A stretch of DNA of 64,000 nt from an uncultured Octadecabacter sp. (lineage in GTDB: Bacteria; Pseudomonadota; Alphaproteobacteria; Rhodobacterales; Rhodobacteraceae), in NCBI GenBank assembly GCA_937891785.1, contig CALAGN010000149.1:1-64000 (forward strand), in the 5' to 3' direction. Numbering within the stretch: position 1 is the first letter of the stretch; each line of letters opens with the position of its first letter. The notes under the pieces are model-generated. The model was not told the origin of the DNA and made no database searches. It was given only the letters and a program-made list of their open reading frames with translations. Shown here piece by piece: positions 1-64,000 of the stretch. The position numbers were made by a program, and so were the translations under genes.

Positions 1-118
1 GTCTGTCTCATCTTCCACTCCTCAGTGGTTACGATGAGCCAAGAACACTCTCTTATCAAATGCCGCTATTTGGACCCATAAGTGCTGACGTCAGACAGTG
101 GACATCTTGAGGTGGGCG
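1..118. other. Unresolved left edge, probable IS66-type 5' flank
   Basis: No coding frame can be supported here. The stretch lies directly upstream of a short frame that looks like the start of an IS66-family tnpA, so it may be the left end of that element, but I cannot identify a terminal repeat with confidence. A perfect 10-bp palindrome (CTGACGTCAG) sits at 85-94, 24 bases before the tnpA start codon. Confidence 0.3.
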
Positions 119-197
119 ATGGCGGGGAAGAAGGGGCAGAAAAAGCGAGTTTTGTTAGACGATGAGAAGGTGTCGATCTGCACGCAGGCGCGGGTGG
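119..197 (+). mobile_element. Truncated IS66-family tnpA (first ~26 codons)
   Basis: An ATG at 119 opens a frame reading MAGKKGQKKR, then about 16 residues with the pattern DDEK-SIC-Q-RV. This resembles the N-terminus of the small IS66 accessory protein TnpA, a helix-turn-helix protein of the Trp-repressor-like/IS3-OrfA type. The similarity stops after about 26 codons, where sequence coding for a VCBS-repeat protein begins. The rest of tnpA, tnpB, tnpC and the right end are absent. It is therefore a dead remnant left by a deletion or recombination inside an element. The family assignment rests on recognition of a short motif. Confidence 0.5.
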
Positions 198-885
198 TCT
201 ATCGATCGACAGCTCAGGATTTTGGACCTACGATCTGGATGATAGCTCTGGCGCTGTGCAGGCCTTGAACTCAGGCGATACGGTCAGCGACTCGTTCTCG
301 GTTGAAGTCAGCGACGGCAACGGCGGCGTTGATACCCAATCCATTACTGTGGATATTGCCGGTGAAAACGATGCGCCAGTTTTCCCAGAAGCGCCTGATC
401 CAAGTGGCGTCACAATCCTGTCCAATGTATCGGTTCTGGGATCATACAGCGCAACCTCAGGTTGCCAGACAAAAACCTTCACAGTTGACGCAGATGGCCG
501 CTACCAAATTTCGTTTGGTGCGGCCATCTGGTACGACAGCGATTATGACGGTAACCTCTGGATCGATAACATTGGAGCAGGCGGAGACCATTTCGACTTT
601 GAAACTGGCCTCGGCGTTTTCGCATCGACTGGCAACGTTGCGACAACGTCGGCGACAAGCACCGAAGGAAGCTATTCAGCTGTTTTGCACACTGGTGAAT
701 CCAGTCAGGCTGTCATTGAATCCTTCTTGGGCTATGATATTCCAAACGAAACCAGCTACGGGTCAGCAATGACGATGGAAGTGAATTTGCATGCAGGCGA
801 TACAGTAGGCTTCGATTGGCGCTTCGATGTATCGGACTATATGCCGTTCAACGATTATGCGTTCTACTTGGTCGAACTTGCCTAA
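193..885 (+). pseudogene. VCBS-repeat surface protein, C-terminal fragment
   Basis: In the frame ending at 885, residues coded from about 193 read as one VCBS (bacterial cadherin-like) repeat: GLSID-(S)-GFWTYDLD, then ALNSGDTV-D-F-V-VSDGNGG, and closing with the typical ENDAPVF. A beta-rich region follows, with FTVDADGRYQISFG and AGDTVGFDWRFDVSDY. Such repeats occur in large secreted adhesins and calcium-binding proteins. There is no start codon or signal peptide in frame: the upstream frame belongs to IS66 debris, and the first usable codon is a GTG at 256 inside the repeat. The C-terminus stops abruptly after AFYLVELA, which also looks curtailed. I read it as a gene remnant without function. 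Confidence 0.65.
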
Positions 886-909
886 AAAATTCGACATTCA
901 AACAATTAA

Positions 910-931
910 GGGCGCGCCATTCGGTGCGCCC
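910..931. terminator. GC-rich hairpin after VCBS fragment, no T tract
   Basis: GGGCGCGCC, a 4-base loop ATTC, and GGTGCGCCC form a 9-bp stem with one G-T pair, 24 bases after the stop codon at 885. There is no following run of T, so it is at best a weak or Rho-assisted terminator of the VCBS reading frame. Confidence 0.35.
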
Positions 932-1147
932 TCCCGCAACCAAATTCCCCGAACAATCTCAATGCGCTATCAGCTACCCACGGGTGGCTTTTGCATGTCC
1001 AGATGTTGGGTCAACAATAGGTCAACAAAACAACCCAAACTGCGACGCAGAGTTGGCAAGGAAGCGTGCCTTTGCTTCTAACTGTCCTCGACTACTCTCC
1101 TCAGGCCGACATCACGCTTCGCCAACAATAATTCGATTTTCCCATCA

Positions 1148-1186
1148 CTTGTGGGACAAAGTTCAGAGCAGATCATGTCCCACAAG
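1148..1186. repeat. 11-bp perfect inverted repeat, 17-bp spacer
   Basis: CTTGTGGGACA at 1148-1158 is mirrored exactly by TGTCCCACAAG at 1176-1186. It lies in the noncoding scar just before the hypE remnant. It could be a relic of a mobile-element end, a recombination site or an old operator; the sequence alone does not decide. Confidence 0.6.
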
Positions 1187-1198
1187 CGATCACGGTCT

Positions 1199-1456
1199 GT
1201 TCGGAAAAGCGCCTGTTCCTGTTTGTCACCCAATACTGTGTGTTCGGCAAACGAGGGGACCCTCGTTGTCTTCGTCCCACCAGATCAGGCAGACGCTGCG
1301 CTGGCAGCCATGCGGGCAACGCCTGGCGGGCAAGATGCTGTCGCGAGTGGCGTCGCGGCGTAAAACCATCCGGGTCGCGTGGCGATGCGCACGCTCTTTG
1401 GCGGACAGCGTTTGGTAGATATGCTTGTCGGCGAGCCGCTTCCTCGGATTTGTTGA
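1199..1456 (+). pseudogene. hypE: hypE 3' remnant (hydrogenase maturation factor)
   Basis: One frame from about 1199 to the TGA at 1454 codes for the C-terminal ~85 residues of HypE, the carbamoyl dehydratase that makes the cyano ligands of [NiFe] hydrogenase. Recognisable blocks are ANEGTLVVFVPP, ADAALAAMRATPGGQDA, NHPGRVAMRTLFGG and the family's usual ending MLVGEPLPRIC. A TAA at 1361-1363 interrupts the frame between the second and third blocks, and nothing of the N-terminal ~250 residues is left. No other hyp or hydrogenase gene is nearby. The family call is by motif memory; the stop codon is seen directly. Confidence 0.7.
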
Positions 1457-1540
1457 TGATCAGTTGCGGCATCGGCGCAGATGCGGTGGACATCCCGAAC
1501 GGGTTGGGTAGTTTGCGCGGATGACCAGCAGGAGCGCCAC

Positions 1541-2464
1541 GTGGGTATCGTATCAGTCCAAAACTTGACGAAGTCCTATGACGGGGGCTTTACCGCGCTT
1601 AAGGGCGTCTCGCTTGAGATTGAGGAGGGCGAGATCATCGCCCTGCTTGGTCCCAATGGTGCGGGGAAAACGACGCTGATCTCGACAATTTGCGGAATCA
1701 CACGGCCCACAAGCGGCACTGTCACCGTGGGTGGGTATGATATTATCACGGCTTACCGCGGCGCACGAAACCTTGTCGGGCTTGTGCCGCAGGAAATATC
1801 GCTCGAACCGTTTGAAAAGGTTATCAACACCGTGCGGTTTTCGCGCGGGCTGTTTGGCAAAGGCAAGGACGACGCCTACCTTGAAAAACTTTTGCGCCAA
1901 TTGTCTTTGTGGGACAAGAAAGACAGCAAGGTTATGACGCTGTCTGGCGGCATGAAACGACGTGTTCTTATCGCCAAGGCGCTTTCTCACGAGCCACGCG
2001 TGCTATTCCTTGATGAGCCGACTGCGGGCGTGGACGTAGAGCTGCGCAAGGACATGTGGCAGATCGTGTCCGAGTTAAAGCAAGCTGGCGTTACCATTAT
2101 TCTGACAACCCACTACATCGAAGAGGCCGAGGCAATTGCGGACCGGATCGGTGTTATCAACAAGGGTGAAATCCTACTCATCGAGGACAAAGACGCCCTG
2201 ATGGCACGCATGGGCCAAAAGCACTTGCGCATTGATCTGACAGAGCCATTGACCGAGGTTCCCAAATCGCTTGCCAAGCAGGGGCTGACTTTGGCAACGG
2301 GTGGGCACGGGCTGATCTATACCTTCGACGCCAATGCCGAACGGACTGGCATTGCGCGCATCCTTGCCGAGGTTCACAAGGCCGGACTGCAGCTTGCTGA
2401 TTTGCAGACCCAGCAAAGCAGTCTCGAAGATATCTTCGTTGATCTTGTGAAGGAAACGGCATGA
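1541..2464 (+). CDS. ABC-2 type exporter, ATP-binding subunit (YadG-like)
   Basis: Hydrolyses ATP to drive the permease encoded next, at the inner membrane. Walker A GPNGAGKT is at residues 37-44, the Q-loop VPQE near 82-85, the signature LSGGM at 134-138, Walker B VLFLDEP at 154-160 and the switch His at 191. About 90 C-terminal residues follow, as in the DrrA/YadG/NodI group. I start at GTG 1541 because AGGAG lies six bases upstream at 1530-1534; the same frame is open back to 1481 without a better site. The stop overlaps the permease start (ATGA). The substrate is unknown. The gene begins 84 bases after the hypE remnant. Confidence 0.9.
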
Positions 2465-3222
2465 ATTTCCAGGCCATTAAAGCGATCTACTTTAATGAAA
2501 TGGCGCGATTTTTCCGCACCTTGATGCAAAGCTTCATTTCGCCGGTCATTTCGACATCGCTTTACTTCGTCGTGTTTGGAGCCGCCATTGGCAGCCGCAT
2601 TGATGAGGTCGAGGGCATCAGTTATGGCTCGTTTATTGTCCCGGGCCTGATCATGCTTAGCGTGATGACACAGGCCACGACTAACGCATCCTTTGGTATC
2701 TATTTCCCGAAATTCATCGGCACAATTTACGAGATGTTGTCAGCACCTGTCAGCTTTCTTGAGATTACAATTGGGTATGTCGGCGCTGCGGCGACCAAGG
2801 CGCTATTCATCGGCTTTGTCATTTTGGGGACGGCCTTTGCATTTGTTGACCTCAGCATTGCGCACCCGTTTGCGATGTTGGCGTTCTTGGTGCTCACCTG
2901 CCTGTCGTTCAGCTTGCTCGGGTTCATCATCGGCATTTGGGCGCAGAATTTCGAACAGCTTCAACTCATCCCGCTGCTGATCATCACCCCACTCGTTTTC
3001 CTTGGCGGATCGTTTTACTCGATTTCGATGCTTCCGCCGGTCTGGCAGATTATCACTATGTTCAATCCGGTGGTTTACTTGATCTCGGGCTTTCGCTGGG
3101 CCTTCTTTGGAACATCGGATGTGTCTATCGTGCTTAGCCTTGGTGCAATCACGCTGTTTACGGGTCTCTGTCTGGCGGTGATCTGGTGGATTTTCCGCAC
3201 TGGCTGGCGCATTCGCCAATGA
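2461..3222 (+). CDS. ABC-2 type exporter, permease subunit (YadH-like)
   Basis: A 253-residue integral membrane protein with about six hydrophobic spans, the usual size for ABC-2 permeases. It has the family-typical stretch [20 protein letters not shown] followed by [13 protein letters not shown] near the C-terminus. It forms the transport channel with the ATPase that ends four bases into it. YadGH-type pairs export small molecules, polysaccharide precursors or drugs; nothing in the sequence narrows this down. An 84-base gap separates it from the next gene on the same strand. Confidence 0.9.
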
Positions 3223-3306
3223 CAGTATGTCTCGCGCGAAATATATGCGGGGTGCGCACAGTGGCAAGCCTTGTCGGGGGGGCTCTGACTGCCTAGATGA
3301 AGCAAC

Positions 3307-4101
3307 ATGAAACGTTGGATCCCTTTTATCAAATCTACGCCCTTTGTGGCTGTCATTCGCCTTCAAGGCCAAATCGCGAGTGGCGCGCGCGCCCTGAATG
3401 ATGCGACCCTTGCGCCCGCAATCGAAAAGGCCTTCTCCAAAGGCATGCCGGCAGCCATCGCGCTTGAGATCAACTCGCCCGGTGGGTCGGCCGTGCAATC
3501 GTCGCTGATAGCCGCTCGCATCCGGCGCTTGGCCGAAGAAAAAGGCATTCCGGTTTTCGCGTTCGTCGAAGATGTTGCCGCCTCAGGTGGGTATTGGCTA
3601 GCAACTGCAGCCGACGAGATTTTCGTTGATCGCGGGTCAATCGTTGGGTCAATCGGTGTGATTTCAGCCGGATTCGGGCTAACAGGCGCGATTGAAAAGG
3701 TTGGCGTTGAACGCCGCGTGCACACCGCCGGAAAATCCAAAAGCATGATGGATCCGTTCAAACCGGAAAAGCCCGCAGACATAAAGCGTCTTAAGGGGCT
3801 GCTTGATGATTTACATGTGTATTTCATTGATCACGTCAAATCGCGGCGCGGTGCACGGCTGATTGATAATCCCGATCATTTCACTGGTGAAATCTGGGTC
3901 GGTGACAAAGCTGTTGAACAAGGCCTGGCCGATCAGGTCGGTCACTTGGTGCCAGTCCTTAAGGAACGGTTTGGCGATAAGGTGAAACTACGACACTATG
4001 GCGTGAAGCGGTCGATGTTTTCGCGGTTCGGCGCACAATTGATCGACGACACCGTTGCCAGTATCGAAGAACGCGCGGCATTTGCGCAATTCGGCCTCTG
4101 A
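3307..4101 (+). CDS. S49 family serine peptidase (SppA/SohB-like)
   Basis: Signal-peptide peptidase-like serine protease of the inner membrane or periplasm, single-domain form (264 residues). EINSPGGSA (54-62) is the oxyanion strand. The nucleophile is Ser93 in AASGGYW, and the general-base lysine is expected at Lys145 in GKSKS...PF, giving the Ser-Lys dyad. GSIGVISA is also typical. There is a weak hydrophobic N-terminus rather than a clear cleavable signal. The next gene begins right after its stop, and four genes in a row are tightly packed. Substrates are probably signal-peptide remnants or damaged membrane proteins, by family knowledge. Confidence 0.9.
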   Translation: MKRWIPFIKSTPFVAVIRLQGQIASGARALNDATLAPAIEKAFSKGMPAAIALEINSPGGSAVQSSLIAARIRRLAEEKGIPVFAFVEDVAASGGYWLATAADEIFVDRGSIVGSIGVISAGFGLTGAIEKVGVERRVHTAGKSKSMMDPFKPEKPADIKRLKGLLDDLHVYFIDHVKSRRGARLIDNPDHFTGEIWVGDKAVEQGLADQVGHLVPVLKERFGDKVKLRHYGVKRSMFSRFGAQLIDDTVASIEERAAFAQFGL

Positions 4102-4102
4102 C

Positions 4103-4270
4103 GTGATTTTCAAGATCATAAGTTTGTTCTTGGTCGGGATGGCCGTGCTTGCCATGTTCGGCAAGATACGCTTTCCCGGACAGGAACGATTGGCTGCGGC
4201 CAAGTGCAAGAACTGCGGGCGCTACAGGATTGGCAAGGGGCCGTGCCCCTGCAGGAAGGGCCGCAAATGA
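4103..4270 (+). CDS. Small membrane-anchored zinc-ribbon-like protein
   Basis: A 55-residue protein starting at GTG 4103, one base after the preceding stop. Residues ~3-20 form one hydrophobic span (FKIISLFLVGMAVLAMFG). A basic linker follows, then a four-cysteine knuckle: CKNCG, 9 residues, CPC, ending KGRK. I believe similar short proteins accompany this antiporter in other Rhodobacteraceae, but no function is known to me. It overlaps the antiporter gene by four bases (ATGA), so the two are translationally coupled. A membrane-tethered zinc ribbon could act as an assembly or regulatory partner; that is inference. Confidence 0.75.
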   Translation: MIFKIISLFLVGMAVLAMFGKIRFPGQERLAAAKCKNCGRYRIGKGPCPCRKGRK

Positions 4271-5220
4271 TCATAGACTGGGTTTATACGGGCCTCGGCC
4301 TTGTGATCCTGCTGCTTGCGGGTGACAGCCTTGTTAAGGGGGCCGTAAATATGTCCCTGCGCCTTGGTGTGCCTGCCTTGATCGTGTCGTTGACGATTGT
4401 CGCGTTCGGCACCTCCGCGCCAGAATTGCTCATTTCGATCCAGGCGATCCTTGAAGATGTACCGGGATTGGCTCTTGGGAACGTCGTTGGGTCAAATACC
4501 GCGAATGTGCTGCTGGTGTTGGGTATCCCTGCTTTGCTTGCAGTCATGCACACTAGCGAATGCGACACGCGCGCCAGTTACGTTCAGATGATCGCGGCCA
4601 CGTTCCTTTTTATCGGGTTGGCGTACCGGGGGGCCTTTGACTGGGTCGCGGCGATTGTGCTGCTCACAGCCCTTGCTGCCATGCTGATCCATGCGGCCCG
4701 CGCAGCACAAAAACACCGTAAGGCCGACAAGATCGCAGATGATGATATAGAAGACCTTGAAGGCGCGGACCCTGATCTCCCATGGTCAAAGATATCGCTT
4801 TTTCTTGTGCTTGGCCTGATTGGTTTGCCACTTGGCGCAAGCTTGTTGGTGGATGGTGCCAGCAATATCGCAACCAGCTTTGGCATTTCCGACACCGTGA
4901 TCGGCCTGACCCTTGTGGCGATTGGCACGTCCTTGCCCGAATTGGCGACAACTGTGATGGCCGCAGTGCGGCGTCAGGCAGATGTGGCGATCGGTAATGT
5001 TATTGGCTCGAATATGTTTAATCTTTTGGGCGTTATCGGCATTGCCTCGCTGGTTGGGCCAATCCCCGTCGATCCGCAGTTCTTGCAGTTTGATCTTTGG
5101 GTAATGCTGGGCGCATCCCTGATCCTGATCCCATTTGTATTCCTTCGCGCCGACATCACCCGCATTTGGGGTATCGCGCTAAGCGTTCTTTACGTCACAT
5201 ATCTGTTTGTGGTGCTGTGA
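4267..5220 (+). CDS. Calcium/sodium antiporter (CaCA superfamily, YrbG-like)
   Basis: Inner-membrane cation exchanger of about 10 spans, 317 residues. The two inverted alpha-repeats are plain: AFGTSAPELLIS with GNVVGSNTANVLLVLG in the first half, and AIGTSLPELATT with GNVIGSNMFNLLGVIG in the second. The acidic residue in each PEL motif binds the cation. A charged cytoplasmic loop (KADKIADDDIEDLEGADPD) lies between the halves. I start at ATG 4267, which overlaps the previous stop. The stop at 5220 overlaps the next start (TGATG). It probably extrudes Ca2+ using Na+. Confidence 0.92.
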   Translation: MIIDWVYTGLGLVILLLAGDSLVKGAVNMSLRLGVPALIVSLTIVAFGTSAPELLISIQAILEDVPGLALGNVVGSNTANVLLVLGIPALLAVMHTSECDTRASYVQMIAATFLFIGLAYRGAFDWVAAIVLLTALAAMLIHAARAAQKHRKADKIADDDIEDLEGADPDLPWSKISLFLVLGLIGLPLGASLLVDGASNIATSFGISDTVIGLTLVAIGTSLPELATTVMAAVRRQADVAIGNVIGSNMFNLLGVIGIASLVGPIPVDPQFLQFDLWVMLGASLILIPFVFLRADITRIWGIALSVLYVTYLFVVL

Positions 5221-5999
5221 TGCCCCGCGCCTTGGTCACGGGGGCAGCTGCGCGTCTTGGGCGGTCGATGGCTTTGTATTTGGCGGATCGTGGGTATGAC
5301 GTTGCGGTGCATTATCATAGATCGCGTGACGCAGCCGTGGCGGTCGTTGCCGAGATTGCGGCCAAGGGCCAGCGCGCCGTGGCAATTTGTGCCGACCTGC
5401 TGGATGAAGATGAAACCGCCGCGTTGGTCGATGCTGCCGCCGCAAAGCTGGGTGGGCCGCTCGCCTGTCTGATCAATAACGCGTCAATCTTTGAATATGA
5501 TACCATCCAGTCAGCCACACGCCAAGGTTGGGACCGCCATATCGGGTCGAACCTGCGCGCGCCGTTTGTGCTTACCCAGCAGTTTGCCGCACAGGTGCCC
5601 GAACCGGTAATCGACGAAAATAGCGAGCCTTTGGCGCAGGGCTTGATCATCAATATGATTGACCAGCGCATCCGCAAACTGACGCCTGAGTTCATGACCT
5701 ACACGATTGCGAAGGCTGGTTTGTGGGTAATGACACAGACCACTGCGCAGGGGTTGGCCCCGCGCGTCCGCGTCAATGCGATCGGGCCGGGGCCGACCTT
5801 GCAGGGTGCGCATCAAAGCACGGCACAGTTTGTCCGCCAACGAAGCGCGACGATTATGGGGCGCGGATCCGAGCCTGCGGACATCACAGCGGCGCTGGGC
5901 TATTTCCTCGATGCACGCGCAGTGACGGGGCAGATGCTTGTTGTGGATGGCGGTCAGCATCTAGCTTGGGAGACGCCTGATACCGTCGGTGTCGAGTAA
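5220..5999 (+). CDS. SDR oxidoreductase, pteridine reductase/FolM-like
   Basis: NADPH-dependent short-chain reductase, 259 residues. TGAAARLGR near residue 7 and the following HYHRS resemble the TGxxxRLG and HYHRS of protozoal pteridine reductase PTR1 and bacterial FolM (dihydromonapterin reductase). The usual catalytic Ser is replaced by Asp in IINMIDQ, as in PTR1, while YTIAK supplies the Tyr-Lys pair. NNAS and DGGQHL are normal SDR landmarks. It probably reduces dihydropterins or dihydrofolate. The exact substrate is inferred. The start ATG at 5220 shares a base with the antiporter's stop codon. Confidence 0.8.
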   Translation: MPRALVTGAAARLGRSMALYLADRGYDVAVHYHRSRDAAVAVVAEIAAKGQRAVAICADLLDEDETAALVDAAAAKLGGPLACLINNASIFEYDTIQSATRQGWDRHIGSNLRAPFVLTQQFAAQVPEPVIDENSEPLAQGLIINMIDQRIRKLTPEFMTYTIAKAGLWVMTQTTAQGLAPRVRVNAIGPGPTLQGAHQSTAQFVRQRSATIMGRGSEPADITAALGYFLDARAVTGQMLVVDGGQHLAWETPDTVGVE

Positions 6000-6281
6000 C
6001 CAGCCGACAAGTTGTGCACGTTGGCTTTTCAGAATCGCAAAACGGTTACAAATTCTTAATGTTTTCAGACGGTTGCCTTGAAAAAATAAATATCCTCCAA
6101 AATCAATTACTTAGGGAGCTGCCTAAAAAATAGGCAACGTCAGAAAACCCCCTGTAAACAAGGGAGAAATTGGACCCACGCAGAACTGTCCCCGTAGTTA
6201 TCCACAAGAAAAGTGGATAGCTTTCCTCTTGTCCTTTCTGCGATATGGTTGCAGCCCACCACAGAATCAGAGCCACGCCGC
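6000..6281. promoter_or_regulatory. AT-rich uvrC upstream region with DnaA-box motif
   Basis: 282 noncoding bases, clearly richer in A/T than the neighbours, especially 6040-6115. It holds a perfect inverted repeat TGCCTA-AAAAA-TAGGCA (6120-6136). It also holds a perfect DnaA-box consensus TTATCCACA (6198-6206), whose TATCCAC core is mirrored by GTGGATA at 6213-6219. Promoter-like TTGTCC is near 6232 before uvrC. This may be a DnaA-responsive control region. Confidence 0.5.
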
Positions 6282-8159
6282 ATGAGTGATGAAACTACCA
6301 GCGATACGCCCGAGCCACTGACGGGCCATGCCCTCATTCAGGCCTATCTGCGCACGCTGGATTCGTCGCCTGGGGTGTATCGGATGCTCGATCACGAAAG
6401 CCGTGTTTTGTATGTGGGCAAGGCTCGCAATTTGCGCGCGCGCGTCAGCAACTATGCGCGGCCCGCCGGTCACAGCGGGCGGATCGAACGCATGATCCGC
6501 GAGACACGGTCGATGATGTTCCTGACCACCGCGACCGAGACCGAGGCGCTGTTGCTGGAACAGAACCTGATCAAGCAGCTCAAGCCGAAATACAACGTGC
6601 TGCTGCGTGACGACAAAAGCTTTCCCAACATCCTTGTGACCGCCGATCATGCCTATCCGCAGATCAAGAAACATCGCGGTGCGAAAAAAGAGAAAGGTGA
6701 TTATTATGGCCCCTTTGCCAGCGCGGGTGCGGTGAACCGGACGCTGAATCAGCTTCAGCGCGCGTTTTTGTTGCGCACTTGCACCGATAGCGATTTCGAA
6801 AACCGCACGCGACCTTGTTTGCTGCATCAAATCAAGCGTTGCGCGGCTCCCTGCACGGGCAAGATATCAGAGGCCGACTATGCGCAACTGGTGAAGGATG
6901 CGCAGCGCTTCCTTTCGGGAAAATCAACCGAGATGCAGGCACAATTGGCGACTGATATGGCCAAGGCATCGCAAGAGATGGAGTTTGAACGCGCCGCTGC
7001 CCTGCGTGACCGCATCCGCGCCCTGACCCAAGTGCAGACCGCACAAGGTATCAACCCGCAAGGTGTGGCCGAGGCTGACGTGATTGCCCTGCACACCGAT
7101 GGCGGGCAGGCCTGTGTGCAGGTGTTCTTTATCCGCGCCAATCAAAACTGGGGTAACCGCGATTATTATCCGCGTATCTCCGGTGACGAGGACATGGCCG
7201 AAGTCATGCAGGCTTTTGTTGGGCAGTTCTATTCTGACCGCGATCCGCCGCGAATGCTGCTGCTGTCGCATGGGCTGGACGACACCGATCTTGTGACCGC
7301 GGCCTTGTCCGAAAAGGCAAAGCGCAAGGTCGAGATTATCGTGCCACAGCGTGGTGAAAAGGCCGACATCCTACAAGGTGCCGCGCGCAATGCCCGCGAA
7401 AGTCTTGCGCGGAAAATGTCAGAAACGGCGACCCAGAGCAAACTGCTTCGCGGGCTGGCCAAAGCCTTTGATCTGGGTGACCCTCCGCGCCGGATTGAGG
7501 TTTATGACAATAGCCACATTCAAGGTGCGCATGCCGTTGGTGCAATGATCGTGGCGGGCCCTGAAGGATTCGAGAAAGGCCAATATCGTAAGTTCAATAT
7601 CAAGGGCGAAGACCTGACGCCGGGCGATGATTTTGGTATGATGAAGGAAGTTCTGACCCGCCGTTTCAAACGCCTGTTGAAGGAAGATCCCGAACGCCAG
7701 GCAGGAAGCTGGCCGGACCTGTTGTTGATTGACGGCGGCAAAGGGCAAGTGAGTGCCGTGCGCGAGATCATGACAGAACTTGGTGTGGGCGACGTGCCGA
7801 TGGTTGGCGTCGCCAAGGGATTGGATCGCGACGCAGGCAAGGAAGAATTTCACCGGACCGGACAGCGCATCATGGCGTTACGCCACAATGATCCGGTGCT
7901 TTATTTCGTGCAACGTATGCGCGACGAGGCGCACCGCTTTGCGATCGGTACCCATCGCGCCAAGCGTAGCAAGGCTATCGGCGTGACCCCACTTGATGAT
8001 GTGCCGGGCGTTGGTGCGACACGCAAACGGGCACTTCTTGCGCATTTCGGCAGTGCCAAGGCAGTCGGGCGCGCGGCGCTTGCAGACCTCAAGGCCGTGG
8101 CCGGAATATCGGACAACATGGCGCAGGGTATCTATGATTATTTTCATGAAAAGGGGTAG
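6282..8159 (+). CDS. uvrC: Excinuclease ABC subunit C
   Basis: UvrC makes the two incisions around bulky DNA lesions after UvrA-UvrB have loaded; cytoplasmic. 625 residues, full length. The GIY-YIG nuclease domain begins with SSPGVYRML and [16 protein letters not shown] (~30-65). The UVR (UvrB-binding) region lies around 215-250. The RNase H-like second nuclease has [10 protein letters not shown] and LLIDGGKGQ. Tandem helix-hairpin-helix motifs ([20 protein letters not shown]) end the protein. I chose ATG 6282; the frame is open upstream to 6213 but that part is not conserved-looking. It is preceded by an unusual AT-rich gap. Confidence 0.96.
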
Positions 8160-8219
8160 TGGCCTCGAACTGGTCTACGGGGAGTGGTGCACGCCGCCAT
8201 TTGGAGCTAGGAATGACAT

Positions 8220-8903
8220 ATGAGATGGAATCTACCAAATATACTGACTGTCCTACGCCTGCTTGCCGCTCCCGGTGTAGCGCTGATGTTTCTTTATTTC
8301 GCGCGCCCGTATGCTGATTGGTTCGCGCTGATCCTATTTGTGGTGGCCGCGACGACCGACTGGATTGACGGCTATCTCGCGCGTGCATGGAACCAGCAAA
8401 CCAAATTCGGCGCGATGCTTGATCCGATTGCCGACAAGGCGATGGTTGTCATCGCGCTGCTGGTGATTTGCAGTGTGTCTGGATGGGGATCGCAGACGGG
8501 TTTTGATCGGTGGATTTTGCTGCCAGCGACACTTATTATGTTCCGCGAGACTTTCGTCAGCGGGTTGCGCGAATTTTTGGGCGATACGGCGGGCACTTTG
8601 GCGGTTACGAAGCTTGCTAAATGGAAGACCGCCGCGCAGATGACCGCGATTGCCGTGCTGTTTTCCACCGGTGCGTTCGACACGTATTTTCAGATGTCCA
8701 CGGATGGCATGGATGACGCGCTGATCATCGCTGTGCTTGAAGGAACTGAACCTGATTTACAGGGGCTTATCTGGAAGCTGAACGGCGCATTCTATAGCTG
8801 GTGGATCGGTATCATCTTGCTTTGGGCGGCAATGATTTTGACCATGCTTACGGGCTTTGACTACTTTCGCAAATCGCTCCCCTATCTGAGGGAAAACGCG
8901 TGA
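8220..8903 (+). CDS. pgsA: CDP-diacylglycerol--glycerol-3-phosphate 3-phosphatidyltransferase
   Basis: Makes phosphatidylglycerol phosphate, the committed step to phosphatidylglycerol and cardiolipin, in the inner membrane. 227 residues with several hydrophobic spans. The CDP-alcohol phosphotransferase signature DGx2ARx8Gx3Dx3D is complete in DGYLARAWNQQTKFGAMLD-(3)-D near residues 43-65. An insertion around 160-185 (TDGMDDALIIAVLEGTEPDL) is extramembranous. Sixty bases separate it from uvrC, and the 3' end overlaps moaD by four bases. Confidence 0.94.
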   Translation: MRWNLPNILTVLRLLAAPGVALMFLYFARPYADWFALILFVVAATTDWIDGYLARAWNQQTKFGAMLDPIADKAMVVIALLVICSVSGWGSQTGFDRWILLPATLIMFRETFVSGLREFLGDTAGTLAVTKLAKWKTAAQMTAIAVLFSTGAFDTYFQMSTDGMDDALIIAVLEGTEPDLQGLIWKLNGAFYSWWIGIILLWAAMILTMLTGFDYFRKSLPYLRENA

Positions 8904-9148
8904 TCGATGTCGTCTATTTCGCTTGGGTACGTGAACGCATCGGGGTGCCGCGTGAACAAGTGGAAACCAAGGCGGCAACCGTGCGCGATTTGATCGCCGA
9001 ACTGCGCGGGCGCGAAGAACGCTATGATTTGGCATTCTCGGACACAAGCGCGCTGCGGGTCGCCGTTGACCAAACGCTTGCTGATTTCGACGCCCCGCTG
9101 GAAGGCGCCCGCGAAATAGCGTTTTTCCCACCCATGACAGGTGGCTGA
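8900..9148 (+). CDS. moaD: Molybdopterin synthase small subunit MoaD
   Basis: Ubiquitin-fold sulfur carrier, 82 residues. It ends in the diagnostic Gly-Gly (FFPPMTGG), the C-terminal Gly being thiocarboxylated by MoeB before sulfur transfer to precursor Z. It works with MoaE, encoded immediately downstream. It starts at GTG 8900, four bases inside pgsA, and its stop shares a base with the moaE start (TGATG), so translation of pgsA, moaD and moaE is coupled. Length and ending match the family. Confidence 0.93.
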   Translation: MIDVVYFAWVRERIGVPREQVETKAATVRDLIAELRGREERYDLAFSDTSALRVAVDQTLADFDAPLEGAREIAFFPPMTGG

Positions 9149-9588
9149 TGGACATCCGCGTTCAAGAAGCGGCGTTCGATGTTGGTGCGGAACTGAACTC
9201 TTTTACTGCCCGCGCGGCTGGCGCAGGTGCCGTTGTCAGCTTTAGCGGATTGGTGCGCGATGTGAACGGTGGACTGCGCGCCATGACGATCGAACACTAT
9301 CCGGGCATGACAGAAAAGGCGCTGACCGAGATCGCACAACAGGCCGTGACGCGCTGGGCGCTGGCCGATGCATTTGTGGTGCATCGTTACGGGCAACTAA
9401 AGGTCGGTGAGCTGATCATGATGGTTGCCACGGCGGCCCCGCACCGTGCCGATGCTTTTGCTGCAGCCGAGTTCTTGATGGATTACCTGAAGTCCCGCGC
9501 GCCATTCTGGAAAAAAGAAGAAACCGGCAACGGGGCCGATTGGGTCGCCGCCAAGGACGCCGACGAGGATGCGTTGAAGCGCTGGTAG
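9148..9588 (+). CDS. moaE: Molybdopterin synthase catalytic subunit MoaE
   Basis: Catalytic half of molybdopterin synthase (MoaD2E2), 146 residues, cytoplasmic. Conserved elements seen are GAVVSFSGLVR near 28-40, IEHYPGMTEK, HRYGQLKVGE and the active-site lysine region LKSRAPFWKKE near 113-123. The start ATG overlaps the moaD stop. The gene ends exactly where the convergent tag gene ends (9588/9589), leaving no spacer for a terminator. Confidence 0.95.
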   Translation: MDIRVQEAAFDVGAELNSFTARAAGAGAVVSFSGLVRDVNGGLRAMTIEHYPGMTEKALTEIAQQAVTRWALADAFVVHRYGQLKVGELIMMVATAAPHRADAFAAAEFLMDYLKSRAPFWKKEETGNGADWVAAKDADEDALKRW

Positions 9589-10152
9589 CTACCGTGCCAA
9601 TGCTGCACAGTGGTCGTGCTGCGGACAATCGATAAGGTGGTCGTTGATCAACCCGCAAGCCTGCATCCACGCATAGACAATCGTCGGGCCGCAAAACTTG
9701 AACCCGGCTTTTCTTAAATCCTTGGACATCTGTGTTGATAGCGGCGTTAAGGCAGGCACTTGCGCCAGACCGGTCCAGCGATTGTGGATCGGTTTGCCGC
9801 TCGTGTTGGCCCAGCACCACGCCGAGAAGTCATCCATCTCAAGATAGGCGCGGGCGTTGGTAATCGTTGCTTCGATCTTGCCGCGATGGCGAATGATGCC
9901 GGGGTTTTCGAGGCAGGCCAACACCTCGGGTTCGCCCCAGCCGGCAATCACTTCGGGGTCAAATTGTGCAAATGCGGCCTTAAAGTTGTCGCGCTTTTTC
10001 AGGATTGTGATCCAGCTAAGACCCGCCTGAAATCCGTCGAGGATCAGCTTTTCCCACAGCGCGCGGCTATCGTATTCTGGCACGCCCCATTCCGTATCGT
10101 GGTAATCGGTATAGATTTTTTTCTGTCCGGCCCAGCCGCAGCGTTCGCTCAT
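9589..10152 (-). CDS. tag: DNA-3-methyladenine glycosylase I
   Basis: Base-excision repair glycosylase removing 3-methyladenine; 187 residues. The N-terminal RCGWA and YHDTEWGVP motifs, FQAGLSWITILKKR and GIIRHRGKI are all present. The C-terminal Cys-His knuckle (CPQHDHC) matches the zinc snap of the family. The residue aligning with catalytic Glu38 of E. coli Tag is Asp here (LDGFQ); I recall the same in other alphaproteobacterial members, so activity is likely kept. Convergent with moaE without a gap, and divergent from the EAL gene with 100 bases between. Confidence 0.92.
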   Translation of the reverse strand: MSERCGWAGQKKIYTDYHDTEWGVPEYDSRALWEKLILDGFQAGLSWITILKKRDNFKAAFAQFDPEVIAGWGEPEVLACLENPGIIRHRGKIEATITNARAYLEMDDFSAWCWANTSGKPIHNRWTGLAQVPALTPLSTQMSKDLRKAGFKFCGPTIVYAWMQACGLINDHLIDCPQHDHCAALAR

Positions 10153-10252
10153 GTCCTGCCCCCAAATGTTGATTCAATTGATCGCAAATTGAGTTTCTTT
10201 ACCAGCCATTAAGCGGGGCAATGGGATACCTGCGGGGACCAAGGATGATTGC

Positions 10253-11059
10253 ATGGCCAGTTTTGATCTTTCCCCCGGCGCATTGAATGCGCAAACGCCG
10301 ATGGACCCGCTGCAATATGCGGTGGCCAGTCGTGATCGCGATGTGTTGTCGATTGTGCGCAAGGCACTTGAACGCGGCAACACTGCGCTGGCGTTTCAAC
10401 CTGTCGTGCGTGCGGGCCAGCCCGATCAGGTTGTCTTTTACGAGGGGTTGATCCGTGTCCTTGATGACGGCGGGCGGATTGTGCCTGCGGGGCAATTCAT
10501 GGGGCAGATCGAAGAAAAGGCGCTGGGCCGTGATATTGATTGCGAAACGTTGCGTCACGGTCTGGACATGCTGCAGGCAAATCCGACGCTGCGTCTGTCG
10601 CTAAATGTCTCGGCGCGATCCATTGGCGATGCAGCTTGGCGTCGCCGCCTTGATCAGCGGCTTGATAGCGACCCTGCCCTTGCGCATCGCTTGATCCTTG
10701 AAGTGGGGGAAACCTCGGCGATGCAACTCCACGAGGTTGTCATTCGCTTCATGGAAGAAATGCAGCCCATTGGTATTGCCTTCGCGCTTGATGACTTTGG
10801 TGGGGGGATGACGTCCTTTCGCCACCTCAAAGACTTCTTTTTTGATATGGTAAAGCTTGACCGTTGTTTTGTGAAAGACATCAATCATTCACCAGATAAT
10901 CAGGTTCTTGCCGAAGCGCTAATTTCGGTTGCACACCAGTTCGAAATGTTTGCCGTCGGGCAGGGTGTTGAAACGGCGGCCGAGGCTGAATTTCTCGCTT
11001 CATTCGGCGTGGATTGCCTTCAGGGCTATCATATCGCCATTCCCAAATTCACACTTTGA
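10253..11059 (+). CDS. Stand-alone EAL-domain c-di-GMP phosphodiesterase
   Basis: Cytoplasmic protein of 268 residues with one EAL domain from about residue 40 to the end, and no GGDEF, PAS or membrane segment. Metal and base residues appear intact: EGLIR for EAL, LNVSARS, EVGETSA, LDDFGGG, VKLDR and GVET. The usual AEGVE reads GQGVE, replacing a residue just before the conserved Glu. The final motif is LQGYHIA. It probably hydrolyses c-di-GMP to pGpG. AAGGA seven bases before the ATG fixes the start. Without a sensory domain, its control must be transcriptional or by partners. Confidence 0.88.
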   Translation: MASFDLSPGALNAQTPMDPLQYAVASRDRDVLSIVRKALERGNTALAFQPVVRAGQPDQVVFYEGLIRVLDDGGRIVPAGQFMGQIEEKALGRDIDCETLRHGLDMLQANPTLRLSLNVSARSIGDAAWRRRLDQRLDSDPALAHRLILEVGETSAMQLHEVVIRFMEEMQPIGIAFALDDFGGGMTSFRHLKDFFFDMVKLDRCFVKDINHSPDNQVLAEALISVAHQFEMFAVGQGVETAAEAEFLASFGVDCLQGYHIAIPKFTL

Positions 11060-11162
11060 CGTCCTTACATGGCGGGTCTGCGTCGCCGAGGGGCTGAATC
11101 ACGTTGCCCCAGGGTCGTCTAACCAATATGAAATGCTGCAACGGCGGGTGGGGCCCCGCACG

Positions 11163-11174
11163 CTGCATGTGCAT
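11163..11174. promoter_or_regulatory. Candidate PhaR-type operator before phaA
   Basis: CTGC-ATGT-GCAT lies 42 bases before the phaA start. It differs by one base from the CTGC-N3/4-GCAG consensus I recall for the polyhydroxybutyrate regulator PhaR of Paracoccus. A related TGCTGCA occurs at 11134-11140. The consensus is from memory, so confidence is low. Confidence 0.3.
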
Positions 11175-11215
11175 AACTCCGCGTCGCCTTTGTCGCATTC
11201 AAAAAGGAGTCTCAT

Positions 11216-12391
11216 ATGACCAACGTTGTAATCGCTTCCGCAGCACGTACCGCCGTGGGTAGCTTTGGTGGCGGTTTTGCCAATACCCCCGCACATGACC
11301 TGGGCGCTGCTGTCCTTGCCGAGGTTGTCGCGCGCGCCGGCATCGATCCATCCGAGGTCAGTGAAACAATTCTTGGTCAGGTTCTGACAGCCGCGCAGGG
11401 CCAAAACCCTGCCCGTCAGGCGCATATCAACGCAGGTCTGCCGCAAGAAAGCGCCGCTTGGTCGCTCAATCAGGTCTGTGGTTCCGGCCTTCGTGCCGTT
11501 GCGCTGGGCGCACAGCATATCATGCTGGGTGACGCCAATATCGTCGCAGCCGGCGGTCAGGAAAACATGACCATGTCGCCCCACGCAGCTAACTTGCGCG
11601 CGGGTCACAAGATGGGCGACATGAAATACATCGACACGATGATTCATGATGGTTTGTGGGATGCTTTCAATAACTACCACATGGGCCAGACCGCTGAAAA
11701 CGTAGCTGAAAAGTGGCAGATTTCCCGCGAAATGCAGGACGAATTCGCCGTGGCCTCGCAGAACAAGGCCGAAGCCGCGCAAAAGGCTGGCAAGTTCGCC
11801 GATGAAATTGCTGCGTTCACGGTCAAGACCCGCAAGGGAGACATCATTGTTGATCAGGACGAATATATCCGCCACGGCGCAACCCTCGAAGCGATGGCGA
11901 AAATGCGCCCCGCGTTCACAAAGGACGGCACCGTGACCGCCGCAAACGCATCGGGCTTGAATGATGGCGCAGCAGCGACGCTTTTGATGTCCGCTGACGA
12001 GGCCGAGAAGCGTGGTATCGAACCGCTCGCCCGTATCGCGTCCTATGCAACCGCCGGTCTGGACCCGGCGATTATGGGCGTTGGTCCGATCTATGCATCG
12101 CGCAAGGCATTGGACAAGGCTGGCTGGTCGGTTGACGATCTTGATCTTGTCGAAGCCAACGAAGCATTTGCTTCACAAGCCTGCGCCGTGAACAAAGAAA
12201 TGGGCTGGGATCCAGCAATCGTGAACGTGAACGGCGGCGCAATCGCGATTGGGCACCCGATCGGTGCATCCGGCTGCCGTGTTCTGAACACGCTCTTGTT
12301 CGAGATGAAACGCCGTGGCGCAAAGAAGGGTCTTGCGACCCTTTGCATCGGTGGCGGCATGGGTGTCGCGCTTTGCGTTGAGCGTCCATAA
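11216..12391 (+). CDS. phaA: Acetyl-CoA C-acetyltransferase (beta-ketothiolase)
   Basis: Condenses two acetyl-CoA to acetoacetyl-CoA, the first step of polyhydroxybutyrate synthesis, and can work in reverse. 391 residues, full length. The acyl-enzyme Cys88 lies in [10 protein letters not shown]. The His of GHPIGASG (~347) and the second Cys in TLCIGGGMG (~377) complete the triad. AAGGAG lies seven bases upstream of the ATG. It has its own terminator-like hairpin before phaB, so phaA and phaB are probably separate transcription units that act in one pathway. No polymerase gene (phaC) is in the window. Confidence 0.95.
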
Positions 12392-12406
12392 CGTCTGACA
12401 CTTTAA

Positions 12407-12444
12407 ATGGGGTCGCGTGTTAGATCGCCGCGACCCCATTCTTT
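12407..12444 (+). terminator. Rho-independent terminator after phaA
   Basis: ATGGGGTCGCG (12407-12417) and CGCGACCCCAT (12429-12439) form a perfect 11-bp stem with an 11-base loop. The T-rich TCTTTT follows. It lies 16 bases after the phaA stop. Confidence 0.85.
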
Positions 12445-12457
12445 TGCAGATTCTGGC

Positions 12458-12495
12458 GCGCAATAAAGTTGCGCCTATGTTTGCGCTCGTATAAT
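12458..12495 (+). promoter_or_regulatory. phaB promoter with overlapping inverted repeat
   Basis: A perfect -10 box TATAAT is at 12490-12495, with TTGCGC at 12469-12474 as the -35 (15-base spacer, somewhat short). The -35 is the right arm of a perfect inverted repeat GCGCAA-N5-TTGCGC (12458-12474). A protein bound there would block RNA polymerase, so it is a candidate operator. Confidence 0.6.
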
Positions 12496-12526
12496 ATCAT
12501 TGCTAACCGAAATTGGAGGATACACG

Positions 12527-13252
12527 ATGTCACGCGTCGCACTTGTTACCGGAGGCTCCCGCGGGATCGGGGCAGCAATCGCCAAAGCACTGGCCGCCGA
12601 GGGCTATATTGTCGCCGCGACCTACGCGGGCAACGATGAAAAAGCTGCTGCCTTTACCGCCGAAACCGGCATCAAGACTTACAAATGGGACGTGGGAAAC
12701 TACGAAGCCTGTCAGGCTGGTATCGCCCAAGTCGTAGCCGATCTTGGCCCTGTTGAAGTCTTGGTTAACAACGCGGGCATCACCCGTGACGCGCCGTTCC
12801 ACAAAATGACGCCGCAACAGTGGCAAGAAGTGATCGACACCAACCTGACGGGCCTGTTCAACATGACCCATAACGTCTGGGGTGGAATGCGTGAACGCAA
12901 GTTCGGGCGTGTGGTTTCGATTAGCTCGATCAATGGCCAGAAGGGCCAGTTCGCCCAAACAAACTATGCTGCCGCCAAGGCAGGTGACATTGGTTTTTCC
13001 AAGTCGTTGGCACAAGAAGGTGCGCGCGCTGGCATTACCGTTAACGTGATCTGTCCGGGCTATATCAACACCGAAATGATGAGCACGATCCCCGAAAAGG
13101 TCATGAACGACGTGATCTTGCCGCAAATTCCGGTTGGTCGCCTTGGCGAACCCGAAGAAATCGCGCGCGCTGTCGTGTTTCTTGCATCTGACGAAGCCGC
13201 GTTCATTACAGGTTCGACGATTTCCGCGAACGGCGGGCAATACATGATCTAA
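12527..13252 (+). CDS. phaB: Acetoacetyl-CoA reductase
   Basis: NADPH-dependent SDR that reduces acetoacetyl-CoA to (R)-3-hydroxybutyryl-CoA for polyhydroxybutyrate. 241 residues. The cofactor loop is TGGSRGIG, followed by NNAGITRD. The catalytic Ser-Tyr-Lys lies in SISSINGQKGQF and NYAAAK, and the specificity region CPGYINTEMM is typical of PhaB. GGAGGA at 12515-12520 sets the ATG at 12527. Flanked by its own promoter and a strong terminator, so probably monocistronic. Confidence 0.95.
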   Translation: MSRVALVTGGSRGIGAAIAKALAAEGYIVAATYAGNDEKAAAFTAETGIKTYKWDVGNYEACQAGIAQVVADLGPVEVLVNNAGITRDAPFHKMTPQQWQEVIDTNLTGLFNMTHNVWGGMRERKFGRVVSISSINGQKGQFAQTNYAAAKAGDIGFSKSLAQEGARAGITVNVICPGYINTEMMSTIPEKVMNDVILPQIPVGRLGEPEEIARAVVFLASDEAAFITGSTISANGGQYMI

Positions 13253-13274
13253 GGCCACACGAACAATGACGAGG

Positions 13275-13300
13275 GGCCGGTCCAATTGGGTCGGCCTTTT
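13275..13300 (+). terminator. Rho-independent terminator after phaB
   Basis: A near-palindrome GGCCGGTCCAA/TTGGGTCGGCC (13275-13296; the two mismatched positions can form G-U pairs) is followed by TTTT. It begins 22 bases after the phaB stop. Confidence 0.8.
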
Positions 13301-13453
13301 GCGTTTGGGGGCAGCCAAACAGCCTGCGATTGAAGGTCTGCGCGCCCTCATTGACCACCGCCCGATAGTGGCACTATTTCTTTCGTTGGTTAAGGTTTAA
13401 CACAGCAAAATGGATGACAGGATTGACCCTTTGATCCGAGCTAGGGGCGGCGG

Positions 13454-14320
13454 ATGACACGGGCACGGGCGACAGTTTTTGGATTTGGTGCCGTCCTGCT
13501 GTGGTCGCTGCTCGCGCTGTTCACGGTCGGGTCTACACCTGTGCCGCCTTTTCTACTTAGCGCGCTGTGCTTTGCGATTGGCGGCGGGTTCGGGATGATC
13601 TGGCTGATCATCACTGGCCGGTTGCGCCAGCTTGCGGGTGTGCCATGGCATGTCTACGCATTTGGCACGGTGGGCTTGTTTGGCTATCACGCCTTGTATT
13701 TTTCAGCACTTCGTCTTGCTCCGGTAGCCGAGGCGGGGCTGATCGCATATCTTTGGCCACTTTTCATTGTGTTGATGTCGGGCCTGTTGCCCGGCGAACG
13801 GTTGGGCGCGGGCCATTTGATCGGCGCATTCACCGCATTTTTCGGGGCGGCCCTGATCATCGGGGCGGGGGCCACGGGGTTTCGTTCGGATGCCTTGTCT
13901 GGCTACGGACTCGCGTTTCTCTGCGCGTTGACGTGGTCGGCCTATTCGGTCGGTTCGCGCCGCTTTGGGGCGGTGCCAACAGGCAGCGTCGCAGTATTTT
14001 GTATCGCAAGTGCGGTGCTGTCAGCGGGCGCGCATCTGGTCTTTGAAGCAACCGTTTGGCCCGCAGACGCACGCGGGTGGTTGGCCGTCTTGGGCCTTGG
14101 CCTTGGCCCTGTTGGACTTGCGTTTTTCGTCTGGGATGTCGGGGTGAAGAAGGGCGATATTCAATTGCTTGGTGTCGCGTCTTATGCAGCGCCGCTGCTA
14201 TCAACTTTGATATTGGTGCTGGCGGGGGTTGCCGCCGCACATTGGTCGCTACTTGTGGCTGCGGTCCTGATTGCGGCAGGTGCGGCGCTGGCAGCCAGTG
14301 CCAGCGCCAAAGTCGGATAG
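13454..14320 (+). CDS. DMT/EamA family transporter
   Basis: Inner-membrane protein of 288 residues with about ten hydrophobic spans in two EamA halves. The first ends near GAALIIGAG and the second runs to the C-terminus. FGYHALYFSALRLAPVAEAGLI and the second-half equivalent, with GDIQLLGVASYAAPLLST, are typical of DMT metabolite exporters such as YddG. The substrate cannot be read from the sequence. A conserved-looking YLWPLFIVL segment resembles aromatic amino acid exporters. The gene stands alone and converges on the DUF465 gene with two bases between stops. Confidence 0.88.
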   Translation: MTRARATVFGFGAVLLWSLLALFTVGSTPVPPFLLSALCFAIGGGFGMIWLIITGRLRQLAGVPWHVYAFGTVGLFGYHALYFSALRLAPVAEAGLIAYLWPLFIVLMSGLLPGERLGAGHLIGAFTAFFGAALIIGAGATGFRSDALSGYGLAFLCALTWSAYSVGSRRFGAVPTGSVAVFCIASAVLSAGAHLVFEATVWPADARGWLAVLGLGLGPVGLAFFVWDVGVKKGDIQLLGVASYAAPLLSTLILVLAGVAAAHWSLLVAAVLIAAGAALAASASAKVG

Positions 14321-14322
14321 TC

Positions 14323-14490
14323 TTATTCAGCGCTAAGGCGTGAAATCTCTTCTTTCAGGTGGAGCTTTTTCTTCTTCATGCGCGCAATCTCAAGATCGTC
14401 TGTTGCAGGGCTGCGCTGCGCAACCTCAACTGCTTCTGACAGGGACTCGTGTTTTTGCTTCAGCGTATGCACGTGGGAACTCAGTGTCAT
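14323..14490 (-). CDS. DUF465 (YdcH-like) small protein
   Basis: A 55-residue, highly charged helical protein of the DUF465 family (MTLSSHVHTLKQKHESLSEAV, then the basic ARMKKKKLHLKEEIS core). The predicted helices would form an antiparallel coiled coil. Function is unknown in the family. AGGAGG five bases before the ATG at 14490 fixes the start; the longer open frame upstream has no support. A 19-bp palindrome lies 56-74 bases upstream and may be an operator. Confidence 0.88.
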   Translation of the reverse strand: MTLSSHVHTLKQKHESLSEAVEVAQRSPATDDLEIARMKKKKLHLKEEISRLSAE

Positions 14491-14545
14491 GGTTGTCCTC
14501 CTGTATTGATTGTCTGTGAAACGATTGCACCACAGATTGACGGCG

Positions 14546-14564
14546 CTGTCACGCGGCGTGACAG
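14546..14564. promoter_or_regulatory. 19-bp palindrome upstream of DUF465 gene
   Basis: CTGTCACGC-G-GCGTGACAG has two perfect 9-bp arms around one central base. It lies between the DUF465 start and the end of the methyltransferase gene. No T tract follows on either strand in the direction of transcription, so an operator is likelier than a terminator. Confidence 0.5.
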
Positions 14565-14616
14565 AAAAAATCGTCACCATCCATGAAAGCGGGCAAAAGT
14601 TTCCAAACGCTTAACG

Positions 14617-15366
14617 TTAGATGTGCAAGGCGGCCCCATCCCGCAAAATCCTACGTGTTTGTGCGGTATAGCTTTCTTGGTCGCGTTCATGTGTCGCGCC
14701 ACGATGTAATACGTAAGTCGGGCATAAGCGAAATGCCGCGCGCCCGTCCTTGCGCGCCTGCAGCAGGAACCGCTCGGGCGCGCGGCCTTCACGTCCTGCA
14801 AGCGGCAGCACCACAAGCGATCCAAGCCGACCGTCACAAGCAACGATGGCCTCTGGCAGACGGTCGATCCGCTGAATGAGGGTCAGATACCCTTTGGGGG
14901 CGAGGCGGCGCGCGCCGATGTCGATCCATTCGGCCAAAGACGTGTCACTGCGATGGGCAGTGTCGCGCCCGCTGTCGCGCGCTGCGGTCGTTGCGGTCTG
15001 CTGGTAATAGGGCGGATTAATGAAAACATGGTCAAAACTGCGATTGCGCAGATCGGCAGGCAGGGCGCGTAGGTCAGCGGTGATCACCTCGGCCTCGATC
15101 CCGTTGTGGGTGGCGTTGGCGCGGGCAAGGTCTGCATAGTCAGGTTGCACCTCAACACCGGTCACACGCAGGCCTGCCGTGCGTTTGGCAAGGCACAGCA
15201 TCGCCGCCCCAACGCCGCACCCAAGCTCTAGTACCCGCTGCCCTGTTTTGGCCGGACAAGCCGCCGCAAGGAATACGGCGTCGACGCCTGCACGGTAGCC
15301 TTCGCGCGGTTGGGTGAACTGCAATAGTCCCCCGAGAAACGCATCACGTGTCGTTTGAGCGCTCAC
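14617..15366 (-). CDS. TrmN6/YfiC-like N6-adenine methyltransferase
   Basis: SAM-dependent methyltransferase of the tRNA1(Val) A37 N6 type, 249 residues. The AdoMet loop VLELGCGVGAAMLC is at ~44-57, VTGVEVQPDYADLAR follows, and the catalytic NPPY is at ~116-119 (HVFINPPYYQQ). This motif methylates exocyclic amines, and the tRNA target is inferred from the subgroup. The start is GTG 15366, overlapping the DUF2007 stop by four bases. In many Rhodobacteraceae this pair neighbours the polyprenyl synthase, as here. Confidence 0.85.
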   Translation of the reverse strand: MSAQTTRDAFLGGLLQFTQPREGYRAGVDAVFLAAACPAKTGQRVLELGCGVGAAMLCLAKRTAGLRVTGVEVQPDYADLARANATHNGIEAEVITADLRALPADLRNRSFDHVFINPPYYQQTATTAARDSGRDTAHRSDTSLAEWIDIGARRLAPKGYLTLIQRIDRLPEAIVACDGRLGSLVVLPLAGREGRAPERFLLQARKDGRAAFRLCPTYVLHRGATHERDQESYTAQTRRILRDGAALHI

Positions 15367-15578
15367 TTGGAGACTTCGATCCCGTTGTCGCGCATCGCTG
15401 CGGCGGCCATAAAGTGATCGCGGTCGGCAACCATCATCCGGCGCGGCAATATGCCCAGGCTGCCGTCAAGAATGCTCATGTTTACGTCCATTTCGAACAC
15501 GTCTATACCTTCGCCGTCTAACAGGGCTTTGGCAAAGGCGATGACCGTTGGGTCGTTGGTGCGCAAAAGTTCTTTCAT
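15363..15578 (-). CDS. DUF2007 domain protein
   Basis: A 71-residue cytoplasmic protein: KELLRTNDPTVIAFAKALL, then GIDVFEMD and PRRMMVADRDHFMAA. This fits DUF2007, a small alpha/beta fold annotated as a putative signal-transducing domain with no proven activity. It is translationally coupled to the downstream methyltransferase and divergent from the polyprenyl synthase gene, 54 bases apart, so the two transcription units probably share a control region. Confidence 0.85.
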   Translation of the reverse strand: MKELLRTNDPTVIAFAKALLDGEGIDVFEMDVNMSILDGSLGILPRRMMVADRDHFMAAAAMRDNGIEVSK

Positions 15579-15632
15579 CCTGTCGACCTAAGGGTAAACC
15601 AACCCCAATGTCGAGTAACTGACGGACCCGTG

Positions 15633-16631
15633 ATGAGCTTTGATAACTTTGCCACCAAACCGCACGAGCGCCTTGCCGAAACTTTGGCCGAGGAGATGGA
15701 TGCAGTTAACGCGCTGATCCGCGACCGGATGGCGTCTGAACATGCGCCGCGTATCCCCGAAGTTACGGCGCATCTGATCGAGGCAGGTGGTAAACGACTG
15801 CGCCCGATGATGACATTGGCTGCCGCTAAAATGTGCGGCTATGACGGCCCCTATCACGTGCATCTGGCCGCGACGGTTGAATTTATTCACACCGCGACCT
15901 TGCTGCACGACGATGTGGTCGATGAAAGCAGCCAGCGGCGCGGGCGGCCCACGGCGAACCTGTTGTGGGACAATACCAGCTCTGTGCTGGTTGGTGATTA
16001 TCTGTTCGCCCGTTCGTTCCAGTTGATGGTCGAAACAGGATCGTTGCGGGTTCTGGATATTTTGGCAAATGCCTCTGCCACGATTGCCGAGGGCGAGGTT
16101 TTGCAACTGACTGCGGCCAGCAATCTGTCCACAACCGAAGCGATCTATTTGCAAGTTGTGCGCGGTAAGACGGCCGCGTTGTTTTCCGCTGCGATGGAGG
16201 TCGGGGGTGTCATTGCCGGTGTCGACGAAGACCGTGTGAAAGCGCTGTATGATTATGGCGACGCACTAGGAATCGCATTCCAGATTGTCGATGACCTGTT
16301 GGATTATCGCGGTACAGATGCGACGGGCAAGAATGTGGGCGATGATTTCCGCGAGCGCAAACTAACACTGCCTGTGATTAAGGCGATTGCTTTGGCTGAC
16401 GCTGATGAGCGCGCCTTCTGGGAGCGCACGATTGCCAAGGGCAAGCAGTATGACGACGATCTTGAGACCGCGATAGCAATTCTCGAACGGCACGGCACCC
16501 TTGAAACTACCCGCCTCGAGGCGTTGTCATGGGCGGCACAGGCCAAGGACGCTCTTGCGCCTTTGCCTGATCACCCGATCAAAGGGATGCTTCTTGATCT
16601 TGCCGATTATGTGGTTGCGCGCGTTAGGTAA
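15633..16631 (+). CDS. ispB: Polyprenyl (octaprenyl/decaprenyl) diphosphate synthase
   Basis: Elongates farnesyl or geranylgeranyl diphosphate with isopentenyl units to make the ubiquinone side chain; cytoplasmic, Mg-dependent. 332 residues. The first aspartate-rich motif is LLHDDVVDESSQRRGRPT (~90-107) and the second is QIVDDLLDYRG (~216-226). GGKRLRPM is the IPP-binding region. Chain length cannot be read with certainty; ubiquinone-10 is usual in the family. ATG 15633 is preceded directly by an in-frame GTG at 15630, which could also serve. Converges with ispE, overlapping eight bases at the 3' ends. Confidence 0.93.
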   Translation: MSFDNFATKPHERLAETLAEEMDAVNALIRDRMASEHAPRIPEVTAHLIEAGGKRLRPMMTLAAAKMCGYDGPYHVHLAATVEFIHTATLLHDDVVDESSQRRGRPTANLLWDNTSSVLVGDYLFARSFQLMVETGSLRVLDILANASATIAEGEVLQLTAASNLSTTEAIYLQVVRGKTAALFSAAMEVGGVIAGVDEDRVKALYDYGDALGIAFQIVDDLLDYRGTDATGKNVGDDFRERKLTLPVIKAIALADADERAFWERTIAKGKQYDDDLETAIAILERHGTLETTRLEALSWAAQAKDALAPLPDHPIKGMLLDLADYVVARVR

Positions 16632-17484
16632 GTAGTGGTGCAGGCGCGACCCACCAGCGCATCTCTGACACCTGAATAGCGCCCGCGATCGACACCGCGC
16701 GATCCATGTCCGCCACCAGCGCGACACAGGTAGAACCTGACCCTGACATCCCGGCAAATTCCACGCCCGGCGTTTTGCGCAGGCGGGAAAGTACGGCGAT
16801 AATTTCCGGCGCAATGCCTGCGGCGGCGGGCTGCATGTCGTTACGCTGCTGGCTTAGCCATGCAGCAAAATCCCTGAAATTCATACCCGATGGAACAGGC
16901 GGCATCGCCGGATTTGTCTTTGAATGCATCTCTGCAAAAACGCGCCCTGTGGGCAGCGCGACCTGCGGATTGACCATGACCATTGCACAGGACGGCAGAG
17001 GTGGCACATCAGTCAAGGTTTCGCCGATTCCGGTCATCTGTGTTGGCGCTGGCGCGCGCAGACAGACAGGAACGTCGGCCCCAAGTGCCAGCACAAGCGG
17101 GTCATTTGAGTCAGGCAACGGCACATTCCAAACGCGGGCCAACAGGCGCAGGGCCGCGGCGGCATCGGATGATCCGCTGCCAATGCCGGCGGCATGGGGG
17201 AGGTTCTTTTCCAGATGTAGTGCTGCGCCGACCTGCACCCCATGACGCGCGCGCAAAACATGAGCGGCGCGCAGCACCAGGTTGCGATCATCACAAGGCA
17301 CGCCTGCGGCAAACGGCCCCGAAACATCAATCGTCAGATAACGACTTGGGCGCGCTGTCAGCCTGTCCTGATGGCCCGCAAAAACCACCAGACTGTCAAG
17401 CAGGTGATACCCGTCCGCGCGCTGCCCCGTCACATGCAAAGTTAGGTTGACCTTGGCCGGGGCGAACTCCTCAGCCGTCGTCAT
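16624..17484 (-). CDS. ispE: 4-diphosphocytidyl-2-C-methyl-D-erythritol kinase
   Basis: GHMP-family kinase of the MEP isoprenoid pathway, 286 residues. APAKVNLTL and the ATP loop PHAAGIGSGSSDAA (~91-104) are canonical. The C-terminal FAGMSGSGSTCVAL is the third GHMP motif. It lies 3' to a TPR gene, overlapping it by 14 bases, an arrangement I recall in many Rhodobacteraceae. Its 3' end overlaps that of the polyprenyl synthase on the other strand, placing two isoprenoid genes tail to tail. Confidence 0.94.
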   Translation of the reverse strand: MTTAEEFAPAKVNLTLHVTGQRADGYHLLDSLVVFAGHQDRLTARPSRYLTIDVSGPFAAGVPCDDRNLVLRAAHVLRARHGVQVGAALHLEKNLPHAAGIGSGSSDAAAALRLLARVWNVPLPDSNDPLVLALGADVPVCLRAPAPTQMTGIGETLTDVPPLPSCAMVMVNPQVALPTGRVFAEMHSKTNPAMPPVPSGMNFRDFAAWLSQQRNDMQPAAAGIAPEIIAVLSRLRKTPGVEFAGMSGSGSTCVALVADMDRAVSIAGAIQVSEMRWWVAPAPLLT

Positions 17485-19192
17485 TGGCGACGCGGATCGG
17501 CTCTGCGCCTTCTTCGATCAGGACGGCATCCAGACCGATTTCAAGTTTGCGGCGGATGCGGTCTGCCTCCTCGCTTTCGGGATCAAAAGACAGCGCTCTG
17601 TTCCATTGAAATCTGGCCTCGATGTCGCGGCCGACCGCCCAGAAGACATCGCCCAAATGATCGTTGATGACTGGATCGACGGGCTCAAGTTCAGCGGCGC
17701 GTTCCATTGGTTCGACGGCCTCTTCATAGCGGCCAAGGCGATAAAGCACCCAGCCGAGGCTATCGACAATCGCGCCGCTATCGGGGCGCGCATTGGCGGC
17801 CTTTTCGATCATCGACAGCGCTTCATCAAGGTTCACTTGCTTCTCGACCATGCTGTAGCCAAGGTAATTCAGAATATTCGGGTTGTCGGGCTGTAATGTA
17901 AGTGCGGCGCGTAGATCGGCCTCAGCGGCGGGCCAATCGCCCAAGCGTTCGTTGGTAATGCCGCGCGTGTAATAGGCCCACCATCGGTCGGCATGGCTGT
18001 CATCATATTGGGCAAGCGCATCGGTATAAGCGGCGTTTGCGTCTTGGTGGCGACCGTCTGATCGTAGGGCATCGCCCAGCGTGACCGTTACGAAGGGCTG
18101 ATCTGGGTAGCTGCGCGCAAGTTGCTGCAAGACCTCGATTGCTGCGTCTATACGCCCGTCGCGACGCAATACCGCCGAGCGGCCCAGTTCGGCGGCGTAG
18201 AACGCGCTATCATCGCGCGGCACGCGGCCATATGTGGTGCTGGCAAGATCATACTGTTCAAGGCCCTCAAGCAGCTGCGCGGACAAGATCAGAGCATCAG
18301 CATTTGCCGGATTGAGATAGGCTGCAAGGCGCGCGTAGAATAACGTGTAGGCGTCTGCGGATTCGCCCTGAAGCGCACCCGCGACTGAAAACATCACTTC
18401 GCCAATGCCTTGGGTCGGGTTGATAACAGCCGTGAATCGTTGCGAACCGCCCGCTTCAAGCTGGGCGCGCAGGTCAGCCACATCGGGATCTTGCTGCGGC
18501 CCGAATGTGTTATCCAGCATGGTGATCGCGTCGGCGTTGCGGTCAAGCTGGCTTAGGATGCTGGCGTGGATCAACGAAACGCGACGGGTTCGTTGCAGCC
18601 CTTGGCCCGGGGGGAGCGACAGGATCACGTCTGCCCCTTCGAAATCCCCGACCGAAGCCAGCGCGAGCATTTTGTGATAAAGTCCGAAGGCGCGCAGGCT
18701 GGGGGCTTCGATCACGGCATCAAAGGCAGAAAGGGCAGCGCCTATGTCGCCCTCGCCGACAAAGGCCCAAGCCTGCGCTAAGCCATCAACGAGCGGACCA
18801 ATTGTTTGCCCAGCTTCAAAGTTTACAAGTATGTCATCCCAAAGACCGTCATTCGCCGCTGCGGCCAATGCAACCATATGCGCGATCTGACTCGCAGCCC
18901 CTGCGTCTATCATCTGCTGGGACAAGGGGCGGGCCGCTTCGATATTGCCAAGGCCAAGATGCGAGGCGAGCGCATTTTCCATGAGGAACGTATTGCTGGG
19001 ATCGGCGACGAGCGCGGTCATAAAATAGTCAGCTGCCGGAGCATAGTCGTGCGAAATACCAGCCTGCCGCGCTGCCAGGTAAGCCCCCAGATTAGTGTCA
19101 GCACCAACGGGCGTGGCCATGGCCAATGCCGTCGACAAGAGGGTCGCGTGGATCATTTTTCGCGGCACGGTATAGTCCTGAATTAGGTTCAT
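17471..19192 (-). CDS. TPR-repeat exported protein
   Basis: A 573-residue protein with an N-terminal signal sequence (MIHATLLSTALAMATPVGA) and many tetratricopeptide-like helical pairs across the rest. The clearest lie near the C-terminus, with YLGYSMVEKQVNLDEAL, DSLGWVLYRLGRYEEA and DHLGDVFWAVGRDIEA. TPRs mediate protein-protein contact, so it is probably a periplasmic or membrane scaffold. Its 14-base overlap with ispE is conserved in the group as far as I recall, but no link to isoprenoid synthesis is proven. The true start could be the ATG at 19156 rather than 19192. Confidence 0.85.
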   Translation of the reverse strand: MNLIQDYTVPRKMIHATLLSTALAMATPVGADTNLGAYLAARQAGISHDYAPAADYFMTALVADPSNTFLMENALASHLGLGNIEAARPLSQQMIDAGAASQIAHMVALAAAANDGLWDDILVNFEAGQTIGPLVDGLAQAWAFVGEGDIGAALSAFDAVIEAPSLRAFGLYHKMLALASVGDFEGADVILSLPPGQGLQRTRRVSLIHASILSQLDRNADAITMLDNTFGPQQDPDVADLRAQLEAGGSQRFTAVINPTQGIGEVMFSVAGALQGESADAYTLFYARLAAYLNPANADALILSAQLLEGLEQYDLASTTYGRVPRDDSAFYAAELGRSAVLRRDGRIDAAIEVLQQLARSYPDQPFVTVTLGDALRSDGRHQDANAAYTDALAQYDDSHADRWWAYYTRGITNERLGDWPAAEADLRAALTLQPDNPNILNYLGYSMVEKQVNLDEALSMIEKAANARPDSGAIVDSLGWVLYRLGRYEEAVEPMERAAELEPVDPVINDHLGDVFWAVGRDIEARFQWNRALSFDPESEEADRIRRKLEIGLDAVLIEEGAEPIRVANDDG

Positions 19193-19262
19193 TCGGTCAG
19201 AACCTAGTACTGGTCGTCAGGCGGGGCAATGCAAAGGCACAACTTTGGCGGGATGTCGCGTA

Positions 19263-19291
19263 TTGAACGGCGTGGGTGGTGCGCCGCTCAA
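19263..19291 (-). terminator. Stem-loop downstream of ETF-QO gene
   Basis: On the minus strand TTGAGCGGCG and CGCCGTTCAA pair as a 10-bp stem with one G-U and a 9-base loop, 11 bases after the stop of the ETF-QO gene. No U tract follows, so it may act as a 3' stabiliser or Rho-assisted terminator. Confidence 0.5.
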
Positions 19292-19301
19292 TGATCTGCG
19301 C

Positions 19302-20939
19302 CTACATGTTGGGGTAGTTGGGCCCATCGCCGCCCTGCGGCACCGTCCAGTTGATATTCTGGCTGGGGTCTTTGATGTCGCAAGTTTTGCAATGCACGCA
19401 GTTCTGAAAGTTGATGACGAATTTATCATCGACAACTTCGTAGACGCCTGCTGGGCAGTAGCGCTGCGCAGGTTCTGCATATTTAGGCATATTCACTGAC
19501 ATCGGAATGGACGGATCTTTTAAGTGAAGGTGCGCGGGCTGGCTTTCTTCGTGGTTGGTCATGCTAAATGACACGTTGGTCAAGCGATCAAACGACAGCT
19601 TGCCGTCCGGTTTGGGATAGTCGATGACCTTGTGCTTGCTTGCTTCCTCGGTCGCGTCGGCGTCGTTTTTGCCGTGCTTAAGCGTGCCGAGCAGCGAAAA
19701 GCCGAACAAATTGTTCGTCCACATATCGAACCCGCCAACAGCCAGCGAGGCGATCAGGCCGAACTTCGACCAGAGCGGCTTGACGTTGCGAACCTGTTTC
19801 AGATCTTTGCCAATCGGGCCCGCGTGGACTTCGCTGTCGTAATCATCAAGTGTGTCACCGCTGCGGCCATCCGTGATCGCGGTAAATGCGGCTTCGGCTG
19901 CGGCTTTGCCCGACAGCATAGCGTTATGGTTGCCCTTTATGCGTGGCACGTTGACCATGCCTGCCGAACAGCCCAGCAACGCACCGCCCGGGAATGCCGT
20001 CTTGGGAATGGATTGATAGCCTCCTTCGGTGATTGCGCGTGCGCCGTATGCGACACGCTTGCCGCCTTTCAGTAGCTCGGCGACCATTGGGTGATGCTTG
20101 AACCGCTGAAATTCCATGTAGGGGAACAGGTAGGGGTTTTTGTAATTCAGGTGGACAACAAAACCGACATAGACCTGATTGTTTTCAAGGTGGTAGATGA
20201 ATGATCCGCCACCGGCATTGCCACCCAAGGGCCAGCCCATGGTGTGGGTCACTGTGCCGATCCGGTGCTTGGCGGGGTCGATCTCCCAGATTTCTTTCAT
20301 GCCAAGGCCGTATTTCTGCGGCTGGCTGTCTTTTGCCAGATCGAATTTCGCGATGACCTCTTTTGACAGCGATCCGCGCACGCCTTCGGACAGGAAAACA
20401 TATTTGCCGTTAAGCACCATACCCGGTTCGTAAGAATCGCCAGGGGTGCCGTCGGCGTTCTTGCCAAACTCACCCGCGACCACGCCGCTGACTTCACCGT
20501 TCTCACCGTAGACCAGTTCGGAACAGGCCATACCAGGAAATATCTCGACGCCCATTTCTTCGGCTTGTTCGGCCATCCAACGGCAGACGTTGCCCATCGA
20601 CACGATGTAATTGCCGTGGTTATTCATCAGCGGTGGCATGGCGATATTGGGAATGCGAATCTGGCCTGCTTCGCCCATCATATAGAAATTGTCGGACGTG
20701 ACAGGTGTGTTAAGTGGCGCGCCCTTGGCCTTCCAGTCGGGGATCAGTGCATCAAGTCCGCAAGGGTCAAGAACCGCACCTGACAAAATATGCGCACCAA
20801 CCTCGGAGCCCTTTTCAAGGACGACAACGTTGATGTCTGCGTCAAGTTGTTTCAGACGGATCGCAGCTGATAGACCCGCAGGGCCAGCGCCTACGATCAC
20901 CACATCATAATCCATCGCTTCGCGTGTCATCTCAGCCAT
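19302..20939 (-). CDS. Electron transfer flavoprotein-ubiquinone oxidoreductase
   Basis: Membrane-associated FAD and 4Fe-4S enzyme that passes electrons from ETF, and so from acyl-CoA and related dehydrogenases, to ubiquinone. 545 residues. FAD is bound by DVVIVGAGPAGLSAA near the N-terminus. The C-terminal ferredoxin-like part has CPAGVYEV and CVHCKTCDIKDP, supplying the four cysteines. I start at ATG 20939 because GGAAGG lies upstream at a proper distance; an in-frame ATG nine bases earlier is less well placed. The acyl-CoA dehydrogenase at 28197 is a plausible upstream electron source. Confidence 0.94.
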   Translation of the reverse strand: MAEMTREAMDYDVVIVGAGPAGLSAAIRLKQLDADINVVVLEKGSEVGAHILSGAVLDPCGLDALIPDWKAKGAPLNTPVTSDNFYMMGEAGQIRIPNIAMPPLMNNHGNYIVSMGNVCRWMAEQAEEMGVEIFPGMACSELVYGENGEVSGVVAGEFGKNADGTPGDSYEPGMVLNGKYVFLSEGVRGSLSKEVIAKFDLAKDSQPQKYGLGMKEIWEIDPAKHRIGTVTHTMGWPLGGNAGGGSFIYHLENNQVYVGFVVHLNYKNPYLFPYMEFQRFKHHPMVAELLKGGKRVAYGARAITEGGYQSIPKTAFPGGALLGCSAGMVNVPRIKGNHNAMLSGKAAAEAAFTAITDGRSGDTLDDYDSEVHAGPIGKDLKQVRNVKPLWSKFGLIASLAVGGFDMWTNNLFGFSLLGTLKHGKNDADATEEASKHKVIDYPKPDGKLSFDRLTNVSFSMTNHEESQPAHLHLKDPSIPMSVNMPKYAEPAQRYCPAGVYEVVDDKFVINFQNCVHCKTCDIKDPSQNINWTVPQGGDGPNYPNM

Positions 20940-20984
20940 TTGGAACATCCTTCCCGATCGTAGGGTAATTTTCTTTCGTCTGTG

Positions 20985-21011
20985 ATTATAGGAGTGCGCA
21001 AAGCTGGGCAA
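20985..21011 (-). promoter_or_regulatory. Candidate promoter of the ETF-QO gene
   Basis: On the minus strand a perfect TATAAT (20985-20990) is preceded by TTGCCC (21006-21011), with a 15-base spacer. It points toward the ETF-QO start at 20939. It abuts the inverted repeat at 21013-21040. Confidence 0.5.
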
Positions 21012-21012
21012 T

Positions 21013-21047
21013 CGCCACGCGACGTTAAAGTGGCGTGGCGCGACGTT
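21013..21047. promoter_or_regulatory. Inverted and direct repeats between ETF-QO and greA
   Basis: CGCCACGC (21013-21020) and GCGTGGCG (21033-21040) form a perfect inverted repeat with a 12-base loop. GCGACGTT occurs at 21019-21026 and again at 21040-21047, exactly 21 bases apart, or two helical turns. This looks like a two-site operator in the divergent control region. Confidence 0.45.
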
Positions 21048-21089
21048 CTGTGAAAGGTGCTTTGCCGCTTGCCATTATAGGTGCGTCTA

Positions 21090-21119
21090 TTGACAATCAA
21101 ACTGTGGCTCACGCTATGG
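21090..21119 (+). promoter_or_regulatory. greA promoter
   Basis: A perfect TTGACA at 21090-21095, with CTATGG (21114-21119) as a weak -10 after 18 bases, lies about 50 bases before the greA start. Confidence 0.6.
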
Positions 21120-21167
21120 ACTTCGTATAAGCACTTTACGCAACGAGATAAGAAAACAGGTACCGAC

Positions 21168-21638
21168 ATGGAAAAGATACCGATGACCCGTGCAGGGTTC
21201 GACAAGCTAGATAGCGAACTCAAGCATCTCAAGTCAGTTGAGCGGCCCGCGATTATCCGCGCCATTTCCGAGGCTCGCGAACATGGCGACCTGTCCGAGA
21301 ATGCTGAATACCACTCGGCCAAGGAAAAACAGTCGTTCATCGAAGGGCGAGTGAAAGAACTTGAAGGGGCAATTTCGCTTGCAGATGTCATTGATCCCAA
21401 AAAGATGTCGGGCACGATCAAATTCGGTGCGACTATTCATCTGGTGGACGAAGATACCGACGAAGAAAAGACCTTTCAGATCGTTGGCGAATACGAGGCT
21501 GATATCGAAAATGGTCGGCTGAATATCAAGTCGCCTTTGGCGCGGGCCATGATCGGCAAGGACGAGGGCGACAGCGTCGAAGTGCGCACGCCGGGCGGTG
21601 ACCGCAGTTATGAAATCTTGAAGATTAGCTATATTTAA
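21168..21638 (+). CDS. greA: Transcription elongation factor GreA
   Basis: Rescues backtracked RNA polymerase by promoting transcript cleavage through the secondary channel. 156 residues. The N-terminal coiled coil (residues ~1-75) carries [20 protein letters not shown], whose acidic tip (D and E in GDLSENAEY) coordinates the catalytic Mg. The C-terminal FKBP-like domain ends in [22 protein letters not shown] start at ATG 21168 ([10 protein letters not shown]); the frame is open upstream but not conserved-looking. A TTGACA promoter precedes it. Confidence 0.96.
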
Positions 21639-21659
21639 GCGGCCTTTGGGGGGCTTCAC

Positions 21660-22697
21660 ATGGCAAATGGCCAGAACAAGGCAGATGGCCAGAACAAGGC
21701 AGATGCGGCGCTTGGCGCTACCGCGGCCCCTGATCGGGCGCGGGTGTCGGCGACCGAATGGATCGCCATCGCACTGAGCCTGATCTGGCTGGCGTTTGTG
21801 AGCGTCTTTTTCATGTCGATGCCCGCGAGCGATCCGGCCATTATTGGCGAAGGTCTAGATAGCTTGCGGTTTGTGATGACCTTGATGGCGATCTTTCTGC
21901 CTGTCGCGATGATTTGGGTCGCGGCTGCGGCTGCCCGTTCGGCGCGGATCGTGCGCGAAGAATCGCGCCGCTTGCAGGTTGCAATTGACGGGATGCGCCA
22001 GACTTATGTGGCAGATCGACAAGCGCGCGGGACAGGGATCGAATCTTCGGTCGAGCGCAAGTTGAACGAAATTGCAAAGGCCACGCAAAAGACTGAAACT
22101 GCGCTAGCGACATTCGCCACATCGCGCGAAGCCGCGCGCCCGCAGGCTGTGCTGACAAAGGCCGAAGACGATCGCGATGATCAACCGACCTTTGCGTTGG
22201 GCACGTCGGCAGACGAGATGGCACCGCCCATCGCGCGTCCTGACTTGATCCGTGCGTTGAATTTTCCTGATACCGAAAACGACGAGGTCGGCTTTGCCGC
22301 GCTGCGTCGTGCCCTCAAGGATCGGCAAGCCCGCCAGTTGGTGCAGGCAAGCCAAGATATCCTGACTCTGTTAAGCCAAGACGGCATTTACATGGACGAC
22401 CTGCGTCCTGACCGCGCGCGCCCAGACATCTGGCGTCGGTTTGCCAAGGGTGAACGGGGTCGGGCCGTTGCTGCCTTGGGCGGCGTGCGGGATCGATCAT
22501 GCCTTGCACTGACTGCGGGCCGGATGCGTGAAGATGGAGTTTTCCGCGATGCGGCGCATCATTTCTTGCGCAAATTTGACCAAACCCTGATCAGTTTCGA
22601 GCTTGAGGCGACTGACGAAGATATCGCAGCGCTTTCAGAAACCCGTACCTCGCGCGCATTCATGTTGCTTGGGCGTGTCACGGGTGCGTTTGATTAG
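21660..22697 (+). CDS. Conserved membrane protein, function unknown
   Basis: 345 residues, not matched to a named family by me. Two hydrophobic spans lie near residues 38-58 (IAIALSLIWLAFVSVFF) and 72-92 (FVMTLMAIFLPVAMIWVAAAAARS). A charged, partly helical region follows. A soluble C-terminal domain from about 205 has the patterns GIYMDDL, RPDIWRRFAKGERG and FRDAAHHFLRKFD. Relatives seem confined to Rhodobacteraceae. An in-frame 18-bp tandem duplication near the start encodes GQNKAD twice. It overlaps the convergent GNAT gene by four bases. Confidence 0.8.
   Translation: MANGQNKADGQNKADAALGATAAPDRARVSATEWIAIALSLIWLAFVSVFFMSMPASDPAIIGEGLDSLRFVMTLMAIFLPVAMIWVAAAAARSARIVREESRRLQVAIDGMRQTYVADRQARGTGIESSVERKLNEIAKATQKTETALATFATSREAARPQAVLTKAEDDRDDQPTFALGTSADEMAPPIARPDLIRALNFPDTENDEVGFAALRRALKDRQARQLVQASQDILTLLSQDGIYMDDLRPDRARPDIWRRFAKGERGRAVAALGGVRDRSCLALTAGRMREDGVFRDAAHHFLRKFDQTLISFELEATDEDIAALSETRTSRAFMLLGRVTGAFD
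21667..21702. repeat. 18-bp perfect tandem duplication
   Basis: ATGGCCAGAACAAGGCAG occurs twice head to tail (21667-21684 and 21685-21702), inside the first codons of the membrane-protein gene. It adds six residues in frame and is probably a replication-slippage product. Confidence 0.9.
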
Positions 22698-23275
22698 CGC
22701 AACTGCCGCACCATCGTCGTCGCGCTTGTGAACCCAAAGACGTGCCGAAGTGGCCCAAGGCATTGCGCCTCGCACGCGACGAACCCCCGCCGCTCATAAA
22801 GTGCGCGCGCCCGCGGATTGGTGTCGATCACATCAAGGCGGACTTGATTATATCCACGTTCACGGGCTTCTTGCGCTATGGCATCCAACAGGGCTGTGCC
22901 TACGCCGCGCCCGCGGGCCAATGAGGTGACGAATATCCCGTCCATCAAGAAACGCTCGTTGTCGGTGTCGCGTTCCAGCATCGCCAAGACCATGATGCGC
23001 CAAACCGATCCAAACATTCCGTAAACCCGCCGCATGTCTGCAAACCCTCCGCCGACCAGGGCGCCGGTGTGTGTCTTGAACCCCGCAACCCCCAACAAAG
23101 TACCGTTTGTGTCATGGGCGCAGATAGCGTGCGTCGGGTCGAGTACGGTTTGAAAGAACCCCAAAGCAGCGTCGCGCGGTCCCATGACGCGACCCAGCTT
23201 TTCGCCGAACGCCTCCCAATAGAGCGCCGCAATAGTATCCCGGTCGTGCGCGTTGAACCCCTTTGAAATAATCAT
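22694..23275 (-). CDS. GNAT family N-acetyltransferase
   Basis: Acetyl-CoA-dependent N-acetyltransferase of 193 residues. The acetyl-CoA loop is SLARGRGVGTALLDAI near 125-140, followed by VRLDVIDTNPRARALYERRGF, the typical beta5-helix segment. Substrate unknown. I place the start at the ATG at 23275 (MIISKGF); ten further residues are open upstream but look noncoding. It follows mobA on the same strand after 58 bases and may be co-transcribed with it. Confidence 0.85.
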   Translation of the reverse strand: MIISKGFNAHDRDTIAALYWEAFGEKLGRVMGPRDAALGFFQTVLDPTHAICAHDTNGTLLGVAGFKTHTGALVGGGFADMRRVYGMFGSVWRIMVLAMLERDTDNERFLMDGIFVTSLARGRGVGTALLDAIAQEARERGYNQVRLDVIDTNPRARALYERRGFVACEAQCLGPLRHVFGFTSATTMVRQLR

Positions 23276-23333
23276 GCGGAGCGATCCCGTGCTGTTGCAA
23301 GACAATCCAGCATCACGGATGGTTCAAGGCTGC

Positions 23334-23948
23334 TCATAAGAAACTGTTTGCCAATGCGAGGTCTTCGGGTGTGTTGATGTTAAAGAACGCATCTGGGGTC
23401 GTGTCAAGAAACCGGACAGTCGCCGCGCCTTGATCCAAGGCCCAGCCTCCGACGCGACGTTGCCCGTTCATAATATCCGCACGCAACATATCGCGCAGTT
23501 TAACGGGCCAAATTGCGCAGGTTGGATGCATGCCGGAGGCTGTTTCGGCCAGCGCGATCGGGGCGTTTTGGACCGCTAGCAAAAGACGGGGCACCAGATC
23601 GGGCGGCAAGAACGGCGTGTCGGCGGCTACGCTGACCACATGATCCGCGCCGATGCGTGCAGCCCAGTCAAGCCCGGCCAGAACGCCTGCAAGAGGGCCG
23701 ACAAATCCGTCAATAGTGTCGGGCAGCGTCACCAGATCGAATGCACAAAAGCGGGCAGTGTCACCATTCGCATTCAACGCAAGCTGCGCGACTTGTGGTG
23801 CAAAACGATCGACCACATGCGCCAATAAGGGACGCCCGCCAAGCTGGATAAGCGGTTTGTCCTGCCCGCCCAAACGGCGGGCTTGTCCGCCTGCGAGGAT
23901 CACACCAAAGGGTTGCTGCACCACTTGTCCGATCTGTTCGATTGTCAT
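23334..23948 (-). CDS. mobA: Molybdenum cofactor guanylyltransferase
   Basis: Transfers GMP from GTP to molybdopterin to make the MGD form used by DMSO-reductase-family enzymes; cytoplasmic. 204 residues. The nucleotide-binding signature LAGGQARRLGGQDKPL is at ~18-33. LPDTIDGFVGPLAGVLAGL and VSVAADTPFLP (metal-binding Asp) are also typical. Divergent from azlC with 53 bases between. Other Moco genes in the window (moaDE, moaB) are unlinked. Confidence 0.93.
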   Translation of the reverse strand: MTIEQIGQVVQQPFGVILAGGQARRLGGQDKPLIQLGGRPLLAHVVDRFAPQVAQLALNANGDTARFCAFDLVTLPDTIDGFVGPLAGVLAGLDWAARIGADHVVSVAADTPFLPPDLVPRLLLAVQNAPIALAETASGMHPTCAIWPVKLRDMLRADIMNGQRRVGGWALDQGAATVRFLDTTPDAFFNINTPEDLALANSFL

Positions 23949-24001
23949 TTGCCCGGTGCAGGACTATCCCGACCAAAGCGCAATCAGATTAGGCGTTCGT
24001 C

Positions 24002-24712
24002 ATGCCCGATACCACAACGAAATCCGCTTATTGGCAAGGCGTCCGTAACGGACTACCGTTCATTTTGGTTGTAGGGCCGTTTGCTGTGCTGTTCGGTGTC
24101 GTCGCAAGCGAGGCTGGCATGGGGCTGGCGCATATCATGGGCTTTACCGTCATGGTGATCGCTGGCGCGGCGCAGTTTGCCGCGCTGCAACTGATGGTCG
24201 AGGATGCCGCGTTTGGTCTGGTGCTCTTGGCCGCACTGGCTGTCAATCTGCGGATGGCGATGTATTCGGCGGCCTTGCTTCCTTATCTGGGACAGGCACC
24301 ACTTTGGCAGCGCGCGCTTATTGCCTATGCAAATTTTGATCAGACCTATGCGGCAAGTGTCGCCCAATACGAAGCCCGCCCGGATTGGAGCCTTCAGCAA
24401 CGTGTGCATTATTTCTTTGGATTGGCCACGCCCATCGTTCCGGTTTGGGCCTGCATGACCCTTGTCGGCGCGCTTATCGGCAAGGCGATCCCACCGGAAT
24501 GGGCGCTGGATTTCGCGCTGCCGATCACATTCTTGGGGCTTGTTGGGCCCGCCCTCAAGACACCAGCGCATATCGCAGCGGCGGTCGTTTCGGTTGTTGC
24601 GGCCCTCGCATTTGCCGGTTTGCCATCGGGGGTCGGGCTGTTGATCGCGGCACTTGCAGCAATGATTACCGGCGCATTTGTCGAAGTTCGGATGGGACGG
24701 CCCGCACCATGA
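24002..24712 (+). CDS. azlC: AzlC family branched-chain amino acid permease
   Basis: Large subunit of the two-component AzlCD exporter (LIV-E type), which in other bacteria exports branched-chain amino acids or azaleucine. 236 residues with several hydrophobic spans. The conserved GLPFILVVGPFAVLFGVVA near the N-terminus and NLRMAMYSAALLPYLG in the middle identify it. It is followed by azlD with a four-base overlap (ATGA). No regulator is adjacent on this strand, but an Lrp-type gene lies 1.7 kb downstream. Confidence 0.92.
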   Translation: MPDTTTKSAYWQGVRNGLPFILVVGPFAVLFGVVASEAGMGLAHIMGFTVMVIAGAAQFAALQLMVEDAAFGLVLLAALAVNLRMAMYSAALLPYLGQAPLWQRALIAYANFDQTYAASVAQYEARPDWSLQQRVHYFFGLATPIVPVWACMTLVGALIGKAIPPEWALDFALPITFLGLVGPALKTPAHIAAAVVSVVAALAFAGLPSGVGLLIAALAAMITGAFVEVRMGRPAP

Positions 24713-25044
24713 GCTACTCTAACGCTGAACTCTGGCTGATGATTGCGCTTCTCGCGGTCGGGACGTTTCTGATCCGGTTTTCGTTTCTGGGACTGATCGG
24801 CGACAGGCCATTGCCCGATTGGGTTCTTCGGATGCTGCGCTATACGCCGGTCGCCGTTCTGCCCGGGATGGTCGCGCCTTTGGTGCTTTGGCCTGCCGCC
24901 AATGATAGCGTGGTCGAGCCTGTGCGCCTGATTGCAGCCCTTGTCACCCTTGGGGTTGGGTATTGGCGCGGGTCATTCCTTGCAGGTATTGGCAGCGGCG
25001 CGGCGGCGCTTTACTTGGGCTTACTGCTTACTGGCCAGCTCTGA
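24709..25044 (+). CDS. azlD: AzlD family small permease subunit
   Basis: Small membrane partner of AzlC, 111 residues with about four hydrophobic spans. The signature GTFLIRFSFLGLIGDRPLPDW at the N-terminus and LRYTPVAVLPGMVAP are typical. It starts within the azlC stop. Its 3' end overlaps that of a convergent lipoprotein gene by 17 bases, so antisense pairing of the two messages is possible. Confidence 0.92.
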   Translation: MSYSNAELWLMIALLAVGTFLIRFSFLGLIGDRPLPDWVLRMLRYTPVAVLPGMVAPLVLWPAANDSVVEPVRLIAALVTLGVGYWRGSFLAGIGSGAAALYLGLLLTGQL

Positions 25045-25642
25045 TCTGGGCGTCGATTTCAGTGATGGCACCGGAGTTATCATCTGAATCACTCTCGCGA
25101 TATTCAGACGTGACGACATTTGGAAGCTGCGCGAATTGGTCGTGCAGATTGTTGGGAAAGAACGATACCCGGAAATTCTCGAAGCCGGGCAAGCTGCGCA
25201 AAATCTCGGCTGTCGCGTTTGTGCAGAAGGCTTTAGGGACTGCGCCGTATGCCATTACAGCGCGCAGTGCCATTTCGGCAACTTCGGGCGACACTTCCAC
25301 GGTTTGTGACACTGTATAAAAGGTCACCCGCGAGTGATACGAGATGTAAAAGTCCGCTAATCGCGGGGTTACGCCAAAAATTACGTCATTGCGCTCAGCG
25401 ATCGATGAGTGGGCGAATGTGCCTGCAGGGTCCCAAAGCACGCGCTGGCTGGCGTTGATCATCAGAGCAGTATGCGCGCCGTTGCCCGAACTGGTATTCT
25501 TCATCGTGATCAGGGTCAGCGTTGTCGGCCCGGGGTGGCTATAGATATTGCGGGCAACAAGCTCGTCGGGTGCCCAAACGGATTCGGCACCGCAAGCGGC
25601 CAGAAACAGGGGCAGAACCAAAGCGAGTAAGATGCGACGCAT
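25028..25642 (-). CDS. Conserved lipoprotein, possible permuted papain-like fold
   Basis: 204 residues beginning with a lipoprotein signal (LLALVLPLFLAAC, lipobox LAAC at about 14-17), so probably attached to a membrane facing the periplasm. I know the protein only as a Rhodobacteraceae conserved hypothetical. It has GAHTALMINASQRVLWDPAG in the first third and a later KAFCTNATAEILR. A His first and a Cys later is the order in circularly permuted NlpC/P60 (YiiX/LRAT-like) proteins, which suggests a cysteine hydrolase or acyltransferase fold; this is inference. The C-terminus is acidic (ESDSDDN). Confidence 0.75.
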   Translation of the reverse strand: MRRILLALVLPLFLAACGAESVWAPDELVARNIYSHPGPTTLTLITMKNTSSGNGAHTALMINASQRVLWDPAGTFAHSSIAERNDVIFGVTPRLADFYISYHSRVTFYTVSQTVEVSPEVAEMALRAVMAYGAVPKAFCTNATAEILRSLPGFENFRVSFFPNNLHDQFAQLPNVVTSEYRESDSDDNSGAITEIDAQIRAGQ

Positions 25643-25669
25643 GTTTATAATACCCCCGATGTTGGCTGA

Positions 25670-25804
25670 CTAGCCGTTGACCAAAGCCATGAAGATCAGC
25701 ACGCAGATGCAGAAAATCGCGGTGCGTGTGGTGAGCTTAATAAAGCCATCAAAGGTCTTTTCCTGAACTGAAGTGTCCATTTCGCCGTGTTTATGGTTAG
25801 CCAT
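25670..25804 (-). CDS. aa3-type cytochrome c oxidase subunit IV
   Basis: A 44-residue protein, MANHKHGEMDTSVQEKTFDG, then one hydrophobic span (TAIFCICVLIFMALVNG). The size, the MDTSVQEKTFxGF core and the single C-terminal helix match the small fourth subunit of alphaproteobacterial aa3 oxidases. It packs against the core oxidase in the inner membrane and is dispensable in Paracoccus, by family knowledge. The oxidase core genes are not in this window. It is transcribed with, or just ahead of, the lipoprotein gene (27-base gap). Confidence 0.9.
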   Translation of the reverse strand: MANHKHGEMDTSVQEKTFDGFIKLTTRTAIFCICVLIFMALVNG

Positions 25805-25858
25805 TGTGCCAATTCCTTATCGAGGTTCGTGCCCAGATAAACGATTCACGCGGGTCTG

Positions 25859-26347
25859 TCACGCCTCGCCGTTGTCATCAGCCTTTGCATCGTCTGTTTT
25901 TTCGAGATCACGCGCCAATCGAAAGCCGATCCGATTGGGTTCAGCCTGATCAACCTGCTTGGGCAGGGCGCGCATCATCACGTTCAACTGACTGACGTGC
26001 TGGATAAGCTGGGTCTTGGCACCAGTCGGGTCGGCACCATAAAATGTCACGATGTCGGGATCGAAAAAACCCATGCCTTCGATGCGGATGACGCCGGCAT
26101 CGCCCCCCGTGAACCCCATGGCGACCTCGTGTTCGGCGTCCAGTTGTTCCTCGAAGTTTTTGATGTAGATGATCAGCCGTTCATAGGCCCATTGTGCCGG
26201 GCTTTTGTTCTTGGATGGCTTCTTGACCGCGTCTGGTAGGTCTTCGACGCAAGGGGCGCATTTGTCCGGGTCGGTGTGCACCTCGTGGACGCGCGGCATC
26301 GCATCATTTTCGACAGCTTCAGCGGCAGTGGTGATGATGTCGTCCAT
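25859..26347 (-). CDS. DUF6173 family protein
   Basis: 162 residues, cytoplasmic by composition. The core runs from about residue 50 to 130: QWAYERLIIYIKNFEEQLD, then EVAMGFTGGDAGVIRIEGMG and FFDPDIVTFYG, which I associate with DUF6173. The N-terminus has a CAPC pair. Function is unknown. It lies directly 3' of the Lrp-type regulator (15 bases between), so the two form a small operon. Confidence 0.8.
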   Translation of the reverse strand: MDDIITTAAEAVENDAMPRVHEVHTDPDKCAPCVEDLPDAVKKPSKNKSPAQWAYERLIIYIKNFEEQLDAEHEVAMGFTGGDAGVIRIEGMGFFDPDIVTFYGADPTGAKTQLIQHVSQLNVMMRALPKQVDQAEPNRIGFRLARDLEKTDDAKADDNGEA

Positions 26348-26362
26348 GGTTATCCTTTCGGC

Positions 26363-26824
26363 CTACAGCGGTAGGGCTGTGGTTTCCTTGATCTCTTCCA
26401 TGACGAAACTTGCGGACACATCCGACAATGAAATCCGTGATGTCAGGTGTTTGTAGAATGCGTCATAGGCAGACACATCGGCCACCCGCACCCGCAGCAC
26501 GTAATCCAGATCGCCTGTCATCCGGTAGGCACTGACGACTTCGGGCATGACGCGCACGGTGCGGTGGAAAGTATCAAGCCACGCCGCGTCGTGACTATGG
26601 GTGCGGATCATCACCAAGACATGCAGGGGGCAGCCGATCTTGATCGGGTCCAGCAGGGCCACGCGCCCGGCGATCACGCCTGACTGTTCCATCACCTTTA
26701 TGCGCCGCCAGCATGCATTGCGCGATAGCCCCGCCTTTTCGCTGATATCGTCTACGCTAAGGGTGGTGTCGTGTTGCAGTAAGGCAAGTATGCGCTTGTC
26801 AATTTTATCTAATTGGTGAGTCAT
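26363..26824 (-). CDS. Lrp/AsnC family transcriptional regulator
   Basis: 153-residue DNA-binding regulator. The N-terminal winged helix (LDKIDKRILALLQ, LSVDDISEKAGLSRNACWRRIKVME) is followed by a RAM/AsnC ligand-binding domain from about residue 70 (HVLVMIRTHSHDA, YRMTGDLDYVLRVRV). Such proteins form octamers and respond to amino acids. Start at ATG 26824. A TTGGGA/TCCCAA inverted repeat lies two bases upstream, well placed for autorepression. It could control azlCD, but there is no direct evidence. Confidence 0.92.
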   Translation of the reverse strand: MTHQLDKIDKRILALLQHDTTLSVDDISEKAGLSRNACWRRIKVMEQSGVIAGRVALLDPIKIGCPLHVLVMIRTHSHDAAWLDTFHRTVRVMPEVVSAYRMTGDLDYVLRVRVADVSAYDAFYKHLTSRISLSDVSASFVMEEIKETTALPL

Positions 26825-26825
26825 A

Positions 26826-26872
26826 TTGGGATGATGTCCCAACCATTATCGAAATAGCAATCTTTTTTGGGA
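26826..26872. promoter_or_regulatory. Candidate Lrp operator
   Basis: TTGGGA-TGATG-TCCCAA (26826-26842) is a perfect 6-bp inverted repeat at the ribosome-binding region of the regulator gene. A third copy, TTGGGA, is at 26867-26872, 41 bases away (about four helical turns). Spaced half-sites of this kind suit a multimeric Lrp-type protein. Confidence 0.45.
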
Positions 26873-26924
26873 CCGATTAGGCCCATGAATTGCCTATGGT
26901 GTTCCAAAGCCAACAGGAGCCCAC

Positions 26925-27170
26925 ATGACCGATAGCACGCAGTCCAGCACCAAAAGCAGCGCCTTTGCCGCCGTTTTTCTTGATCATCCTGCGTCGGTGG
27001 ATGAAACATACCTCCAGCATATGCGTTTCGCATTCACATTTGCCTTTTGGTTGGGTGTTGCGGCATTTGCCGCCCTCGTTCATGCGTTCATTCCCGCGCT
27101 TTGCGAAACGACCGCCGGCCGCATTTTGCGTCGGCTGCACGCAAAGATCGAAAACCGTCACGCGCATTAG
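26925..27170 (+). CDS. DUF6356 family small membrane protein
   Basis: 81 residues. The family-typical FLDHPASVDETYLQHMRFAF is followed by one or two hydrophobic spans (TFAFWLGVAAFAALVHAFIPALC) and a basic tail (GRILRRLHAKIENRHAH). A membrane protein of unknown role. It is divergent from the Lrp-type regulator across 100 bases holding the candidate operator, so it may be a regulatory target. Confidence 0.8.
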   Translation: MTDSTQSSTKSSAFAAVFLDHPASVDETYLQHMRFAFTFAFWLGVAAFAALVHAFIPALCETTAGRILRRLHAKIENRHAH

Positions 27171-27180
27171 GCGCGCTGCC

Positions 27181-28200
27181 TTAGATCGCTTGGAACCAAT
27201 AGCCCCCATCATCGCCTAAGGTCCGCGATGCCCTGCCGTCCTGATGGAGGTGGTTCAGGTGCGCCAGCGATTCGACAAGCGCCAGCCCGTATTCCCCCGC
27301 GCCGATCTTGCGTTTGAACAGTGGTGCAAAGCAATCGCCAGCACGTTGCGGTCTTGCAATATGGGCAATCAGCCGATCCAGCGCCCCATGGTGGTTATCA
27401 ACCAACTGCCGCATCCGGGTGGGCAGGCCCGTGAACGGCAATTTGTGCCCGCCAAGCACCAGCTGATCGGGGTTGGCGAACTGCGCCAAACGTTCACATG
27501 CCTCAATCCATTCGGCCAATGGATCGGCATTCGGTTCGGTCGGGTAAACGCCGATATTGGGGCTGATCGACGGAAGAAGTTGATCACCACCGATCACCAG
27601 ATCATCATCAGCGCTCCAGAATGTCGCGTGTTCGGGGGCATGGCCGTTGCCCATGCGAATATCCCAATTGCGCCCGCCCATGGTGATGCTGCCACCCTCT
27701 TGCAGGCGGGTGAATCCCAGCGGCATGGGTGCGACGCAGTCTGCAAAATTGAAGGGTCGCTCGGCGAGGCGCTTTGCCAGAATTTCGGCGTTCATGCCGG
27801 CGCGGCGGTAGAAATCAATTGTGCGGGCGGGATAGGCGGGCTGTTCGTCTAGCGTCAGCATCCGCGCCATAAGGTAGGCGGTGCGCGGCATAAGCAGTTC
27901 TGCGCCCTGATCTACAAACCACCCTGCAAGCCCCACATGATCGGGGTGATGGTGGGTAATGATGACGCGGGTGACGGGTTTGCCAGCCATCGGCCCATCC
28001 AGCAGGGTCTGCCAAATCGCGCGGCAGCGATTTGAAGCAAAACCTGTATCAATCACGGCCCATCCGTCGCCATCGTCCAACGCGTAGACGTTGACGTGAT
28101 CCAATGCCATCGGCAGCGGCAAACGCATCCAAAGCACACCTTCGGCGACTTGGGTGGCTTGCCCTTCGGCGGGTGGGTCAGTCCAAGGGTATCCGATCAC
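27181..28200 (-). CDS. MBL-fold metallo-hydrolase
   Basis: Zinc-dependent hydrolase of 339 residues. The metal motif THHHPDHVG is near 82-90, with further ligands in NGHAPEH, GGDQLLP and LGGHKLP. The extra C-terminal ~90 residues probably form a helical domain as in LACTB2-like proteins. The start is GTG 28200, overlapping the acyl-CoA dehydrogenase stop by four bases, so expression is coupled. A role in hydrolysing a thioester or lactone linked to fatty-acid or related acyl-CoA catabolism is suggested by the pairing alone. Confidence 0.87.
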   Translation of the reverse strand: MIGYPWTDPPAEGQATQVAEGVLWMRLPLPMALDHVNVYALDDGDGWAVIDTGFASNRCRAIWQTLLDGPMAGKPVTRVIITHHHPDHVGLAGWFVDQGAELLMPRTAYLMARMLTLDEQPAYPARTIDFYRRAGMNAEILAKRLAERPFNFADCVAPMPLGFTRLQEGGSITMGGRNWDIRMGNGHAPEHATFWSADDDLVIGGDQLLPSISPNIGVYPTEPNADPLAEWIEACERLAQFANPDQLVLGGHKLPFTGLPTRMRQLVDNHHGALDRLIAHIARPQRAGDCFAPLFKRKIGAGEYGLALVESLAHLNHLHQDGRASRTLGDDGGYWFQAI

Positions 28201-29891
28201 GCGACAAGATCGTCAGGTGTGACCGCAAGCAACCCATCCGCGCCTTGGCGAACATGTGTCAGCAGGCCGATATGTTCGGGAAGGAGCCGCTGGATATAAA
28301 ATGCTGCAAGGCGCGCGCGCGGCGCGTCGCCGGTCATGGCTGCGGTCAGATGGTAATGTCCGCCAAGTATGCGCGCGAAGGCGCGCAGATAGGGGACAGC
28401 GCCCGCAAAACGGTCGTTCAAATCGTCCCGCGACACCAGCCATTCCGTGGTTTCGCGCAGGGATTCAGCTGCTTGCCAAACTGCCTCTGCAAGGTCCGGG
28501 TGGGCCGTGCGGGCCGCTTCTGATCCGGCTTCGATTTCATCAAGCAGGGCAAAGGCCGCTTCGCCACCATCCATCATTTTGCGCGAGACAAGGTCCATTG
28601 CCTGAATGCCGTTTGTGCCTTCGTAGATCGCGGTGACGCGCACATCGCGCGCATACTGCGCCGCACCCGTTTCTTCGATGAAACCCATACCGCCATGCAC
28701 CTGCACACCCGTTTCGGCCACGGAAATTCCGATGTCGGTGCCGAATGCTTTGGCGATCGGTGTCAAAAAGGCCGCGCGGGCATTCCAAGCCGCATCGTCA
28801 GACAGATCAATCGCCACAGCGCAGGCCATCGCAATGGCGCGGGCGGCAAACGTATCAGCCTTCATCGTTGCCAACATCCGGCGCACGTCCGCGTGTTCAA
28901 TGATCGCGCCGGTGCCGCCGGCGCTGCCCTGTTTGCGGTCTTGTGCATAGGCCAGCGCGTGTTGATAGGCCCCTTCGGCCACGCCGATGCCCTGCACGCC
29001 AACACCAAGGCGCGCGTTGTTCATCATCGTGAACATCGCAGCCATGCCGCCGTTCTCCGGCCCCACCAGCCAGCCTTGCGCGCCGTCATATTCCATAACA
29101 GCCGTCGGCGATCCGTGCAGGCCAAGTTTGTGTTCAAGGCTGACCACGCGCAGCGAGTTACGCGCGCCCAAATTACCATCCGCATCGGGGATGAATTTTG
29201 GGACCAAAAACAGGCTGATCCCCTTGGTGCCAGCCGCGCTGTCAGGCAGACGGGCAAGAACAAGGTGGCAGACGTTTTCGGTAAAATCGTTATCGCCCCA
29301 ACTGATGTAAATCTTCTGGCCGCTGATGGCATAGCTTCCATCGCCATTTTGTTCAGCCTTGGAGCGCAATGCGCCCACATCGCTGCCCGCTTGTGATTCG
29401 GTCAGATTCATCGTGCCGCACCATTCACCACTGATGAGTTTCGGCAGATAAAGCGCTTTGATCTCGTCGCTAGCGTGATGTTCCAGCGCTTCGATTTGCC
29501 CCTGACACATCAGCGGGTTCAATTGCAGCGAAAGGCAGGCGCCCGACATCATGTCGTTCACGGCGGTGGTCAGGGTCATCGGCAGGCCCATCCCGCCGTT
29601 GTCAGGGTTGGCTGACATGCCGATCCAGCCACCTGCCGCAATGGCGTGATAGCCGTCGCCAAATCCCGGTGACGTGCGCACAATGCCGCTTTCCAGTACT
29701 GCGGGGTGCAGGTCGCCGTTGCGTTGCAATGGCGCCAAGATTTCATCACACATCTTGGCAGCTTCGATCAGAATCGCATCGACCATATCGGGGGTCGCTT
29801 CGCCAAAGCGGTCCGTTGCGACCACGGCATCAAAGCCGACCACATGGTCCATAATGAACCGCAGGTCTTTGATTGGGGATTGATACGCCAT
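28197..29891 (-). CDS. Acyl-CoA dehydrogenase (long DmdC/FadE-like class)
   Basis: FAD enzyme making an alpha-beta double bond in acyl-CoA, passing electrons to ETF. 564 residues, longer than the ~380 of standard enzymes, with a C-terminal extension as in DmdC and AidB-type relatives. CGTMNLTESQAGSDVG binds FAD, and IYEGTNGIQAMDL carries the expected catalytic Glu. VQVHGGMGFIEE is also typical. The start at ATG 29891 has GGAG seven bases upstream. The substrate is uncertain: DmdC acts on 3-methylthiopropionyl-CoA in DMSP catabolism, but other acyl chains are as likely. Coupled to a metallo-hydrolase gene. Confidence 0.9.
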   Translation of the reverse strand: MAYQSPIKDLRFIMDHVVGFDAVVATDRFGEATPDMVDAILIEAAKMCDEILAPLQRNGDLHPAVLESGIVRTSPGFGDGYHAIAAGGWIGMSANPDNGGMGLPMTLTTAVNDMMSGACLSLQLNPLMCQGQIEALEHHASDEIKALYLPKLISGEWCGTMNLTESQAGSDVGALRSKAEQNGDGSYAISGQKIYISWGDNDFTENVCHLVLARLPDSAAGTKGISLFLVPKFIPDADGNLGARNSLRVVSLEHKLGLHGSPTAVMEYDGAQGWLVGPENGGMAAMFTMMNNARLGVGVQGIGVAEGAYQHALAYAQDRKQGSAGGTGAIIEHADVRRMLATMKADTFAARAIAMACAVAIDLSDDAAWNARAAFLTPIAKAFGTDIGISVAETGVQVHGGMGFIEETGAAQYARDVRVTAIYEGTNGIQAMDLVSRKMMDGGEAAFALLDEIEAGSEAARTAHPDLAEAVWQAAESLRETTEWLVSRDDLNDRFAGAVPYLRAFARILGGHYHLTAAMTGDAPRARLAAFYIQRLLPEHIGLLTHVRQGADGLLAVTPDDLVA

Positions 29892-30006
29892 GGAAATCTC
29901 CGACACTTGGGCGCGGCTTGGAATCCCGAACGGGCACCGCTATGAGGTTTGCAATAAGCCGCAAACCTATCGCAGCCCGACAGCCCCGCAACTTGAACGC
30001 AGCGTC

Positions 30007-30957
30007 ATGACACAAATTGAAACAAACACTCTGGCATCTGATCGCGATGGCATCGCCCGCGCGGCCAATGTCTTGCGTGCGGGTGGGTTGGTCGGGTTTC
30101 CAACGGAAACGGTTTATGGGTTGGGCGCAGATGCGCGCAATGATCGGGCTGTCGCGGCGATATTTGCAGCCAAAGGGCGACCGTCGTTTAATCCACTAAT
30201 CGTGCATGTGGCTGATTTGAACGTGGCCGAAGCGCTGTGTGATTTTTCACCCGAGGCGCTGGCCTTGGCGCAGGCTTTTTGGCCCGGCGCATTGACGCTG
30301 GTGCTGCCTTTGCGGGCTGATTCGGGCATTGCGCCGCTTGTGACCGCGGGGCTCGACACGCTGGCCGTGCGCGCGCCTGATCATCCTATCGCCCAAGCGC
30401 TTTTGCGGGACTTTGACGGCCCTATTGCCGCACCCTCGGCCAATCTATCGGGGCGGATCAGCCCGACTGTAGCTGCGCATGTGATTGCCGGTCTGAACGG
30501 GCGCATTGATGCGGTTGTTGATGGCGGGGCCTGCGGCGTTGGTGTCGAATCGACGATTGTCGGTTGTGATGGCACGCCGACGCTGTTGCGCGCTGGCGGC
30601 GTCCCACGTGAAGCGATAGCAGCTTGTCTGGGTGGCGTGCTGATTGACGGCCCCGTGGGTGGAACGCTGACGGCTCCCGGTCAAATGGTGTCGCATTATG
30701 CGCCGCAAGGGTCCGTGCGTTTGAACGCGACAAATGTTGAACAGGGCGAGGTCTTGCTTGGCTTCGGGCATGTTGATGCTGCCCTAAACCTGTCACCGAG
30801 CAGCGATCTTGTCGAAGCAGCCACGAATCTGTTTGCGATGTTGCATCAGCTTGATGCGATGGGGGCCGTGCGGATCGCGGTATCGCCCGTTCCTGATCAC
30901 GGTTTGGGTGCGGCAATAAATGACCGACTGCGTCGCGCTGCTGCGCCGCGCGATTAG
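30007..30957 (+). CDS. sua5: L-threonylcarbamoyladenylate synthase (Sua5 type)
   Basis: Makes threonylcarbamoyl-AMP from threonine, bicarbonate and ATP for the t6A37 modification of tRNA; cytoplasmic. 316 residues, so it has the YrdC domain plus a C-terminal Sua5 domain. The YrdC core shows FPTETVYGLGADA, KGRPSFNPLIVH, ADSGIAPLVTAGLDTLAVRAP and PIAAPSANLSGRISPT. The linker has APGQMVSHYAPQ, which in Sua5 closes the active site. Start at ATG 30007. It is divergent from the acyl-CoA dehydrogenase, and its stop overlaps the convergent yqgE-like gene by four bases. Confidence 0.93.
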   Translation: MTQIETNTLASDRDGIARAANVLRAGGLVGFPTETVYGLGADARNDRAVAAIFAAKGRPSFNPLIVHVADLNVAEALCDFSPEALALAQAFWPGALTLVLPLRADSGIAPLVTAGLDTLAVRAPDHPIAQALLRDFDGPIAAPSANLSGRISPTVAAHVIAGLNGRIDAVVDGGACGVGVESTIVGCDGTPTLLRAGGVPREAIAACLGGVLIDGPVGGTLTAPGQMVSHYAPQGSVRLNATNVEQGEVLLGFGHVDAALNLSPSSDLVEAATNLFAMLHQLDAMGAVRIAVSPVPDHGLGAAINDRLRRAAAPRD

Positions 30958-31523
30958 GCGCGCCCAGCCTTGGCAGACAATAGCTGCGGGTCAATTCCCA
31001 GCACTTTTAGCGCGGCACGCCATTTGTGTTCATTCGCGCGTCCAAACAGAATGTCGGCAGGCGCTTGGGCGGTCAGCCAACCGTTCTGGGCAATCTCATC
31101 TTCAAGCTGTCCAGGCCCCCAGCCGGAATAACCAAGTGCCAGCATTGATCGCGCAGGGCCTTTACCTGCGGCGATGTCCTCGAGGATGTCTTGCGTGGCG
31201 GTCATGCTGATATCGTCGTTCACAGCCAAAGTGCCAGCGCCGGATTGATATTCACTCGAATGCAGCACAAAGCCACGTCCGTTTTCGACGGGTCCGCCAA
31301 AATGCACACGAATACCGTCGCCACCTTCACCCGTTGGGATTGAAAGCTGTTTCAGAAGGTCGCCAAAGCGCAGGTCAGGGGCAGGCTTGTTGACGATCAG
31401 CCCCATCGCACCATCGTCGCCGTGGGCGCAAACATAGATCACACTATGGGCAAAGCGCGGATCGCCCATGCCGGGCATCGCGATCAAAAGTTGTCCAACA
31501 AGGGTATCACTGACGGGTTCCAT
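30954..31523 (-). CDS. YqgE/AlgH family protein (UPF0301)
   Basis: 189-residue cytoplasmic protein of the YqgE/AlgH family. GQLLIAMPGMGDPRFAHSVIY near the start, GAMGLIVNKP, VHFGGPVENGRGFVLHS and GYSGWGPGQLEDEIAQNGWL near 130-150 are all family hallmarks. The biochemical function is not established. I start at the ATG at 31523 (MEPVSDTLVGQ), the usual length. The much longer open frame upstream runs antisense to the next gene and is not supported. Confidence 0.92.
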   Translation of the reverse strand: MEPVSDTLVGQLLIAMPGMGDPRFAHSVIYVCAHGDDGAMGLIVNKPAPDLRFGDLLKQLSIPTGEGGDGIRVHFGGPVENGRGFVLHSSEYQSGAGTLAVNDDISMTATQDILEDIAAGKGPARSMLALGYSGWGPGQLEDEIAQNGWLTAQAPADILFGRANEHKWRAALKVLGIDPQLLSAKAGRA

Positions 31524-31600
31524 ACGGCCTAAGATGTGGTGCAGTGCGACCACGCGCAAGGGGTGTGTGACAGCATTCTCGCCCAAATGTGACTTCCCAT

Positions 31601-31615
31601 TGCATCGTTGATGCA
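31601..31615. promoter_or_regulatory. Palindrome before DsbD-like gene
   Basis: TGCATC-GTT-GATGCA is a perfect 6-bp inverted repeat with a 3-base centre, 13 bases before the ATG at 31629. It could be an operator or an mRNA hairpin covering the ribosome binding site. Confidence 0.4.
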
Positions 31616-31628
31616 TAACTAAGGCGCA

Positions 31629-32426
31629 ATGAAACGAATTGCCCTGACCCTTGCCGCGCTTGTCGCACTGTCTGTACCGGCTGCGGCCGATCCGATGGAT
31701 GGCGTTGCCGCTTTTGACATCCTGCCCGGATGGCGCACGGATCGCGGCACGCATATGGCGGCGGTTCGGATTACCCTTGCGCCAGGTTGGAAGACATATT
31801 GGCGCGCACCCGGTGACGCAGGCATTCCGCCGCAGTTTCAGTGGGACGGATCGCAAAACATCGACGCTGCGCAGTTCCATTGGCCGATCCCCGAATTGAT
31901 GAATCAGAACGGTATGCGCAGTATCGGCTATCATGGTGATGTGATTATTCCGATCGAATTGTCCGTGCGTGACGCGGGCGAACCCGTGCGAATGCGTGGC
32001 GCAGTTCAGATCGGCGTCTGCGAGCAAATTTGCGTGCCGATGTTGTTTGAATTTGACGCGATCTTGCCCGCAAGCGGCAGCCGGGATGTTGCGATTATAA
32101 CGGCCCTCGCTGACCGCCCGCAAACACAGGCCGAGGCGGGCGTGGGCAATGTAACCTGCGCCATTTCACCAACGGAAGACGGCTTGCAGATTACCACCCG
32201 TGTTCCCACATCGCGCGCTGCCGACGCTGTGGTTATCGAGGCTGGAAATGACGCGGTTTGGGTGTCCGAGCCAAGCATGAACCGGGCCGGTGGCATCATC
32301 GTTTCGCGCGCCGAGATGATCCATATGGACGGCGGTGCCTTTGCGCTTGATCGCTCAGCCGTGCGGATCACCTTGTTGTCGCAAGGCAGCGCCGTTGATA
32401 TTCGCGGATGCGTTGCAGGTAGCTAG
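31629..32426 (+). CDS. DsbD alpha-domain-like exported protein
   Basis: 265 residues with a cleavable signal peptide (ALTLAALVALSVPAAA-D). The mature part resembles the N-terminal, thiol-accepting domain of DsbD (disulfide reductase): GWKTYWRAPGDAGIPP, NQNGMRSIGYHGDVIIPIE, and the Cys pair in VCEQICVPM. The DsbD membrane and thioredoxin domains are absent from the gene and from its neighbours. A stand-alone periplasmic thiol protein is thus likely, with an electron donor such as CcdA unproven. Convergent with the RND pump gene, overlapping it by four bases. Confidence 0.85.
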   Translation: MKRIALTLAALVALSVPAAADPMDGVAAFDILPGWRTDRGTHMAAVRITLAPGWKTYWRAPGDAGIPPQFQWDGSQNIDAAQFHWPIPELMNQNGMRSIGYHGDVIIPIELSVRDAGEPVRMRGAVQIGVCEQICVPMLFEFDAILPASGSRDVAIITALADRPQTQAEAGVGNVTCAISPTEDGLQITTRVPTSRAADAVVIEAGNDAVWVSEPSMNRAGGIIVSRAEMIHMDGGAFALDRSAVRITLLSQGSAVDIRGCVAGS

Positions 32427-35400
32427 GCTGTCCGGTGCAACGTAAGGGTCAGTGCGACCGTTGCGAAATAGACCAGCACCAGCCAAACGGCGAGGCCAAG
32501 TACGAACATCCCAAACGCCATAACCATCCCGCCATTCAGCATCGGTAGTGCCGCTGCGAGGGCCGCAATCGGCGCCCCTGTGATGACCACTGGTGCCAAG
32601 AACACAGCAAACAGACCAAGCGCACCGAACGCCGCGATTCCGGCTGGTAGCCGCGTGGCCAGTTCACGGCTGCGCAGCGCGCGACCCGCGGCACGAACCT
32701 GTTTGCTCACGTCTTGTTGCATCGCCATGAGCGACGGCACTACCAGCAGCACGATGACCATCCCAAAGCCAAGGCCGTAGACCAAGGTGATGACCGTTGG
32801 TTTAAGGAATTCTGCCTGACTGGACCCCTCATAAAGAAGTGGTGCGAGGCCCAGCACCGTTGTGAGCGTAGTCAGCAACACAGGGCGCAATCGATCGCAA
32901 GTCCCGTCGATGATCGCCGGAATAAGCCCGCGCGTTTTGGCGTAGTCGTCTATCGTCGTGACCAGAACGATTGAGTCATTGATGATGATACCTGTCATCC
33001 CGATCATCCCGACGATGGTAAACATGCTCATCGGAATGCCCCAAAGGTTATGGCCGTAAATCGTGCCAATCAGGCCAAAGGGGATAATTGCCATCACAAC
33101 AAGCGGGCGTGTCCAGCTTGAAAAAACCCACGCAAGGGTCAGAAATATGCCTGTCAGCACAAAGATAAGACCCGTGCGCGCATCGCTCAGGAACTCGTTC
33201 TCCTGCTCGGTTAGCCCCGACAGGTTTGAGCTGACCCCAAAATTCTGTTCGATCTGCGGCAAGATGTCGGTGTTGATCAGGGTCGTGATTTCGCCGGCGC
33301 GGTCGGCGTCATCATCGGTCAGATCACCGGTCACAGAAATCAGCATGATCCCGTTTTCCCGCCGCACTGTGGAGAATCCGGTGCGCCGGTCAACTGAAAC
33401 GATATCGGCAAGCGGCACATAATCGCCAGCAGCAGTGCGCAGCTGCGTCCGCTCAAGGAAGTCAGCGGTCAACTCTCCTGCGGGCAGTTCAACGCGGATC
33501 GTCGCGCTGCGTGGGCCGTCAGGGTAGGTTGCGGCTTCGATGCCGTTCAGCCGGTCACGCAGGACGCGGCCCAAATCATCAATCGTAAAGCCAAGTGCTT
33601 GGCCCTGCGGTGTCAGATCCAAGATCAGTTCTTCGTTGTCGTAGGCCAGCGTGTCCTCAACTGCGGACACTTCGGGAAATTGCGAAAGGGCGGTTTTTAA
33701 TGCTTCGGACGCGGCCTTGAGGGTTTCAGCGGTGGCTCCGTAAAGTTGAATGTCTATATCGTCACCACCCGGTCCACTTGCCCAACTGCGAAAGCTTACG
33801 GTCTCGGCCATGGGGTGTTGACGCACATTCTCCTGAAGGGTGGTGACAAACGCAAAACTGGAATAAAGACGCAGATCGGCGTCGATGAGTTCGATCGAGA
33901 TCGCACCCAACTGATCGGCATCTTTTGTGTCTGACCCAGCAATGCCGCGACCCGAGTTACCACCGATTTCGGCGATCACATAATCCAGCGGGTTGGTGCC
34001 ATACTCGGCCTCATATTCGGCCCCCAGGTCCTCGGCGGCGCGTTGCATTTCGCGCATCATTGCAAACGTATCGTCGCGGGTCGCACCCGGCAGCATGGCA
34101 AAGTTGCCCGTTACCGACCCTTGCTCGGGCGCGTTAAAGAACCGCCATTGCACATCGCCGCGCACAAAAAGGGACACTTGGCTGGCAAGGATCACAAAGA
34201 CACCAGCCATAACCGGATAGCGGGCCCAGATCACGCCAGCCATCATCGGGCGGAACCAGTTTTCGCGCACCCAGTCGAACCCGCGGTTCACGACACGGGA
34301 TGGAGCATCATACCATTTGCCCCGCGCACTGGGCGACAGGGCGTGCGACATGTGATGGGGCAGGATCAGGAAACATTCGACCAGCGAGGCAAGCAGAACC
34401 ACGATCACCGTAAAGGGGATATCGGAGATCAAATCACCAAACCGTCCACCAATGATCACCAGTCCGAAAAAGGCGATCACGGTGGTTATGGTGGCGGAAA
34501 AAACAGGGCTGAACATGCGTTTAGCAGCGTTTTCGGCGGCTTCAACAGGGCTTTCGCCCAACCGTCTGACGCGATAATCGGCGTGTTCGCCGACCACGAT
34601 GGCATCATCCACAACGATACCCAAGGTTATGATCAGCGCAAAAAGCGAGATCATATTGATCGTCAGCCCCGCAAGATACATCAAGGCGATAGCAGCAAAC
34701 ATTGCCACGGGAATGCCCGCAGCAACCCAAAAGGCCGTGCGCGCATTGAGGAACAGAAACAACAGCGCAACCACAAGTGCCAGTCCCATTGCGCCGTTCG
34801 TCAGCAGGATATTCAACCGGCCTGTGATGTAGTCCGCGCGGGTACGAATCAATTCGACCGTCACACCGGCTGGCAGGCTGGCCTGAAGAGCTGCGGTAAC
34901 CTCTTCGACGCGCGCCTGCAGTTCGATCGCATCACCACCATCCGAGCGGTCAACACGGATCGAAATGGCCGGATCGTCGCCAACGAAATAGGCGCGCTCG
35001 CGATCGACGCCTTCAACGTTGATGCGGGCGACGTCACCGACCGTTATTGTCGATCCATCGTTGTTCGTGCGCAGAACGATGCCGGCGATTTCATCCGCGG
35101 AACGCTTCGCGACGCCAGTTCGCACGCGCGACGATCCGGCGATATCACCGGCAGGGTCGGCGCTGACTTCCTTGGCAATGGCTGCGGCAATGGCAGACAT
35201 CGTCACGTCGTATTGAATGAGCGACAGCGAGGGAACTTCGATCATGGTGCTTGGTGCGGCAACCCCGTTGATCGTTGACCGCGTGACGCCGGATGCAAAA
35301 AGCCGCGTCACTAATTCGTCAGCGAATCGGCCAAGCTGTTCAGGGCCCACTGGGCCGGTGATGATCACATCCGTAACGCGGTCGCTCCATGTGCCGCGCC

Positions 35401-35794
35401 GCACAACGGGATCATCGGCTTCTTCGGGGAGGTTACTGGTGGCATCAACCGCGATCTGTACGTCCTCGGCGGCCTGCGCCATATCATATCCGGGCTCAAA
35501 TTCGAGGGTCACTGATGCGCGCCCTTCGCTTGATCGAGCGGTACTGCTTGTGACCCCGTCAACCGACAGCAGCGCAGGTTCAAGCAGTTGCACAATCGCG
35601 GCATCCACGTCCTCGGCCCCGGCACCGGACCACCCGACGGACACGCTGACAGTATCGATAATTACATCGGGAAAGAACTGCGAGCGCATCTTGGGAATTG
35701 CGGCCATGCCCGCGGCCAAAAGGACAACTAGCAAAAGATTCGCCGCCGTGCGGTGGCGCGTAAAATAAGAAAGGATTCCGCTGGCTGATCCCAT
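32423..35794 (-). CDS. RND efflux pump, inner-membrane transporter
   Basis: Proton-driven resistance-nodulation-division transporter of 1123 residues, somewhat longer than the usual ~1040. It has two repeats of six membrane spans. Landmarks are the N-terminal TRHRTAANLLLVVLLAAG helix, LALVVALLFLFLNARTAFW, IVVDDAIVVGEHADYRVRR (with the intramembrane Asp pair that relays protons) and, in the second half, TGIIINDSIVLVTTIDDY. The IVVDDAIVVGE motif places it nearer hydrophobe/cation HAE or CusA-like pumps. The adaptor gene lies two bases upstream. No outer-membrane channel gene is adjacent. Confidence 0.93.
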   Translation of the reverse strand: MGSASGILSYFTRHRTAANLLLVVLLAAGMAAIPKMRSQFFPDVIIDTVSVSVGWSGAGAEDVDAAIVQLLEPALLSVDGVTSSTARSSEGRASVTLEFEPGYDMAQAAEDVQIAVDATSNLPEEADDPVVRRGTWSDRVTDVIITGPVGPEQLGRFADELVTRLFASGVTRSTINGVAAPSTMIEVPSLSLIQYDVTMSAIAAAIAKEVSADPAGDIAGSSRVRTGVAKRSADEIAGIVLRTNNDGSTITVGDVARINVEGVDRERAYFVGDDPAISIRVDRSDGGDAIELQARVEEVTAALQASLPAGVTVELIRTRADYITGRLNILLTNGAMGLALVVALLFLFLNARTAFWVAAGIPVAMFAAIALMYLAGLTINMISLFALIITLGIVVDDAIVVGEHADYRVRRLGESPVEAAENAAKRMFSPVFSATITTVIAFFGLVIIGGRFGDLISDIPFTVIVVLLASLVECFLILPHHMSHALSPSARGKWYDAPSRVVNRGFDWVRENWFRPMMAGVIWARYPVMAGVFVILASQVSLFVRGDVQWRFFNAPEQGSVTGNFAMLPGATRDDTFAMMREMQRAAEDLGAEYEAEYGTNPLDYVIAEIGGNSGRGIAGSDTKDADQLGAISIELIDADLRLYSSFAFVTTLQENVRQHPMAETVSFRSWASGPGGDDIDIQLYGATAETLKAASEALKTALSQFPEVSAVEDTLAYDNEELILDLTPQGQALGFTIDDLGRVLRDRLNGIEAATYPDGPRSATIRVELPAGELTADFLERTQLRTAAGDYVPLADIVSVDRRTGFSTVRRENGIMLISVTGDLTDDDADRAGEITTLINTDILPQIEQNFGVSSNLSGLTEQENEFLSDARTGLIFVLTGIFLTLAWVFSSWTRPLVVMAIIPFGLIGTIYGHNLWGIPMSMFTIVGMIGMTGIIINDSIVLVTTIDDYAKTRGLIPAIIDGTCDRLRPVLLTTLTTVLGLAPLLYEGSSQAEFLKPTVITLVYGLGFGMVIVLLVVPSLMAMQQDVSKQVRAAGRALRSRELATRLPAGIAAFGALGLFAVFLAPVVITGAPIAALAAALPMLNGGMVMAFGMFVLGLAVWLVLVYFATVALTLTLHRTA

Positions 35795-35796
35795 GA

Positions 35797-37254
35797 CTAA
35801 CTCCCCATTCGGCCTTCAAGGCGTGTGACGACGTCGCTTGGCACCTCGTCTTGCTCAAGCTGTGACAGGATGCGGGTCTTGGCCTCGTCCGGCATCCGGC
35901 TCTCTTGGACAAACGCGATCAGGCGTGCGCGACGATCGGCATCAAGCGCGATCGTTTTGGGGATGGCGGGAGCGGACGTTTCGGCACCGGGGACAATTGG
36001 ACGGACTCGGATTCCCGCCCCTAAGAGCGGCGATCGTTCGGCAACGACGGTCAGCCCCGTTAGCTCAGGCGCGCTGATAACTACGTCATTTCCCTGACGG
36101 CGCATCAGGGTCACGGGCACTTCACGCAAGCGATCCCCCTCGCCCACAACAAGTAAAGACCCGTCTGCCGCGAGGGCCGTCGCGGGCAGGCGGGCAACAT
36201 TATCAAGGGCAGGTTCATCAATCGCGACCGTCACGAAATCTCCGGGGCGAAATCCGATAGTTGAGTCGAGCGTGGCAAAGATGACCCGTCCGGTAAGGCC
36301 CTCGCCAACAGCGGCCCCTTCGCGGGTGATCATTCCTGTCGCAGTCAGATCAACCCCGGCAACATCCAGTGTCGCGCGAATAGGTGCGCGCAAGAGCGTA
36401 CCGTCATCCTCAAGAAGGCGGGCGTATTGCGACGTGGATACGCGGAAAGTGACTTCGAGCAGGGTGGGGTCAATCAACTGACCGATACGCTCGTTTGCCG
36501 TCACGCGGCCTCCAACGCTGACGGTAACGTCGGCCAATGTGCCATCAAATGCCGCCCTGATTTCGGTATTAGACAGCGCGCGTTCGGCCTCGGCCAAATT
36601 AATGGCAACGCGAGACATGCGCGTCGCCGCCTGATCAATCCTTGCTTGGGCGCTTGCGATGGCCTGACGACGCGACAACACGGCTTGGCGCGCACTGGAG
36701 GCTGCCAATTCGGCTGTTTCAACCGCCGAGGCGGATCCGACCCCGCGGTCTAACAAATCACGCTGACGGGTAAGAGCGGACTCGCGCAAAGTGGCTTGAT
36801 CTTGGGCCGCAGCCAGTTCGTCTTGGGCCAGCGCCAACGCGCGCTGGGCGTCACGTTCCTCGGCTTGCCCGTCGCTAAGGTCAGCTGCAAGACGGTCAAG
36901 TGCGGATTGCGCATCTACTGGATCAATACGCAGCAGCACGTCACCGGCATGCACAGTTCCGCCTTCGACAAATGAATCCGCAGCCTCGAGAATTGTGCCG
37001 CCGACAGATGGGCGAAGTTCAAGCGTCTTTCGGCTCCGCAATTCGCCAAACACCCTAAGTTCGGGTGTGATTGTCTCGGGTGTTATCGTCACGACGTTGA
37101 CTGACAAGACCCGCTCGCGCTGCGGGAAACTGCGCGGTTCGGCGTTTATGCGCGCTTGAACGGCACCGTACACAAGGCTGCCCGCCCAAGCGAAAAGCGC
37201 GAGGGTTACGGACAACAGGAAGATGCCAACCATGCTTCGGCGCAGAAATCTCAT
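35797..37254 (-). CDS. RND efflux periplasmic adaptor (HlyD/MFP family)
   Basis: Membrane-fusion protein that links the RND pump to an outer-membrane channel. 485 residues: an N-terminal membrane anchor (~8-28), a lipoyl half-motif (SRKTLELRPSVGGTI), a long Gln/Ala-rich coiled-coil hairpin (~110-215), the second lipoyl half (NTEIRAAFDGTLADVTVSVG), then beta-barrel and membrane-proximal domains. The last ~50 residues are an extra helical, charged tail (DADRRARLIAFVQESRMP onward). First gene of the pump operon. Confidence 0.92.
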   Translation of the reverse strand: MRFLRRSMVGIFLLSVTLALFAWAGSLVYGAVQARINAEPRSFPQRERVLSVNVVTITPETITPELRVFGELRSRKTLELRPSVGGTILEAADSFVEGGTVHAGDVLLRIDPVDAQSALDRLAADLSDGQAEERDAQRALALAQDELAAAQDQATLRESALTRQRDLLDRGVGSASAVETAELAASSARQAVLSRRQAIASAQARIDQAATRMSRVAINLAEAERALSNTEIRAAFDGTLADVTVSVGGRVTANERIGQLIDPTLLEVTFRVSTSQYARLLEDDGTLLRAPIRATLDVAGVDLTATGMITREGAAVGEGLTGRVIFATLDSTIGFRPGDFVTVAIDEPALDNVARLPATALAADGSLLVVGEGDRLREVPVTLMRRQGNDVVISAPELTGLTVVAERSPLLGAGIRVRPIVPGAETSAPAIPKTIALDADRRARLIAFVQESRMPDEAKTRILSQLEQDEVPSDVVTRLEGRMGS

Positions 37255-37347
37255 GACGTGTCGCCTCCAAACAGTATGGCTTTAGTTAAGACTTACGGGC
37301 GAAGGTCCGTTTTGGATGCATTTCCGAGCTTACTACGACCCAGCGCC

Positions 37348-37890
37348 CTATTTCCGTCGCTTGTGTTCGTTCAAACGTGGAAAAATTTCGACAAAGTTAC
37401 AGGGACGGTGGCGGTAATCTAATTGCAGTGACAGAATGTCGTCCCATGCGTCCTTGCAGGCACCCGTGCTGCCGGGCAGGGCGAAAAGATAGGTTCCATT
37501 TGCAACGCCGCCCGTTGCGCGGCTTTGCACTGCACTCGTGCCGATTTTTTGCAGCGATACGATGGTGAACACCGTGCCAAATGCGTCGATCTCTTTTTCA
37601 TAGACGTCGCGATGCGCTTCGACTGTAACATCACGCCCCGTAAGGCCGGTGCCGCCCGTGGAAATGATCACGTCGATATCTGGATCAGCGCACCACATGC
37701 GCAACTGATCGGCAATCTGATCACGTTCGTCACGCAGGATCGTACGGGCAGCAAGCGAGTGGCCCGCCTTGGTCAGGCGATCCACCAATGTTTGGCCTGA
37801 TTTGTCTTCGGCCAAAGTGCGTGTGTCGCTGACCGTCAGAATAGCGATGCGAACGGGGTGGAATTCGGGGGTCTCGTCGATGCGGCTCAT
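37348..37890 (-). CDS. moaB: Molybdenum cofactor biosynthesis protein B
   Basis: MogA/MoaB-type protein of 180 residues that adenylylates molybdopterin or assists this step. ILTVSDTRTLAEDKSGQ, DVIISTGGTGLTGRDVT (the substrate loop) and LFALPGSTGACKDAWDDIL are canonical. I start at ATG 37890 ([10 protein letters not shown]). Its start overlaps the stop of the upstream glycosylase gene by four bases, so these two form an operon. Confidence 0.93.
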   Translation of the reverse strand: MSRIDETPEFHPVRIAILTVSDTRTLAEDKSGQTLVDRLTKAGHSLAARTILRDERDQIADQLRMWCADPDIDVIISTGGTGLTGRDVTVEAHRDVYEKEIDAFGTVFTIVSLQKIGTSAVQSRATGGVANGTYLFALPGSTGACKDAWDDILSLQLDYRHRPCNFVEIFPRLNEHKRRK

Positions 37891-38678
37891 GATTGCAGAT
37901 CTTTCAGTTTCGCTTTGAGTGCTAATAAATCTGCCCAAGCCTCGCGTTTGGCAGCGGGCGTGCGCAGCAGGTGGGCGGGGTGGAACATCGGCAGGGCTGG
38001 CCTGCCCAAAACCTGGGCCCATTTGCCGCGCATGCGTGTGATGCCAGACTCGCCCAGTAAAGCATGACAGGGTACGCTGCCCATCAGCACGATCACGTCC
38101 GGGTTGGCTAGCGTGATATGCCGATGCAGGAACGGCAACAGCATATCGCGATCGCTGTCGTCTGGGGGGCGATCCTGCGCAGGGCGCCACGGCACGACCG
38201 CGGTGGCATAGACCGACATCGGCATATCGCTGAATCCCATGCCAATGGCCGCCAGCATCTTGTCGAGCAGGGTCTTGTTGCGCCCGGCGAATGGCAGACC
38301 CGCGCGGTCTTCGTCTTTTTCAGGCGGTTCTGCGATGATCATCACACGCGCGCTCGCGTCCCCATCGGCAAAGACCAGATTACGCGCGCCTTTCTTCAAG
38401 CCGCAGTTATCGAACGTCGCAAGGGCGGCGCGCAAGGCGGGAATGTCAGCCGCACCCGCCGCAGCGCGCGTGGCTTCGGCCACCGGATCTACCTTTGGTG
38501 CGACAGCTATTTCTGGAACGGTTGAACGCGATTTGTTATCAACTTTTGGCGACTTTGGCGTTTCGGCGGACATTTCATAGCGGTTGATAGGCGCGTCGAG
38601 GATTGCCTCGTTCGCTCCCATTTCGACCTGCCATTCCAGCAGAGCACGGTTGTTCCAATATTCTGTCGCCGATTCCAT
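37887..38678 (-). CDS. Uracil-DNA glycosylase superfamily protein, divergent family 4
   Basis: 263 residues: a variable N-terminal third ([10 protein letters not shown]..), then a UDG-superfamily domain from about residue 85. The framework is preserved: [40 protein letters not shown] and MFHPAHLLR, with the catalytic-loop His retained. However motif 1, normally GEAPG, reads AEPPEK, and the Asn of the usual YxTNVVPWRP is Ala ([10 protein letters not shown]). Uracil excision may be weak or changed in specificity. Start at ATG 38678; much longer frames upstream run antisense to pyrB. Coupled to moaB and divergent from pyrB. Confidence 0.82.
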
Positions 38679-38735
38679 GCCCCAATGTTTAGGCCCGCCG
38701 CACGGGAATGTGCAGCGGAAACTTGGCAGACCACC

Positions 38736-38764
38736 TTGCCGCCGCGCCGCTGCCTTCCTATAAC
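38736..38764 (+). promoter_or_regulatory. pyrB operon promoter
   Basis: TTGCCG (38736-38741), a 17-base spacer and TATAAC (38759-38764) form a good promoter 26 bases before the pyrB start codon. The short leader leaves little room for an attenuator. Confidence 0.6.
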
Positions 38765-38789
38765 CCATCAAATTCGGGACGGAGGCCAT

Positions 38790-39752
38790 ATGACATTCCG
38801 CGCGACGCATCTTTTGGGTATCGAACATCTCGCACCCGACGAAATCACCACATTGCTGGATTTGGCCGATCAATACGTTGATCTGAACCGGCGCGAGCAT
38901 AAACACTCGGACGTGCTGGCGGGCCTGACCCAGATCAATATGTTCTTTGAAAACTCTACTCGCACGCAAGCGAGCTTCGAATTGGCAGGCAAACGTCTGG
39001 GCGCGGATGTGATGAACATGGCGATGCAGGCAAGTAGTATCAAAAAGGGCGAAACCCTGATTGATACGGCCCTGACACTGAACGCGATGCACCCTGATCT
39101 GCTGGTCGTGCGGCACCCGCATTCTGGCGCGGTTGATCTGTTGGCGCAAAAGGTAAATTGCGCCGTGTTAAATGCCGGTGACGGGCGTCATGAACACCCG
39201 ACGCAAGCGTTGCTTGATGCATTGACGATCCGGCGTGCCAAGGGGCGTCTGCACCGGCTGAACATCGCGATTTGCGGTGATATCGCGCATTCGCGGGTGG
39301 CGCGTTCCAATATTCTATTGCTGGGTAAAATGGAAAACCGCATCCGCCTGATTGGTCCGCCAACCTTGATGCCGTCCGGCATCGAAGAATTCGGGGTCGA
39401 GGTCTTTGAGGACATGCGCGAAGGTCTTGCCGGTGTTGATGTGGTCATGATGCTGCGCCTGCAACGCGAACGCATGGACGGCGGCTTTATCCCATCCGAG
39501 CGCGAGTATTATCACCGTTATGGGCTGGACGCCGAGAAGCTCGGTTATGCCAAGGATGACGCGATTGTCATGCACCCCGGCCCAATGAACCGCGGTGTCG
39601 AAATCGACGGCACGATCGCTGACGATATCAACCGCAGCGTTATTCAGGAACAGGTGGAAATGGGCGTTGCTGTGCGTATGGCCGCGATGGATCTGTTGGC
39701 GCGCAACCTGCGCGCGGCGCGGCAGGCTAAGGCGGGCGAGGTGATGGCATGA
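38790..39752 (+). CDS. pyrB: Aspartate carbamoyltransferase catalytic subunit
   Basis: Joins carbamoyl phosphate and aspartate in pyrimidine synthesis. 320 residues. Carbamoyl-phosphate binding STRT is in [13 protein letters not shown] (~50-62), with HPTQALLD in the middle and HPGPMNRG near the C-terminus; all active-site signatures are intact. GGAGG six bases before ATG 38790 sets the start. No pyrI regulatory subunit is present. Instead the operon includes a dihydroorotase-like pseudoenzyme, the arrangement found where ATCase assembles as a PyrB-pseudoPyrC dodecamer. The stop overlaps the next frame (ATGA). Confidence 0.95.
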
Positions 39753-39937
39753 GCGTTCGCCCCGCCCTCGCCGCCGATATGGACGCGATCAAACCGATCG
39801 CCGTGGCCGCGGAATTCGCACAGACCCGCGCGTTTTATGCAAAGCAAGGCTATGCCGAGCAGGTCTGTATTGGCGAATTCTACGAGGCTGGGGCAGACAA
39901 GATTGTATTCTGGAAAAAACTGGGGTCCGCGACATGA
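39749..39937 (+). pseudogene. GNAT acetyltransferase, internally deleted
   Basis: A 62-codon frame whose first ~18 residues ([18 protein letters not shown]) look like the N-terminus of a GNAT acetyltransferase. Its last ~38 (TRAFYAKQGYAEQVCIGEFYE, GADKIVFWKKL) look like the C-terminal strand and helix of the same family. The ~80-100 residues between, with the acetyl-CoA loop, are missing, and the joint is in frame near residue 20. The reading frame keeps four-base overlaps with pyrB and with the next gene, so ribosomes can still pass through. It cannot be a working acetyltransferase. Confidence 0.65.
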
Positions 39938-40488
39938 CCAACACCATGCGAATCGCGGCTGACGAACATCGCGTTGTGCGTGTCTTTGTGATTGATCTGC
40001 CTGTCGATGAAGTGGCGGTGTTGATCACAAGACCCAACGATGGCGATCATCTGCCATGGCCCCTCGCAAATGCTATGGGCGCGACACATCTGGACGCTGA
40101 TTCAGTCGAGATTTTCGATGTAGCCGAACTCGAAGGGGTTGGATTGGCCGGTTACATCGAGGAAGGGTTGGGGATGCCAAGTGCGGCGGCCCAACCTGAT
40201 CGCGCGCTGCTTGACGGCATCAAAGGCACGGTCGTGATCGTATTTTCGGCCGCTTTCGGTGGGATCGCGCAAACGTTGACCCCGCGTGCGCCGCTGCGTT
40301 GGATCGCGACCTATCGCGACGACGAGGTAATCCCGACAATGATCCCTCTGCGTGCCGAAAGTGCGGACGGCTTGATGGCTGGCGGGCGCGCCAAACCATC
40401 GGAAGCGGCGATGAGCGGGCGTATTGCAACAGTTGTTCTCATTTTCTTGGGCCTGCTGGTCGGTGCGATGATCTGGATTGGGGGGTAA
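39934..40488 (+). CDS. Conserved protein with C-terminal membrane anchor, pyr operon
   Basis: 184 residues, family unknown to me. A soluble N-terminal domain (VVRVFVIDLPVDEVAVLI, then LGATHLDAD-like GATHLDADSVEIFDV) is followed by a middle segment and one C-terminal hydrophobic helix (IATVVLIFLGLLVGAMIWIGG). This suggests a tail-anchored inner-membrane protein facing the cytoplasm. I recall homologues at the same place in other Rhodobacteraceae. Its position between pyrB and the pyrC-like gene suggests a link to pyrimidine synthesis or to membrane lipid synthesis (plsY), untested. Confidence 0.75.
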   Translation: MTNTMRIAADEHRVVRVFVIDLPVDEVAVLITRPNDGDHLPWPLANAMGATHLDADSVEIFDVAELEGVGLAGYIEEGLGMPSAAAQPDRALLDGIKGTVVIVFSAAFGGIAQTLTPRAPLRWIATYRDDEVIPTMIPLRAESADGLMAGGRAKPSEAAMSGRIATVVLIFLGLLVGAMIWIGG

Positions 40489-40491
40489 GAT

Positions 40492-40926
40492 ATGTATGAC
40501 CTAACACCAACGGCGAAACTGGAAGCGGGCGAGAGCGTCATCGCCAGTTTCCACCCCGACCGCGGCGCCTATTGGAAAGACTACATAGTGCTTGCTGCTC
40601 TCGCAATGGCACTTGGCATGGGCGCGCTTTTTTTTGCGGGTAATCCGCATATTTGGACAGGCGCTGTGGGTGGAATCGCAGCTGTGGCTGTACGGGCGTT
40701 TTACGTGGCCTCGGACGAATTGCAGGTGCGCTGGGACTTGACCAACCACCGTCTGATGGGGCCGGGCGAGCGTATCGCGCGGCTTGACGATATCACGGGC
40801 CTGCGCACCTTTGGCAGCGCGGTGCAGATCGTAACCAGCACGGGCGATAAACATCTGCTCAAGTTTCAGGCGGACAAGCCCAAAGTCATCGCGCAAATTC
40901 GCGCAGTGATGGGGCAACGGGGCTAG
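40492..40926 (+). CDS. PH-like domain membrane protein, pyr operon
   Basis: 144 residues. Two hydrophobic stretches (~31-50 and 58-74) precede a soluble C-terminal part with WDLTNHRLMGPGERIARLDDITGLRTFG, resembling the bacterial PH (bPH2/YdbS-type) pattern in which a strand pair follows a membrane hairpin. Function unknown. It is spaced three bases after the preceding stop and two bases before the next start, firmly within the operon. Confidence 0.72.
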   Translation: MYDLTPTAKLEAGESVIASFHPDRGAYWKDYIVLAALAMALGMGALFFAGNPHIWTGAVGGIAAVAVRAFYVASDELQVRWDLTNHRLMGPGERIARLDDITGLRTFGSAVQIVTSTGDKHLLKFQADKPKVIAQIRAVMGQRG

Positions 40927-40928
40927 AT

Positions 40929-42200
40929 ATGGCTGACCAGTATTTCACCAATGCGCGTCTGATTGATCCTGAAGCGGGAACCGATAGCATTGGTTGGTTG
41001 CGGGTTAGCGATGGCATGATTGCCGACGTTGGGGTCGGTAATGCGCCAACGGCAGGCCTTGATTGTGGCGGCAAATGCCTTGCCCCCGGAATCGTTGATA
41101 TTGGTGTCAAAGTCAGCGAACCGGGTGAGCGACATAAGGAAAGCTTTCGCAGTGCGGGTCGTGCAGCGGCGGCGGGTGGCGTGACCACTATGGTCACACG
41201 CCCTGATACCGATCCCGCGATCGATACACCCGAAGTTCTGGAGTTCGTCGCCAAACGCGCGCTGGCTGATAGCGCGGTGCGTGTTTTGCCGATGTCCGCA
41301 TTGACCAAAGGTCGCGCTGGGCGCGAAATGGTCGAGATCGGGTTCCTGAAAGACGCAGGTGCTGTGGCGTTCACCGATTGCGACCGTGTCGTTACCGACA
41401 ACAAGGTTTTTTCGCGCGCGCTGACCTATGCGCGCAGTCTGGGTGCATTGGTGATCGCGCATGTGCAAGACGCGAACCTGTCGCGGGGTGCCGCTGTCAC
41501 CAGCGGCAAATTTGCATCGTTGCGGGGTCTGCCTGGCGTTAGCCCGATGGCCGAACGCATGGGATTGGATCGAGATATCGCCCTGCTGGAAATGACGGGT
41601 GCGCGCTATCATGCGGATCAGATCACCACTGCCCGCGCCCTGCCGGCGCTGGAGCGGGCCAAGGCGAACGGACTGGATATTACAGCGGGTGTGGGCATCC
41701 ACCACCTGACGCTGAATGAACTGGACGTGGCCGACTACCGGACGTTCTTTAAGCTAAAACCGCCCTTGCGGAGCGAGGATGATCGGCTGGCCGTGGTCGA
41801 GGCTGTGGCCAGTGGGCTGATCGACATCATTAGCTCCATGCACACACCGCAGGACGAAGAAAGCAAACGCTTGCCCTATGAAGAAGCCGCGGGCGGAGCA
41901 GTCGCGCTTGAAACGCTGCTGCCCGCCGCTTTGCGTCTCTATCACGCGGGGCATCTGGACCTGCCAACCCTGTTCCGCGCCATGTCGCTGAACCCGTCGC
42001 GCCGATTGGGGCTGGAGACAGGGCGTCTGGCCGTTGGTGCGCCTGCGGACTTGGTATTGTTCGATCCTGATGCGCCATTCCTACTGAACCGTGCTAAGCT
42101 GCATTCCAAGTCCAAAAACACGCCCTTTGATGGCGCGCGCCTACAGGGTCGCGTGATCGGCACTTGGGTGGCGGGCAAGAACGTGACCGAGGAGTCTTAG
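40929..42200 (+). CDS. Dihydroorotase-like pseudoenzyme (PyrC')
   Basis: 423 residues with the full amidohydrolase layout of type I dihydroorotase (LAPGIVD, EPGERHKESF, AAAAGGVTTMVTRP, HHLTL, FKLKPPLR, LGLETGRLAVGAPADLVLFD). The active site is gone. The metal motif HxH after IVD reads GVK (59-61), the second His of the usual HxxHxST is Gln231 (YHADQITT), and the catalytic Asp of TDHAPH is Met (SMHTPQ, ~304). It therefore should not cyclise carbamoyl aspartate. By analogy with Pseudomonas PyrC' it probably scaffolds aspartate carbamoyltransferase; a catalytic PyrC must be elsewhere. Confidence 0.9.
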   Translation: MADQYFTNARLIDPEAGTDSIGWLRVSDGMIADVGVGNAPTAGLDCGGKCLAPGIVDIGVKVSEPGERHKESFRSAGRAAAAGGVTTMVTRPDTDPAIDTPEVLEFVAKRALADSAVRVLPMSALTKGRAGREMVEIGFLKDAGAVAFTDCDRVVTDNKVFSRALTYARSLGALVIAHVQDANLSRGAAVTSGKFASLRGLPGVSPMAERMGLDRDIALLEMTGARYHADQITTARALPALERAKANGLDITAGVGIHHLTLNELDVADYRTFFKLKPPLRSEDDRLAVVEAVASGLIDIISSMHTPQDEESKRLPYEEAAGGAVALETLLPAALRLYHAGHLDLPTLFRAMSLNPSRRLGLETGRLAVGAPADLVLFDPDAPFLLNRAKLHSKSKNTPFDGARLQGRVIGTWVAGKNVTEES

Positions 42201-42809
42201 ATGTCGACGATTGAAAATACGGCCATTGTGCTGACACTCTGGGCGACGATTGGCTATCTGCTGGGGTCGGTTCCGTTTGGTGTGATCCTTGCGCGGGTTA
42301 TGGGCCTTGGCAATCTGCGCGAGATCGGGTCGGGCAATATTGGCGCGACCAACGTCTTGCGCACAGGGAACAAGAAAGCAGCCGTGCTGACGCTGCTATT
42401 TGATGCGGGCAAGGGCGCGGTTGTGGTGCTGCTGGCACGCGCCTTGGCGGGCGAGGATGCAGCGCAAATTGCAGCACTCGCGGCGTTCATCGGGCACTGC
42501 TTTCCGATCTGGCTGGGCTTTCGCGGCGGCAAAGGTGTTGCGACCTATATCGGGATCGTGCTGGCACTGGCCTGGCCCGTGGGCCTTGCGGTTTGTGCGA
42601 CGTGGTTAGTTGTAGCTGCGGTCCTGCGTTATTCATCGCTTGCAGCTTTGCTTGCGGCGGGGATGGGCCCAGTCTGGGCAAGCCTGCTGGGATATGGCAA
42701 CATCTTCTTTCTGGGCGTCACGCTCGCGCTGCTGATCTATTTGCGTCACTGGGGCAATATCCAGCGATTGCGTGCGGGTAGCGAAACAAAAATCGGCGCA
42801 AAATCCTGA
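42201..42809 (+). CDS. plsY: Glycerol-3-phosphate acyltransferase PlsY
   Basis: Transfers acyl groups from acyl-phosphate to glycerol-3-phosphate, the first step in phospholipid synthesis; inner membrane. 202 residues with about six spans. The three cytoplasmic motifs are GSVPFGVILARVMG, SGNIGATNVLR (phosphate binding) and GFRGGKGVAT. It begins immediately after the PyrC' stop, ending the pyr operon. The C-terminal tail RHWGNIQRLRAGSE is usual. Confidence 0.94.
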   Translation: MSTIENTAIVLTLWATIGYLLGSVPFGVILARVMGLGNLREIGSGNIGATNVLRTGNKKAAVLTLLFDAGKGAVVVLLARALAGEDAAQIAALAAFIGHCFPIWLGFRGGKGVATYIGIVLALAWPVGLAVCATWLVVAAVLRYSSLAALLAAGMGPVWASLLGYGNIFFLGVTLALLIYLRHWGNIQRLRAGSETKIGAKS

Positions 42810-42898
42810 TCCTTCGAAAAATAGTTTTGCATCCTTGATCCAATTGGCGAATGCTAGCCTCACTTTAGTATGCAAATTTTATTTGAAGGGAACGTATT

Positions 42899-43258
42899 AT
42901 GGGTTTTGGGGACGCGATCCGCACCTGCCTCAGTAAATATCTCACCATTCAGGGCCGCGCGCGGCGGTCTGAATACTGGTGGTTCTATCTGTTTGTGATT
43001 CTTGTCGCCACGCTGCCGACCCAGCTGGGTATGGCTATGGAATCGGGGCCAATTATGGTAATCGGCGGGCTACTGTCACTCGCGCTGATCATTCCGACCA
43101 TCACTGCCGGTATTCGCCGGTTTCACGACAAGGATAAATCCGGCTGGTGGTTCTTTATCGGTCTGGTGCCGCTCGTTGGGATCATTCTGCTGCTGTACTG
43201 GTTCGTGACGCCGGGTACCGCTGGTCCGAACCGCTTTGGCGAAGACCCGCTAGCATAG
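42899..43258 (+). CDS. DUF805 family membrane protein
   Basis: 119-residue membrane protein. DUF805 landmarks are YLTIQGRARRSEYWWFYLF at the start, a pair of central spans, RRFHDKDKSGWWFFIGLVPLVG and the closing PGTAGPNRFGEDPLA. Function unknown. An AAGGGAACG ribosome-binding region precedes the ATG. It stands alone, with its own 89-base upstream gap, and shares a bidirectional terminator with gshA. Confidence 0.9.
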   Translation: MGFGDAIRTCLSKYLTIQGRARRSEYWWFYLFVILVATLPTQLGMAMESGPIMVIGGLLSLALIIPTITAGIRRFHDKDKSGWWFFIGLVPLVGIILLLYWFVTPGTAGPNRFGEDPLA

Positions 43259-43277
43259 TCTCGCACCACAAATTTCC

Positions 43278-43308
43278 AAAAAGGCGCGCCCAACCGGCGC
43301 GCCTTTTT
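43278..43308. terminator. Bidirectional Rho-independent terminator
   Basis: AAAAA-GGCGCGCC-CAACC-GGCGCGCC-TTTTT: a perfect 8-bp GC stem, extended to 13 bp by the A/T flanks. It lies between the convergent stops of the DUF805 gene and gshA and serves both strands. Confidence 0.93.
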
Positions 43309-43310
43309 CA

Positions 43311-44681
43311 TCAATAGCTATGCTCGCCGTAAATCCGAGTCAGATCACCGTTCCAATCGCCATTGTAGCGGTCAAGCAATTCGTCGGCAGGTGTCTTGCC
43401 TGTCTCAACGGTTTCTTTCAGCGCGTTCAGGAAATGCGTTTCATCCGCTAGCATGCCGCCCGCACCCGGCTTGGCGCGATTGCGCAATCCGGTTTCGGAA
43501 ATCGCCACGGCCTCGCGCGCGATGTCATGCATCGAGATATTACCGACCTTGGCTTGCAAACCGTCCACAGATGCGGCCACGCGCAGCGCTTCGCGGGTGT
43601 CGGCGTCCCAGTCTTTCACCAGATCCCATGCGGCATCGAGTGCCTCTTGATCATAGGTCAACCCGACCCAGAATGCGGGCAGTGCGCACAGGCGCCGCCA
43701 AGGGCCACCGTCGGCCCCGCGCATTTCAATGAATTGCTTGATGCGCGCTTCGGGGAATACCGTCGTCAGGTGGTCCGCCCAATCCGAAAGCGTCGGCATT
43801 TCGCCGGGCAGCGCGGGCAGTTCGCCCTTTAGGAAATCGCGGAACGATTGGCCCAAGGCGTCGATATATTTGCCGTCGCGATAGACAAAATACATCGGCA
43901 CATCGAGAACCCATTCGGCCCAGCGTTCAAAGCCCATGCCGTCCTCGAAGACCCACGGCAGCATACCTGTGCGGGCGGGATCAAGATCGCGCCAGATACG
44001 GCTGCGCCATGACTTGTGACCGTTTGGTTTACCCTCAAAGAATGGCGAATTGGCGAACAGCGCAGTGGCGACCGGCTGTAGAGCCAAGGCCACGCGCAGT
44101 TTTTGCACCATGTCTGCCTCGCTGCCAAAGTCGAGGTTCACCTGCACGGTGCAGGTCCGATACATCATTTCAGTGCCGTGTGTGCCGACGCGGCCCATGT
44201 AGTTGGTCATCAGTTTGTAGCGGCCCTTGGGCATCATATCCATCTGCTCGTGGGTCCAGATCGGAGCGGCACCAAGGCCGATGAACCCCACACCGATCTT
44301 GTCGGCCACATCTTTGACTTCACGCAGGTGTTCGTTCACTTCATCGCAAGTCTGATGGATGGTTTCCAGCGGTGCGCCCGAAAGTTCCAGCTGCCCGCCC
44401 GGTTCAAGGCTGACGTTTGCCCCGTCTTTTTCAAGGCCGATGATATTGTCGCCTTCAAGAACCGGCGCCCAGTTGTAGGTATCGCGCAGCGCCGTCAGCA
44501 CAGCTTTGACCGACCGGTCCCCATCGTAGGGCAGCGGCTTTAGCGTGTCTTTGCAATAGCCGAACTTTTCGTGCTCGGTGCCAATGCGCCACTTGTCTTT
44601 GGGCTTGCAACCGTCGGCCAGATACTCGGCCAGTTGTTCGTGCCGCTCGATCGGGCCGCCGCCGGTTTGTGGGATAGACAT
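43311..44681 (-). CDS. gshA: Glutamate--cysteine ligase (plant/alphaproteobacterial type)
   Basis: First enzyme of glutathione synthesis, 456 residues, cytoplasmic. It belongs to the GCS2 class seen in plants and alphaproteobacteria: RIGTEHEKFGY near residue 33, VSLEPGGQLELSGAP (glutamate/ATP site), GTEMMYRTCTVQVNLDFGSE, and FIEMRGADGGPWRR. The two cysteines that redox-regulate the plant enzyme cannot be matched with confidence. A promoter is likely in the 80-base gap upstream. A 5-oxoprolinase of the same cycle lies 5.5 kb away. Confidence 0.95.
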   Translation of the reverse strand: MSIPQTGGGPIERHEQLAEYLADGCKPKDKWRIGTEHEKFGYCKDTLKPLPYDGDRSVKAVLTALRDTYNWAPVLEGDNIIGLEKDGANVSLEPGGQLELSGAPLETIHQTCDEVNEHLREVKDVADKIGVGFIGLGAAPIWTHEQMDMMPKGRYKLMTNYMGRVGTHGTEMMYRTCTVQVNLDFGSEADMVQKLRVALALQPVATALFANSPFFEGKPNGHKSWRSRIWRDLDPARTGMLPWVFEDGMGFERWAEWVLDVPMYFVYRDGKYIDALGQSFRDFLKGELPALPGEMPTLSDWADHLTTVFPEARIKQFIEMRGADGGPWRRLCALPAFWVGLTYDQEALDAAWDLVKDWDADTREALRVAASVDGLQAKVGNISMHDIAREAVAISETGLRNRAKPGAGGMLADETHFLNALKETVETGKTPADELLDRYNGDWNGDLTRIYGEHSY

Positions 44682-44760
44682 GAGATGGGCCTCGCTTGGA
44701 CAAATTAGGTGTTTAGAGGTGGTCTTAACGGGCGGCTATGTCAATCGGGTTTGCACAAAC

Positions 44761-45291
44761 TTAGTGCAACTGAAGGTGCGGTTTTTGCCAGATGGTATAG
44801 CGCGCGTTCTGGGTGGAATGCGCGGCGCTGATCGCCTTTTCATAGTCGACGCCCTGAAGTGCCGCGAGCGCATCAAACAATGTGTCGGCCCCGGTTGCAT
44901 TGCCGGGTATCATGAGGGGGGCCGCGCCATCCATATAAAAGGTCCAGATCAAGTCGCTGCCAACCGGGCCTTGGTCGGTTGTTTCAATCTCTACGCGGTT
45001 CAAGTGATCAATCGATACGGCACCGCCGCCTGTGGGGCCGAAATAGGTAATTTGGCGTTCGTCCACTTCGACCACGCCGGGGCCATCGTTTGCTTGGGGG
45101 AACCGTGCGTTGCGCGCGGCGATCACGGTCAGGGCTACTCCCGATGCCGCCACAATTGCGCCGATGGCCTGCCAGAACAGCCCGCCGCGCAGAAAAAGCC
45201 ACGCACCAAAGAGTGTGAGCGCCACCCAGATTGCAGTTTCGGCCCAACGCAGCAGACCTGCGCGGGCTTCGGGACGGATGAATTCAGCCAT
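44761..45291 (-). CDS. Conserved membrane protein, function unknown
   Basis: 176 residues with two hydrophobic spans near 18-58 (AIWVALTLFGAWLFLRGGLFW and AIGAIVAASGVALTVIAA). A soluble domain of beta character follows (VVEVDERQITYFGPTGGG, LNRVEIET, SDLIWTFYMDG). The layout recalls small bacterial PH-like membrane proteins. The start overlaps the preceding GNAT gene by eight bases, so it is the last gene of an rsmE-GNAT operon. Confidence 0.75.
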   Translation of the reverse strand: MAEFIRPEARAGLLRWAETAIWVALTLFGAWLFLRGGLFWQAIGAIVAASGVALTVIAARNARFPQANDGPGVVEVDERQITYFGPTGGGAVSIDHLNRVEIETTDQGPVGSDLIWTFYMDGAAPLMIPGNATGADTLFDALAALQGVDYEKAISAAHSTQNARYTIWQKPHLQLH

Positions 45292-46123
45292 GGGCGACCT
45301 GCGGTGTTTTGAATAGGTGAAGGGTAAAATGACCCGCGCGTTGAAAGCCAATGGCGCCGAAAGCGCGCTGTGCAGCAGGATTGGCTGCGGCAAGGATTGC
45401 ACGGGTGACGTCGTTTCTGTGTGCTTCTTGCAGGTGGAGGGCAACGGCGCGACGCGCGTATCCTTTGCCGCGAAATTCAGGGGGCGTATAGACGCCACCG
45501 ATTTGCACGGTGTGGGGCAGAGCCGCGTTAAAGCCGGTCATTGCAACGGGTGTGTCGTTGACCAACAAAATGCGGTGGCTGTCGTTGGCGATGAACATGG
45601 TTACATCGCGGGCGCCAATTTCGGCGGCATTGTCAGGGTCGATACCCATCGCCTCGACCACAAAGGCGGCGCGCCATTGCGCCATTTGGGTAAGGTTGTT
45701 CTTGGACAGCGCGGCAAGCTGACCGTCGCCCTCGGGAATAACAAGATCGGCAAGTTCAAGCTGCATCAGCGGTTCGCGCCCGTTCAGGCCTGCAGGGGCG
45801 TTGCCGAGGCTCAGGGCGGAAACTATGGCGGCGCATTGGCTGCCGTCACCGGCAAGACCGATCAACGGGCGGTTTGCGCAGATTTCAGCGATGTCGGCCC
45901 AGTTGCCTGACGGGCAATTGGGCATAACCATGCCCTCGTTGGTGATGCTTAACACATCGGTGATCGTGTCCGCGTCTTTGGCAAGCCAGACCCGAACACC
46001 ACGCGGCGCATCGCTGTTCCAGCCATGCCGGCGTAAGTTGGACAGGGGAAACATTGCGGTGGCGATATGGGCTGTTAGAAATGCCGCGATTGCTGGCAGA
46101 TCGGCCTGTACGGCGGCCCGCAT
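45284..46123 (-). CDS. GNAT family N-acetyltransferase
   Basis: 279-residue protein with a diverged N-terminal half and a GNAT domain in the C-terminal half. The acetyl-CoA motif is GGVYTPPEFRGKGYARRAV near 213-231, followed by AAANPAAQRAFGAIGFQRAGHF. The substrate is unknown. The ATG at 46123 overlaps the rsmE stop (TGATG); in-frame GTG and TTG codons just upstream are less likely. It sits between rsmE and a membrane protein in one operon. Confidence 0.85.
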   Translation of the reverse strand: MRAAVQADLPAIAAFLTAHIATAMFPLSNLRRHGWNSDAPRGVRVWLAKDADTITDVLSITNEGMVMPNCPSGNWADIAEICANRPLIGLAGDGSQCAAIVSALSLGNAPAGLNGREPLMQLELADLVIPEGDGQLAALSKNNLTQMAQWRAAFVVEAMGIDPDNAAEIGARDVTMFIANDSHRILLVNDTPVAMTGFNAALPHTVQIGGVYTPPEFRGKGYARRAVALHLQEAHRNDVTRAILAAANPAAQRAFGAIGFQRAGHFTLHLFKTPQVAHG

Positions 46124-46839
46124 CACCAATCCCCCAAATGTTGTTGCCAGACGGTCAGCGCGGCCACAGCGGCGGTATCAGCGCGCAGAATGCGTGGGCC
46201 AAGGCTGACAGCATGCGCGTAGGGCAAGGCATGCAGGCGTTTGCGTTCTTTGTCGGAAAACCCGCCCTCTGGGCCGATCAGAATCGCCCACGGGCCTTTG
46301 GTGGTCGCGGTAAGGAACTCGCCGGCGCCAACCAATGCTTCGTCGCAAAACATCAACTGGCGGTCCGCCGGCCAATCGTCCAGCACCTTGCCCAGTTTTT
46401 GCAGATTAGTGACTTCGGGCACATAGGTGCCGCCACATTGTTCGGCCGCTTCAATCGCGTGCGCCTGCAGCCGATCCTGCCTGATTCGTTCGGAATTGGT
46501 GAAATCGGTCTGCACCGGGCAAATCCGCATTGCGCCCATTTCGGCCGCCTTTTCAACGATAAAGTCGGTGCGCGCTTTCTTGATTGGCGCAAAGATAAGC
46601 CATAGGTCGGGGGGCATTTGAAGCGGTTTATTCTGCGCTTCGACTGTCAGTTCGACCCGCTTGCGGCCGGCCGCAGCGATCCGCGCTGTCCATTCCCCGT
46701 CACGCCCGTTGAAAACATGGATGACATCGCCCGCACCAAGCCGCATGACGTTGGCGAGGTAATGCGCCTGATCCGTCAGCGTGATGCCTTGCCCCGTGCC
46801 AAGCGGGGCGTCTACAAAGAGTCGCACAATTGAAGCCAT
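46123..46839 (-). CDS. rsmE: 16S rRNA m3U1498 methyltransferase
   Basis: SPOUT-class methyltransferase that modifies U1498 of 16S rRNA, 238 residues. The N-terminal PUA-like part has HYLANVMRLGAGDVIHVFNG. The trefoil-knot SAM site is ILIGPEGGFSDKE near 187-199, followed by SLGPRILRADTAAVAAL. The start ATG at 46839 is 11 bases from the divergent ubiA start, so the promoters of the two genes must lie within each other's coding sequence. Confidence 0.94.
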   Translation of the reverse strand: MASIVRLFVDAPLGTGQGITLTDQAHYLANVMRLGAGDVIHVFNGRDGEWTARIAAAGRKRVELTVEAQNKPLQMPPDLWLIFAPIKKARTDFIVEKAAEMGAMRICPVQTDFTNSERIRQDRLQAHAIEAAEQCGGTYVPEVTNLQKLGKVLDDWPADRQLMFCDEALVGAGEFLTATTKGPWAILIGPEGGFSDKERKRLHALPYAHAVSLGPRILRADTAAVAALTVWQQHLGDW

Positions 46840-46850
46840 AGGCGGAACAT

Positions 46851-47816
46851 ATGACCGGACACGCGCCGATACCAGAGCAGAGCGGACAGGTTGCCGATGC
46901 TGTGCGTGGAAACTGGGTGGATCGGCTCGCCCCCGCGGCCACACGCCCGTTTTTGCGACTAAGCCGCGCAGATCGCCCGATCGGGACGTGGTTGTTGCTG
47001 TTGCCGTGCTGGTGGGGGCTTGCATTGGCTGCACTGAGCACAGGACGGTTCGGGTTTTTTGATCTGTGGATTGCTGTGGGCTGTGCCATTGGCGCGTTCT
47101 TGATGCGCGGCGCTGGCTGCACATGGAACGATATCACCGACCGCGATATTGACGGTTCAGTGGCGCGCACGGCCTCAAGGCCGATTCCTTCGGGACAAGT
47201 TGGTGTGCGCGCAGCGTTGGCGTGGATGCTGGCGCAGACGCTGGTGTCGCTCTTGATCCTGCTGACGTTCAACTGGGCGGCAATTGGCTTGGGCGTGCTC
47301 GCGTTGTTGCCCGTTGCAATTTACCCGTTTGCCAAGCGGTTTACTTGGTGGCCGCAGGTTTTTCTTGGCATTGCGTTCAACTGGGGCGCGCTGTTGGCGT
47401 GGACAGCGCATACGGGGTCATTAGGCTGGCCTGCGGTGATGCTCTATTTCGGCGGGATCGCGTGGACGCTGTTTTATGACACGATCTATGCCCATCAAGA
47501 CGTTGATGACGACGCGTTGATCGGTGTGAAGTCGACGGCGCGCCTGTTTGGCGACAATAGCCAGCATTGGTTGCGCGGGTTTCTAATGGCAGCGGTGGCG
47601 CTTGTTGGGTTGGCGGTCATCGGTGCGGCCATTGATCGGTCCATGCTTGCGCTAGTGGTGGCGCTGGGCGGACCTTGGGCGTTTGGCTGGCACATGGCGT
47701 GGCAACTACGCCAATTTGACGCAAACGATTCAATCAGCCTGCTACGCCTGTTCCGGTCCAATCGCGATGCTGGCATCATACTTGTGCTGTTTTCCGCCGT
47801 CGCGTTGTTCCTTTGA
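46851..47816 (+). CDS. ubiA: 4-hydroxybenzoate polyprenyltransferase
   Basis: Attaches the polyprenyl tail to 4-hydroxybenzoate in ubiquinone synthesis; inner membrane, about eight or nine spans, 321 residues. The two Asp-rich Mg motifs are NDITDRDID and YAHQDVDDD. SRADRPIGTWLLLLPCWWG starts the conserved part after a ~35-residue soluble N-terminus. Its product chain comes from the polyprenyl synthase encoded at 15633. Divergent from rsmE by 11 bases. Confidence 0.94.
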   Translation: MTGHAPIPEQSGQVADAVRGNWVDRLAPAATRPFLRLSRADRPIGTWLLLLPCWWGLALAALSTGRFGFFDLWIAVGCAIGAFLMRGAGCTWNDITDRDIDGSVARTASRPIPSGQVGVRAALAWMLAQTLVSLLILLTFNWAAIGLGVLALLPVAIYPFAKRFTWWPQVFLGIAFNWGALLAWTAHTGSLGWPAVMLYFGGIAWTLFYDTIYAHQDVDDDALIGVKSTARLFGDNSQHWLRGFLMAAVALVGLAVIGAAIDRSMLALVVALGGPWAFGWHMAWQLRQFDANDSISLLRLFRSNRDAGIILVLFSAVALFL

Positions 47817-47875
47817 TTGAACCTTCGCCTTTAGGGGCTTAGGAGGTTTGCAGTTACTCAGTTTGCTAGGACGCC

Positions 47876-49780
47876 ATGCGCCTTTCCGCTATTTTCATAC
47901 CCATCGCCGCCTTCGTCATTGCCGCGATCGTTTCAGTCTTTGCTGCACGCGCGACTGTTGCTGTCGTCGAGGACCGCTCGGTCGAGGCAGTTCAAAGCGC
48001 GTTGAACGAGCAGAATCATGACTGGGCCAATGTGCTTGGTGATGGGCTTCAGGTCATTCTTGAAGGTGAGGCCGCATCAGAGGTTATTCGGTTCCGCGCG
48101 ATTTCGATCTCTGGAAGGATGGTCGATGCAAGTCGCGTGATTGATAACATGACCGTGACAGATTTGGCGGCCATCGCGCCACCGGATTTTTCGGTCGAGA
48201 TTTTACGTAACGATAGTGGTGTGTCGCTGATCGGGCTAATTCCGGCAAGCTCGGACCGCGATGCGATTGCCGCGCAGATCAGTGACATCTCTGGTGAAGG
48301 CTTGCCGGTTGCGGATTTGTTGGAAACGGCAGACTATGCTCTGCCGCCAAGCTGGGATTCAGCGATGGATTTTGCCTTGCGCGCCCTTGCGCGGCTGCCG
48401 CGCTCGAAGATTTCGGTTGATCCAGGCGCGGTGGAAATCACCGCAATCTCGGAAAGTTCTGAACAAAAGATCAGCCTCGAGACCGAATTGCGCCGCATCG
48501 TTCCAAGCGATGTGCGTATGTCGCTCAATATCAGCGCGCCACGCCCGGTGATTTCACCATTCACTGTCCGCTTTATTCTTGAAGAAGACGGTGCCCATTT
48601 TGATGCCTGCGCTGTCAGCGCCGGTGTTGGAGAGCAAACCATTATGGCTGCAGCGCGCGCTGTCGGTTTAACTGGATCTGCTGATTGCACACACGCGTTG
48701 GGTGCGCCGTCACGCACCTGGCCTGTTGCCGTCGCGCGTTCCATTGCGGCAGTCGGTGAATTGGGTGGCGGAACGGTGACGCTGTCGGATGCCGATATAA
48801 CGCTTGTCGCGCCGCAGGGGACGGCACAGAGCCTATTTGACCGCGTGGTTGGCGAGCTTGAGAATGACCTTCCCGATGTCTTCGCCCTTGAAGCCATCCT
48901 ACCGGTGGTTCCTGATGCCTCTAGCGAGGGGCCGCCGCAGTTTACTGCGACGCGTAGCCCGGAAGGCGATGTGCAACTGCGTGGGCGCTTGTCAGATGAA
49001 CTCTTAAATACAACCGCCGAGAATTACGCGCGCGCCCGTTTTGGTGGCTCCCAGATTAACATGGGTACACGTATCGTTGAAGGTCTGCCTGCAGATTGGG
49101 CTGTCCGCGTCCTTACCGGGATCGAAGCGCTTTCGATGTTGTCGAATGGGTTTGTTGTGGTCGAGCCCAACAGCCTTGCCGTGCGCGGCAATACCGGTAA
49201 CGAAGAGGCAAGCGCGAGGATTTCGCGCCTCTTGATTGATAAACTGGGCCAAACGGAACAGTTTGAAATAGATGTGACCTATGTTGAGCAACTTGATCTG
49301 GTTGCGGGCCTGCCGACCCCCGAAGAATGCATCGCACAAATTATTGGGCTGTCTGCTGAACGCAAGATCACCTTTGAGCCGGGATCGGCGACGATTGATT
49401 CAGCTGCGCAGTCACTTGTGGATGACATTGCCGAAGTTCTGAAACTTTGTGCCGAGTTGCGCATCGAAATTGCCGGCTACACCGATAGCCAAGGTCGCGA
49501 AGAAATGAACCAGCAGCTTAGCCAACGGCGAGCCGAGGCAGTCCTTGTCGCGCTGCTGATGCGCCGTGTTCCCACCGGCAGCTTTTCGGCAATCGGCTAT
49601 GGCGAAGTTGACCCAATTGCGGATAATGACACCGCAGATGGCCGCGAAGCGAACCGGCGGATCGAATTTCGCCTGATAACGCCCGAACCAATCGAAGAAG
49701 TGCTGACTGCGCTAGAAGAAGCTGAGGCCGAAATCGAAGCGGTCGAAGAAGAGACAGGAACGACCGATGAACAGAACTGA
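47876..49780 (+). CDS. OmpA-family protein with BON-like repeats
   Basis: 634-residue envelope protein: an N-terminal signal or anchor helix (IFIPIAAFVIAAIVSVFAARA), then a long region (~40-480) of BON-like alpha/beta repeats. These show as recurring strand segments such as VSLIGLIPASSDRDAI, VTLSDADITLVAPQG, VQLRGRLSDEL and LAVRGNTGNEEA. The OmpA C-terminal peptidoglycan-binding domain follows (~490-605; ITFEPGSATID, IEIAGYTDSQG, LSQRRAEAV, GYGEVDPIADN). A Glu-rich tail ends it. The layout resembles mycobacterial ArfA/OmpATb. It overlaps the coiled-coil gene by 14 bases. Confidence 0.85.
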   Translation: MRLSAIFIPIAAFVIAAIVSVFAARATVAVVEDRSVEAVQSALNEQNHDWANVLGDGLQVILEGEAASEVIRFRAISISGRMVDASRVIDNMTVTDLAAIAPPDFSVEILRNDSGVSLIGLIPASSDRDAIAAQISDISGEGLPVADLLETADYALPPSWDSAMDFALRALARLPRSKISVDPGAVEITAISESSEQKISLETELRRIVPSDVRMSLNISAPRPVISPFTVRFILEEDGAHFDACAVSAGVGEQTIMAAARAVGLTGSADCTHALGAPSRTWPVAVARSIAAVGELGGGTVTLSDADITLVAPQGTAQSLFDRVVGELENDLPDVFALEAILPVVPDASSEGPPQFTATRSPEGDVQLRGRLSDELLNTTAENYARARFGGSQINMGTRIVEGLPADWAVRVLTGIEALSMLSNGFVVVEPNSLAVRGNTGNEEASARISRLLIDKLGQTEQFEIDVTYVEQLDLVAGLPTPEECIAQIIGLSAERKITFEPGSATIDSAAQSLVDDIAEVLKLCAELRIEIAGYTDSQGREEMNQQLSQRRAEAVLVALLMRRVPTGSFSAIGYGEVDPIADNDTADGREANRRIEFRLITPEPIEEVLTALEEAEAEIEAVEEETGTTDEQN

Positions 49781-50090
49781 GTTTATCATTGCCACAGCGA
49801 TCATTTTGTTCGTGGCATTCTGTCTGGGTTGGTTTGCAAGCTGGCTGGTGAATCGCTTTACCCGCATGACCAAAGCCGAGATCGGCGAGTTGGACAAGAT
49901 GGCACAGTCGTTGCACGAAGCTGAAGAAACCCGTGATCAGGCGATCACTTATCTGCAACAGCGCGAAGCCGAGATCACCAATCAACTGACCCAAACCGAG
50001 GCCGAACTGCGTGCGGCGATGGACGGGTTGCGTGTTGCCCGCCAAGAGGCAGAAGAACTGCGCACCTATATTGAGTCTCAAAGCGCCTGA
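49767..50090 (+). CDS. Membrane-anchored coiled-coil protein
   Basis: 107 residues: one N-terminal hydrophobic helix (IIATAIILFVAFCLGWFASWLV, residues ~7-28), then a charged heptad-rich helix to the end (EIGELDKMAQSLHEAEETRDQ, and TQTEAELRAAMDGLRVA). It is a bitopic inner-membrane protein with a coiled coil. No named family is known to me. The 14-base overlap with the BON/OmpA gene means coupled translation, so the two may form an envelope-spanning complex. Confidence 0.78.
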   Translation: MNRTEFIIATAIILFVAFCLGWFASWLVNRFTRMTKAEIGELDKMAQSLHEAEETRDQAITYLQQREAEITNQLTQTEAELRAAMDGLRVARQEAEELRTYIESQSA

Positions 50091-50157
50091 ATGCTGCGTC
50101 TTGCGGTCCGGTTCGAAACCCCATCCAATGCCATCTGAATGAATGGGGATGAACATG

Positions 50158-53100
50158 ATGTGGCAGTTCTGGGTTGATCGCGGCGGCACCTTTACCGATG
50201 TCGTTGCCAAGGCACCCGATGGTCAGTTGCACACGCATAAACTGCTGTCCGAAAACCCCGAAGTTTATCCCGATGCCGCCGTCCATGGCATTCGCGCCTT
50301 GCTGGGTTTAAGCGCGCGCGATCCCATTCCAGCGGGCCAAATTAGTGCAGTCAAGATGGGTACAACAGTGGCCACCAACGCCCTGCTGGAACGCAAAGGC
50401 GAACGCACGTTGCTGCTGATCACCAAAGGCATGCGTGACCTCTTGCGGATTGGTTATCAGAATCGCCCGCGACTTTTTGATCTGCACATTAAGCTGCCGG
50501 AATTGCTTTATGATGATGTGGTTGAGGTGGATGAACGCCTTGATGCGGACGGTGTTGTCGTCGCGCCACTGGACATTGATGCCGCCCGCGCTGCGCTGTT
50601 AACGGCCCATGCTCAGGGATACCGTTCCGTCGCGATTGCCTTGATGCATAGTTACCGTTTTTCGGATCACGAAAAGACGTTGGGCGATATTGCTCGCGCG
50701 GTCGGCTTTACCCAAGTGTCCCTTAGCCATCAGGCCAGCCCGCTGATCAAGATTATCGCGCGCGGTGATACGGCCGTGGTCGATGCCTATCTTTCGCCAA
50801 TCCTGCGGCGCTATGTCGGGCAGGTGGCGGATGCCCTAGGTGCGTCTAGAGGCGGGTGTGAACGGTTGATGTTCATGCGCTCTAACGGCGGGCTGACGGA
50901 TGCGGCGCTGTTTGAAGGGCGTGATGCGATCCTTTCGGGCCCTGCGGGCGGCGTTGTCGGGATGGTCCGGACGGCTGTTGATTTAGGATATGAGAAACTC
51001 ATCGGCTTTGACATGGGCGGCACGTCAACGGACGTCTGCCACTACGCGGGCGAATATGAACGCAGCTTTGAAACCGAGGTTGCAGGCGTGCGGATGCGCG
51101 CACCGATGATGTCGATCCACACGGTCGCGGCGGGGGGCGGGTCGATCCTGTCATTCCGTGACGGGCGTATGCAGGTCGGTCCCGAAAGTGCTGGCGCCAA
51201 TCCCGGCCCCGCTGCCTATCGCCGTGGCGGCCCGCTGACGGTGACCGATTGCAACGTGCTGCTGGGCAAATTGCACCCTGATTTGTTTCCAACGGTTTTT
51301 GGCCCTAACGCCGACCAGCCGCTGGATGTGGATGCCGTGCGTGCGAAATTTGACGATATGGCGCGTGAAATCGGTGGCGGCATGTCCGTTGAAGACATTG
51401 CCGAAGGTTTCCTGCGGATTGCCGTTGAAAACATGGCCAATGCGATCAAGAAAATCAGTGTGCAGCGCGGCTATGACGTGACCAAATACACGATGAACTG
51501 CTTTGGTGGGGCAGGCGGGCAGCATGCTTGTCTCGTGGCCGATGCGCTTGGGATGGAAAGCGTCTTTATCCATCCTTTTGCAGGTGTTTTGTCCGCCTTT
51601 GGTATGGGATTGGCCGACGTGCGCGCCATGCGCGAAATGCAATTTGGCAAAGGGTTTGATGCGCTGGCAGAGGCCAAGGCGAGCCTTGCCACATTGGCAA
51701 CGGATGCCTGCGCCGAAGTCGCTGGGCAAGGCATTGCGGCCGATGAGATCAGCATCGTGACAATGGCGCATATTCGCCCTGATGGCGCGCAACAGACCCT
51801 CGCGGTGCCATTTGGTGCGCCCGTTGATATGGCCGCCGCGTTTGAGGCGGCACACCAGCAACGGTTCGGTTTTATCCCCCAAGGCGCGCGGTTACTTATC
51901 GACATCCTGACGGCCGAGGCGATTGGCGCTACTGGCGAAGCTGTGAATCTGCCCGAACCTGATGGTGCCGCGGGGAAAGAACAGACGCGACCCATGTGGT
52001 CGCAAGGTGCGTTGCATGACGTGCCAGTGGTCGACCGTGATACCATGCGAAGAGGTGACACCGTTCAAGGCCCCGCGATCATCACGGAACCCACGGGCAC
52101 TAATATCCTTGAACAAGGCTGGCAGGCGGAATGTCTGCGCGGTGGCAACCTGATCATACGCCGCACAATCCCCGTGCAGCGCGAAACGGCGATTGGCACG
52201 CGCGTTGATCCGGTCATGCTTGAGGTCTTCAACAACTTGTTCATGTCCATCGCCGAACAGATGGGCGCGACGCTGGCCAACACCGCCTATTCCGTGAATA
52301 TCAAGGAACGCTACGACTTTTCCTGTGCGATTTTTGATGAAGCCGGTGATCTGGTCGCCAACGCGCCGCATGTGCCGGTTCACCTTGGGTCGATGTCGGA
52401 ATCCGTGCGCACCATCTTGCGCCAGAACGCGGGAAAAATACGCCATGGTGATGTGTTCATGATGAACAACCCGTTTAATGGTGGGACGCATTTGCCTGAT
52501 GTGACGGTGATTACGCCCGTGTTCGAAGGGGATCGTATCGTCTACACTGTTGCCAGCCGCGGGCATCACGCTGACATTGGTGGCAAAACACCGGGATCGG
52601 CCCCGCCCGACAGTCGCCATATCGACGAAGAAGGCGTGCTGATCGACAACTTCTTGTTGGTTTCACAAGGGCAATTGCGGGACGGCGAAACGCGCGCGCT
52701 GCTGGCGTCAGGGAAATATCCGTGCCGTAATGTCGATCAGAACATGGCCGACCTATCTGCACAAATCGCCGCCAATGCGACTGGCGTGGCCGAACTGGTC
52801 AAGATCACCCGCCAATTCGGGCTGGATACAGTCCACGCCTATATGACCCACGTGCAGGACAACGCCGAGGAATGCGTGCGCCGTGTGCTGGACGTGCTGC
52901 GCGATTGTGAATTCACTTATCCGCTGGATAGCGGCGACCAGATCAAAGTGGCGATTGCTGTTGATCATGCCAACCGTTGCGCGACGCTGGATTTCACTGG
53001 AACCTCGCCGCAGAACGCGCTGAACTACAACGCGCCATTGGCGATCTGCCGCGCAGTCGTTCTTTATGTGTTCCGGACGCTGGTCGGCAACGATATCCCG

Positions 53101-53727
53101 ATGAACGAAGGCTGCCTAAAGCCGCTGAACTTGATCGTCCCCGAAGGCAGCATGATCAATCCCGCCGCCCCCGCTGCTGTGATTTCCGGCAATACCGAGG
53201 TTAGTCAAGCCATCGCCGACACGCTGTTTGGCGCGCTGGGCGTGATAGCGGGCAGTCAGGGGACGATGAATAATTTCGTCTACGGCAACGACACCTATCA
53301 GAACTACGAAACTATTTGTGGCGGCACCGGTGCGGGTGACGGGTTCGACGGCACAAGTGCCGTGCACAGCCACATGACCAACACCCGCATGACCGATCCC
53401 GAGGTTCTGGAAACGCGCTTTCCGGTGCGGGTCGACGAGTTTTCGATCCGTCAGGGGTCGGGTGGCGCGGGGGCATTCAAGGGCGGGGATGGAATTGTGC
53501 GCCGCTTGCGGTTCCTTGAGCCGATGACGGTGACTGTGCTGACCTCGCACCGCGTTGTTCCGCCTCATGGGGCCGCTGGTGGTGGAACGGGTGCCTTGGG
53601 TGAAAACAGAGTCGTAAGGGTCAACGGGCGTGTCGATCGGCTGCAAGGCAACGACGAAACGCAGGTTGTCGCGGGTGACGTATTCGTGATGAAAACGCCC
53701 GGTGGTGGGGGCTATGGCACACCCTAG
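50158..53727 (+). CDS. 5-oxoprolinase (ATP-hydrolysing), HyuA-HyuB fusion
   Basis: Opens 5-oxoproline to glutamate with ATP, part of glutathione turnover; cytoplasmic. About 1189 residues with both halves fused. The HyuA-like ATPase half shows [14 protein letters not shown] at the N-terminus, [15 protein letters not shown] and [13 protein letters not shown]. The HyuB-like half, from about residue 685, shows [35 protein letters not shown] and [15 protein letters not shown] (50145-50149) is eight bases before ATG 50158, but ATGs at 50143, 50149 and 50155 are also in frame. Hydantoinase activity is the alternative. Confidence 0.92.
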
Positions 53728-54308
53728 TCGCGGGCTGCTGCCAGTGCCCCAACGATTGCCAGTGCGCTTTCGCTTGACCAATCCGCATCGCCTTGCAGGC
53801 GTCCGATTTCCTGACCAGTTGGGTCAAGGATCAGCGTCACAGGCAAGCCAAGCACACCCATATCCCGCGCAAGGCTCGAGCGTGGATCAGCGTGCAGCGG
53901 CAAATTGGTGACGCCGATCTCGTCAAAGAAACGTTCCATTGCAGGGCGCGGGTTAGGGCCGGTTGCGATTGTGACGACTGCGATCGTGTCGCCGCCCAAA
54001 GCATCTTGCAAGGCGGACAGTTGCGGCATTTCCTTGCGGCACGGCGCGCACCATGTGGCCCAGAAATTCAGAACGACATACTGCCCCTCATAGTGGTCCA
54101 GCGCGATTTGTTCGCCGTTTTCGTGGGTGAACATGACATTGGAGCCGCGCATTGGTTCGCTGTGGAAATTCAGCTTGCGCATATCGCCCGTCCGCAACTC
54201 GGACAGGGCCGCGATATCGGGGGTTTCAGCCATCGCAGCATTTGCAAGCACGGCAAGGGCCGTATAAAGCAGCGCTGACTTCATTTTCCGTGCCGTCAGT
54301 TCAAACAT
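53724..54308 (-). CDS. TlpA-like thiol:disulfide oxidoreductase
   Basis: Exported thioredoxin-fold reductase, 194 residues with a signal sequence ([15 protein letters not shown]). The active site WCAPC is in [18 protein letters not shown] (~84-101), and the cis-Pro loop is [11 protein letters not shown]. It probably reduces periplasmic disulfides, for example in cytochrome c maturation, or partners with the DsbD-like protein encoded at 31629. Start choice is between ATG 54308 (GGAGGT upstream) and 54284. Head to head with argH across 12 bases, and overlapping the oxoprolinase 3' end by four. Confidence 0.9.
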
Positions 54309-54320
54309 GGGACCTCCGAT

Positions 54321-55709
54321 ATGACCAAATCCTCGAATGCAATGTGGGGCGGACGCTTTAGCGCTGGGCCGGACGCGATCATGGAGGCTATCAACGCCTC
54401 AATCGGGTTCGACAAACGCATGGCGGCGCAAGACATTGCAGGCTCGCGGGCCCATGCGGCGATGTTGGCCGCACAAGGCATCATTAATCCTAAGGACGCC
54501 GAGGCGATTGGGGAAGGCCTCCTCACGGTCTTGTCAGAGATTGAAGCAGGAACTTTCCCGTTCCGCACCGATCTGGAAGACATCCACATGAACGTCGAAG
54601 CGCGTTTGACCGAGATTATCGGGGAACCGGCTGGGCGTTTGCACACGGCGCGGTCACGCAATGATCAGGTTGCCGTCGATTTCCGCCTTTGGGTGCGTGA
54701 CCAGTGTGATGCGGCCGATGGCGCGCTTGCGGCTCTGATGGCTGCGCTGCTCGGTCAGGCCGAGGCTGGCGCTGATTGGGTCATGCCGGGCTTTACGCAT
54801 TTGCAGGTGGCCCAGCCTGTGACTTGGGGCCATCATATGATGGCCTATGTTGAAATGTTCGCCCGTGATCGTGCGCGGTTTGCGGATGCACGGGCGCGGA
54901 TGAATCTGTCGCCGCTGGGCTCCGCGGCGCTGGCGGGCACGTCTTTCCCGATTGATCGCGATGCAACGGCTGCGGCCTTGGGCTTTGACGGGCCGATGCA
55001 TAACTCGCTGGATGCGGTTGCTGATCGTGATTTTGCGCTGGAATTCCTCGCCACTAGTAGCATCTGCGCGATGCACCTTTCGCGCATCGCCGAGGAATTG
55101 GTGATTTGGTCGTCGGCGCAGTTCCGGTTTGTGAAAATGTCGGACAAGTGGTCCACGGGTAGCAGCATCATGCCGCAAAAGCGCAACCCCGACGCGGCTG
55201 AGCTTATCCGCGCCAAGATTGGCCGGATTTTCGGAGCGAATGTGGCGTTGATGACGGTGATGAAAGGTCTTCCGCTGACCTACTCCAAGGACATGCAGGA
55301 AGACAAAGAACAGGTCTTTGATGCCGCTGATCATCTGATGCTGGCGCTGGCCGCGATGACGGGGATGGTTGGTGATATGACCGCCAATCGCGATAGCTTG
55401 CGCGCCGCTGCTGCCACCGGATTTTCCACTGCGACTGACCTGGCTGACTGGCTGGTGCGCGAATTGGGTTTACCGTTCCGCGAAGCACATCATGTGACCG
55501 GCACCCTTGTGGCCAAGGCCGAGGCCGCGAATTTTGACCTGCCGGACCTGTCGCTTGAGGTCATGCAATCTGTGCATGAAGGAATTCGCCAAGACGTGTA
55601 TGACGTGCTTGGCGTTGAAAACTCGGTAGCGTCGCGCGTGTCATATGGCGGCACGGCCCCCGCGCAGGTCCGCGCGCAGGTCGCCCGTTGGAAAGAGGTT
55701 TTGTCATGA
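54321..55709 (+). CDS. argH: Argininosuccinate lyase
   Basis: Last enzyme of arginine synthesis, splitting argininosuccinate to arginine and fumarate; a cytoplasmic tetramer. 462 residues. It begins with [31 protein letters not shown] and [11 protein letters not shown] are conserved blocks, and the fumarase-superfamily signature [11 protein letters not shown] (~278-288) carries the catalytic Ser. Its stop overlaps a small lipoprotein gene (ATGA), an arrangement I recall in other Rhodobacteraceae. Confidence 0.96.
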
Positions 55710-55843
55710 CAAAGTTTTCCGGTTTGATCCTTGTGCTAGCAGTTTTGTCGGCTTGCGGTGCTGATGGCCCGCCGCTTCGCCCTTCTGCAAAGGCGGGTGT
55801 CGCCGCGACAGGCGGCAATTTTACCGTTGGAGTGAATTTTTAA
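55706..55843 (+). CDS. Small lipoprotein between argH and DUF2834 gene
   Basis: 45 residues: [21 protein letters not shown] with a clear lipobox (LSAC, Cys17), then a short tail ending NFTVGVNF. It overlaps argH by four bases at the start, and its TAA shares a base with the next ATG (TAATG), so it is coupled on both sides. Short lipoproteins of this kind commonly follow argH in related genomes as far as I recall. No function is known. Too short to be more than an anchor peptide. Confidence 0.8.
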
Positions 55844-56160
55844 TGCCCCCATTGCGGATAATTTACCTCGCGCTTGCAATCTGGGGCGCGATCCATCCGA
55901 TGTACTATTTCGTTTCTTGGTTTCGGACCAATAGCTGGGATATCATGGCGATGGTCGATGCCTGGCACGTCAATGCGGCGGGTTCGGGCCTTGTCTGGGA
56001 TCTGACGATTGCGGCGATTACCCTGACAGTGTGGATCATTGCCGAGGTTGCAGTGCGCCGTAACTGGCTGGCCTTGATCGCCATTCCTGCCACGTTCTGC
56101 ATCGGTGTCAGCTGCGGTTTGCCGCTTTATCTTTTCCTGCGCGCAAAGCCTGTTATCTAG
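55843..56160 (+). CDS. DUF2834 family membrane protein
   Basis: 105 residues with about three hydrophobic spans. The YLALAIWGAIHPMYYFVSWF start, a middle VWDLTIAAITLTVWIIAE, and the RNWLALIAIPATFCIGVSCGLPLYLFLR ending fit DUF2834. Function unknown. It lies in the argH-lysA string, 55 bases before lysA, and starts within the preceding lipoprotein's stop. Confidence 0.82.
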   Translation: MPPLRIIYLALAIWGAIHPMYYFVSWFRTNSWDIMAMVDAWHVNAAGSGLVWDLTIAAITLTVWIIAEVAVRRNWLALIAIPATFCIGVSCGLPLYLFLRAKPVI

Positions 56161-56215
56161 GTTCGCCAAAAAGGGTTGGGCTTTGCTGCCGATCTGATAT
56201 GAGCGTTCCGACTGA

Positions 56216-57505
56216 ATGGAAGGCTTGGATTTGGATCATTTCTTGTATCGCGACGGTGTTTTGTATGCCGAAGATGTGCCCGTGGCCGAGATTGCCGCCG
56301 CTGTTGGTACGCCGTTTTATGTGTATTCCACTGCGACGTTGCAACGCCACTTTCGTCTGTTCGACGAGGCTTTGGGTTTTGCCGATCACCTAGTTTGCTT
56401 TGCGATGAAAAGTTTGTCGAATCAGGCCGTTCTAACGCTTTTGGCGCAGGAAGGCGCTGGCATGGACGTGGTGTCGGGTGGCGAATATGCCCGTGCCCGT
56501 GCGGCGGGCGTTCCGGGAGATCGGATCGTATTTTCTGGCGTTGGTAAAACCCACGATGAAATGCGCATGGCGCTGACAGGCGGGATTCGCCAGTTCAACG
56601 TCGAGAGCGAACCGGAAATGCTGGTGCTGAACGAGGTCGCGCTGGAAATGGGTAAAGTTGCGCCGATTACCGTACGCGTGAACCCTGACGTAGATGCCAA
56701 GACCCACGCCAAGATTTCGACCGGCAAAAAAGAAGACAAGTTCGGAATTCCGATCAGCCGGGCCCGCGAAGTTTATGCAATGGCTGCGACGCTAAAGGGC
56801 CTGAAAGTCATCGGTATAGATGTGCATATCGGATCGCAACTGACCCAGCTGGAGCCGTTTGAAGCCGCCTACCGCAAGGTCGCCGACCTGACCGGACAGC
56901 TGCGCATAGACGGGCACGAGATTACCCGCCTTGATCTGGGCGGCGGCCTTGGTATTCCTTATGAACGGTCCAATTCTGCCCCGCCGCTGCCTATCGAATA
57001 TGGTCAGTTAATCGAACGAACGGTGGGACATCTGGGTTGCGAGATCGAGATCGAACCCGGGCGCCTGATTTCCGGAAATTCCGGCATCATGGTTAGCAAA
57101 GTGATCTATGTGAAATCTGGCGAAGATCGCGATTTCCTGATCCTTGACGGCGCAATGAACGATCTGATCCGCCCCGCGATGTATGACGCATGGCACGATA
57201 TCGTGCCGGTAATCGAACCCGTACCGGGGCAAAATCCCGCGCGTTATGATATTGTTGGTCCAATTTGCGAAAGTGGAGATACCTTTGCCAGAGCGCGAGA
57301 TATGCCGGTTGTGGGTGCAGGTGATCTGGTCGCATTCCGGTCGGCTGGTGCATATGGCGCGGTGATGTCGAGCGAATATAACTCACGCCCGCTAATCCCC
57401 GAGGTTTTGGTAAATGGGGATCAATTTGCAGTTATCCGCGCCCGCCCTACCTTTGAGGAAATGATTAATCGGGATACCATTCCCGAATGGCTTGGGTCAT
57501 CCTGA
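56216..57505 (+). CDS. lysA: Diaminopimelate decarboxylase
   Basis: PLP enzyme producing L-lysine from meso-diaminopimelate, 429 residues. The PLP lysine is in CFAMKSLSNQAVL (~61-73). HIGSQLTQLEPF, LDLGGGLGIPY and the C-terminal CESGDTFARARDMP (active-site Cys) and GAYGAVMSSEYNSRP are conserved. The start is uncertain: ATG 56216 is given, but GGAAGG at 56218-56223 is seven bases before an in-frame TTG at 56231 (reading (M)DHFLYRDG), which may be the real start. Confidence 0.94.
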   Translation: MEGLDLDHFLYRDGVLYAEDVPVAEIAAAVGTPFYVYSTATLQRHFRLFDEALGFADHLVCFAMKSLSNQAVLTLLAQEGAGMDVVSGGEYARARAAGVPGDRIVFSGVGKTHDEMRMALTGGIRQFNVESEPEMLVLNEVALEMGKVAPITVRVNPDVDAKTHAKISTGKKEDKFGIPISRAREVYAMAATLKGLKVIGIDVHIGSQLTQLEPFEAAYRKVADLTGQLRIDGHEITRLDLGGGLGIPYERSNSAPPLPIEYGQLIERTVGHLGCEIEIEPGRLISGNSGIMVSKVIYVKSGEDRDFLILDGAMNDLIRPAMYDAWHDIVPVIEPVPGQNPARYDIVGPICESGDTFARARDMPVVGAGDLVAFRSAGAYGAVMSSEYNSRPLIPEVLVNGDQFAVIRARPTFEEMINRDTIPEWLGSS

Positions 57506-57532
57506 TCCGGCCACAATAAATGGAGCGATCAA

Positions 57533-60208
57533 CTGACCCCACGCCTTGATCCCCTTGCGCACCTGCGCGTGCCGGTCTTTGCCACGCAGGTAGGGATGCT
57601 GGCCGAGCGTGTCACTCAGGCGTTCTGGCCGTTCTGGACCGTTTTATTCGCGACGCTCGCGCCGCTGATGATGGGTTGGCAAGACCGCCTGCCAGTCGAG
57701 GTTGTTTGGGGCTTTGGCGTGGTGATGGTGCTGGCGCTGATTGCCGCATCGATCTGCGGTGGGCGTTATTTCACAATGCCCAAACGGGCCGAGGCGATGG
57801 CCCGGGTCGACGCCCGCCTTCCGGGGCGTCCGATTGCGGCGCTTGCCGATCAACAGGCAATTGGCGCTGGCGATCCCGCAAGCGAGGCGATCTGGCAGAC
57901 CCACCTTGAACGCATGGCGGCGCGCAGTCGCGACGCCAAAGCGGTTGCACCTGATTTGCGTGTGGCGTCGCGCGATCGGTATGGCTTGCGTTATGTTGCG
58001 CTTTTGGCGTTTGTGGTCGCGTTCATGTTTGGCTCGCTTTTGCGGGTAGGGTCGGTCGCGGACCTTTCGCCGAATGGCGAGGTTGCGCTGGCCTCGGGTC
58101 CGGTCTGGGAGGGCTGGGTTGCACCGCCCGCGTATACCGGCAAACCAACGCTTTATCTGGCCGATATCCCAGTGGGGGTATTGCGCGTTCCCGAAGGCAG
58201 CACCGTTACCCTACGCCTTTATAGCGACGTGGGCGCCTTGACCGTGCATGAAACCGTGTCGGGCCGCGTGGGTGAAGTAGAAAGCGCAAGTGCGGCGCAG
58301 CAGGCCTTTGTGGTTGAGCAGGATGGGCGGCTTGAAATCGACGGATCGGGCGGGGCGGTTTGGGATGTGTCTGTCATTGCTGACGCCGCCCCCAGTGTCA
58401 GCATCACTGCTCCCATCGAGGCTGATGCCAATGGCCAAATGGCCCAAGCTTTCGTGGCCGAGGATGACTATGCGGTCGTGTCTGGCATGGTCACTATCAC
58501 GCTTGACCTTGACGCTGTTGATCGCCGTTATGGTTTGGCGATTGCCCCCGATCCCATTGATCCGCTGATCCTTGATTTGCCGATGCCCTACACGGGTGAT
58601 CGTGCCAGTTTCCAAGAAACCCTGATTGATAACCTGAGCGAGCATCCACTTGCGAACTTGCCGGTGACGCTGCAATTGCAAGTGACGGATGCACGCGAGC
58701 AGGTTGGCATGGCACCAGCAGAACAGATGACCTTGCCCGGGCGTCGGTTCTTTCAACCCATCGCCAAGGCGGTGATTGAACAGCGGCGGGATTTGTTGTG
58801 GTCCAAGGATAATGACCGACGTGTGCTTCAGGTCTTGCGCGCCCTGTCCCATCGCCCCGGTGATCTGTTTCGTAATGAAACCACTTATCTGCGGACCCGC
58901 CAGATTATTCGCGATCTGGCGAGCTATGAAGAAACCGGCATGACCGACGCGCAGAAGATTGAAATGGCCCAAGCCCTTTGGGATTTGGCCATCCAGCTTG
59001 AGGATGGCAATCTGGCCGACGCCCGTGAACGGCTTGCCCGCGCCCAGGAACGGCTAGCCGAGGCGATGCGCAATGGGGCAAGCGACGAGGAAATAGCTGA
59101 ACTAATGAACGAGCTGCGCGAAGCGATGGATGACTACATGTCAATGCTTGCCCAGAACGCAGAGCCTGCCGAAGACGGTACAGATCAGCCCGACCGGGCC
59201 GAGGGTGACGGGCTTGATGTGTCGCGTGACGAACTGCAAGCGCTCATGGACCGGATCCAAGAGCTGATGGAAGAAGGCCGTATGGCCGAGGCCGCCGATC
59301 TGATGGAGCAGCTGAACGAGCTGATGGAAAACCTGACGGTGACGCAGGGCGAGGGTGGCGACGGCCCCCAGACGCCCGGCGAGCAGTCAATGGAAGAGCT
59401 GGCCGATACGTTGCGTGACCAGCAGCAGCTAAACGACGAAGCATTTCGCGATCTGCAAGAGCAATTCAATCCGGGCCGTAGTGAACAGCCCGATGACCAA
59501 CCCCAACCCGGTCGTGGGCAGCAGGGTGAACAGTCCCAAGGTCAAGAGGGCCAAGGCGAAGACACCCCGCAGCAACCTGGTGATGGAAGCGAGCCCGTCC
59601 AAGACGGGCAAGACGGCGAAGGCATGGGCCAAGGTGACCGCAATGAAGCTGGTCGGCAGGCCGGTGACGGCGCGGGTGGCGAAGGCCAAGCTGGCACGGA
59701 GCAAAGCCTTGCTGACCGTCAAGAGGCTCTGCGCCAAGGCTTGCAGCAATTGCGAGACCGCCTTCCCAGCTTGCCCGGAGAGTCAGGAGAAGAGGCCCGC
59801 CGCGCGCTTGAGCAGGCCGAAGATGCCATGGATGACGCCGAAGATGCTTTGCGGGACGGTGATCTCGCCGAAGCGATTGATCGGCAAGCCGAAGCAATGG
59901 ATGCCTTGCGCGAAGGAATGCGCAATCTCGGTCGTGCACTCGCGGAAAACGACGCGGACCGTCCAGACGAAGGCCAAGGTGGACAGCAGGGTGATGTGAC
60001 CGAACAAACCCAAACGGAGCAACGCGACCCGCTGGGCCGCCAGATTGGCAACACGGGCCAATACGGGTCTGACGAAAACATGCTGCAAGGCGAAGATGTC
60101 TACCGCCGCGCTGAAGAACTGCTAGAGGAGTTGCGCCGCCGGTCCGCCGATCAGGGCCGACCCGAGGTTGAGCTGGATTACCTCAAGCGGCTGCTTGATC
60201 GGTTCTAG
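57533..60208 (+). CDS. DUF4175 (TIGR02302) large membrane protein
   Basis: About 890 residues. Two or three hydrophobic spans lie in the first ~170 residues (AFWPFWTVLFATLAPLMMGW, VVMVLALIAASICGG, YVALLAFVVAFMFGSLLR). A beta-rich periplasmic domain (~175-400) and helical Glu/Arg-rich repeats (ARERLARAQERLAEAMRNG) follow. A long low-complexity Gln/Gly/Asp/Glu linker (~635-720) and a helical C-terminus end it. Function unknown. GGAG at 57522-57525 is seven bases before CTG 57533, giving the N-terminus (M)TPRLDPLAHL; the first standard start is GTG 57569, which has no ribosome binding site. It follows lysA closely. Confidence 0.85.
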   Translation: MTPRLDPLAHLRVPVFATQVGMLAERVTQAFWPFWTVLFATLAPLMMGWQDRLPVEVVWGFGVVMVLALIAASICGGRYFTMPKRAEAMARVDARLPGRPIAALADQQAIGAGDPASEAIWQTHLERMAARSRDAKAVAPDLRVASRDRYGLRYVALLAFVVAFMFGSLLRVGSVADLSPNGEVALASGPVWEGWVAPPAYTGKPTLYLADIPVGVLRVPEGSTVTLRLYSDVGALTVHETVSGRVGEVESASAAQQAFVVEQDGRLEIDGSGGAVWDVSVIADAAPSVSITAPIEADANGQMAQAFVAEDDYAVVSGMVTITLDLDAVDRRYGLAIAPDPIDPLILDLPMPYTGDRASFQETLIDNLSEHPLANLPVTLQLQVTDAREQVGMAPAEQMTLPGRRFFQPIAKAVIEQRRDLLWSKDNDRRVLQVLRALSHRPGDLFRNETTYLRTRQIIRDLASYEETGMTDAQKIEMAQALWDLAIQLEDGNLADARERLARAQERLAEAMRNGASDEEIAELMNELREAMDDYMSMLAQNAEPAEDGTDQPDRAEGDGLDVSRDELQALMDRIQELMEEGRMAEAADLMEQLNELMENLTVTQGEGGDGPQTPGEQSMEELADTLRDQQQLNDEAFRDLQEQFNPGRSEQPDDQPQPGRGQQGEQSQGQEGQGEDTPQQPGDGSEPVQDGQDGEGMGQGDRNEAGRQAGDGAGGEGQAGTEQSLADRQEALRQGLQQLRDRLPSLPGESGEEARRALEQAEDAMDDAEDALRDGDLAEAIDRQAEAMDALREGMRNLGRALAENDADRPDEGQGGQQGDVTEQTQTEQRDPLGRQIGNTGQYGSDENMLQGEDVYRRAEELLEELRRRSADQGRPEVELDYLKRLLDRF

Positions 60209-60211
60209 GCT

Positions 60212-61075
60212 TTAGCCTTCGGGCGCGCTTTCGATCCATGTCAGGATGTCTTGCATCTTGAGGTCCAGCCATAAGCGAGCGTTGTCTACCATCACGACAA
60301 AGCTTGCCAGCGGCTCTTTGATTTGCGGAACTGCGGCGCTGATTCGCGGTTCAAAGACGTAGACGGCGGTCAAAGCGGCAGCGATCAAAACGATCAGCCA
60401 AAACCCGAACCGGAAGCCGCGTTTGCGTTGCCGTCCAGAAACTGCGACCGCCTCGGCCTGATGCCCGCTGCCTTCGCGTTCAGTTGACGACCGTAGCGAC
60501 GAGTTTATTTCTTCGATATCGGGCAGCAATTCGCGGCGTGATGCGGCAGCTGATGAAGCAGCTGATGATGCAGCTATGGCCCCTGATCTGCCGCGCAGGC
60601 GGGCCATACGGTGGCGCGATTCATCGTCACGCTGGTCTTGGGCGCTGGGCGCATCATCAATGCCAAGGTCAGGTTGCGTTTCGAGATCGGGACGAGCCTC
60701 GGCGGCACGGGCTGCTTCTTCGCGGTCTGCCTCTTCGCGCAGAATGCCAGCGACGGCTGGGTCGATCGCGCGGCGCTCGGGGCGTGGGGCTTGCGTCTCT
60801 GTGTGGGTCTCTTGGGGCGCAGGCTCTTCGTGAACTGGGGCGGCATCCGCCGATTGGGGTTCTTCTTCGGGTTCCGGATCAACGACAGGGTCATGCTTTG
60901 CTTCAGCGTCGCGCTGTGGTGGCAGGTCGATGCCTTCCTCGGCGGCTTCGGATGCGCCGGGGTACTCAAACCACGTATGTCCGCAGTTTGAACACTGCAC
61001 ATCACGTCCAGCATTCGGAATTACGTCGTCGGCAACTTCGTATTGTGCCCCGCAATTCGGGCAAATCAGCCGCAT
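60212..61075 (-). CDS. Zinc-ribbon (MJ0042-type) membrane protein
   Basis: 287 residues. The N-terminal zinc ribbon has ICPNCGAQYEV and VQCSNCGHTWFEY (two CxxC pairs, residues ~4-37). A long acidic, Pro/Glu-rich disordered stretch (~45-130), Ala/Ser-rich helix (SSAASSAAASRR), one membrane span near 218-238 (FGFWLIVLIAAALTAVYVF) and a short periplasmic end follow. This matches the MJ0042/zinc-ribbon DUF3426-like proteins. It is divergent from ftsE, as in other Rhodobacteraceae, and convergent with the DUF4175 gene three bases apart. Start at ATG 61075. Confidence 0.87.
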   Translation of the reverse strand: MRLICPNCGAQYEVADDVIPNAGRDVQCSNCGHTWFEYPGASEAAEEGIDLPPQRDAEAKHDPVVDPEPEEEPQSADAAPVHEEPAPQETHTETQAPRPERRAIDPAVAGILREEADREEAARAAEARPDLETQPDLGIDDAPSAQDQRDDESRHRMARLRGRSGAIAASSAASSAAASRRELLPDIEEINSSLRSSTEREGSGHQAEAVAVSGRQRKRGFRFGFWLIVLIAAALTAVYVFEPRISAAVPQIKEPLASFVVMVDNARLWLDLKMQDILTWIESAPEG

Positions 61076-61240
61076 ATTGTTTTCCTTACGCCCGTTAACG
61101 TGCAGTTTTCCTGCGCAGTTTACCATTATTTATCAGGCAAAGACAGAAGCGCAAAGGAATTGCGACTAATATGCGCGTGGTGAGATTGAAACTCGGCTCC
61201 ATTTTGGGCAGAAGGAGTGCAGCAAGCAAAGGGGCACCCT

Positions 61241-61915
61241 GTGATCGCGCTCGAAAATGTGGCCTATACATACGGCGGCGGAGAGCTTTTTTCCGGGGTC
61301 GATTTGACCCTCGCACCGGGCTCTTTTCACTTTTTGACCGGCCCTTCGGGTGCTGGAAAGACAACCCTCCTCAAGCTGTGTTACGGCGAACTAACCGCAA
61401 CGGCGGGTCATGTTCGGGTGTTTGATCAGGATACGCGAAGCATGGATCGCGATGCGATTGCGATGACGCGGCGGCGGATCGGGGTTGTGCATCAGGACTG
61501 TCAGTTTCTTGATCACCTGTCAGTTGGTGAAAACGTCATGCTGCCGCTGACGGTTGCGGGCCGTGGCGCCGAAGTTGGCGGAAATCTCAAGGATTTGTTG
61601 GGCTGGGTTGGGTTGACAGCGCAGGCAGACCAATTGCCACCGCAGCTTTCGGGTGGTGAACGGCAGCGCGCGGCCGTGGCCCGTGCGGTGATCATGTCAC
61701 CGGATGTGATCCTCGCTGACGAGCCGACGGGCAACATTGATTGGGAGATGTCGCAGCGTCTGCTTACCCTGCTGATCGAGTTGAACAAGATGGGCAAGAC
61801 AGTGCTGGTCGCGACGCACGACCTGTCATTGATCCGCACGGCCAAAGCGCAGGTCGCGACCCGCGTGTTGCGCCTTAAGGATCGTCGATTGCAACTGGCA
61901 GGGGCGGACTTGTGA
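61241..61915 (+). CDS. ftsE: Cell division ATP-binding protein FtsE
   Basis: ATPase of the FtsEX complex, which relays cell-division signals to periplasmic peptidoglycan hydrolases. 224 residues. Walker A GPSGAGKT (~35-42), Q-loop VVHQD, signature LSGGERQR and Walker B VILADEPTGN are all intact. I start at GTG 61241 because AAAGGGG lies upstream at a proper distance; an earlier in-frame GTG at 61217 has its purine tract too close. The stop overlaps ftsX (TGATG). Confidence 0.94.
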   Translation: MIALENVAYTYGGGELFSGVDLTLAPGSFHFLTGPSGAGKTTLLKLCYGELTATAGHVRVFDQDTRSMDRDAIAMTRRRIGVVHQDCQFLDHLSVGENVMLPLTVAGRGAEVGGNLKDLLGWVGLTAQADQLPPQLSGGERQRAAVARAVIMSPDVILADEPTGNIDWEMSQRLLTLLIELNKMGKTVLVATHDLSLIRTAKAQVATRVLRLKDRRLQLAGADL

Positions 61916-62817
61916 TGCCTTTTTTGTCGCGTATCATGGCGCTCTTGGCAGGTGATCCACAGGCCGATCGCACAGTGCCGCCAACGGGCTACACGGCGCG
62001 ACTGACACTATTCACGTCGGCTGCGATGGCGTTTCTGGCGGTCTTTGCGCTGGCGTTGTCATTGGCGACGGGCCGTCTGGCGAACCGATGGTCGGCCGAG
62101 CTGGCGCAGACGTCTACCTTGCGTATATCCGCACCTGTCGATCAGTTGGCGGCGCAGACCCGTGCGGCCCTTATTGTACTGGAAACAACCCCGGGTGTGG
62201 CGCAGGCCCGCCCGTTGACGGCTGATGAGCAACGCGCATTGCTTGCGCCCTGGTTTGGGCCGGACCTGCCTGTGGAAACGCTGCCGATCCCGCAACTGAT
62301 CGAGATCATCGAGGACAGCGACGGATATGACGCCACCGGATTGCGCGCGCGCTTGCAAGCCGAAGTGCCCGGTGCGGTGCTGGATGATCATACCCGTTGG
62401 CGGGAACCGCTGGTGGCGGCTGCGGGGCGGTTGCGCACCCTTGGACTTGTGGCGATCCTGTTGATTGCGGCCAGCACAGGCGCGATGATCACGCTTGCGG
62501 CCAATGCTGCCCTTGCGGCCAGTGCCCAAGTGATCCGCGTCATGCGGCTTGTCGGTGCGCGTGACATCTATATCGCGCGGGCGTTTGTGCGCCGCTTTAC
62601 GTTGCGCGCCCTAACGGGTGCCACCGTTGGCATGATCGCCGGTATTCTTGCGGTGATGCTGTTGCCGCGCACAGACGTGGCGGGCGGGTTTTTGACGGGT
62701 CTTGGTTTCCAAGGTGCACACTGGCTTTGGCCGTTGGTCATTCCGCCACTTGCCGCTATTGTTGCCTTCTTTGCCACCCGTGCCGCTGCATTGCGCACCC
62801 TGAGGGAACAGTCATGA
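61915..62817 (+). CDS. ftsX: Cell division protein FtsX
   Basis: Membrane partner of FtsE, about 300 residues. One span near 28-52 (LFTSAAMAFLAVFALALSLA) precedes a periplasmic loop (~55-165), then three further spans to the C-terminus (LGLVAILLIAASTGAMITLAA, LTGATVGMIAGILAVMLL, PLVIPPLAAIVAFFATRAA). This is the FtsX four-span layout. The sequence is diverged, as alphaproteobacterial FtsX usually is. ATG 61915 is preferred over the overlapping GTG at 61912. Coupled to plsC by an ATGA overlap. Confidence 0.9.
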   Translation: MPFLSRIMALLAGDPQADRTVPPTGYTARLTLFTSAAMAFLAVFALALSLATGRLANRWSAELAQTSTLRISAPVDQLAAQTRAALIVLETTPGVAQARPLTADEQRALLAPWFGPDLPVETLPIPQLIEIIEDSDGYDATGLRARLQAEVPGAVLDDHTRWREPLVAAAGRLRTLGLVAILLIAASTGAMITLAANAALAASAQVIRVMRLVGARDIYIARAFVRRFTLRALTGATVGMIAGILAVMLLPRTDVAGGFLTGLGFQGAHWLWPLVIPPLAAIVAFFATRAAALRTLREQS

Positions 62818-63557
62818 AATACGCTATTCAATGGGTTCGTTGCCTTATTTTTAACGCGCAGATGTATCTGATGATGTTGGTCATTGCGATTGTGTATCTG
62901 CCATGGACAATTTTCTCGCGTAATGGCGCGATCGCTGCCTGTCACGCCTATTGTAGCTGGGTGTGTTGGACGGCGGGCTGGATGATCGGCATGAAAACCG
63001 AAGTGCGCGGAGAGGTTCCTACAGATGAGGTTCTTGTCGCGGCCAAGCATCAGTCGTTCATGGATGTTTTGATGATTTATGGCGCTCTGCCGCGTGGCAA
63101 GTTCATTATGAAGCGTATCCTGATGTATGCGCCAGTCCTTGGCCAATACGGGCTGCGGATCGGGTGCATCCCCGTGGATCGTGGCAAACGCGGACAGGCG
63201 ATCAAAAAGATGCTGGCAGATGTATCGAGCGGCGCTGCTCTGCCGGGGCAGTTGATCATCTACTCCCAAGGCACCCGTATCGCACCAGGGGTCAAGGCCC
63301 CCTACAAGGTTGGCACAGGGGCGTTGTACAAGGAAATGGGTCAGGACTGCGTGCCTGTGGCAACTAACGTCGGTGTGTTGTGGCCTAAACGTGGCATCTA
63401 TCGCAGCCCCGGAACGGCGGTGGTTGAATTCATGCCGCGGATCAAAGCGGGCATGCCAACGGCTAAATTCATGGCCCAACTTGAGCAGTCTGTCGAAGCG
63501 CGTTCAAATGCGCTGATGGTGGAAGCGGGGTTTGAATTCCCCAAGACTATAGAATGA
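62814..63557 (+). CDS. plsC: 1-acyl-sn-glycerol-3-phosphate acyltransferase
   Basis: Makes phosphatidic acid from lysophosphatidic acid at the inner membrane, 247 residues. The acyltransferase HX4D motif is KHQSFMD (~82-88), with KFIMKRIL following. The substrate motif, usually EGTR, reads QGTR here (IIYSQGTRIAPG, ~149-160), and CVPVATNVGVLWP is the fourth motif. One N-terminal hydrophobic segment anchors it. A Gln in place of Glu might alter phosphate binding, though I believe QGTR is common in this lineage. Coupled to ftsX and to the next gene. Confidence 0.92.
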   Translation: MKYAIQWVRCLIFNAQMYLMMLVIAIVYLPWTIFSRNGAIAACHAYCSWVCWTAGWMIGMKTEVRGEVPTDEVLVAAKHQSFMDVLMIYGALPRGKFIMKRILMYAPVLGQYGLRIGCIPVDRGKRGQAIKKMLADVSSGAALPGQLIIYSQGTRIAPGVKAPYKVGTGALYKEMGQDCVPVATNVGVLWPKRGIYRSPGTAVVEFMPRIKAGMPTAKFMAQLEQSVEARSNALMVEAGFEFPKTIE

Positions 63558-64000
63558 CTGAGATTGCGGATATCGCCGCGCTTGAGGCGCTTTACGATGA
63601 TGCTTCTCCGCGGTCGCTGATCAAGGTTGTGCGCCGTATCACGCCGCTTTACGCCACATGGATCAACCGCTCGCGGTTTTGCGTGCTGACGACCGTGGGA
63701 CCAGAGGGCACGGACGGTTCTCCGCGTGGCGACATCGGCCCCGTGGTGCGCGTGGTCGATGATAAGACGCTGCATCTGCCCGACTGGCGCGGGAACAACC
63801 GCATGGATTCACTGCGCAATATTGTGCGTGACGGGCGTGTTAGCCTGATGTTCATGATGCCGGGTTCGACCAGCGTCGTTCGCGTGAATGGCACTGCGGT
63901 CCTTAGCGCTGATGCGGCAAACACCGACAGCTTCAAGCAGAACGGACAACACCCCAGATCTGTGATCGTGATCACAATAGCAGAGGCCTATTTTCAATGT
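63554..64000 (+). CDS. PPOX-class FMN-binding protein (partial)
   Basis: The gene runs off the right edge; 149 codons are visible. It is a pyridoxamine 5'-phosphate oxidase-like flavoprotein: FCVLTTVGPEGTDGSPRGDIG, then DDKTLHLPDWRGNNRMDSLRN and VSLMFMMPGSTSVVRVNGTA, which follow the MSMEG_1061-type PPOX pattern (split-barrel FMN fold). Probable FMN- or F420-dependent redox enzyme of unknown substrate. The start ATG overlaps the plsC stop. Confidence 0.88.
   Translation, partial: MTEIADIAALEALYDDASPRSLIKVVRRITPLYATWINRSRFCVLTTVGPEGTDGSPRGDIGPVVRVVDDKTLHLPDWRGNNRMDSLRNIVRDGRVSLMFMMPGSTSVVRVNGTAVLSADAANTDSFKQNGQHPRSVIVITIAEAYFQC

Follow-up and report, generated by a model that had tools for sequence, protein, structure and literature searches.

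The window, by which is meant the whole stretch of 64,000 nucleotides analysed here, is taken from an uncultured Octadecabacter sp. (assembly GCA_937891785.1) and starts at the end of contig CALAGN010000149.1. Its first features all lie on the forward strand. At 98..196 lies the left end of an IS66 element that breaks off within its first open reading frame; it matches, at 84.8%, the beginning of an IS66-type transposase unit carried by P. pseudonitzschiae plasmid p4. The DNA joined to this IS66 start at 98, window positions 1-97, matches parts of several roseobacter-type plasmids at 84.6-95% identity, and some of these parts are annotated as an IS3 family transposase. The 3' end of a gene for a VCBS-repeat protein follows at 197..885 (TIGR01965 VCBS_repeat, 35.1 bits in 256-882; its start is taken from the end of the IS66 match), with a terminator-like hairpin of that gene at 910-931. 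At 931..942 stand the same 12 nucleotides as at the 3' end of the initiator tRNA-fMet, CTCCCGCAACCA, here without a whole tRNA and representing a putative attachment-site core. They are succeeded at 943..992 by a flank resembling the natural 3' flank and terminator of tRNA-fMet, as judged by comparison with Octadecabacter sp. SW4 (G001) and with G383, and at 1009..1030 by a tandem GGTCAACAATA GGTCAACAAAA repeat that may represent integrase arm sites. A hypE pseudogene at 1247..1456 comes next, consisting of the last 69 codons and the natural TGA stop and interrupted by an in-frame TAA at 1361..1363. Beyond it lies an exporter operon, the first gene of which encodes an ABC ATPase (1541..2464, PF00005, start inferred) and is followed by an ABC-2 permease gene (2461..3222, PF01061). 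A reading made from the sequence alone had placed this operon 84 bases after the hypE stop, a distance that holds with the ATPase start inferred at 1541; the list of open reading frames starts that frame at 1481. The ATPase is similar to that of SW4 (contig C1, 2928574-2930171), and window positions 1625-9000 are collinear with the SW4 genome.

The identity of the gene tail is clear: it is about the last fifth of hypE, a hydrogenase-maturation gene required for building hydrogen-consuming enzymes. The frame at 1199-1456 translates as VRKSACSCLSPNTVCSANEGTLVVFVPPDQADAALAAMRATPGGQDAVASGVAA, a stop, NHPGRVAMRTLFGGQRLVDMLVGEPLPRIC and a second stop, and translation puts the TAA at 1361-1363, between TPGGQDA (extended by VASGVAA) and NHPGRV, just where the sequence-only reading had seen it. 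A genome-wide profile search with TIGR02124 matches this stretch, across one TAA, at 64.4 bits (E 1.4e-17, model positions 250-332 of 332), and the 69-residue tail covers model positions 264-332 at 63.7 bits; at 64.4 vs 251.6 bits the remnant falls below the curated cut-off of the family. HypE is the only NCBIfam family matched by the read-through peptide at E<=1, and there is thus no match to PurM, ThiL or SelD, so that the assignment to HypE withstood the alternative named against it, a better similarity to PurM/ThiL proteins. Pfam returned no match at E<=0.01 on the 69-residue tail and a sub-cut-off match to AIRS_C (E 0.0017) on the frame before the TAA. The C-terminal cysteine of the PRIC motif, which has a role in cyanide-ligand formation by HypE, is present, with LPRIC and the stop at 1439-1456. 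The N-terminal ATP-binding (AIR-synthase-like) part of HypE is absent, as there is no DNA homology left of 1246 and protein signal reaches at most to ~1193. The earlier view of a decayed hypE is supported, both in the identity of the gene and in its pseudogene status.

At the DNA level, the left end of the tail is a sharp junction at 1244..1247, located by the drop in identity, nhmmer and blastn and read as the junction of an inferred deletion. With nhmmer, a DNA profile built from 29 hypE genes of the family aligns only to 1246-1456 (E 3.8e-40). In blastn, hypE matches start at 1246/1247 in 11 of the 19 matching loci and nowhere further left, and a family-wide DNA search gives 1239 as its earliest start. 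The mean identity of the remnant to 17 related hypE genes, taken in bins of 30 bases, drops from 0.74 (1247-1276) to 0.31 (1217-1246), compared with 0.80 and 0.83 in the same two bins when the intact hypE of the relative G324 is set against the other 16 genes. These 17 genes were chosen from 30 hypE genes by the ending LVGEQLPRIC, with L032 left out as a near-duplicate of L004 and 12 more distant genes also left out. Over the last 87 codons they share 45 invariant columns, of which the remnant breaks 12, 11 of them at or left of 1246. Translated searches carry a weak HypE signal leftwards to ~1193-1205: adding 1199-1246 lifts the TIGR02124 score from 63.7 to 68.8 bits, and the 19 residues that precede the break outscore shuffles in register (p 0.0012) as well as 99.85% of window positions, their DNA scoring above 98.2% of positions. 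There may therefore be a heavily mutated hypE extension of ~15 codons left of 1246. Because the DNA profile is limited to 1246-1456 and identity drops there, the secure remnant is 69 codons and the stop rather than the ~85 codons from 1199 that had been proposed; the C-terminus of that proposal stands but its start does not.

Within the 69 codons the protein sequence is well kept. The remnant retains 30 of 31 invariant columns and breaks one, by a Q to P change at 1436-1438, although 10 of the 31, the broken column among them, are invariant through the choice of genes by the LVGEQLPRIC ending. The pN/pS ratio of the remnant against the 17 working genes is 0.28, vs 0.33 among the working genes, and mean pS to the remnant is slightly above that among working genes (0.745 vs 0.643). 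Since 30 of 31 invariant residues are retained, hypE was probably under selection until recently and probably died only recently.

The genome to which the window belongs is a draft of 3.32 Mb in 161 contigs (completeness 99.99). SW4, the one congener compared, served as positive control for the hydrogenase searches. A whole-genome profile search found no full-length hypE over the TIGR02124 cut-off in the draft and found one in SW4; likewise, neither hypD nor the [NiFe] large subunit (PF00374) gave a match in the draft, and both were found in SW4. The genome-wide search that had been proposed, for a second hypE, other hyp genes and the large subunit, therefore yielded no full hypE, no hypD and no large subunit. 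A 14-kb DNA query from the SW4 hydrogenase region returned nothing from the draft, a weak result from a DNA search of limited reach run without a control. A second intact hypE was considered and rejected, as the other two matching frames in the draft, of 743 aa (51.4 bits) and 370 aa (21 bits), both score far under the cut-off; they are most likely other AIR-synthase-type proteins, because the family search matches such frames in hypE-less genomes too. Further hydrogenase scraps in the window were also sought and rejected. A tblastn search (E<=1e-4) with all frames of at least 100 aa from three hydrogenase loci (L214, L006, L007) matched the hypE tail, antisense frames over the tail, and 5454-5954 and 12416-13237, the last two through a frame that lies outside the hydrogenase genes. 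With hypD and the large subunit lacking matches in the draft and both present in SW4, the suggestion that hydrogen metabolism was lost from this strain gains support: a [NiFe] hydrogenase was likely lost, the state of the tail suggests that this happened fairly recently, and the strain would be unable to make an active [NiFe] hydrogenase.

Among 394 genomes of the family, 66 have a hypE over the cut-off, and the trait is thus patchy in the family, as had been stated when the remnant was first noticed. A published study (PMC10305171) reports that 75 (4.0%) of the bacterial MAGs encode aerobic uptake hydrogenases, that MAGs from multiple Rhodobacteraceae carry enzymes of group 1d, and that Marinovum algicola FF3 showed no substantial uptake of H2. 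No paper on the present locus was found, judged at the level of search results. Other partial hypE copies occur in the family, at G032:C20:3641-3850, G246:C14:41197-41763 and G008:C13:4315-4557; they resemble the remnant in being partial genes and differ from it in representing other parts of the gene. The copy on G008:C13 is an extra one, whereas G032 and G246 have no hypE match over the cut-off, so that decay of the hydrogenase may recur in the family.

The closest comparisons for the tail are found in G324, which belongs to a different genus, and on a plasmid of SW4. The tail is 80% identical to the HypE of G324 (69 residues), and 68% (69 residues) or 60% (83 residues) identical to that of SW4, whereas the UvrC protein of the window is 91% identical to that of SW4 and 74% to that of G324. 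Orthology with the SW4 plasmid hypE was accordingly rejected, given 60% and 68% for HypE vs 91% for UvrC. The HypE proteins (TIGR02124) of the hup/hyp clusters of G324 and of SW4 plasmid NZ_CP042820.1 share with the remnant the C-terminal 69 residues and the LPRIC ending; unlike them, the remnant lacks the first ~260 residues, carries an in-frame TAA and lies far below the family cut-off. In G324, hypE comes after hypD and closes a cluster that also encodes the small and large subunits, a protease of the HyaD/HybD type and a regulator of the sigma-54 type; the gene that follows it is oriented in the opposite direction. As hypE is the end of that cluster, a deletion from the upstream side would leave a hypE tail.

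The SW4 hypE, hypD and large subunit are all present in its assembly, and its hydrogenase is plasmid-borne: contig C2, of 108,352 bases, is 100% identical to NZ_CP042820.1 over the 12 kb tested. The hypE regions L004 (SW4, G001:C2:66864-70865) and L032 (G177:C8:12161-16162) agree at 4001 of 4002 bases, and G177 is of a different genus from SW4, its UvrC being 77% identical to that of the window. This near-identity may mean that a plasmid-borne hydrogenase was transferred very recently, or that one of the two assemblies is contaminated. A match to Roseovarius indicus plasmid NZ_CP031601.1 extends over 91% of the 12-kb SW4 query at 96.7%. In SW4, the ABC ATPase matches in two frames with a break near residue 137 (L042, 9343-10250), and the first ~30 residues of UvrC lie in a separate match (G001:C1:2925422-2925514), reflecting either frameshifts or base errors there.

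To the left of the tail, the tRNA-fMet-like end at 931-942 resembles the copied 3' end and flank of a tRNA, as is found at the end of integrative elements that use tRNA sites, although the copy comprises 12 nucleotides only. ARAGORN finds no whole tRNA here; in the relatives it calls the gene tRNA-Met (cat), and "initiator" is the label given in this analysis. Aligned over 62 columns, positions 931-992 share 75.8% identity with the end and flank of tRNA-fMet in SW4, and 931-1044 are 79.3% identical over 116 columns to a 3' copy of the tRNA in G383. A tandem GGTCAACA repeat also occurs shortly after tRNA-fMet ends in G343, G175, G383, G386 and G035. The 12-mer was found in 8 of 80 ABC loci (1.54 Mb), which belong to named relatives sharing this ABC permease and are the 80 best among at least 582; it lies within the tRNA in seven and once (L054) stands without a tRNA. 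Taken alone, the 12-nt match would be weak evidence. The match to the tRNA 3' end extends over ~47 nt in SW4, G383 and G386. The arrangement of tRNA-like end and flank is nevertheless like that of the tRNA-3'-end sites of tyrosine-integrase islands, partial copies of which are seen in the same three genomes; it differs from such islands in its 12-nt match and in that the right end of an element is not recognisable. Integrase-type proteins lie near the tRNA-end sites of SW4 and G383, whereas here Pfam recognised no integrase in seven frames over 816-1521. Neither an intact tRNA-fMet nor a second copy of the tRNA end was found in the draft, by a tRNA search run without a positive control and with the contig ending at position 1. 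Two inverted repeats were seen nearby. TGCG before the 12-nt tRNA end, or a near copy of it, forms an imperfect inverted repeat like a recombinase core site (GGTGCG..CGCAACC at window 925-942) in four genomes: here, in L193 at 5557, in L182 at 1501 and in L186 at 1501 (reverse strand). An exact 11-bp inverted repeat, CTTGTGGGACA..TGTCCCACAAG, lies at window 1148-1186, 60 bases left of the hypE break.

The same tRNA stands upstream of the same ABC operon, on the same strand, in 7 of the 80 relatives (best 80 of at least 582), whole in six and cut by the contig end in one. Its distance from the operon ranges widely: the gap is 111 bp in L048 and 163 bp in L056, without hypE, and ~36 kb in SW4. 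The DNA directly upstream of the ABC gene varies among the six relatives compared. In SW4, a stretch of ~5.5 kb runs from the tRNA to a 47-nt copy of the tRNA 3' end. It contains a frame of 241 aa that has Arm-DNA-bind_3, an N-terminal integrase domain (E 1.1e-13), and no catalytic domain; the SW4 interval has no match to frames of the hydrogenase cluster. This stretch and the differing DNA among relatives indicate that the interval is variable and has been visited by integrative elements. No hypE was detected in the stretch examined at any of these 80 loci (the best among at least 582, with at least 3 of the 80 shorter than 8 kb; best E 1.0), and the pieces of hypE in four control loci were detected. 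Conversely, ARAGORN found no tRNA-Met in 18 hydrogenase-neighbourhood stretches of 16 genomes, three of which held bare matches to the 10-nt core. Given the tRNA-fMet-like end, the linkage of tRNA and ABC operon in relatives and the short gaps without hypE, the tail lies in this variable tRNA-fMet/ABC interval.

The history that best fits these data, to which we assign a probability of about two in three, is that a hydrogenase cluster once lay in the tRNA-fMet/ABC interval and that a deletion with its right end at ~1246 left the last 69 codons of hypE as a dead tail. The cluster would have lain between the initiator tRNA-fMet and the conserved ABC exporter operon, an interval that is filled with different DNA in relatives and visited by tRNA-fMet integrative elements, and it might have arrived with such an element. 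The deletion would have taken everything up to about codon 265 of hypE, leaving a non-functional tail, and the TAA would have arisen with the deletion or after it. No genome with an intact hydrogenase cluster in this interval was found in the stretch examined at the 80 ABC loci (best 80 of at least 582).

Alternatively, the fragment could have been imported already truncated, as the passenger of a mobile element, into a lineage that never had a working hydrogenase here. The position of the tail beside a tRNA-fMet-like end, in a variable interval, would agree with this, as would the plasmid location of the hydrogenase in the congener SW4. The GC3 of the tail is 0.61, however, within the 0.55-0.67 of its neighbours and below the 0.79 of the hypE of relatives, thus resembling the host genome and not the GC-richer relatives, although such a host-like value fits long residence as well as import. 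Furthermore, 1050-1245 resembles nothing informative in the searched genomes, as is also the case for 1457-1540. A truncated import is therefore considered unlikely.

It had also been supposed that a native, vertically inherited chromosomal hydrogenase was lost, and that the rearrangement responsible also produced the IS66/VCBS junction. In a tree of 38 hypE tails and the remnant, which rests on 207 bases only, the remnant groups with G324, G307, G125 and G250 (support 0.96, five members), the hypE genes of which, in other genera, lie on contigs of at least 435 kb; together with the host-like GC3, this makes a long-resident chromosomal copy possible. A hydrogenase native to this place is not supported, since none of the 80 relatives (best 80 of at least 582) has hypE upstream of the ABC operon in the stretch examined and two (L048, L056) have a short, hypE-less gap. 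Nor is there support for the event behind the IS66/VCBS junction as the cause of the loss: that joint (~196/197) falls inside both elements, ~1,050 bases from the hypE break (~1246) and beyond the tRNA end, with the VCBS 3' end and hairpin and the tRNA-fMet-like end and flank (931-~1030) in between. Separate junctions at 196/197, ~931 (inferred) and ~1246 thus lie between the IS66 piece and the tail, and a single event cannot be read from them; native loss of this kind seems quite improbable. Least credible by far is an artefact, either a chimeric contig or a working gene into which a false TAA was read. In its favour are a draft of 161 contigs and a window whose first bases, at a contig end, are repeated IS DNA. 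Against it, about four fifths of hypE are gone, the 99.99% complete genome gives no match to hypD or the large subunit, and 1625-9000 is collinear with SW4; with so much missing, the TAA is not what kills hypE.

The tail itself is an ordinary gene scar and reveals no new gene, system or mechanism. A broader proposal, which we put forward only tentatively and hold to be rather doubtful, is that the interval is a hotspot passing whole [NiFe]-hydrogenase clusters, with H2 oxidation as cargo that was gained and lost here in one species and is carried on a 108-kb plasmid in its congener, the hypE region of which is common, almost base for base, to another genus. The remnant records one case in which a marine roseobacter lost its hydrogenase capacity, probably recently, and places that loss in a tRNA-fMet-linked variable interval; it provides one example of the patchiness of hydrogenase genes in the family, with the congener carrying the trait on a plasmid. 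If the hotspot proposal were true, hydrogen oxidation would be a cargo trait in this Octadecabacter-like group.
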